Shown here piece by piece: positions 1-38,087 of a stretch of 38,087 nt of DNA (positions are counted from its first letter, which is position 1; every line of letters starts with the position of its first letter). The DNA is from Fragilaria crotonensis (taxonomy: Eukaryota > Bacillariophyta > Fragilariophyceae > Fragilariales > Fragilariaceae), in the NCBI GenBank assembly GCA_022925895.1, contig JAKSYS010000608.1, positions 1 through 38,087 on the forward strand, read 5' to 3'. The position numbers and the translations under genes were made by a program. The notes under the pieces are model-generated. The model was not told the origin of the DNA and searched no databases. It was given only the letters and a program-made list of their open reading frames with translations.

Positions 1-1
1 C

Positions 2-396
2 GCTGGTTTCACATGTTTCAAAATGTCAACTGCTTTGAATGAGGTCTTTGACAGCAGTAGTAATGGTAAAGTGGCTGATGCTTGTCATGAGTACATTTCA
101 ATACCAAGGCCTCTTGCCGATAGCGGCCATTAACATAGCTCCTCACGAGAGTGATATGGTGTTGAATTGTTGTGCTTGAATCCATTTATGAGTGAAGACA
201 CTCCATCGCACAAACGAGCATACAAAGTTTTTGACTGTTCTGCCAATGTTGATGCCGATGATGATTTCATGGACGAAAGTGTTGAAAGGAATGATCACAA
301 CCACTGTACTGTAGGCATGCTAAATGATGTGGCTAAATCTTGCCATGATTTTCACGCCATGATGGAACAGTACACTGACTACATGTTACAGAAGGT
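2..396 (+). pseudogene. Possible decayed coding fragment, unrecognised
   Basis: One frame is open from the window edge to a TAA at 131, has a second stop at 152, and then stays open from about 155 into the tandem repeat (to 469). The residues on both sides (an acidic stretch followed by a His/Cys-rich stretch) look like one ordinary protein rather than random translation, so this may be the end of a broken gene or one with an intron around 120-160. I recognise no family. It could equally be chance reading frame. Confidence 0.2.
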
Positions 397-925
397 AACA
401 AACAATGACAAATCCACAGCCTGGGTCTTGTTCTCAACACACGCCAACAACAAATCAACCTTCGGCTGAGCTTTATATATGTAAACACAAAGCCAGAAGG
501 AGATCTGATGCCAGCAAACGCGGGTCAACACAAAGCCTCCCACCAGAGTTACAAAATCAGTCATCAAGAACCCGCCTGCAAATGATGATAAATCCACAAC
601 CTGGGTCTTGTTCTCACCACACGCCAACAACCAAATCAACCTTCGGCTGAGCTTTATATATGTAAACACAAAGCCAGAAGGAGATCTGACGCCAGCAACG
701 CGTGGGTTGACACAAACGCTTCCCAGCGATATGAAATCGGTCATCAAGAACCCGCCTGCAAATGATGACAAATGAATAACCTGGGTCTTGTTCTCACCAC
801 ATGCCAACAACCAAATCAACTTCAGCTGAGCTTTATATATGTAAACACAAAGCCAGAAGGAGATCTGACACCAGCAAACGTGGGTCAACACAAAAGCTTC
901 CCAGCATTATGAAATCAGTCCTCAG
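397..925. repeat. 180-bp tandem repeat, about 2.9 copies
   Basis: The string CTGGGTCTTGTTCTC starts at 421, 601 and 781, an exact 180-base spacing, and the flanking sequence (AGCTTTATATATGTAAACAC, AAGCCAGAAGGAGATCTGA) recurs at the same spacing. Copies differ by a few substitutions and one-base indels. Because 180 is divisible by three, long frames stay open through it on both strands; these are most likely artefacts of the repeat. Confidence 0.9.
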
Positions 926-1900
926 GGAGCAAGTCAGCAGAGTAGTTTGAAGGTGTCAAAGGTGTCAATATTGTTGAGCTTGATGGCGGAGAGTTTTTCA
1001 AGGCAATGAATACTGAAAAGGGCCTTCAGTATTGCCCAAATTCGACACTAGTAGAAAACATACTAAACAATACGTACATCACAAACAGGAATAGAAAGAC
1101 TCAACAACGACTCGCTATTTGCTTGGAACGCATACTTTGCCTAAGAAAGTACACTTTGTTTGTGAGTATATCGCCTAAGCAAGTATACTGGGGTAAGTAT
1201 ATATGTTATACTGAATATAACATAATCAAACGGCATTTATGCCTAAGTAATTTGAATATATACTGAACATAAACAATACTATGACACTACTGTGAGCGTT
1301 GACTTTTTGTCACATACAAAACATTCGTCTGCCCTACAAGGATACATACCAAGACTAGGAGGATGTCTTCTTATCCTCTCAAATGTAATGTACCGAAGCA
1401 TCCGCGCACTCTGATGACAAGACATATTCATTCATGTAAATGTATATGACTCCTCGCTAGTTCATCGGTTAAACGAATACTTTGCCTAAGTAATTCATTT
1501 TGGTGATCAAATGTTATATACATTCCGTACAAAGTATAAAGTTGTTCAAATGGCTAGTACTCTACCTAAGTGCATTCCATAGAAAGTATTAAATGACTTG
1601 CGTGCTCCATCAAACGGCTACTCTACCTAAGTAAGTATTAGTGATTTTATGTTATATACACTATGCATTCCTAACGACGATGGTACAGACGATGCATGTT
1701 GAACACCAGTATGATATTATGTACACACAACCACAGTAAAATTTAAAAGCATCATAAATATATATCCACATATAAAGAACTCACTTAGAAAGCAAATAGA
1801 ATATATGACTATATGTATAACATGAATATGCAAATACCAGCCAGAACATCAATTCAATATATATATACATATTCGTGCATTTCCGTTTCACTTCTTCAAT
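926..1900. repeat. AT-rich spacer with dispersed CCTAAG-AAGTA repeats
   Basis: No convincing gene. A short motif close to CCTAAGTAAGTAT recurs at about 1139, 1173, 1230, 1481, 1553 and 1625, often followed by a TGTTATATAC-like string (about 1203, 1512, 1658). The copies are irregularly spaced and diverged. Confidence 0.5.
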
Positions 1901-2191
1901 AAAAATGAACTTATCAAATGCACGACAACACAACAGAATTTGGAGAGTGTTCATGCCGTTCAGCTTCATGTTAAGAAGGGTGGCAGATCTGGGAGCAATG
2001 CTAGTACTCATGACAGCAGGTCATGGTGGTGGTGGAGCAGGATGGAGAGGTGGTCAAGGGGTGGTCCTCCTCTGTCTCCGCCTTCAGTAGTAGTAGTAGG
2101 GTAGAGGTAAGCAGTTTTGGCATATCCTGGACTTGCGTCAGCATCCAGGAGGTAACCTTGCTCCAACTGCCTCCATGGATTTGGTTGTTTG

Positions 2192-2452
2192 TTTTCCACA
2201 CCATTGGAATGCTTCCATTCCTCACCATGCATTTTCTATCACGTCTGCTTTTAGTGGATGAACTTTGACAACAATATATTCAGAGAGATGGAAATGATCA
2301 AGAGGTACGACAAACAAAAAGATGAGCAAACTTTCATTGTTTTTCCACACCATTGAAATGCTTCCAATACTCACACTCCCTGTACTCTCGTACCCTCTCT
2401 CTTCAGTGGCAGATGAATTTGACAACATCTTCAGAGAGGAAATGATCAGAGG
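2192..2452. repeat. Diverged direct duplication, about 110 bp, offset 149
   Basis: Positions 2192-2303 and 2341-2452 align: both begin TTTTCCACACCATTG, continue with AATGCTTCCA-like and TTTGACAACA-like segments and end near GAAATGATCA. The frame at 2322-2633 lies partly in the second copy, so it may be only repeat sequence. Confidence 0.6.
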
Positions 2453-2633
2453 GCACTGCAGCAAAGGTAATGACAACAGCACGAGGAATCAGGGAGATGA
2501 TGGGAGAGATCACGAGGAAACTGCTTATGAGAATCTTGTTGTATTAGTATACAATGATGACTTCAAAAGTACATGGGACAGTTATTTGCTCATGCTGCAA
2601 TGGGCACCAGCAGTGCAGATGGAGTGGTGGTAA
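2322..2633 (+). CDS. Hypothetical small ORF, doubtful
   Basis: A 103-residue frame with an acidic middle (NQGDDGRDHEE) and no recognisable domain. The first 40 residues come from the diverged duplication. A further 74-residue frame follows at 2573-2797. There is no supporting motif, signal peptide or splice pattern, so I list it only because it is the longest plausible frame in a gene-less stretch. Confidence 0.12.
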   Translation: MSKLSLFFHTIEMLPILTLPVLSYPLSSVADEFDNIFREEMIRGHCSKGNDNSTRNQGDDGRDHEETAYENLVVLVYNDDFKSTWDSYLLMLQWAPAVQMEWW

Positions 2634-2797
2634 AAGAGGCGACAGCAGGGCAGGGCGATGATGAGGATGAACAGCAAGGAGGCAAAGTACTCATCAGTGT
2701 AGTAGTACCATTGTGGTATGGTGTAGAATCAACAGTAAAGCAGTACAGTACACTACATGTCAAACCATTCCCCCCCCCCCTGAAATTCGCGGAATAA

Positions 2798-3900
2798 ATT
2801 GAAAATAATAGCCAGAACCAATTTGTCCAAATAAGCTGTACATAAGAATCCACAACAGTTCTATATAAATATTTTAAATTTCTAAATTCATATGTAGAAA
2901 CTTCTAGGTAAGAATCGCAGATTATTTGGAAATAATCAGCGAAATAATTATAAATCTTTGTAAATAATTATTTAGATAATACAGATATGGGTTCCCTGAT
3001 GTACACGGTGTGGTACAAACAGCTCGTTCAAAACCCTGTACCAATACGAATTTTGATCTACCCAACTCTTGTGAAATAAATTGAGAACAGAATATAAAAT
3101 ATTATTCATACATGAATACAAATTTATACACGACTTTGACCCAGTAAATCAAAAACGCAGACTTGTTTATCATCAATAGCACAATAGCTAGTTCACATGT
3201 TGCTCCAGTACTTTCATCATTCTTCATTGCTGTTGACAGGGTAATGAAGTATCAATGATACGAACTGTTTGTAAAACATTTATGTGTTTCTGACAAGATT
3301 TGGTAGTTGAAACTCTTGTGAAACTATTGGTTCAAAGCCATTTTTATATTTTTATGTGGTAGCTACTGCTGTGTAGGTACACGTACTCGGATTATTGAGT
3401 ACTCCAGTACTGTGATGACTACTATCTACTGTCTTCTATTACTACAGGACTGAATACTCCAGTACAAGTACTTTGCTTCTGCATCCTACCTGTCGCCTGC
3501 GGTACTTTTCTAGCAGCGGTACTTACTGCAAATACTGGTATATTACTACAGCTCGAAAAAGGTATCCAGTATCGCAAACAGTACAAGTATACTGCAGCTC
3601 AACAGTATTTCTGTCAGTATAGTTTCAGCTCTTTCACAGTAATGGTATATGTACCGGTGCACCCTAGGAAGGCTTGTATGGTATTTGGTAATATTTTCCC
3701 TAAACCTGCTGCCATCTACATACTTCCAGCAGTTCTCTTGTTTCTTCCTGGATTGTTTGAGAAGATCTTTCGTGCAGTTCGTTTTTGCTTCCTGGGATTT
3801 TTCGGAGGGGAGGGATCGTATTTTATGCAATTGCATACAAGTTCACAAGCACGTTCGAAGTTAGGCTTGACTCGTCAGAAACATCAAAAAGTGACGCATC
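2798..3900. other. Intergenic, AT-rich, with GTAC-palindrome cluster
   Basis: 2798-3240 is AT-rich with no gene seen; an 11-base C run lies just before it at 2770-2780. From about 3375 to 3620 there are many AGTACTCCAGTACT-like strings, the same GTAC-centred pattern seen in other intergenic stretches of the window. The 131-residue frame at 3642-4037 crosses the end of the transposon at 3904 and is not believed. Confidence 0.5.
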
Positions 3901-3903
3901 TAA

Positions 3904-5349
3904 GGGGCGTTCTTACGAATAGGTTTTTTTCGATTTTTGGTATCATCTCCGGGTTTATAGCCGTTGGTATCACGTGTCGACTCCGAATATCCGGGTTGGG
4001 AGTGGTATCATGTCGGTATCATGATACCACTTTATGATACCTTTTTTGACCCATGTAAAAAAAGGTATCACGTGATACCAGCTAATATTTTCGAGTATCA
4101 CAGCTGTAAAATAACGGCATTGTGATATATTTCTTAAGTAAAAAACATGATGATCTTGGGCAAGAGTTTTTGGCGCCTCACGTACCTTTTCAAACAAGCA
4201 ACACGATATTGCTTGCTTGTCCTATGTAGTTCAACAAACACTCCTCCTCCTCATCTGCTTCAGCTTTACCGGCAAACCATGTCATCAAACTTGCAATCGC
4301 AGCAGACAGACATGGCACCTGCTGCTCCCCTGTTCACGATCGCGCCAAAATGATCGAGCAATTTGTGAAAGAATTGGTGGTGGATCGTGACTTCAAACTC
4401 GACAAAGTGGCAATATTGTCATGATCAGGCAGTTACATGTATCCAAGTGCACAGTCTCCTTACTCGCCAAATTTGTGTTCGGTTCAAGGTGTCGGGGTAC
4501 AGAACCAGAATAAAGAACGCACGTTGGGACTCCTGAAGAATCTAGTAACACGCGAATCACTGAAGAACAGAATGTATGATGAATCGGCTTCATGTTTCTC
4601 GGAAGAATCATCATCACAAGAAGAAGACAAAGCAGCAGATGTACTCGCCACTTGCACTCCGCTCGCCGGGAACGTAACAAGTACTTTATTATTGTCACCA
4701 GAAGGGCAATCTTCGGCCGGCTCTACTTGTGATCATGACAATACTCTTGTTGAAAACAACGACAGTGTCGAGGAATATCACGATGCTGAACAAGAAGAAT
4801 TGCCTTCTTATTCTAACGACGAGGACTACGCAGCAAGAGCGTCGTCACTTGACATCAGTATTCAAAAGAAGAGGAAGGCAACAAGAAACATGAGTACTAG
4901 TAGTAATAGTGACCACGATAACACTATGAAGAAGAAGAATGGCGCCGACTTGTCAGATAGGAGAAAGAAGCGGAATACAAGGCCGAGCAAGAAAGCGCAT
5001 CACTGCTATTGCAGTCCTTCTCTTCCTCGTTGCTCATGACAAATGAAACTTTTTTTATGTAATAGATCCGAGCATTCGCACGACCTTCGAGTTTTTCGAA
5101 GCCCGAACAAGTCGGAGTGATATGCCCACATGTTATTTCAATAGCAAACAGAATTGCCCATTCCTGACAATTAACGGCAATGAAAATCTCAACGGAGGAG
5201 GAATCATGTGATACCATATGATACCAATGAACACCAAAATTTTCGTAAGAATGTCGATACACATGTATTTTAGCTAAGATTATCGCATGATACAATTTTC
5301 AAAAAATTCAAAAATATTGAGCTTGATTTCATATTCGTAAGAACGCCCC
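3904..5349. mobile_element. Element A: PIF/Harbinger-like DNA element with 18-bp TIRs
   Basis: The left end GGGGCGTTCTTACGAATA (3904-3921) is the exact reverse complement of the right end TATTCGTAAGAACGCCCC (5332-5349). Both are flanked by TAA (3901-3903 and 5350-5352), a 3-bp target duplication of the TWA type typical of PIF/Harbinger. Inside both ends lie repeated GGTATCA/TGATACC motifs: at 3939, 3966, 4004, 4015-4028 (palindrome), 4035, 4064-4079 (palindrome), 5209 and 5219. It is 1446 bp long, carries one 200-residue frame and encodes no DDE transposase that I can see, so it is probably non-autonomous. Confidence 0.85.
4437..5039 (+). CDS. Orphan basic-tailed protein inside element A
   Basis: A 200-residue frame from ATG 4437 to the stop at 5037-5039, lying wholly inside the inverted-repeat element. 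The middle is rich in Ser, Glu and Asp; the last 60 residues carry two basic clusters (KKRKATR and RRKKRNTRPSKK) that look like nuclear localisation signals. No known domain is visible. Just upstream, short frames at 4279-4353 and 4350-4424 overlap by a few bases and have coding-like composition (for example VKELVVDRDFKLDK), so the intact gene may have been longer and frameshifted. A role as an accessory transposon protein is inference only. Confidence 0.4.
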   Translation: MYPSAQSPYSPNLCSVQGVGVQNQNKERTLGLLKNLVTRESLKNRMYDESASCFSEESSSQEEDKAADVLATCTPLAGNVTSTLLLSPEGQSSAGSTCDHDNTLVENNDSVEEYHDAEQEELPSYSNDEDYAARASSLDISIQKKRKATRNMSTSSNSDHDNTMKKKNGADLSDRRKKRNTRPSKKAHHCYCSPSLPRCS

Positions 5350-5774
5350 TAAGGCCCACCCTTACGGTATTGAAAAGTGATGAAAAACTGACCCCCCAAC
5401 TTTTGTTATAGAAAATGTCGTTTCCCCGGTCTTATCGTGAATACCAATAAAGTTGTGTTTTCCGGGTCATTCTTAATCCTATGATAGTGTCGCATTTTAT
5501 TCCATACTCGGAGTACTCCAGTATTCTTTCAGGCAATTCCACCGCACACCGTCATTGATGACTTCAGGGAATACTTGCAGCCCCCTCCCGCATTTGTTTC
5601 CCTCATACTTATCACTTATCTCGAGAACGACGACGACGAGTGGCAATAATGCACGATAGTTGTTTTGTTAGGATTAGCTAGAGTAGAAGTAGTAAATCCT
5701 TAGTTTAGAACAAACATAAGCTAATACCATACATGGTAACATTTGAGGATGCAGTTCTCGGAAAGCGTCGCCAT

Positions 5775-6335
5775 CATGGCCGCTAGCGTCTAGTGTCGCA
5801 AGGAGTAGGGTCGCTAGTGTCGTCGTCGTCGACGACGTCAAGTGATGCCGTCGTCGCGAGGTTTCGTGTCGCTTGTGTCGTCGTCGTCGCGAGATTTAGG
5901 GTTGCCGTCGCGAGCGTCGCTTGTGTCGTTGTCGACAACGTCCACTGTCGCCTTGTCGTTGTTAGTGTCGTCGTCGTCGTCGCCAGGTCTATCATAGTGC
6001 CGTCGTCGTCGTCGCCAGGTCTATCATAGTGCCGTTTTCCTCGTCATGGTCGCCACTCTAGTCGCCGTCTTCGTCGTTGCGAGTGTCGCTCGTCCGCGTT
6101 GGTAACATCTAGTGTCGCCGCTTTCGCTTGTGTCGTTGTCGTGGCGAGGTTTCGTGTCGCCTCCTCGTCGTCGCTAGCGTCTCTAGTCGCCGTCGTCGTT
6201 CGTCGTCATCGCCGCGAGGTCAAGTGACACTGTCGTCGTCAGTGTTGCTCGTTGACGTCGACGACGAGCGACATTGCCGTCGCTAGTGTCGTCGTCGCGA
6301 CTCGCGACGTCTGGTGCCAAGGTCGTCGTCGCTGG
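5775..6335. repeat. Imperfect GTC/CGT trinucleotide tract
   Basis: About 550 bases of repeated GTCGTCGTC units mixed with AGTGTCGCTAG-like and CGAGGTTTCGTGTCGC-like phrases. Val- or Thr-rich frames at 5783-6029 are by-products of the repeat. It forms the core of element B. Confidence 0.8.
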
Positions 6336-6373
6336 TGTTGTTCCACTTTATGATTCACTCGACTCGATGCTCT

Positions 6374-6490
6374 CAACTTTTCATCGAAAAGTTGCTTGTA
6401 AAAGTTGGGTGCCAACTTTTCACAGCAACTTTTCATCGAAAAGTTGAGATCGGACCAACTTGGTTTTTCAAGCAACTTTTCGTCGAAAAG
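6374..6490. repeat. Subterminal hairpins in element B
   Basis: Two identical 21-base hairpins (arms CAACTTTTC and GAAAAGTTG, 3-base loop ATC) at 6374-6394 and 6426-6446, then an imperfect third starting at 6473. The AACTTTT word is also in the element's terminal repeats, so these may be subterminal transposase-binding repeats. Confidence 0.7.
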
Positions 6491-6742
6491 GCCGGCGAAC
6501 ATTGAAAAAAAAAGTTGGGGGGTCAGTTTTCCATCACAACTTTTCGCTACTGCAAGGGGTCCTAATTGTTCCTTCTCCGACAAACAGGAGAAGTTCATTA
6601 CATTCTTCCTAGATTCGCATGAGAGGATCTTTAATCGGATTTTTCCTTCCTAAGATTTTTGAGAAGACGTCATAGCTAAAATTAATCAGCCCTTTAATCT
6701 CTCATTAATCTTTTCGAGCCAACAAACTTCAAAGTACTCAAG

Positions 6743-7258
6743 ATGTTTGCGCTCAAGACGTTGCTCTCCCTTTTCGCTTTCGCTTTCGTCGCCGTTGTCC
6801 CAGCATCGGCGCAGTTTGCGCAGCTGTCGTCCACTATCAGCCAGCCGGTTGGAGTCATTGGAACAGGAAAAGCAGTCACCTTCAACTCAATCGATGCCAT
6901 CCAGGGCGTCACCTTCACCAGTGGTTCTTCGATCGTTACGATCACGTCCGCTGGCAACTACTTCATTGTTGCGTCCCCTCAAGTTGGATTCAATGCTGCA
7001 ACGGGTTGCGCGGCTAAGACTACGTTTACTGCCGACTACTGGATTGTTGTAAACGGCGTAGATATTGCCAACACCAACGTCAGGTTGACCGCCGGGAAAG
7101 TGGCCACTGATGTCATCGTCTCGCAGGGTATTTTCGCCCTCAAAGTCAATGACAAGGTTCAGGTGTTCGCCTCGGGAACGTGCGCTCGTTCTGTGGTTAT
7201 TAAACCCCCCTCGGAGCCGGTCATCCCAAGCATCATCTTTTCTATCTTCAAGTTTTAG
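6743..7258 (+). CDS. Small secreted protein, possible C1q/TNF-like fold
   Basis: A single-exon 171-residue protein. The start at 6743 has A at -3 and is followed by a clear signal peptide (residues 1-23, hydrophobic core, ASA then Gln24). The mature part has alternating beta-rich stretches and a G-x-Y-F-I-V segment (GNYFIVASPQVGF) that recalls bacterial and eukaryotic C1q/TNF-like jelly-roll domains, but this resemblance is weak and by eye. It has two cysteines (around residues 90 and 147) that could pair, and ends in a short hydrophobic tail. It lies right after element B with no neighbour that suggests a role. Likely exported to the cell surface or a vacuole. Confidence 0.7.
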   Translation: MFALKTLLSLFAFAFVAVVPASAQFAQLSSTISQPVGVIGTGKAVTFNSIDAIQGVTFTSGSSIVTITSAGNYFIVASPQVGFNAATGCAAKTTFTADYWIVVNGVDIANTNVRLTAGKVATDVIVSQGIFALKVNDKVQVFASGTCARSVVIKPPSEPVIPSIIFSIFKF

Positions 7259-8451
7259 ATAATCGATTGCTGACTTCCCGTGGGTGTCAACGTGCCGGCC
7301 TGAGGTGCAGTAGCTAAAGCTATAGTTCGACTACTTAGTACTGTACACGGTACTCTACTAGAGTACTTTTAAACATAGAGTAGATCCGGGTAGAGTCCTG
7401 TTTCCACTGTGTATGGCTAGAAGAATAGTGCTTGGCGGTGCCACTCGTAGCTCTGGTATGATAGAATTTTAGTACAGAGAGTACAATAGTCAACAACTCG
7501 ATAGCTTTTCGTTTGTCTTCAGTGACTTCCGGCTTCCGGCTACTGACCTGCAGAACATCACATCTGTCAACGCATCTATATCGTTTCCTGTTCTTGATCA
7601 TGATCGAATGCACAACGGTGAGTCTTGAACTGACTGATCAGCTTCGTCGCCAGTGCCACTGGACCGTAGGCTGTGCAATCTTGAAGAGTTTGTTCGTCCA
7701 CTTGTTGCGTATTCGATGGCATGACATGCCATTTAGTATTGTCATGTTTTCATGTGGTCATGCTCACCTCGCAAATTTTCTTATTCTCACCTTGTGGATC
7801 ACATCTTCCGACAGACAATAGAAAATGATAGCCTTGAAGTTATGGCATTGGCAAGTATTGTTGGCAAGAACACAGAATGCACAATCAGGTTTCGTCTTGT
7901 GCATCGCATTGATTGAAGGCAACCCAATCACTGGTCATGGACATCAATTGTGAATCCATCTCCAGTGGGGCATCCCATTGTCGTCAATTTTCTGTACGGA
8001 CATTGGGACATTGGCAGCAAGCAGATACCAGGCGATCTCGTAATTTCGGGTATCCAAAGTACCTTGACGCAGCTGCAGCTGCACATCGATGGTGGCACCG
8101 AGAAACATATTCATCTCTCTGCCCAGGATGTCCAATCCGTGGAATCATCGTGTCAAAGTTGTTGTTATGGACGAGACGGAATTAAGGCGTCGTTCAGTGA
8201 TGTACAGTTGCTGCCAGGGGGGGGGGGGCAATCTATTTGCCTCCATGCCCTCCGGTACGAGACTTTCTTTCGGAGAACCGAGGATCCAATCCGATCCTTG
8301 TCATGTGCACTCTGGAAATGGAGGTCGACCTTCCTCCCTGGGCCAAACAAGAGCGTCGATGCGACGAAGCTTTCCGTTGCTATTCTGAGACGGACCAGCC
8401 AGTGCATCTACGTGTTGTGCTGGGCAGTATGATAGGCTCGTAAATCTAGAA
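7259..8451. other. Intergenic, no credible gene
   Basis: It begins with GTAC-type palindromes (7335-7370, for example GGTACTCTACTAGAGTACTT). Frames at 7513-7821 and 7950-8432 have no recognisable family and read through a 12-base G run (8217-8228). The reverse transcriptase expected downstream of the copia integrase remnant was not found here on the minus strand, so that element is probably truncated near 8455. Confidence 0.5.
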
Positions 8452-9177
8452 CTATGCATCAAGATGAAAGGCCTGGCGCACACTATGTTGTGTCATTGCA
8501 GTTGACTCAAGTGTGGTGGCATGAAAATGTCCGTAGTCACGTGGTTTTCTTGCCCGAAGATCATGTCGTCCAGTGCGTGACCCGTATAGAGCGTCCATTC
8601 GAGCGTTCACATCAATTTCATTCTCGTCGTCTTCTTCGATTTCATCCTCGTCGGTTTCGACCTCTTCTTCATTTTCAATTGCGACATCTTCGATAGCTTC
8701 GACGACTTCTTCGGCAACTTCGGCAGCTTCTTCTTCTTCGGCGACGTCTTCAAAGTTCACTCCTGCCATTTCTTCAAGCTCTATTTCCAATTCGAGTTCG
8801 AGATTGTTAACGTTGTCAACGATGGCGGCCTCGTTGTCTATTTCGTCGTTGTCGTCATCATCATCCACTCCTGCGATTGTGTCGTCGTCGACGGCACAAT
8901 CGTAATCGTCATCATTGTCATCGATATCATCATTGTGGTTATCATGGTCGACATGATCAGCAAGCACTCCTGCCCGATCAGCAAACTCGAGAGTCGGTAG
9001 ATCAAGGGGTCGGCGACAGAGACGATCGATTCGCTGGATGACATCAGCTGGCATGGGAAGCACAGTCCGTTGGTTGCGATTGATCCGTTTCCCAGTTGTC
9101 AGACTGTAGAAATAGTGTCCTCCTGGTGCATTGCCTGTCGGTCGTAGTGCAATTGCTCCTGTAGTGCGAGGAAGCAT
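8452..9177 (-). pseudogene. Copia post-integrase linker, very acidic
   Basis: A 241-residue open frame beginning with TTGAIALRPTGNAPGGHYFY and SLTTGKRI, a motif typical of the C-terminal side of the integrase in diatom copia elements. It then has about 110 residues rich in Asp and Glu (DDDDDNDEID, EEEEAAEVAEE) and ends with LRARKPRDYGH and MTQHSVRQ, the segment that normally leads into the reverse transcriptase. The frame then stops and the homology is lost. The Ser-rich frame on the opposite strand (8573-8905) is its shadow. Confidence 0.7.
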
Positions 9178-9180
9178 GGT

Positions 9181-9712
9181 ATTGTCGTGCTTCTCGTGCG
9201 TTTGTACGTAGGTACCATACTCGAGCTTGCAATGGTTGGCGTAGTCGATGTCGTTCCCAAAATGATGGTGCGTGGACTCAAGACGTCAGACACGCCACCG
9301 GTTGCTGGGAAACTGTTTAGCCAGAAGACACACTAGTAAACCAGTTCAATGATCATCCGTGCTGGATATCCTTCAAATGGCAGAACGTTGATGACACTGC
9401 GAGCTCGCTCCTTAATCGTGCGAATGTGCCGCTCAATTTCTGGAACGTGCTCTTCTGCCGACACAGTGTTGAGGGTGATTCCAAAGGAAGCGACCTCGAT
9501 GTCAAGATTATCCTTGTTGAATTGTCCATCCATTAGTAAGATGGTGATCTGAAAGCCACGCTTGGCGTAAGTCTGGTGAAGGTGTTTGATTGCTCCAATG
9601 ATGCTTGTTGTTTTCTGGTTGGACAAAAACTCGGCCGTGCTGAATTTAATGTGTCTTGAAATCGTCACAAAAAATGGAAGCCTGTTCACGTGCAGATGCG
9701 GTCACTTTCTAA
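9181..9712 (-). pseudogene. Copia integrase remnant
   Basis: The frame 9689-9333 contains LPFFVTISRHIKFSTAEFL, LMDGQF and the hallmark EEHVPEIERHIRTIKERAR, the DDE integrase core of Ty1/copia elements. There is a TGA just upstream (around 9705), a TAG after MIIELVY (about 9332) and a one-base frameshift near 9252, after which the reading continues into the 9177-8452 frame. It cannot be active. Element F cuts it from its upstream part. Confidence 0.85.
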
Positions 9713-9732
9713 TACCACCAAAAAACTGCTTA

Positions 9733-10844
9733 GGACGTTCCTTAGAGCAGGTCTTATCATTGGGTTAAGTGAGTCCCGAATCGAAAAAAAATCAAAAAAG
9801 CAAGTTTTATTGGAGGGTATAAGTCATTTTTTAGGATCTTGGATTTGACCCTGGGGTTTATATTTTAATCCCGGGTCTAAATTCAGCAAATTTGACCCCA
9901 GGGTCAAAGTTTAGACCCCGAGGGGTCTAAATATTCCACGCGTTTCCTACGCCATGTATATACCACTATCCCCTTTTTCTTCGGCACGAATTCTGCTCGT
10001 CAATGCATGGTGGATGTCACACTACATGTATGCATACACAACAATGTGACCTCCACAACACATGCTCCGGAGAAGAGATGTGAGCACTCCTGATAAATTT
10101 GTTCCATTGTCTTTTCCACAATGATGATCACCACATGGCCATCAGTCTCTTCATGGTGTGATTTGCTTCGGCAATCAAATTTGCCATGGCAATGTTCTTG
10201 TTGACGACGAGTGACGAGTATAGAAGAGGAGCTCGACTCTTGGATTTTCTACACTGTTCTTCAAAAAGGTTTGAGTTATTGAGTAAAAAATGATAAGACT
10301 TGCTTTTTTGTTGGACGTGGAGGATCTAAAATTAGACCCCACCAGGTTAAACTGCCAAAAATTTAACCCGATGATAAGACCTGCTCTTACAGTGCGACAA
10401 AACAGAAACAAAACTCGTCGGAGAATCGTTTCTGTGTTGTTTTGTCGGATCAGCAATTTTCGTCGCCAACAGTTGTCAACAAAGACAAAACGTTTCGTCA
10501 CATACAGCAATGTGGAAATGATTTACTTCGCGCAAGCACATCTTGGAGACAAGTTTTTGTCCAAAAGAACACGAGCAATGACCGTTTGTTTGTTAACTGT
10601 CTTCTGACGTTGCAAATTGGAATGGGTGGTGGTGGTTGGGTTTTACACGGAATCAGGCATCCGAAACGTTTTTGTTACTGTTTTGTTGCCGTGAAATCCC
10701 GACAGATCGGAAAACCTTTTCTGTATTTTTTTGGGCTCCACAGAACTAAATAAATAAATGTCGGAGTTTTTGTCGACCATTAGGGACGAGTATTAAACAA
10801 AAGTGGAGTTTTGTTTCTGTTTTGTCGTTCTATAAGGACCGGCC
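9733..10844. mobile_element. Element D: MITE with TTA duplication, hosting element C
   Basis: The left end is GGACGTTCC-TTA (9733-9744), resuming after element C with CAGTGCGACAAAACAG (10390 onward); the reverse complement of the right end is GGCCGGTCCTTATAG then AACGACAAAACAG. About 40 bp of TIR match with few differences. TTA flanks at 9730-9732 and 10845-10847. Without C it is about 467 bp. It inserted into the TTA inside the left TIR of element F. Confidence 0.8.
9745..10386. mobile_element. Element C: 642-bp MITE nested in element D
   Basis: The left end GAGCAGGTCTTATCAT-TGGGTTAA (9745-9768) matches the reverse complement of the right end (10363-10386) at 23 of 24 bases. Target duplication TTA is at 9742-9744 and 10387-10389. 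The interior has several GGGTCTAAA/TTTAGACCCC and TTTGACCC repeats (about 9845-9935 and 10320-10345). No coding region. Its target TTA is 10 bp inside the left TIR of element D. Confidence 0.88.
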
Positions 10845-10847
10845 TTA

Positions 10848-11596
10848 GGCCACCAATCCTTATCTTGCCACCAAAACCAAAACCAAAACGAGTCTTGGGT
10901 CATTTTGGTTTTGGTTGTCACAAAAATCAACCCTTACCATGGGCCCCCTTTTGTCCCTAACGGGTTATGAAGATTGTGCCATTTTGGTTGTCTGTGTAAT
11001 CATATAACCTATTCGCAACCGAAGTTAAGTTAATTTCGGTTGGCCGACCGAAATGGACAACAGTGCACTGAAATTCCATGTTCCCTTGCCACACATAAAA
11101 ATGAAGGTTGCTGATTGGCTGGCAGAGTTCTTGCAGACTACAGTAGTCGAGTACATACTAATACTACTAGCTAGTGCCGGTAAGACAGAACAAATATATC
11201 ATACACTGTACAACCTCCTTTGTAATGACAATTCTATGATAGGGCCGCCTCTGTGCTTTTACTATGATTCATCAGTAGCTACTCCCGCGTCCTCGTTCAC
11301 AAGACAACAGTAGTACTGCCGATGGTGGCGTGTTGAAAAGGCGCCGGAGTCGTCATTTGCTGATGATTTGGATTTGTCGTACTTGTACCTGACGTGCAAC
11401 ATGTCATGCTTTGTCCGATCTGGACGAAGCAGCAAACCAAGATTCCGTTTTGACTACTTCGAATACCGTTTTCGTTACAGTTTACAGTAAGAAGGGTAAC
11501 AAATCACAAGAACGAAAATGACGTGCGATGATTTTATTAGGTTTCTATTAAATCGCATTTTGGTAATGGTTTTTCGTCGCAAGATAAGGATTGGCC
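10848..11596. mobile_element. Element E: MITE sharing a TTA with element D
   Basis: The left end is GGCCACCAATCCTTATCTTG (10848-10867); the reverse complement of the right end is GGCCAATCCTTATCTTGCG. The arms continue with CCACCAAAACC versus GACGAAAAACC. TTA flanks at 10845-10847 (also the right target duplication of D) and 11597-11599. The 86-residue frame at 11053-11313 inside it is not recognised. Confidence 0.8.
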
Positions 11597-12242
11597 TTAG
11601 AACCAATAAATGCGTTAAAATCCGTATCCCCTACACAAATGTTGCTCAAATTATGTTTTTCCCAAAGAATATGTATGAGGACCTCATTCCTTTATTCATC
11701 CTACAGCCTTTGTATACTTGCAGGAAAGTGAGGTTGAGTGAGCGGTCGCTTCAATATTTCACACTGTATTTTGAATTGAGCTCAAATCCATCTCACAATT
11801 TTAACACATCGAGGTGGGCTTCCCATGAATGCTCGGAGTACTTTTTTCACAGTTGCGATATTTATAGAAACGCGTGACACACGATACCGCCTCGTATTTT
11901 TCTTGTGGTCCAACATTGGTGGTACAAGACACACTTGGCTACCAGCGCAACAGTAGACCGAAAATTACATCGATTTTGGGCGAACGTGTGAAAAAAATAC
12001 GCGCGCACATATAAATGTTTCCTCATGCATGCATAAATTTTTATGTATCACTTTGAACCAATAGTCACAAAATGAGGCGATGAAATTGTTCCATTCCTCG
12101 ATGAATATCTGCTCCAGTACAAGATTGATTCAATTGTAACGTGGAGAACTATACAAAGAAGACGTTGTAACGGAACGGAAATAGAGTGCGAAGCTTGAAG
12201 GAATAGATAAATTTAGTCGTAACATGCATTCAATTATTGGTT

Positions 12243-12520
12243 CTAAGCAGTTTTTAGGTGGTACCGCGACTTAATTGACTCTAGGATCGACATCAGCATG
12301 TCCATTTCTACTATTGCTGGCGTCCTCCGTACTGTCTTGTCCTTCAAGGATCCGATGTCAGGACCGAAGATTCGTTCTGCCGCAATGATATCTGCACGTG
12401 ACACTGGACAATTAGGCAGAAGGAGGGTTCTTGTCAATAATTGATAGAAATGTCGTCGTGCTTGGCCGTCCGATAATTTGTTGTACCTTGCGCGCCAGTG
12501 GCCTTCGAGTAATCACGTTG
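12243..12520 (-). pseudogene. Copia pol fragment upstream of integrase
   Basis: One frame gives ARKVQQIIGRPSTTTFLSII; after a one-base shift near 12415 the next gives LLPNCPVSRADIIAAERIFG and a KTVR segment. Both are typical of the segment just before the integrase in CoDi-type polyproteins. It lies between elements G and F, which explains its isolation. The frame at 12437-12243 runs into element F at its end. Confidence 0.7.
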
Positions 12521-12530
12521 GGAGTACTTA

Positions 12531-13311
12531 GGCCGGTGCTTGCAGCGAACGAAACGTCCCGCAAAACAGAACGCCGCGTCTATTCTGGGGAAAAATGGTC
12601 CTTACAGCCCCCAAAACTGCCCCCGAGAGGCGCGCGCGTTTCGGGGATCCGGGTACTTTTGATCGAAACCACAGAACGCCGAGGGCGTTCTGTGTGAAAG
12701 CCGGGTTCGCACGAAACGCAACAACCGAGTTTGTGTATGAAGTGCTACGTAATTAGAACTCGGACTAAATGGGACCAGGCATGGGACGGTGTGGTACTAC
12801 AGTACGCTGTGCCAATGGAGTACAATGCGAGTTGCGGTGCGCGGGCAGGCGGCTATTCTTGTCTTCGGAACTCATCTGATTGTCACAGATAACCGCATCC
12901 GATAGAGAAGCTCGTTGTTTGATCCGAGAGGGCGAATTGTAGCATCCGAACAAAACGAGCGCCTGCCTTTCTTTCACGAGCCGCGCGGCATGTCTGTCGA
13001 GTGCTTCTTGCGGTTTTTTGGCCCATTTGCTCATGGCGTCAAATTTGTTCGACAAACGACGTGACAAGCGACAAATGAGACGACTGATCCACATGATACC
13101 TTTAGTACATTTTTCACGCAACTACATTCAATGCCTGATTTCTTTTACACTTATACATGTCAATATAGTATACATAAAATGCTCTCCAATTCTGCGGTTT
13201 TGTGGTTATTTTCTAGGGAGTACGCCTGTAAGGACCATATTTCACGTTTTCACATAACAGTACGGGACGTCCGTTCTGCTGAAAACGTTTCGTTCGCTGC
13301 AAGCACCGGCC
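12531..13311. mobile_element. Element G: 781-bp MITE with perfect 27-bp TIRs
   Basis: The left end starts GGCCGGTGCTTGCAGCGAAC and continues GAAACGT; the last 27 bases (13285-13311) are its exact reverse complement. TTA flanks at 12528-12530 and 13312-13314. It interrupts the copia remnant between the gag-pre-integrase and pre-integrase pieces. A perfect hairpin with 11-bp arms (CACAGAACGCC) lies at 12670-12694. A 118-residue basic frame (13121-12765, minus) shows no known domain and no transposase motif. Confidence 0.88.
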
Positions 13312-13349
13312 TTAGTACTGTTATCGTTTATGACATACGGTGTTGACCA

Positions 13350-13790
13350 TCATGACTTCAGCTCTGGCTTGGTGTCCATGTGTACATCCATGTAGTATAG
13401 TCCCTTTTTGGACAGGTTGAAAACACGAATTGTACCATCTTCCTTATGAATTATATGGAAAGCGTTGCCGTTGGAACTGTCGAATGTCACACGATATCCA
13501 CGCTCCTTCACACGTGCAAGAGACAAAATGTTCGCTATTCCCGTAGGATCGTACCAGACGGTCCCGTACCCAACGAGTTCTCCGATCAGATTCGTACTGG
13601 AAATACCAGCATTGCAGTGAATGTCCATCGTACTCGAGTGTTCGCGAATATTTGTGACGAGTTTTTTGTTACAAAACACGTCAACTGTCGAACAATTGAT
13701 TATCCAAGAGAATCCAATCATGTGGGATGCGACCATCATTGCCAATCTGCATGGTCACGCCCTTTTCCATTGTTGCGTTGACGAATTGAT
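13350..13790 (-). pseudogene. Copia protease / gag-pre-integrase remnant
   Basis: The frame contains STVDVFCNKKLVTNIR, NAGISSTNLIGELVGYGTVW, GIANILSLARV and RGYRVTFDS, which fit the aspartic protease and gag-pre-integrase part of diatom copia polyproteins. The active-site Asp (D-N-Q-type motif) is present only in a different frame at about 13693-13703, so a small indel splits the catalytic motif and the protease is dead. It ends just before element G (13311). Confidence 0.75.
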
Positions 13791-15011
13791 AGTGGACATA
13801 CTCTTCTTGGTCATCAAGTAGGCTGTCAACAGTGAGTAATGTTGTCCGGTTTGCTTTTTTGTTTTATTGTCTTTGTCTTTGACATCGGTCTTTTCATCTG
13901 AAACGCGCTCGTTATCGCATTCGTTGGCGTAGTGCCCTTTTTCCTTGCAACGATGACATGTAACATCCTTTTTGTCCTTCGTCTTTCCAGTTTTTTTATC
14001 ACCGTCGTTGACGAATGAAATTTCCCCGTCATGGACATCACGAGTGCCAAGACGAGCTTCATGCTTCCAGTGTGCCAGAAGGTGATTTGCTGCGACCATG
14101 GTTTTTGGATATTTGTTGTTTCCCTGGAGATAACTATTCTCCATATTTTCGACGAGCTTGCCAAAGCGGAGACGGTCCGAGCAAAGAATGAATGCGACAG
14201 CCAAAGATCTCTGTTCAACATCCTCGGCAAGAACCTTCATTTCTGCCTTTGTCATCCCCACTTTATTGGTTTTGCCTGTTTCACGGAGAATCATTTCCTC
14301 CACGCCATTGTCTTCCCAGACATTTCCTCTGCAATGCTTGATCACCGCCACAGAATTCAGGAACTGAGTGTGGAAGTCTGCAGTGGGAAGTTTGCCTTGC
14401 AATTGCATGATATAACGCTTCTTCGCCTCAAAAAGTGAATGTGGAACGTATTTTTGACTCTGATGCTGGTAAGTAACATTCTTGATTGTCTTGAGAAGGA
14501 GCAGTCCGTCATTCTCGTTGGACATCTTTGAAAACCCTTCCTCTGCCACGATTCTTTGTTGTAGCATTTCAGTGCACTGTCCCCAGATAAGGGCAAACAA
14601 TTGCCGAAGATTGTGTTCCAATTGTTCCTCTCTCTTTGGCGATGGAATCTATCTTCTTCTCCCATTTACGGACTGCGCCCCTTCCGGCGTCCTCAGGGAT
14701 GTCTTCCGTCATTGCAAATATTGGTACCTCTTCACTTTCGACAGCCGTCTTAACGTCGCCGCCACACTTATAGGTTCGACCAACATACCCGGCAATCTCC
14801 TTTGTGGTTCTGGCGAACATATCTGATTGCTTAGAGTCGGACCAGTCATAGTAGTATCCCTTGAGAGCAGCACTTTGCCTTCAAATTTAGTGGTAGGCAG
14901 TTGCATGCAATTTTGACCTTTGTGGAAGTTAAAAGTTTTCTTCTTGTCTCCTCCAGCTTCCTTGTCCTTGTCTTGCTTGCCGCCTTCCGTCTTCAACTTG
15001 GATTCAGCCAT
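13755..15011 (-). pseudogene. Copia gag with CCHC zinc knuckle, frameshifted
   Basis: Gag forms the particle that packages the retrotransposon RNA. The minus strand starts at ATG 15011 with a Lys/Gly-rich head; homologous reading then moves to other frames near 14850 and 14625, so at least two indels are present. The last frame (14621-13755) is a long alpha-helical gag region that includes ALIWGQCTEML and ends with CHRCKEKGHYANEC, a perfect C-x2-C-x4-H-x4-C knuckle. A TGA at 13757-13755 separates it from the protease region. Confidence 0.75.
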
Positions 15012-15426
15012 GATGAGTTTGTGTGAGACTTCAATTTAATTTTGTTGAAACCACGATATCGCTCCCAGTCCCTACGTGCCAATCAGACAACGGTGCAGTA
15101 CTGCAGCACTTGATCGTTGATAGACTCTGAGTACTTGTACTGTACTGTAGTAGTTGATAGTACTCCGAGTAAACGGAGTACTACAGTTCTACTCTCTAGA
15201 GTAGTGTTGTAGCATACAAGGACCAGCTACCTGGTACGACGAACCAGAATCTTGCACTCCCTCCAGGAAAAATGTGGACTTTCCCGCATCTCCCGCTGGT
15301 AGTTTCCGGTTTCCACCTCCATCCGCCGCATTGTCCCCTCTTCGTTTGCTCGTCTCGTGGACTCACAAGTGTCATTGGTGTGAAGTCGTTTGTTGAGTTC
15401 CCAAGAAGTTTACAATACCAGATAGA
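15012..15426. promoter_or_regulatory. Upstream region of the cofactor B gene, GTAC palindromes
   Basis: It contains GTACTGTACTGTAG strings and a perfect hairpin AGTACTCCG (15159-15167), loop AGTAAA, CGGAGTACT (15174-15182). The same GTAC-centred word family appears upstream of other genes here. No retrotransposon long terminal repeat could be recognised although the gag start is at 15011. Confidence 0.4.
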
Positions 15427-16389
15427 ATGAGCGTGATTCCCCAAACAAACAGTGATTTGTTGGCGCTCAAGGCGTACATACAACGCAAGGATGCGACGCA
15501 ATATGATGATCTCCCCAGTGACATGGTACTCTTGGATTTGACTCATTCCAACCTGAAACAGCAGCACATTGAAATCCGATTCTATTTAAGTGATACTGTG
15601 GATACATTGAGAGCAAGAATATATCAAAAGACTGGTACACCTCACGTGTTCCAACATTTGCAAATATTCAGTCCGGGTGTTTGTTTGAATGAAATCCCTC
15701 CCAATGCCGATGAGACAACGAAATTGGGATTCTTTTCATTGTATCATGGTATGCGAGTGCACTGCATTGACCTCAATCCTCATTCCGGAAGTAAAGGAGG
15801 ACAATATGAGGACACATCGTTGGTCGACAAGTACGTCATGTCGGAAGAAGAGTATGCCAAACGCAAGGGAACACTGCGTGATTGGCAACAACAACAAAAG
15901 GCCAAGGATGCTACCTTTACCCTCCGAAAACATGCCAAGGAACATTCGGAAATGGTGGAAGCGCGGCGTTTAGCGAAATTAGGACTCGAACTCCCACCAG
16001 GATTTGAGTATGATGAAAATGGCGCACCTGTTCGAATCGAACTTGATGAGGAGGAGGAAAAAGTCAAGCAGGCGGCAATAGCTTCGGCAGATGGTGCTGC
16101 TAGTGCCGTTGCGGGTATAGAGATTGGAATGCGATGCGAGGTCCAACCTGGCGGTCGTCGTGGCAGCATTGCCTTTGTTGGCGAAGTCAAGGAGTTGGAT
16201 GGTGGCCATTGGGTAGGTGTCATCTTTGATGAACCGGTGGGCAAAACGGACGGAACAACACCGGATGGGACGCGGTACTTCGATGCACCGGGCAGCAACT
16301 ACGGAGGTTTTGTTCGAGGCAAGAATGTGACTGTTGGAGATTTTCCGGAAAGAGATCTTTTTGATGAAGATAGTGAAGACGAACTGTAA
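15427..16389 (+). CDS. TBCB: Tubulin-folding cofactor B
   Basis: A 320-residue single-exon protein. Residues about 33-118 form a ubiquitin-like domain (MVLLDLTHSNL, then IEIRFYLSDTVDTLR). Residues 134-153 carry DKYVMSEEEYAKRKGTLRDW, the conserved link of this family. Residues about 160-225 are a charged helix. Residues about 234-300 are a CAP-Gly domain with GKTDG (272-276) where the classic motif is GKNDG, and GGFVRGKNV. The tail is acidic and ends DEDSEDEL. Cofactor B binds alpha-tubulin and, with cofactor E, helps assemble or take apart the tubulin dimer in the cytosol. Length and domain order are normal (animal and yeast forms are about 245-255 residues, so this one has a longer linker). 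It ends 10 bp from the ABCG fragment on the other strand. Confidence 0.93.
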   Translation: MSVIPQTNSDLLALKAYIQRKDATQYDDLPSDMVLLDLTHSNLKQQHIEIRFYLSDTVDTLRARIYQKTGTPHVFQHLQIFSPGVCLNEIPPNADETTKLGFFSLYHGMRVHCIDLNPHSGSKGGQYEDTSLVDKYVMSEEEYAKRKGTLRDWQQQQKAKDATFTLRKHAKEHSEMVEARRLAKLGLELPPGFEYDENGAPVRIELDEEEEKVKQAAIASADGAASAVAGIEIGMRCEVQPGGRRGSIAFVGEVKELDGGHWVGVIFDEPVGKTDGTTPDGTRYFDAPGSNYGGFVRGKNVTVGDFPERDLFDEDSEDEL

Positions 16390-16399
16390 TGCCAAATAT

Positions 16400-17047
16400 C
16401 TACCTGACAGTGTTAGCTATTTGATGACGAACATTTACGCTCGTAGGGACAGCCTTGTAGTTATTCAGACGGACATCGGCATTGATGGTGATGCGGCCTC
16501 GGGTGGCGGCACGACCAGCTAGAATGTTGAGCAATGTAGTTTTGCCGGCGCTCTGCGTACAGCGCAGCAAATCGCAGATTAGTGAATGCATCCGAGAGCA
16601 AATACACACTGGTTGTTCGCAACGTACCTTGGCCCCATGATGGCTGTAGTCTGCTTTGCTTGGGCCTCCCCCCAAACCTGATCCAGAAGTTGGCGGTCCT
16701 TGCCTTCTTTCTCTCCAGCCTGCGATGAAGAGGATTGAAGCAGTGCAAGTTAGATGCGTTGGAGGGGAGTTTCAATAAACACGACGCATCGAACATATCT
16801 TCAGAAAGCAACTCACCAGCACCAAGTTCACATTTTGCCACGTGATCGTTTTTCCCTCACGAGTAGTATAAGGATGTTCTCTTGCCTCGAGAGCAAGGCT
16901 GGAAATTTTGTGGATTCCCTTGCTAGGACTGGTTCCTGGCCCTGCAACAGGGGCCATGTGCGTCTGTGCCTCAACATCAAGGCCTCGGGGTTCCTCTTGA
17001 ACAATCCTCTTGTCAATCCGATATTGAACCTTCAAGAAATCGCTCAA
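16400..17047 (-). pseudogene. ABCG (white/PDR-type) transporter fragment, truncated
   Basis: Three exon pieces can be read on the minus strand. Piece 1 (to 16817) ends REGKTITWQNVNLVL before GTGAGT. Piece 2 (16719-16628) reads KEGKDRQLLDQVWGEAQAKQ then TTAIMGPS. Piece 3 (from 16550) reads AGKTTLLNILAGRAATRG then RLNNYKAVPTSVNVRHQIA. Introns are 16720-16816 and 16551-16627. This is the start of the nucleotide-binding domain of an ABCG half transporter. The spliced Walker A reads GPS-AGKTT, one residue short of GPSGAGKTT. The frame stops at 16400-16402, before the signature motif and Walker B, and no transmembrane part is present. It abuts the cofactor B gene, so it is a broken fragment. The start is unclear (no good ATG before 16960). 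Confidence 0.75.
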
Positions 17048-18371
17048 CGACGGTTTGTCGTATACTTAATATGATGCCAGATTTAGCTGCAGCCTTTGTT
17101 GAAGAACTTTTTGTGTGAAGTTAGATGAAACCATCTCTTTGGCTCGGCGAAGCCGGCATCTGCGGAAAAGAATTACTTGAACCGGGGTTGAGTGCTCGGA
17201 AGTCGTCGAGCTCGGCAAAGCCAGCACTTAAGGACAACCTAGTAGATAAGCACAGAATCGACGAAACAAATACATCTCACATCTACGATAGGAATTTGTC
17301 ATGACAAAAGTATAGGATTTGCGCCCTCGGCGAAGACGTCGGCGAGGTTGTCCACGAAGTTCCTCGCCGAGAGAAAGACATAGGTAGAACACCGCAGAGC
17401 AGTTTTGTTCCCTCCTACATGAGATATAAAGCCTTTCGCATCAAGGTAATGTCGTGATGTTATGATATCAGCAATGGTATTGTGCCGGCGAAGTTGCCAT
17501 CTACTAACTTCTAAATTCGCCAGATCCTCCATCCTCCATAATCCATAACAAATATAGATGGTGAGCTAACCCCGAGTAGTGATTTGTGCAAGGACCGAGC
17601 ACTGCGATCATGTACCCTGTACCTGGTACAACAGTACCAGTACTCTACACATGCATACCAGCCAGCGCTCGGAGTTTATTTCTTTGTGTATTTGTAGCAC
17701 TTGCAACGTGGCAATTTGTTGCAATTTGACACCAAACCGTAAAACCCACCTAAATAAAGTTTGTAGATGTTCAATCGATGAACCTTTTAGAACATCATTT
17801 AGAACAATGGACATACCTCCACTTGCGTGTTCCAGCGACAGCTCTACCTGCTCTTGACACCCGTCTTCTTTCCTACCCTCACATTACGAGCGATCGAGTA
17901 GTTTTCCCAGACCTGTCTTTTGGCTCTTACGTGGCCATCAGCGAAGTCTCGAGTCCTGGAATGGTTGGGAAGATCATTTGCGTTGGATTTTGGAGATTAT
18001 CTTGCGTGGCAACCCGACCACATCCTTAGTACTTGACACCTTTCATCAACATATCAGGAGCGATCTTGACTTCGAGGTTCACCTTTATACTACCTTTCAA
18101 CGATCTTCACCTCTTCAGCAAAGTAAGTCCAACGTAGTATTGTCTCACAAAATCCCATGCCGCTATGAGCTTCCTAGATCTTTCTCTCACTTTATTCCTC
18201 GCTGAACTCATTGGCATTGCCGATGTCTTCCGTGGTGCAGCTCCCATTGCTGGTGAGAAGAAGAATTCAACAACTTTCAAGGTGGACACTGAACTCTTCC
18301 TGATTCTCTTTCTATTCTTAACTTCGTTGCCTCCAGCAAGGTCCAATCCTGGCCGAACCTTCCCTGCGAGA
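17048..18371. other. Intergenic with short repeats, no credible gene
   Basis: An imperfect direct repeat GGCTCGGCGAAGCCGGCA / AGCTCGGCAAAGCCAGCA is near 17142 and 17208. A 77-residue minus frame (17532-17299) with no known family overlaps a CTCGGCGAAGACGTCGGCGA palindromic stretch. Nearer the hydrolase gene, a GTAAGT at 18123 and possible acceptors (for example CCTCCAG near 18340) would allow a 5' UTR intron. GTAC strings occur at about 17615-17650. Confidence 0.4.
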
Positions 18372-19443
18372 ATGAGCTCTTTGAAATACCAAGTTCCCTC
18401 TCCTCCCATCCCGACCAAGTTTCCTCTCAAGTCCCCTCGTGGTGCCAACTTGGCGACACGTGTATGGCCTGTCAAAAACAACAAGAGTGCCAAGGCTCTA
18501 TGTTTGTTGGTTCACGGAGCTGGAGGGCATTCTGGATATATTGACGGCCTCGCCAGCCATCTAACTGAAAATGATATTTTCTGCGCTTCCTACGATCAAG
18601 TCAATTGTGGATACTCGGATCCTGAACCCGACACGCCATCCCCTGGAGTGACTCACGTTCGCAACTTTGATTGTTTCATGGAAGATGTCTGCGCTGCCAT
18701 TGAGTGGATGCAAATGGAGGCGGGCACAACGACTGCTCCCGTCTTTTTATTCGGGGAGAGCTTTGGAGCGTTGCAGGTACGTTGTTGCGAATTTCATTCA
18801 CTGTCAAACGGTGTTGCCAGGTGGCGGCGAGGCCATACCATTGTTTGCCTTGACCCATCGGCTCATGCGTGCGGTGCCCTTCTGGACACCAATCCCCATT
18901 CAGGTAATTGGAGCAGCGTTCGAGAAGGACTTTTACAATTGCAAGATCGACGGAGTCATCTCGTCAGGTGGCATGCTTAAGGTTGGTGCACAATTTCTAC
19001 CACCAATGCCGATTGTGTACGTTTTGGTTTGGCTTGCACAGTATTACCCAAAGATCATCATGCCGGCAACAAACTTTGAATCCACCTTTGATGATGCTTT
19101 TGGCGATAAAGACTGGGCCAAGACTTTTCGGGCTGACCCCAAGGTGGCTATGGAAATCAAGGTAACGATTGGAGCTGTTGCAGCCACTTTGGCAACGGGC
19201 TCCAAATTGCTAGTCAAGGCCAAGGAATTTCCCGTCCCATTCTATGCTATACATGGAAAGGGAGATGTCCGCACCTCTTGCGAGGCAATGGAAGAATTTG
19301 TCGACAACATTGGCCCCTCCATGGCATCCATGGACATTATCGATACAACTGGTCATCAGCTGTTGCAAGACAAATCCGAAATTGTTCAGGATGTTCTCAA
19401 CAAAATCACGACCTGGATTCTTAAAAGTGTGAAAGAAAACTGA
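18372..19443 (+). CDS. Monoacylglycerol-lipase-like alpha/beta hydrolase
   Basis: Two exons, 18372-18776 and 18904-19443, with a 127-bp intron (GTACGT to TTCAG) give 314 residues. HGAGGHSGY (49-57) is the oxyanion-hole segment; GESFG (nucleophile Ser130) is the G-x-S-x-G elbow; HGKGDVRTS supplies the acid and TGHQLLQD the base His of the triad. The fold matches the Hydrolase_4 family, which cleaves monoacylglycerols or lysophospholipids. The intron is clear because the unspliced frame changes and GALQ-VIGAAFEKDF restores a continuous protein. The frame is open back to ATG 18165; those 69 extra residues are hydrophobic in part, but I prefer 18372, where MSSLKYQ begins the conserved part and 18123-18340 could be a UTR intron. 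It converges with the MFS gene, 167 bp apart. Confidence 0.85.
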
Positions 19444-19610
19444 TGCTCTCGACGTTGGCATTCATGCCGTCGGAGGAGCACGCCTACAACTCAAGTCCGC
19501 CTTCAAAGTGGTCTCAAGGCTGTGACAATACGAGCTTCGCCAGCCTAATCTCGCAATTTCATTCTTGCATCTGTATTTGTACTCATGTAATTCATTATAT
19601 AATCTATACG

Positions 19611-21411
19611 TCACAAAATCTGTTTCCGCTTGGCACCACCATGTTGGTATCCTTTGATCCGCACACCATCCAAATCATCCAATCCGCTCCCCGTTTCATT
19701 CAACGGCGTCGTTTCGGCATCCACATAATTCGCGCAAATCGACAAGTCCTGTACATTGTCATCCAAGGCCCGATCGGCGTGGCCTCCGAGTGGCAACAAG
19801 AATGGCGCCATGGCCGATATTAGGAGCGATGTAGAAGCAACCAACAAGAGCCGCACTGGATTGTTGACCAAGGATCCATTGACGAACTGTGCGAGCATCG
19901 CTCCGATGCGACCACTGGCAGTACAGACGCCCATGCCAGTCGAACGGACCGAAGTGGGGAAACGTTCTGTCGTCAAACAATCGATCGTATTCCAAGCAAC
20001 AATGCTGAAGGCCTGAAAGGAACAGGCCGAAATAACAATGCCAATGGTGATCAAAGAGTCTTGGTCTGCTGCGGTTTGTTTCAACGCTTGTGATGCAAAA
20101 TAGGCAAAGGCCATCAATGACGTGGCAGCGGATAGGGACGCCGTTACGAGCATACATGTTCGACCAGCGTAGTCCATGAAGAATGCTGCAACGAGGTTTC
20201 CTGGTAAGTTCGAAATAGCGAACAGCAAGGCGTTTGTGTAAGGATTCTCGAGATGCACCTCTACAAAGAGCGAATTGATCCAGGTCAGAATGCCGTAGGA
20301 TCCAAAACTGATACTGAACCAAATCGTCTGCAACGGCAGGGTCGTTCGAAGAAGCGAAAGGTTGTAGAGTGTTGATGTTGATTCCAGAAAATCACCCACG
20401 CCGCCTCCAAGGACCTGCAAACACCACTGACAATGGTTGGAGGAAGTTCTCTGAGAGACTTGCTCTTCTTGTTGGGGTAATGCAGGGTAGTGGAAAAACA
20501 TCTCGTCTGTAGTGTAGAGATGCCCGTGAAATCTCATTTGTAGTGCCAACTTGTTCGCAATTATCAGTGCTTCACCTTGCCGTTGGTGCATGGCCAGAAA
20601 TCGAGGTGACTCGGGGACCAAGATTCCTACCATGCAAGCTCCAATTGCCGATGGAATCGCACAGGCGACAGCAAAGACTCTCCAAGAGAGCTGCCAGTGT
20701 TCCAACAGAAGCAAAGCCGCGAGTGCGACGAAGATGCTTCCCGACCATCCAGAAGGACGCACAGAATGTGATGAATAATCCTCGCTTTCTGGGTGGCGCC
20801 AATTCTGTCACCAACGTGAAGAGGGGCGGCACGGTGGCACCAATTCCCAATCCCGCAATGCAGCGCAAGGCCGACAATTGCCATACATTTTGTGCCAGAG
20901 CCGATAGCAAGCCAGCAATGAAATTGCAGCACAGACCCAAGAGGAGCATGGGATGACGCCCCAACCGATCTCCACAACTGCCAACAACGAGGCCGCCTAT
21001 GAGCATTCCAAAAAACACAGCCGACGCCAACAATTCTGCTCGCCATGGCTCATTGAGGAGAATTGTATCGAGAAAGCGTTGGTTGCTTAAAATGTAGGAT
21101 AAACAAAGGATTTCAGAAGCATCGGATGAATTGGCAATTCCCAAGGACAGCATGACGACCCAGAACTTCCACTGCACGCACAGGGAGGCAACACTGACAC
21201 TAGAAGTTGATCCATAGGATTCGTCCAGAAAGGTATCGAGAGATCGCCGGGACGCTGATGACATCATCGCATCGCTTCCTGGTGGTATCATGGACGCTTC
21301 TGTTGAGTCCGTTTCCAACTGCGCTTTTCTATCCACGCGACCCATCTCTATCATCGAAGCACAGTATTCGTTCGTTGCTAACAGTTCAGCATGGACAGTG
21401 GAGGATAACAC
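19611..21411 (-). CDS. SV2/SVOP-like MFS transporter, with a frameshift
   Basis: About 600 residues and 10-12 hydrophobic segments. Family motifs: GDRLGRHPMLLLG (loop 2-3), ELAPPRKRG, VPESPRFLA (sugar-transporter-type motif), then ERFPTSVRSTGMGV and ASGRIGAM as in SVOP/SV2-related carriers of organic ions. The N-terminal 75 residues are polar and Ser-rich. The reading moves from frame 21411-20743 (ends FCASFWMVG) to frame 20739-19611 (continues SIFVALAALLL) across a CCC run at 20740-20742: one extra base. This is either a recent inactivating indel, a sequencing error, or less likely programmed. No intron fits. The substrate cannot be told. It shares a divergent promoter region with the phosphatase gene. 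Confidence 0.8.
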
Positions 21412-22228
21412 TAGGCTGCCAGCTTTGTCAGCCGCCGTATCAGACTCAAGATTTCACGTTTGCATGAGAGCAAGATTATGTCGAGTAGTCGGATGTGATC
21501 GGTTCTGTCGTTAATGCTAGCACACCGGATACCTCGTGGTTGTCTGTTCACTCTTCACTCTACACCGCCGGCTGCCTTCATAGGAGTCGTACTCGATGCA
21601 TGCGCTGGTCGCGAATAGGATTGGAACCGTGCCCGTAAATTGATTGTCCGTCACAAGCGTCTGAAATAATTTCAAATTTTGTGAAAAATGCGGTCAACGC
21701 TAAAAAGGATAAAAACGACACGCAATATGCACTGTTCTGTACATGAGTACTATACTGGTCGCTGGTCGCATACAGTACATACGAGATACTCGAGTACCAG
21801 GTACTATAACTATCGTACCTGGTACTCGAGTACCAGTACTTGTATCCACACCGCAGCAATTGTAAAAGAACCGATAAGTTCTCTACTTGTACTGGAGTAC
21901 TCTGTGTACCCAACGTATGATACTGTAGAACCACGTATGCATACTATTAAGGAAGGTTACTGTTTAGTGCAGTAGTGCATAAATACCGAGTACTACAAGG
22001 TACGGTTGTACTACAGTACTACCGGTAGCTGACGTGCCATATGCATTTTTTGTACAGTACGTCAGTATGATACTTGTAGTATACTTGTACTGGAGAGCGG
22101 AGTACGGCATAGTTGTCCCTAAACTGAGATGCGAGCTGCGAGTACGTCACAGGTGTGACGGACAACATACATCGCACCTCGCACCCCTCATTAATCATTC
22201 ATCATATGAACTACACCTCCACGCGCCG
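21412..22228. promoter_or_regulatory. Divergent intergenic region, GTAC palindrome island
   Basis: Lies between the divergent MFS and phosphatase genes. From about 21745 to 22110 it is packed with GTAC-centred words (AGTACTATACTGG, GAGTACCAGGTAC, TACAGTACGTCAGTA). A perfect hairpin is at 21789-21804 (CTCGAGTACCAGGTAC), loop 21805-21814, 21815-21830 (its reverse complement). It may hold binding sites for both genes or be a small structured repeat. Confidence 0.5.
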
Positions 22229-23152
22229 ATGAAATTCACCATGAGAATGTCTCTGCTTACAACAGTCGCAGTTGCGGTTGCCCACCAATCACTGGCGTTC
22301 ACAGCAACATCACCCAAAGCATTTGCCTCGCGAAGCGCACAATGTTTGCAACGACTTTCCGTGTCATCGCGGATTACCGCCAGATCACGAGGAATGACTA
22401 CCAACAGTCGCAGCAGTGCAGGAGATGGTACCAGTGCTCGTCAAGGGACCATCACCAGCTTAAGCAGTTCTTCCGTTCCAATTTTTCCTGACGTTGCCCC
22501 AACGGCCAAACGCCTTTTTCTCGTACGACACGGGGAGGTAATAAATCCAGGCGGTGACCGAGCCGTGTATTACGGAGCCATGGATGTACCGCTGAGTCCG
22601 TTGGGTGAGGCCGAAGCAGAAGCAGCGGCACAATACCTCCAACAATTTGATTTGCAACATATTGCATGTTCGCCATTAAGTCGCGCTCGTTTTGGAGCCG
22701 CCAAGGTCGCCGAACTCCAATCGGGATGGTCATCCCAGTCTGATTTGATCGTACTCGATGGCTTTACCGAAATGGACCGCGGCGCCTGGTGTGGTCTTAC
22801 TCTCGACGAGATTGGTCCCGACCTTATGGCACGATTCGATGCCTGCGATGAATCAGTAACACCCGAGGGCGGCGAATCGTATCCGCAACTCAAGAACCGC
22901 GTGTTGCAAGCGCGTGACAGTTTGTTGGAGAAGGTGGATTGTGGACGCGCCGCCGCGGTCGTGTCGCATTTGCAAGTGACGCGCAGTATACTCAGCGAAG
23001 CGATGGATCTGCCAATCAGCGAAATGTCCAAATTGAAGATCGCAACGGCGTCGATTACGTGTATCGATTATGATGGAGATGTGCAGACTGTGCACTTTCA
23101 ATCCTTCAAGCCACAAACAGAATTCGCGACCTCGAAGGATGGTGCTAACTAG
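22229..23152 (+). CDS. Plastid-targeted histidine phosphatase (PGAM-like)
   Basis: 307 residues from ATG 22229, chosen because it gives a signal peptide (MRMSLLTTVAVAVAHQSLA) ending before Phe24, the diatom ASAFAP-type site, followed by a Ser/Arg-rich transit-like stretch to about residue 85; the open frame back to 22034 has no such feature. LFLVRHGEV holds the phospho-accepting His101; EMDRGAWCGLT and VVSHLQVTRSIL give the acid and second His. This is the phosphoglycerate-mutase/fructose-bisphosphatase branch of histidine phosphatases. SHLQ replaces the common SHGG. The substrate is not clear: sugar phosphates or a 2-carboxyarabinitol-phosphate-type inhibitor of Rubisco are possibilities. 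No introns. Confidence 0.85.
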   Translation: MKFTMRMSLLTTVAVAVAHQSLAFTATSPKAFASRSAQCLQRLSVSSRITARSRGMTTNSRSSAGDGTSARQGTITSLSSSSVPIFPDVAPTAKRLFLVRHGEVINPGGDRAVYYGAMDVPLSPLGEAEAEAAAQYLQQFDLQHIACSPLSRARFGAAKVAELQSGWSSQSDLIVLDGFTEMDRGAWCGLTLDEIGPDLMARFDACDESVTPEGGESYPQLKNRVLQARDSLLEKVDCGRAAAVVSHLQVTRSILSEAMDLPISEMSKLKIATASITCIDYDGDVQTVHFQSFKPQTEFATSKDGAN

Positions 23153-23409
23153 CTTAGCTACTCCCCATAAATCTGTTGCACTATTTAGTTGGCAAGATTT
23201 CCCAATAGGCCGTCAACATTCCGTTGCGGTGACCCACCAGAGCTCCTTTGTCCACATCCTTTGAAGGATGACATGCGTCGTGCTCAGCTCAGCGTAGCAT
23301 TATATTGTCACAGTTATTCGTACTGACGTTTTAACATGCTACCTAATGAGTCTGGAGAGCCGCAGTTGTCGCTACCGTGTCTCCAGAGGATGCGCGAAAG
23401 TGTTCTCCT
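23153..23409. other. Short convergent intergenic spacer
   Basis: Contains the 3' flanks of the phosphatase and acireductone dioxygenase genes. I see nothing else in it. Confidence 0.5.
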
Positions 23410-24150
23410 CTAGGCGTTGACATCAATCGCTGGAAAATGTTCTACATACTTCTGTCGGGAAGGGTGCTCATCGCATGGGCGATTGAATGGGGTCCAAATT
23501 GGTAGTCCAACGAAGAGGCGCATGATATGGATCACACGATCAGAATCGCAAGTAAAGCGATGGTAAATACCTGTCGACGCATTGCTTGTTGAGAGACTTG
23601 ATTCGTTCCACGTGCTGAACATGTTGGATTCAAAAAAATTCGAATCGAACCTACCTTCGGGAAGAGTAATCAGATCTCCCTTCGTGACATGAATGCGCAC
23701 CCACCTATCTTGCAAGTCTCGTACATCAAAGTATCCCGAGCCGCCGAGAACATAACGAATCTCCTCGGCATCGTGAATGTGTTCCTCGAAAAAGGCCTTG
23801 ACCTTCAGATCAAAGTCAGGTAGGTGATCCGGGTGAACTGTGATAATGTCTGCATACGAATATCCACGATCATCACGCAATTGTTGAAGCCTTGGATCGG
23901 TCGCATCGTTAGGGTCCCATGGAACAGAGTGGATCGGGTACTTGTACGACTCAGCGTCCATCTTCCAATAGCAAATGCCTATGTCCTTTAACTCCTCGAC
24001 CGAAACGGAAATATTCGGCTCAAGCTTGTTGGGGACGAACTGATCCTCCATTGAATCAGGGATCCGCCACGCTTCCGGCCATCCTTCTGGGGAGGCTTCA
24101 GGCAATGGTGTTCTCTTTGGATCGTTCGCAGTAGCTGAGGTGCTAATCAT
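23410..24150 (-). CDS. ARD: Acireductone dioxygenase (methionine salvage)
   Basis: Exons 24150-23655 and 23570-23410 give 218 residues. The enzyme is a cupin that oxidises acireductone to the 2-oxo precursor of methionine (Fe form). EEHIHDAEEIRYVLGGSGYFD holds ligands His124, His126 and Glu130; the fourth ligand His is in GIYHRFT just after the splice. The intron (23571-23654, GTAGGT to CGACAG) is 84 bp, divisible by three and free of stops, so unspliced mRNA would keep frame and add 28 residues right before IYHRFT. Its removal restores LPEG-IYHRFT, the family sequence. ATG 24150 gives a normal N-terminus; the frame is open 42 codons further but those residues look non-coding. Confidence 0.92.
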   Translation of the reverse strand: MISTSATANDPKRTPLPEASPEGWPEAWRIPDSMEDQFVPNKLEPNISVSVEELKDIGICYWKMDAESYKYPIHSVPWDPNDATDPRLQQLRDDRGYSYADIITVHPDHLPDFDLKVKAFFEEHIHDAEEIRYVLGGSGYFDVRDLQDRWVRIHVTKGDLITLPEGRFDSNFFESNMFSTWNESSLSTSNASTGIYHRFTCDSDRVIHIMRLFVGLPIWTPFNRPCDEHPSRQKYVEHFPAIDVNA

Positions 24151-24276
24151 GATGAAATTGAGGTGTTCGTTTGTTGCATGCAGAGAATTCTGAATAAACG
24201 CGTTGTGCATTAGATTATGCAAAAGAATTTGCTTGCTATTGTGTTTCCAAACACAAAAAAAACCGATTGTTTGCAA

Positions 24277-26820
24277 TTTCGATGATTTTCAGCGATGTAT
24301 GTCACAATGTGTCTGTGTCGGCAAAACTGCGTTTTGATCTTCAACGTAGAATGAAATTCTTATCCAATTATAACGTTGCTAGGACGTCACCTCATGACAC
24401 CTCGATCTCTTCCAAATTCATGCAGCCACATCTGCACAACACACAACATCGCCGCAATACGGTGGTGGATTTCGAATCTCCATGTCCTTTGATGGCCGAA
24501 GTTTTATGCAGGTTTTACTGTCTTGGCCACCACCCTCATTGTATTCCATCGCGACCAGTACTGCTGAAAGAGAGGATGGTCTATGTACACTTTAACTCTT
24601 CTTGCATGTTTATCACTCGTCTATTTCTAGGCAAGTGCATTTCATGTTGCCGGCCCTGATGAGCAGGCAAACTGCATTTTGAATTAGATTTGAAGCTGCT
24701 GAGAGGAAAAACTAGAGGGCATGACCTTCAATATTATGTAGACCTCATTTGTAATGGAATCCAAAGCTTTTGAGCAGCAGAAATGAGTAGTATACCACTG
24801 GAAGGCAATAAAATGGAAGTGACAATGGTAGCCAAAGATATTGGGAGCAGAGATTGGGGTTCAAGAAGGTGCTGAATTGCAAAAAGAACATGACAAGCAG
24901 CGGCAGTAGCCAACAGAGTTGGAGCCAAATGCTGAAGAGTGTATTTCCTTGACGAAGAAATGACATCATATCACTCTTGTTGAATGAGAATTTCTGCAGT
25001 AATCCTCTTGAAAGGGACTGGAAGACCAGTGCAACAGTAGTAGTAGTATCAGTAGGACATGCCAAATGCATGTAGAAAGCCAATGGAGATGTAGAGTTCT
25101 CTGCAACCCAACAAAGAACTAGGAAGTCCAACAACAGATGAGTGGCTGTGCCCTGTAAGTAGCTAGAGAATAACATACTATGACCATAATGGCACTGAAG
25201 TGGCAAAAGGAAATTAGGATGAGTGACAGCAGCAGCCAACAAAGTTGGATGAAAGGAAATTACTCATCATGGGGAATAACTGAAGCAACCCTCCTTAAAT
25301 GCCACTGTGAGATCAGTGGGACAACAGTAGTGCCAGTGGCCATGACTTACATTGGGACTGAAGATTGAGTCTCCTCCTCATCACATGATGGACGAGGAGT
25401 GAGTGACAAAATGGAGCCCTTGCCTTAAGATGGTGAGAAGTAGCTACTGCATTTGTAGCTCTTGTTTGAAATAGCCCGAGTACTAGGCACGGAATTCGTG
25501 CCAACCAAACAGCAGGCAGGAGTGGTGTAGGTAGAAGCCAATGAAGTTGGGACCAAGGAATCAATGTTGCATTTCCTCTGCCAGTTGTGTATGGAGTGTA
25601 ACAACGACAGACAAGTAAGTTGATTGACCATTCGCTTGGTGGTCGATTGGTGAGGGAAGCGTTGTGCACTCACAAGATTGTATGACCAAGGGAGCATGTG
25701 CGAGTGGAGACCGCAAAGTGAACCCCATCTTGTCTTCAGAATTAATGGGGATCCGCCATGGTAAAGGACTCAAAAGCACGACGGCAATCTCACGTAGCGA
25801 GTGTAGTTTAAAACGGGTGGCGGACAAAACGTAAAACTCATGGCTAGACATTGTGTACTAGAGGTGGATGGTCTACGTGAGGAGCGAGGTGGCACACCAT
25901 GCACCCGACCCTGCCATCATGGCAGCTCACCAAATGCTCATGTGTGCACACAGCCTTCCTGGAATAGGTTGATTCTTTCGTCCACAGCAGCCTACATGGC
26001 ATCCTCCTTCTTTGTCGGTTGAAGTGTTGTTGTGTTCCATCATTGTTTATTATGTAGTAGAGAATACCACTGGAATCATGCCTTCGGATGATGCTCTCAA
26101 CTCTCGATTTGCAATAACTTGGGGATGCACGGGCGAGTCCATATTTTTGATCACATTAGCTATACTTCTACTAGCACCCATTGAAATTGCTTTGTTCAGA
26201 ATGAAGAACATGAGGGTGAAGGGATTACTAGACTGGAATAGGCATTGCCCAGCAAAGCAGGCAAACTGAGTGGTAGTGCATTTCAACTGTAGCAAGACAG
26301 AAGAAGCAACACTTTCATGACTGATTCCTCCACACAGACAAACAATGCTTGTTGTGCCGAAGTTCTTGTATAGTGTCGCATTGTGACCCCTGGCGCAGGA
26401 GACCTCCCAGAAACGGTACACAACAATGTCACCTAGAAAAAACTAAGAAATTTGTGGACAAAAGTGACAGCGGGTCCACGCGGCGCTCCCTGTCTCCTGT
26501 CACCAAGGCTTGGAGGACTGTCAGCGCAAGGGGAACCACGGAACTGGCCACCAAGAAAAAGGAAACCTAGAGCAGTCCAACCAGCACTCGAAGCGTGCTC
26601 TGCGACAGTAGCCTGCTTTCGACGCTGCAGCTGATGCTAGTAGTTACATTTTTCACTTTAATGTTTTACAAGAATTTTCAAGTTCAAAATGTCGCTCGGA
26701 GTCCTCTCGACCTTGAAATGCTGCCAGTAGATTGTAGATCCAACAAGCTACCACTCATATTCTTACACACTGTTTTGAGAATGGTGGAAGCATTGCCCAT
26801 TTGTCATAGAGGATTAACAC
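24277..26820. other. Gene-poor region with diverged repeats
   Basis: No protein family recognised. A segment like AGCAGCCAACAAAGTTGGA recurs in diverged form near 24908, 25232 and 25528 (spacing about 300-325), which suggests an old satellite. Frames at 24745-25242 (minus, hydrophobic), 25561-25851 (minus) and 26349-26570 / 26595-26825 (plus, same frame separated by one TAG) are weak. Confidence 0.4.
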
Positions 26821-26926
26821 TATGATGAAGGTAAAACAACTTACCTGGTGGCTCATGACCTTCAGCAGCAAGCTATGATGAAGGTAAAACAACTTACCTG
26901 GTGGCTCATGACCTTCAGCACCAAGG
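26821..26926. repeat. 53-bp tandem duplication, two copies
   Basis: TATGATGAAGGTAAAACAAC starts at 26821 and again at 26874, and the copies match almost perfectly to ACCTTCAGCA, differing only at the end (GCAAGC versus CCAAGG). The near identity means a recent duplication. Each copy contains GGTAAAACAACTTACC, a short inverted repeat. Confidence 0.9.
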
Positions 26927-27252
26927 TTATGGGCCGGATGGTTTAAGAATAAGACACGGAGATAGCTTTAAGCCTTTTTTGCTAAATCATGACGTGTCGC
27001 AAATGCAGGTTGTGAAGATTGGCCTCGAAGGCCAAGAACTAGCTTGAGTGTGCCTTTTGGTACAGTACTGCAAATGGGACTCAGACTACATTAATGTTAA
27101 AGATTAACTTGTTCTTGATACACAATCCATGCTTGTACTCCATATCCATGTTGCCATTCAGGGCAATCCTTACCGGCGACACCAATGCGACAGCACGATC
27201 AATAGTTTAAAAAAGAATACCGTCTTTTGAAACGCCCCTTACCGGGACACAA

Positions 27253-27665
27253 ATGCAACACAAACAGAAAAATTGTGGTTTGTGTCGATGGTATTCGGCT
27301 TCTAGGACACACGAAATCGGCCAAAAAGTGGACTTTATGCAGAAACATGGTCAAGTAGCTAGACTTCAAAATTCAGTGAAGGAAAATGTGCACTTGTCCA
27401 AATCTCTTGCTTTGGTAAATTTGACAACTACAATCCCTGCAGTGAAAGACAATTATTTCAAGAGGCTCAAATTGGAAACCATACTGCTTGCTTCACATAA
27501 CGATCGCACAACCAATTGTGAGGTAATTTATGCCTATTTACATGGATGGGATAGGGTGAGCAATGTGTGTATTTGCTTTTGTTGCTTTCCAGAGAGTGTC
27601 CAGTCCGAAGGTCCAATTCTGCTGACTCCTCTATATTCTTGTTTTCTCACATCTGCCATCCTCGC
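27253..27665 (+). pseudogene. Possible transposase C-terminal remnant, uncertain
   Basis: A plus frame (27253-27753) begins HKQKNCGLCRWYSASRTHEI then GQKVDFMQKHGQ. The C-x2-C start followed by a basic stretch recalls the C-terminal Cys-rich tail of piggyBac-type transposases, but the second half of that motif is not intact and I see no DDE domain upstream. The tail of the frame overlaps the antisense RNase H remnant and is not believed. It may be unrelated. Confidence 0.2.
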
Positions 27666-28713
27666 TCATGTTGGAACTCTATATCCCCGCTTACTTCTCA
27701 GAGTGTCAAGACGGGATTTACCAAGAACTTCAAATGCCTCAATGTTGCCTTGACATCGCTTCACAGCAAGGAATCGAGACCTAGTATGGAACAATGTGAC
27801 CGAGCGATTTGAGTCTGATGGAGCAAAAGAGACTGCAATGTGGGATGATAGGCTTCTGGTGCTAAAGTCGCTTCGGTGCCTATCTGAGAGGTGAAGAACC
27901 ACAGTTGTAGGCCATCTAACATCAGTGCGCTTAACCTGGGAGACGTGTTGGTCTGAATATGGTGGTCGCGCAATGCGATCAGGAACTCATTGCACCATTG
28001 TTCACGGGAAGGATGATCACAACAAATGATGTGAGCGAACTCTTCATGGTTCGAGCCGCATAATGGAGATGTTCGGGAACCGCAGTCAAACTATTCGCCA
28101 ACGCGTGGGTGGGCAATATGCGGTGTAGAAGTATGACCGTATGGCTGGGTGTGTGGGATTGTGGTCTTGTTGTTCTTAATGGCCAGTGCATGTGCGTCCC
28201 AATGAATTGAATGGAGAGTGAAAGCATCCCAACCCTGCAGGCGCCAAATATAATTGAGTAATGGTGTTGTGGTGGCTTCATGAAGCAACACTTCCGAGTA
28301 ACGACTTGTGACGGTCCCGTCTGGAAGAAATAGATGGTGCTGGGCACGTGGCTTAGGAGACATGATGACGTTCCCGCGGTATGCGCCAAATTTGTGATTG
28401 AAGATACCGGCCTGCATGTCTGCATCCAGATTAAGTTGTCCCATGATGAGATCAAGAGAGTGATATGGAGTCATTTCATCTTGGTGGCCTTTGACATACC
28501 GAAGGGCGACTCGCGGCATTTGTTTTATCGTGGATTGAATTTTGATAAGGATATCCCAATCTGGTCAAAGGCAGCAATCCAGAATATCTTCGCCGCGATC
28601 CAAATCGACCGGGACATCTTGCTCTTGAGGCTTGTGATCTCCCTCCAGTAACGTATCGAGAACGCCTCGCCTTGGCTGTCGGTGGCCAATATTCCTTTCC
28701 AAGGTGCATGCAT
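27666..28713 (-). pseudogene. Retrotransposon RNase H and C-terminal domain, decayed
   Basis: Minus-strand pieces in successive frames: GILATDSQG (RNase H catalytic Asp), PDWDILIKI-like, PRVALRYVKGHQDE, LNLDADMQAG (last catalytic Asp region), GTVTSRYSEVLLHEA, WDAFTLHSIHWDAHALAIK, HRILPTHALAN, a Cys/His stretch SPLCGSNHEEFAHIICCDHP, and LMLDGLQLWF. This is the end of a reverse-transcriptase polyprotein of the non-LTR type common in diatoms: RNase H, then a Cys-rich tail. At least three frameshifts separate the pieces (near 28650, 28110 and 28030). No reverse transcriptase is seen upstream, so it is a 5'-truncated, dead copy. Confidence 0.65.
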
Positions 28714-29274
28714 GTACGTAAATTCCTATACTCAAAGCAGGAGGAATCAGAGGAATGAAAGCAAGCCGTAGCTATGCTTCCGCTCGGTACAATGTTGGTA
28801 GTTGCCTATCACCTTGGCTGGTGCATAGAATGGACTTCAACAGTTCCTTGCTAGGGGTCGGTGAAAAGCCAGCACCCATGGCAAAGGTGCACTGCTGCTC
28901 TTAGGGCATGAAATTGGGCATGCACAATGAACTTTCCACATCTCATCAAATGGAGTACTGGAGTATCAGGTACTGTTACCCATGTACCTAGTACTGTAGA
29001 AATGTAGGAGTGCCACGCATAGACTCGTAACTCGTAACAAGGACTCAGTATATATATGGAAATGTGAAGTGTATGATAGATGTTACACGAGTAGTGGAGT
29101 ACGTAGCACCAGGTACTACAGTACCAGGTATGTACTCGCGGATTGAAGGCTGGGTGGGTGTTCTGGGTTCTGGGTGTCGTACGGCGAAGTAAAAATCTCA
29201 GTGATATCGTTGTAGCGAACCGTGGATCCCTTGTAAATATCCCATTTTAATTCCAATCTGTGACAAGCGAGATC
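28714..29274. promoter_or_regulatory. Upstream region of the four-helix membrane protein gene
   Basis: GTAC-centred strings from about 28950 to 29140 (GGAGTACTGGAGTATCAGG, ACCAGGTACTACAGTACCAG) lie 140-320 bases before the start codon. Otherwise no gene is seen. Confidence 0.35.
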
Positions 29275-30348
29275 ATGACGGCCACACAGCGTCCATCGCG
29301 CTCGTCGGCATCATCTCGTCAGTCTCAACCAACACCAACGACAAATGTGGCGGCCGACGACAACAACACCAGCAACAGCGCCGCGGTGACCAATACAAAT
29401 ACTACTAGTAATAGCAAGCCAACGTTGCAAGAGCAACTCGATAAGGCCGAAGCTGCAGTCCGAAAAACAAGAGATGCAACGGCTCAGTTGCACTATTGGT
29501 GGCGACAACATTTGTTTCGACTGTCCTGTATGGTATTTGTCTTGTGCTTTTATCAAGCTCGTAAGCCAAGTGAAGCATGCATCCGGAACATTAAGGTACG
29601 TTGTTGAATTTGATAAGATGATATTGACTTGGCAGCCAGAGGCGTGAAGAATTCTGGTGCAGATTCGAGTCCAACATTCTCACTTTTTTCTTGACTCTAA
29701 TTCTCTCTCTATACATCTACCAATATCAACACCAACGACACATGATAATAGAGCATTAACAACAATTCCGAAATTGTAACCTTTGTGTCAGGATGGGAGG
29801 CGGCCCGATTCATGGCCAACGATTCGGTGGTTGAAATCATGGGCCTCATCCTGGTGGCAGCATTGACACTCTTTTTGTCAGATCCACTGCAACGTCCCAA
29901 TTTGACCTTTGCGGATCGTCATTATATGGTTGCGACTGCCCTAATTCCATTGCAAATTACATCGTACTTTCAGAATGAAAAGAAAATTGGATGCATCCAA
30001 CCATTGATGGAACGATATGGTGATTTGATCTTGTCCGCAATATCATCGACATCATCAACAACAACGTCAGATGCCGATTCGGATCAAAATCTTCCAGATC
30101 CATTTGGTGAGGATCGTTCCTTTCCAATTTCACTTGTCTTTCATACCATTGTGACACTTTGCTGTTGGTTCATGAATTATCAAATGCAACGTCGGAATGA
30201 AGCCATCAAGCAAGTTATGCATATGAAGAAGATTCTGGAAAATGCTGAACGACAAGCCACCACAACGAAAACGTCAACAACTGCTGCTGCTGCTAGCAGT
30301 ATTAGTGGTGGAGGTAGCACGAACAACAAGCAGAAATCGAAAAAGTGA
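29275..30348 (+). CDS. Four-helix membrane protein of unknown function
   Basis: Exon 1 29275-29595 and exon 2 29752-30348 (intron GTACGT to ATAATAG, 156 bp) give 305 residues. The acceptor at 29751 is preferred over the CAG at 29789-29791 because only it keeps frame (IRNIK-SINNNSEIVTFVSGW). Residues 1-65 are Ser/Thr/Asn-rich with a short coiled coil (EQLDKAEAAVRKT). Hydrophobic helices: LFRLSCMVFVLCFYQA, VVEIMGLILVAALTLFL, HYMVATALIPLQITSYF, and FPISLVFHTIVTLCCWFM. The C-terminus is a charged helix and a Thr/Ala/Ser-rich tail ending KQKSKK, possibly an ER-retrieval dilysine-like end. I recognise no family. Confidence 0.7.
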
Positions 30349-30538
30349 CTTTGGTAACGGGTAGTGATGAGTGATGGGCCACGACAAACATTCAATTGCC
30401 ACCATTGTAAACAAAGGCAGGAATCACTCCTTTTGTGCGAGTTGAATGATTATTCTCTCTCGTTTCCCCTACCAATAAGACCTAAATCAAAGCATACTAC
30501 TGATCCCTAGATACAGATTCTTGAGTTGTTGGAGTCCT

Positions 30539-31178
30539 TCAACTCGGCGTATTCTTCTTGGCCTCCGCTTTGACTCGTCTCTTGTATTCTGCCTTGTTGT
30601 TGATGTATAGATTATAGGCCTCTGATTGGGCGGGACTGCTAGGATTGGGTTCATTCAGAAGATCTTGAATCCCAATCAAAACTTGTTTCAACGTAATGGC
30701 CGGTCTCCATCCCTCCTCCTCGTTAAGGATGGATAAGCAAATCGTTCCTTCATTGTGTGCATGCATCATAGTATGTGTGTGTTTATGTGTTGAGACGAAA
30801 GATAATGCCAAAGTGGGGAGTGCAGTAAATGATTTGTGAGAGGGAAGTGGGAATGAACAATCAGTATATTCAAAAGCAAGCAGACACAAACACATGCAAA
30901 TACCTACCCGATGGATAAACATTGGGATGAAACAATGGCGGCACGAACTTGCACTTGGGTGGTTTGCTGGGATATTCTGGTGAGAATTCCATGGTAACCT
31001 TGTAGACACCACCTTCCCAATCAGTGCCGGCCTTGCCCGGGACGCCTGCCTCCCACACCATGAGTTCTGACGATCCATCACCCTTGTTGCGAGGACGAGC
31101 ATAAAACCCAACCGGATGGTCACGACGCCACGCGCGACGTTCTTCCTTCAAGCGGCCCATGGCAATTCCAGATGACAT
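30539..31178 (-). CDS. UBC9: SUMO-conjugating enzyme UBC9
   Basis: Exons 31178-30908 and 30747-30539 give 159 residues, the usual UBC9 length. It takes SUMO from the E1 and passes it to target lysines, mostly in the nucleus. Exon 1 has the typical start [19 protein letters not shown], the basic SUMO-binding helix, then HPNVYPSG. The 160-bp intron (GTAGGT to TGAAG) splits the Gly codon just before TICLSIL, which holds the catalytic Cys94. Exon 2 continues [16 protein letters not shown] and [16 protein letters not shown]. The extra KNTPS tail is normal for the family. All key residues are present. Confidence 0.95.
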
Positions 31179-32328
31179 GATTTGTGTGTTGGTGTTTCTC
31201 TGTGTGTGACTGGGTGAAAAAGGTGGTTGCCTTTGTCAGTGATGCGATGGAATTATTTGTAAGTATAGGTGAGTTACGTTGGTTTGAGTCTTGTGTCTAC
31301 ACGCATAATGCATGCGACTCAAAGCTCACAGTCGTACAGTACAACATGGCAGCATGGCAGCGAGAGGGCGAGCGATATGAACACGACAACTACGTCCCTG
31401 TGTCACGACTTCATGACCTGCTGCATGGTGTTTATCGCATCCTGGTACCGTATTCGCTATTGACTCTTGATAATGGACGCACCTGAAGCGAAAGAGCAAA
31501 AGCAGGAAATGTGACTGACGACTGGAGGGACTTGTAATGACACCGTGACAAATGACAGGTGACTGAGGGCAATGTCGTCGAAATTCGAGGAAGAGTGGTG
31601 GGAATTTGAGTATCACACGAAGGCAGACAGGGAGCATGTAGTACAGAATTCTGCCGGTATTCTACCATTTTGTGGAGTCTACAAATGTATGACATACCAG
31701 TGCTCCCAACCTTCCACCTGCGTACTCGTTCTACTATATACATGGATGTAGGATAGGTACAGTGCTTCAACTGGAGCACTATATGATACGGGTTGATACT
31801 CCCATATTCAAGTTGCTTGACTGTGATCTGAAGCCGGCCAGTTGCAAGATGCCAGGGCTGCAGCCATACTGCACTCGGTGTACTGTACTACAGTAGCACG
31901 TTTTAAGTTTGAAAGTTTAAGAAAGAGCGCGCACCTCCCAAACTGCAACAAGGCAACACACGTAAGACATGGAACAAGACGGATTGGCGGACGGGCGCTT
32001 GCGATCGTACTTGTACTGTACCAGACAGTACGACAGTACCGTGCCCGAAAATGAAAACCCCAAACCGCCGACTGTTGTATGTCAGACGGACACATCCGAA
32101 AGGAGGAAGGACGTGAATATTCGGAGGAGCAGCTATCCCTCGCGATCTTCAGACAGACGTGTAAATGACATCAGTCATCAACTCCAAAGCAACGCAGCCA
32201 GCGGTTTAACGATCGAATCCAATGGACAATAAATGTGAACACAGACATCAAAGATTCAACACGCTCTTTTAAGTTCTCATCCTTTGCACTTTGCATCCTC
32301 TCCGAGATCACAACAACCGTACCTCACC
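31179..32328. promoter_or_regulatory. Divergent region between UBC9 and superoxide dismutase
   Basis: No gene recognised. GTAC-type strings occur at about 31860-31900 and 32005-32045 (GTACTTGTACTGTACC, AGTACGACAGTACCG). The frames at 31969-32232 and 31808-32095 (minus) have no known family. Confidence 0.35.
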
Positions 32329-33370
32329 ATGAATCTCTCTTTCGCCGTCGTTGCTCTTTCGGTTTGCTCTTCTGCCGCCTGGACCATGTCTGCTGGTACG
32401 TTTTGATTGCGTTGTAATGAGACGTTTCGGAATGGCAGATTGCCTACTGCCTATGCATTGAGTACGGTAGGATAGTCCATCATCGGTACACAGCAAGGCA
32501 CATGTCACAAGACTGAGACCATGACTCATGACACAAACGCAGCCGTTCTCTCACGTTTCTTCTTTCATTTCCATCATCTCACTGATCACCATCATCAAAC
32601 ACCCAACACCCACATCACCCATACACCCACACCCTAGACACACCCGCCAACTCCCGTCGCTCCTTCTTCAGTAAGGCTGCCTTGGCAACATCCGTCGCCA
32701 TCCCGCTATTGCCAATGCCTACGCCGTCCCCGACCTTCCTTACCCCTTCGAGGCTCTCGAACCCTACATTGACGCCCCGACCATGAAACTCCATCACGAC
32801 AAGCACCATGCCACATATGTTGCCAACATTAACAAGGCAACCGAAGGAAAGGAACAAGTTGACATTTTGGAACTCCAGGCCAACGCGTTGGAGGCTGGTC
32901 CGGCAGTCCGCAACAATGGCGGTGGACATTACAATCATGCATTCTTTTGGGATGAATTGATTGACGCCAAGACTGCTGCCACCACCAAACCATCGGCACA
33001 ATTGGAGGAATTGATTGCCAAATCATCCTTTGGGACCATTGACGAATTGAAGGCTGCGTTCGAAGCCAAGGCGGCACCTGGTGCCACCTTTGGATCAGGA
33101 TGGGTCTGGCTGTGTGTTACGAACGATAATGAACTCAAGATTGTCAACACTCCGAATCAAGATAATCCATTGATGAAGGGTGCCGTGGCGGAGGGAGTCA
33201 TTTATCCTATTTTGGGACTCGATGTGTGGGAACACGCGTATTATTTGAAATACCAAAACCGTCGTCCGGAGTATGTCTCCGCCTGGTGGAATGTTGTCAA
33301 CTGGGACAAGGTCAGCTCGAACTGTGCCTATGTCGTGGAACATCATTCTGGAGTCAAGGTGCAGGGATAA
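32329..33370 (+). CDS. Plastid-type Fe/Mn superoxide dismutase
   Basis: Exon 1 (32329-32395) encodes a signal peptide (MNLSFAVVALSVCSSAAW). After an intron of about 242 bp (GTACGT to CCCTAG, 32396-32637), exon 2 encodes SRRSFFSKAALATSVA, a twin-arginine-like stretch, then YAVPDLPYPFEALEPYIDAP and the enzyme proper. Metal ligands are visible: His in KLHHDKHHATYV, His in GGGHYNHAFFW, Asp and His in DVWEHAYYLKYQ. GGGH before the second ligand is the Mn-type pattern. The signal-peptide side and the mature side are in different frames: a base is missing near 32701-32706 (ATCCCGC). Diatoms are known to keep an MnSOD in the plastid. It removes superoxide formed by photosynthesis. Confidence 0.85.
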
Positions 33371-34044
33371 ACTAAGAAAAACCTAGTAGTAAGGAGTGTT
33401 TGTTGGTGCTGCTTCTTCTGGTGAGGTGAGAACGGGGATTTCAGGCTACCAGTCTTGACGACATTTTCTTCAGATTCTTTGCCTCGGCTTGTTTTCGTTG
33501 TGATGGTCGTGTCCGTCTATATCATAGGCAAAACCTACGCCGAATTGTCATGACTCTCGCGGTGTTTGTGATTGTCGTACATGCTACAAATATGCAAAGC
33601 AACACCAAGTCAATGGTGCAGTGCTTGCTAATGTAATTTTCCACGCGTGGAATGTCTTTTCTATTATTTCATGGGGGAAAAGGCGAATAATCATTCAACA
33701 GTTGGAAGTAGAAAGGAAAGACTCTATAACGCAATATCTATCAGTGGCATGTTCGGCGACAAAGACGCATCCATGTCTCCCCTATGTAGAATTGAAATCA
33801 ACGCATTTGAAAGATGCGGAATATATTTGTAGTGTTATCTCATGTTCTCCAAAAGAGATGTTCTTTCAAGTCTGGAACGACGACAATTCATTTTCCTGTA
33901 CGGGGGAGGCATGTGTGTAGTAATGGTTAGCACCGCACAGGTGACATGTCAACACGATAGACTTTTGCCACCTCAAGGCCACACTTACGCAGTAAAATTA
34001 GAGCGGTGCCCTCAATTTCTCCTCACATTTGTGAGCTTGTGACC
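33371..34044. other. Convergent 3' region
   Basis: Lies between the 3' ends of the superoxide dismutase and nitrite reductase genes. Frames at 33621-33920 and 33842-34042 match nothing I recognise. Confidence 0.4.
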
Positions 34045-35930
34045 TTACTTGTCCACAGCTCCAAATTCACGTTTCAGAATGTCCACCAGGACCGGCAACA
34101 GGTCTTCCTCGGCCAATGGAATTCCAGCAAGGGTCGGTTCCATTGCCAGATGCCCATGCTCACCAATCGAACCCCCAATAAAGATCTTGCATCCAGGAAC
34201 TGCCATTGCCTTGCCAGTCGCGGGGTCAACCTTTTTGGCTGGAGCACCCATAATACCAATGTCAGCAACCTGAACTTGAGCGCATGAGTTGGGACACCCC
34301 GTCCAATGAATGCGCACTGGTCTTGTCAAGGTAACAAGTTTCTCTAGTTTCTGACTCATGGTCTCGGCATTCATCTTGGTTTCAATGAGAGCTAGACCAC
34401 AGAATTGGGCACCTGTGCACACGACACAATGTTCCCCTCGATAAAGCCAGCATTCACCTTGAGGCGACCGCCCACAAGTGCAGGCTCCTTCAAAAGGTCA
34501 GCAACGACGCTCTCGTCAACATTGGGGAGAATCACATTTTGCTCCACAGTGAGTCGGATTTCACCTGAAGAGTACGTGTCTGCGAGTTGCGCGATTTCGC
34601 GGCATTCCTTTTGACTGAGGCGACCGGATGGGACCAAGATACCAACTCGAACCTTGCCTTCTTGTGGTTGCTTGTGAATTCCAAGGAGTTCGCGACGAAC
34701 AAATGGTTCGGTGGGTGCGGGTTGTGCTGGATCCACCGTGACGCCACGTCCGTACGAGTCAATTTCTTTCACGACAGCGGCACGAAAGTCTTCCACGCCA
34801 TACTTCTCCACCAACCACAAGAGGCGGGCCTTTTGTCGGTCCTTCCGATCGCTCTCATCACGAAAGAGACGAAGGATAGCTTCGGATAACGTCACGACCG
34901 AATTTCGGTCCGCGGGGATCCACATGTTGGATTCGACGGCTTCGGCAACCCGTTTGATGGACATGTACCCACCCAGCACAACGTTGAATCCCATTTCACC
35001 CGTCTCAGCATGTGGACACGGCTGGAGCCCAATGTCGTTGATGTGCGTGTGAGCGTAGTCATCACGAGACCCAGAAATGGCAATATTGAACTTGCGAGGC
35101 AAATTTCCGTAACGTGGGTTACCTCGAGTTCCCGTTTCGGGGTCGAGACAAACAGAGGTCATTGAGTGCGTTGCACAGTCACGAGTGTCAAGCAGCTCAT
35201 TGTCGTCGATTCCAGCAAGAGGACTGCCGACCACATTCCGCACATTGTCGAGTGCCGACTGTAAGCTTGTTTGATTGCGCGCGTGGAGGTCGTCAATGAT
35301 GAATGGGGCATCTTCAATCTTGACCCCACGGAGCTGAATGTTTTGACGAGTGGTAATATCAATAACACCTCCATCCGCACCATACGGTTCAACGCACGTT
35401 GCGTAAAAGCGCAATTGGTCAGAGTTAATAATGCCATTGGGAACCCGCAGGCGCATCATGAATTGACCTGGAGTGCGTTTGCCGCGGTGGAGCATGCCAA
35501 CATATTTCAGTCGCTGTTGTCATGAAAAGAAATGTGAGATGCGGTTGAATGCAAACCAAGCAATTTATCGGCGGAGTGAAACTTACAGTATCGAGGTCAT
35601 TCTTTTCGACTTCCTCCCAGGTCATTTCACCCTCCCGAATTTTGCGAGCATATTCATAGACATCGACAAAGGCAGAGGTACCATCCTTGGCCATTTTGAT
35701 TTTCTCAATTGGACTTCCGACCTTTGCTTGTTCTACAGTTTCCTTTGGTAAAAGGAAGTTCCGGTTGGCTTTCCGGTCCTCGTTGAGACATCCGCATCCG
35801 ATGCGGCATCCACAGCGGCTTGACGCTGAGTTCTTGTGATGGCGAAGGAAGGCGTAGGTGCAAACGCGTCAACCTTGATCGCGAGGCACCCAAGAAAGAC
35901 AAGTCGAAGAGCCATTGGGAAGCAGATCAT
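34045..35930 (-). CDS. NiR: Ferredoxin-nitrite reductase, plastid
   Basis: It reduces nitrite to ammonium with six electrons from ferredoxin in the plastid. The start at 35930 gives a signal peptide ending VDA before FAPTP, the diatom plastid motif. Exon 1 ends DLDT (35587); a 73-bp intron (35514-35586, GTAAGT to ACAACAG) leads to RLKYVGMLHRGKRTPGQF. Then VPNGIINSDQLRFYA, TTRQNIQLRGV, and the 4Fe-4S/siroheme cysteines CTGAQFC and GCPNSC (C-x5-C and C-x3-C). The length of about 604 residues is normal. Two frame breaks: one A missing from a run at 35750-35753 (between the transit peptide and LPKETVEQAK) and a small indel at 34412-34424 just before CTGAQFC. The rest is well conserved, so errors in the sequence are plausible. 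Confidence 0.92.
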
Positions 35931-37024
35931 AATGATATTGATGTTGTTAGTACCGATCTCAGATTGAAGTCCTTTCGTGTTGTGTTCTTTGATTGCTCGT
36001 TCAGTTGATCTGTTACGGCTGTGATGTGAGATGTGACCCCGTTGCTTGATTTATGTTCTGTCAGGAATTGATCTCAATGCACAAATCTTGAAAATGTCGA
36101 AATGACGGAAAATGTGAAGACACGTCAGACAGATATTTTCCGGAAGTTTGATGAGACTGCGTACGCATGATACACTTCGTGACTTGAATTGCCGGAGTAT
36201 TCTACATGCACATGGAAAAAGCTACAGAATCCATGTCAATACGTAAATCTCTGAAATCTTTATCTGTTCATTCCGATTCCGCACACAAAGGAAATCGTAT
36301 GAATCGAAAGCGTGGCATTCGGCACTTCCCGTTCCAGAGGACAGCCGCATCGGCCTTGCGCCCACGTCCCGGTTCACTTGTCAGTTTCAATATGGAAGAT
36401 GAGTCGTGTTGTTGTCAAGTCGTACGGTGTATGGTGGCATCGTAACAGGTCGATCTGAGGCTACATGGTCCCATTTTTCCGGGGTGGAGTTTCCATAATG
36501 ATTGGATCGAACTGGAGGTGTCATGGCCACAACAGTTGTCGTCCCACTACGGTAAGTAGGCTTGCGGGCACATTTTAGCTTGGAAGGACGTATGGAGCAT
36601 GCTGATGTACCAAGAACGCTTGAATACATCCATGGATTGTCGGATTATGATGCCGAATTGAGAACCTTCATTAGTAGAGTACCAACTACCACCAACACTG
36701 TCAGCTGGGAGAACCTACATAGTCATTGCTTCAATTTCTTACGGAACTGATCACAGATAGCAGATTGGTAGTCCATTGACGACGGTATGTAAGGTAGAAC
36801 GGATCACGACAAGACGCTGTGTTGAACAATTGTACAAGTTTCATTGCACGTTCCGTGGTTTTACATCAAGACTTTGCCGGTACAATACTGCAGCCGATGT
36901 ATTACTTAGACTTTTCGAAACTATTCTTATTAGTCATGTGTGTGGCAGAGCGCGTCGATCCTCACGGTAACGAAATGTATCTGCATGATCTCGTGGCCAT
37001 AGGACTGGATATTAATTCATTTAT
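35931..37024. other. Intergenic, no gene seen
   Basis: Upstream of nitrite reductase and downstream of the acyl-CoA-synthetase-like gene. Small frames (36206-36445, 36819-37085) show no family features. It should contain the nitrite reductase promoter, but I see no obvious motif. Confidence 0.4.
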
Positions 37025-38069
37025 TTACCAAACATTACCAATACCTTCAATTTCCAGATATTCCTTCTTCAAGATCGAATTGTAAATGGGCCAAACGTTG
37101 TGCTTGGCAACCTCATCGTTCGAAAGAATCTTGCCCGGCGTCGGTCCGTCCGGTCCCATTTTCAACTCACCGCAAAGAGGAGTGTCGCCGCTGGCCTTGA
37201 ACCCTGCCAACTGCTCCTCGAGCAAGCCCGAAGGAACAATCATGTGTCGGAAAGGGATCATGCCTTCCTTGTCCTTGTGGTCGAATCCGGTGTGAAGTGG
37301 ATAGCGAAGGTGCGGAAAGTGAGGAGAGAAGAAAGGCAACCCTTCTCCAAAGTCCCAAATTCTGGTTTCGGGGATGACCTCCTTGACAATGTAAACGTAA
37401 TTGACGTCGCTTCCGGCTTCCTGAGTGACCAAAATGTTGGCCTCCGTGACTTCCAACGCCTTCTTGAGAGATGCCTGCACCGTCTCGATCCGTAATCGCT
37501 TGGGCAGGATCCAAGTTGTAGAGGACAAATCCAGCCTTGGAGCATGCTAATTCAAGAATCATCTGGATAATTATGAACACCACAACAATACGAAGAAGGA
37601 AAAATAACAATGTGTGCGTGTTTCAAAACAGGATGCGTGAGAATGGTGCATGAAAAGTGATATCATTCAATGCAGCAGGTTCTACATGCAACTACTTCCG
37701 AACAGATTCAGGCTCGTGCACACGTTAGATCTCTCCCATACCCCATCACACTACATAACTCACCTGCTCAGAGAAATGCAAAGGCAGCCACGAGAGAACT
37801 TTATCACCAGGTCGGAATCCTTGCTCCGTAAATCCACAAGCAATCGACTCAGCGAAATACTCGAGATCCTTGAACGTATACTTCTGGTTCTTGTGCTCGT
37901 ATCGGATCGCATCCTTGTGGGGGTATTCTTTGGCCAATTGAGTCAACATTTGTCCTCCCGACAGGGATGCCATTCCCCTACTACCATTCTTGACAATGTC
38001 ACGAACCGCAGTTCGGCTCAATTGACGAACGTAGATAGCGGTGGTGGCTCTTATCATGGCGTGGCTCAT
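37025..38069 (-). CDS. Acyl-CoA-synthetase-like protein, N-terminal part only
   Basis: Exons 38069-37764 and 37562-37025 (intron 201 bp, GTGAGT to ATCCAG) give about 281 residues. The start resembles AMP-forming acyl-CoA synthetases: a mitochondrial-like basic Ser/Arg-rich leader, then YPHKDAIRYEHKNQKYTF, GDKVLSWLPLHFSEQ and ACSKAGFVLYNLDP. The second half (ALEVTEANILVTQEAGSDV, PFFSPHFPHLRYP, LCGELKMGPDGPTPGKI, IYNSILKKEYLEIEG) ends in a stop without the TSGTTGxPK loop or any later catalytic motif. It is therefore not a full synthetase. The tail looks like designed protein rather than random extension, so it may be a shortened family. A frame change near 37470-37485 implies a small indel. Eighteen bases remain upstream of the start. 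Confidence 0.65.
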
Positions 38070-38087
38070 CGTTCGATGTCAACACTA

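Follow-up and report, generated by a model that had tools for sequence, protein, structure and literature searches.

A nested transposon stack in Fragilaria crotonensis and the target sequence its insertions prefer

Main

We found that a stack of nested DNA elements (C, D, E and F) in the window, which is the whole stretch of 38,087 nucleotides analysed from Fragilaria crotonensis, is real: the window sequence was read and checked against genome copies, and the borders are fixed to the single base. It is highly probable that D and E are non-autonomous PIF/Harbinger-type elements, that C and H behave alike, and that the stack was built by a TNA target preference that terminal inverted repeats (TIRs) and element borders satisfy. 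The stack is genuine but, on the most likely reading, largely ordinary.

Structure of the stack

The features of the stack and its surroundings, in window coordinates, are as follows.

9713..12263, no strand: element F with its TA duplications; inverted ends, TA flanks in copies
9713-9714 and 12262-12263: TA duplications of F, with CCACC...GGTGG in between
9715-9732 and 11600-12261: pieces of F; TTA 9730-9732 is the target site of D
9733..10844, + strand: element D; inverted repeat, in TTA 9730-9732 of the left TIR of F
9733-9741 + TTA + 10390-10844: pieces of D, 467 bp without C and one TTA
9745..10386, + strand: element C, 642 bp; 25-nt inverted ends, 96%
9742-9744 and 10387-10389: TTA target duplications of C, at positions 10-12 of the left TIR of D
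10845..10847, no strand: TTA common to the right end of D and the left end of E (window sequence)
10848..11596, + strand: element E, 749 bp; TTA at 10845-10847 and 11597-11599
11597..11599, no strand: TTA separating the right end of E from the rest of F, which resumes at 11600 as GAACCAATAA...
12531..13311, + strand: element H, 781 bp; 35-nt inverted repeat with flanks
12528-12530 and 13312-13314: TTA target duplications of H, a separate insertion beyond F

As the first-pass annotation had proposed, C lies in a TTA of the left TIR of D and D in a TTA of the left TIR of F; the borders of C (9745-10386) and its duplicated TTA agree, as do TTA 9730-9732 and the borders of D. E had been placed in the right duplication of D. 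The shared TTA is indeed there, but the reverse arrangement, D in the left duplication of E, fits equally well: each element could have used the duplication of the other, and either may have come first. E itself lies outside any TIR and has one TTA in common with D, so the broader claim that each insert sits at a TTA in the terminal repeat of another element holds for C and D but not for E. The TTA duplication implied for F was mistaken, as F uses TA (9713-9714 and 12262-12263).

The D TIR reads GGCCGTTCCTTACAGTGCGACAAAAC and the E TIR GGCCAATCCTTATCTTGCC; window E carries an extra ACC near its left end relative to other E copies. By eye, positions 10-12, counted from the end, read TTA in the elements C, D, E and Z and in some of the H copies (window 9733-9744 and 9745-9756; L041-L057; L052; L081-L100). 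This TTA is absent from X, W1, Y and V and is shifted in window E by the three extra bases.

We compared each window element with the majority of near copies picked by hand (14 of F, 6 of D, 10 of E and 6 of C). The divergences were 5.0% for F, 3.3% for D, 2.9% for E and 2.2% for C, and the averages of the other copies by the same measure were 1.8, 2.4, 2.3 and 3.0%, respectively. These values fit the nesting order and lend weak support to F being the oldest element and C the youngest.

F had been described as lying within a copia integrase. This identity was not confirmed for the flanking fragments, for which neither Pfam (E ≤ 1) nor the PDB gave a relevant match. At 13755-14621 on the minus strand, an ORF carrying a CCHC zinc knuckle (Pfam E 1e-4) fits a retroelement, and is possibly the gag part of one interrupted by F and H.

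Uninterrupted copies elsewhere in the genome

In searches of a 62-Mb assembly, candidate places numbered 29 for C, 23 for D, 24 for E, 57 for F and 65 for H, of which 40 each were scored for F and H. We fetched 179 loci (140 stretches with flanks and 39 longer ones). Near-identical flanks occur on different contigs in the pairs L021/L022, L041/L045, L005/L006 and L082/L097. Because the assembly has such duplicated or allelic stretches, raw copy counts are inflated. Among the F copies, 14 are 91-94% identical and 3 are full-length at 73-74%, and one is in two pieces.

Consistent with the first-pass annotation, which held that removing the inserts restores clean TIRs, real copies carry the predicted ends. 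The left end of D is unbroken at eight loci (L023, L024, L027, L028, L029, L030, L032 and L033), where it reads GGCCGTTCC-TTA-(C/T)AG, or, written through, GGCCGTTCCTTA(C/T)AG; the GGACGTTCC of the window differs by one base. The left end of F is unbroken, in the single-unit form of the window, as ACTGC-TTA-GAACCAATAAACGCG in L061 (C108:749092-749780), and the junction region of F that begins GAACCAATAA... is uninterrupted in the same locus. No D or E match was seen inside the 18 fetched F copies. A search for the empty site of F did not find it; the joined F flanks matched only the window halves, plus two one-sided partial matches at 79%.

Across L060-L076 and L079, the left end of F usually has two CTTAG units and the right end one. 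Two left units 19 bp apart are present in 16 of 18 readable copies; L070 also has two, the second altered, and the C108 copy is the only one of the 18 with a single unit like the window. As most F copies are of the two-unit form, we had suspected that F lost 19 bp between D and E, but dropped this idea because the C108 copy is an uninterrupted single-unit F.

Duplications and superfamily

All 45 unique C, D, E and H sites with exact duplications, 41 of them outside the window and 18 of them belonging to H (that of the window included), have TNA duplications: TTA or TAA in 34 and TGA or TCA in 11. These counts leave out copies whose ends were unmatched by the search strings and 17 end pairs with unequal duplications, some of which are mispaired ends or one copy read again on its reverse strand. 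The duplications are thus TNA in all 45 and do not keep to the 3-bp TWA of a strict PIF/Harbinger definition.

Longer relatives indicate where D and E belong. D has relatives of about 4.1 kb (L030-L033; ORFs are listed in L030 and L032), and E has a relative, L056, that is the inner copy of an E-in-E nest. Pfam assigns a DDE_Tnp_4 transposase to L030 (E 3e-18) and L056 (E 7e-22); in L032, where the ORF is cut short, the match (E 6e-5) is just under the Pfam cut-off. The D-type and E-type transposases (L030 versus L056) are 58% identical over 445 aligned columns. L030, L032 and L056 also contain a second ORF of 448-550 aa on the opposite strand; those of L032 and L056 share 35% identity, and Pfam gave no significant domain for this ORF and listed no Myb/SANT at E ≤ 10. 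Since these relatives encode a predicted DDE_Tnp_4 transposase, D and E are assigned to the PIF/Harbinger (PHIS) superfamily. At 467 bp and 749 bp, with ends common to the coding copies L030, L032 and L056, D and E fit the description of MITEs. C and H join this group only by their duplications and target, in which they behave alike, and were presumably moved by the same transposases. F lies outside the TNA group and belongs elsewhere: its intact-ended copies have TA at both ends, often within GTAC, as in Tc1/mariner-type elements.

Target preference of the insertions

We trained a position model on the 41 sites outside the window, with 2027 TNA sites from the window itself as background. The consensus target is roughly palindromic, YC-TWA-GR, and C before and G after the TNA each occur in 45% of sites versus 17% of background. 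When each site was left out in turn, 22 of 41 fell in the top 10% of background TNA sites; the stack sites ranked at 0.7-1.1%. A second model, trained on 36 sites, excluded the window and five nested or abutting sites against circularity. It placed C in D at 0.8%, E at the D-F junction at 0.8%, and D in F at 0.7%, or 1.4% if E came first. The site of an element X in D at C537 ranked at 0.7%. Among the TTA/TAA background only (n=607), the stack and C537 sites ranked at 2.3-4.3%. Other held-out sites were L091 (0.1%), L010 (2.0%), L050 (4.8%) and L090 (8.4%), with poor ranks for window H (14.7%) and the nested L081 (35.8%). Left out singly, the 36 training sites had a median rank of 13.2%, 9 reaching 1.5% and 18 reaching 10%, in a model with few training sites and a background drawn from the window. 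This preference, although modest, is real, and the stack sites are among the best.

TIR sites also rank highly within whole elements. In the uninterrupted F copy (C108), both TIR sites are second and third of 52 TNA sites, with 34% of the weight; in a D copy (C504), both are second and third of 25, with 49% of the weight. The top-ranked TNA site is an interior one in each copy. A short target preference is enough for the stack positions.

These data suggest how the stack probably formed. C, D, E and H insert at TNA, favouring roughly palindromic YC-TWA-GR, and the TIRs of D (..TTCC-TTA-CAG..) and F (..CTGC-TTA-GAAC..) hold near-optimal copies of this target. An element end next to its duplicated TNA supplies half a target, so borders score well too. 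By ordinary target choice, D, with E beside it, most likely landed in the TIR of F, and C in the TIR of D; nesting near ends would arise because ends carry a near-ideal preferred target. The preference is probably a property of the transposase itself, and the nests were probably tolerated rather than selected.

Landing sites outside the window

For the 41 outside sites, we reconstructed the empty site together with roughly 1.0-1.1 kb on either side (a shorter stretch for L030, L088, L090, L094, L097 and L099). Host elements were recognised in two ways only, from inverted repeats found in a scan and from resemblance to ten families, which makes the nesting counts lower bounds. With this incomplete host library, none of the 41 sites was recognised inside a TIR, 3 were at the duplication of another element (L050, L090 and L091, of which L050 is ambiguous), 2 were inside other elements (L010 and L081) and 36 were in no recognised element. 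The neighbour of L090 is only 68% like W1, and that of L091 matches only the first 104 bases of Y; at L050, another V-like end appears some 100 bp further along, and the site may lie within a larger V-like element. By the inverted-repeat scan, 9 of 4819 TNA sites of the same sequences are in TIR or duplication zones.

The first-pass annotation had read the stack as targeting rather than chance. This holds in part: the stack sites are in the top 0.7-1.4%, and the TTA of the D TIR was used again at C537, where a 712-bp element X (ends GAGCATCCCC...) lies in the right TIR of D at the mirror-image TTA. It does not hold for TIRs as such, given that 36 of 41 sites are in no recognised element and that copies do lie at sites unrelated to TIRs, a finding that had been named in advance as counting against targeting.

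We also found five interior nests: E in E, C in C twice, Y in E and Z in E; the inner C of L014 was counted as interior despite its unequal duplications (TAA/TTA). Outside the window, the 11 nested or abutting cases are divided 3/1/7 among duplication, TIR and interior. Across 37 copies drawn from C, D, E and H, the target model predicts shares of 0.25/0.07/0.68, and a simple TNA count predicts 0.05/0.07/0.88. TIR sites, at 1 of 11, show no enrichment over counting. The window would add two TIR cases and one duplication case, but it was chosen for them.

Other host copies, left out of the counts, are interrupted by inserts of unproven TNA type: H at C339, C513, C160 (two), C24, C312 and C55; E at C44; C at C504, C500 and C4; and F at C23. 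L018, L013 and L026 were rejected as insertions in unfamiliar TIRs, as no inverted partner was found (for L026, in the first, shorter flanks only). L002, L007, L017, L021, L022 and L028, which have altered or missing ends, were not counted as nests, with no outer half in the 1.5-2.6 kb beyond. In the C copies L005 and L006 a second left end begins at position 78-80, a C-in-C insertion whose outer remainder is missing, perhaps lost by recombination between both copies. Three H insertions (L088, L094 and L099) and one D insertion (L024) lie within or next to a short repeat whose core resembles TTTGCTTAC, which suggests a recurrent landing site.

Borders as landing sites

In 33 of 45 cases, the higher-scoring border beat the empty site that had been there originally, a count that favours borders by taking the better of two per case. 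Single borders had mean scores of 2.23 and 2.24, versus 1.77 for the empty site, with almost no gain for D. Elements abut as D/E in the window, H/W1-like at C95, H/W1 at C312 and H/Y at C520, and ambiguously as E/V at C53; the C312 case came from an abutment-directed search and stands outside the 3/1/7 count. Against a simple count, duplication sites appeared to be in excess (3 of 11 versus 0.048, p 0.014, or p 0.095 if L050 is moved to the interior class). A genome-wide excess of back-to-back ends was rejected: GGCCTWAGGCC occurs at 12 places, versus 18, 44 and 81 for three control patterns of the same composition, and three of the 12 were recognised as abutments (window, C95 and C312). Border duplications are a possible hot spot, on the strength of 3 of 41 sites, one of them ambiguous.

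One extension of this idea is that element ends are self-renewing landing sites, such that insertions accumulate into nests that protect the remaining genome and selection has preserved the ends in this form. The end bases together with the duplicated TNA form a target (C-TNA-G) at both borders, and an internal CTTA lies about one helical turn in (positions 10-12) in five of the nine families read. We regard this extension as unlikely.

Alternative explanations

The three TIR-internal insertions (C in D, D in F, and X in D at C537) and the sites at the duplication of a neighbour (3 of 41, one ambiguous) could also reflect tethering, in which a transposase bound to existing TIRs, of its own or a related family, holds the incoming element, so that TIRs are targeted as such, beyond their sequence. 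Such tethering appears very unlikely: within the reach of the incomplete host library, none of the 41 sites outside the window was recognised in a TIR, and the single TIR case among 11 matches the share of 0.07 that sequence alone predicts. In addition, D used a CTTAG of F, an element that a D-type transposase would presumably not bind, given the different ends and TA duplication of F. Coincidence, that is, random TTA insertions in a repeat-rich stretch, has in its favour that TTA is common, that nests occur elsewhere in the genome and that the window was selected because it holds a stack; once the window is counted, 3 TIR cases among 14 give p 0.067 by simple count. We nevertheless consider chance highly improbable, because the three stack sites, none of them in the training set, fall in the top 0.7-1.4% of TNA sites, and because duplication sites outside the window exceed the simple count (3 of 11 versus 0.048; p 0.014, or 0.095 with L050 as interior).

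D and E may instead have entered F together, as one D-TTA-E unit mobilised through the left end of D and the right end of E. Consistent with this, one TTA is common to both elements, the pair has one TTA on each side, and the 58% identity of their transposase types over 445 aligned columns would suit joint mobilisation. However, when 40 of 129 candidates were scored with the whole stretch, D and E were joined in the window only, and the listed D copies and E copies lie apart, which makes entry as a unit quite unlikely. We retain separate insertions guided by a TNA target preference as the preferred reading.

Relation to known systems

Jiang and Wessler (2001, Plant Cell) reportedly described nested MITEs in maize and rice. 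Their finding of MITEs inserted in MITEs is cited, with a 'safe haven' proposal, in the accessible part of PMC3695323, which itself reports nested MITEs in carrot. The stack likewise has MITE-in-MITE insertions; here, end and border sites were scored against a target model. In the portion of PMC5907723 available, SaTar MULE arrays of guayule and rice are unrelated elements side by side, tied to microsatellites and never interrupting one another. The side-by-side arrangement recurs here, but the PIF-type elements of F. crotonensis both abut and interrupt.

The available parts of PMC2836001 and PMC6327408 describe PIF/Harbinger elements and their Tourist-like MITEs (PIF/mPIF and Ping/mPing) with features found here: a 3-bp duplication that is mostly TTA/TAA, GG-rich ends (here D, E and H), an extended target preference, and a DDE_Tnp_4 transposase with a second ORF in longer relatives. 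The 9-bp extended insertion preferences of PIF and mPing are given in PMC2836001. By contrast, 11 of 45 duplications here are TGA or TCA, and the second ORF has no detected Myb/SANT domain. The TNA duplications fit the NuwaII group of PHIS as well as PIF/Harbinger proper. For NuwaII, the accessible text of PMC4482050 gives a C|TNA|G target, two ORFs, a mean length of about 4.7 kb and hosts among animals, fungi and plants. The elements here share the TNA duplications, the preference for C before and G after, GG as first bases in D, E and H, and the two ORFs; the longer relatives are about 4.1 kb rather than about 4.7 kb, and the C and G flanks are only preferred (45% each), not fixed.

We found no report of a transposon or MITE insertion 'into the TSD' in the literature searched, and nothing on point on Harbinger nesting within a TIR or TSD in that literature, including the accessible part of PMC6327408. 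The stack adds a new case to a known kind, both nesting and target preference having been described already.

Discussion

Nested transposons invite two readings that are readily mixed up, and this work separates them: recognition of TIRs, and a target sequence that TIRs happen to carry. Reading the stack by target sequence ranks its sites highly from insertions elsewhere in the genome, and the outcome is a simple rule, open to testing, on where PIF-type elements insert.
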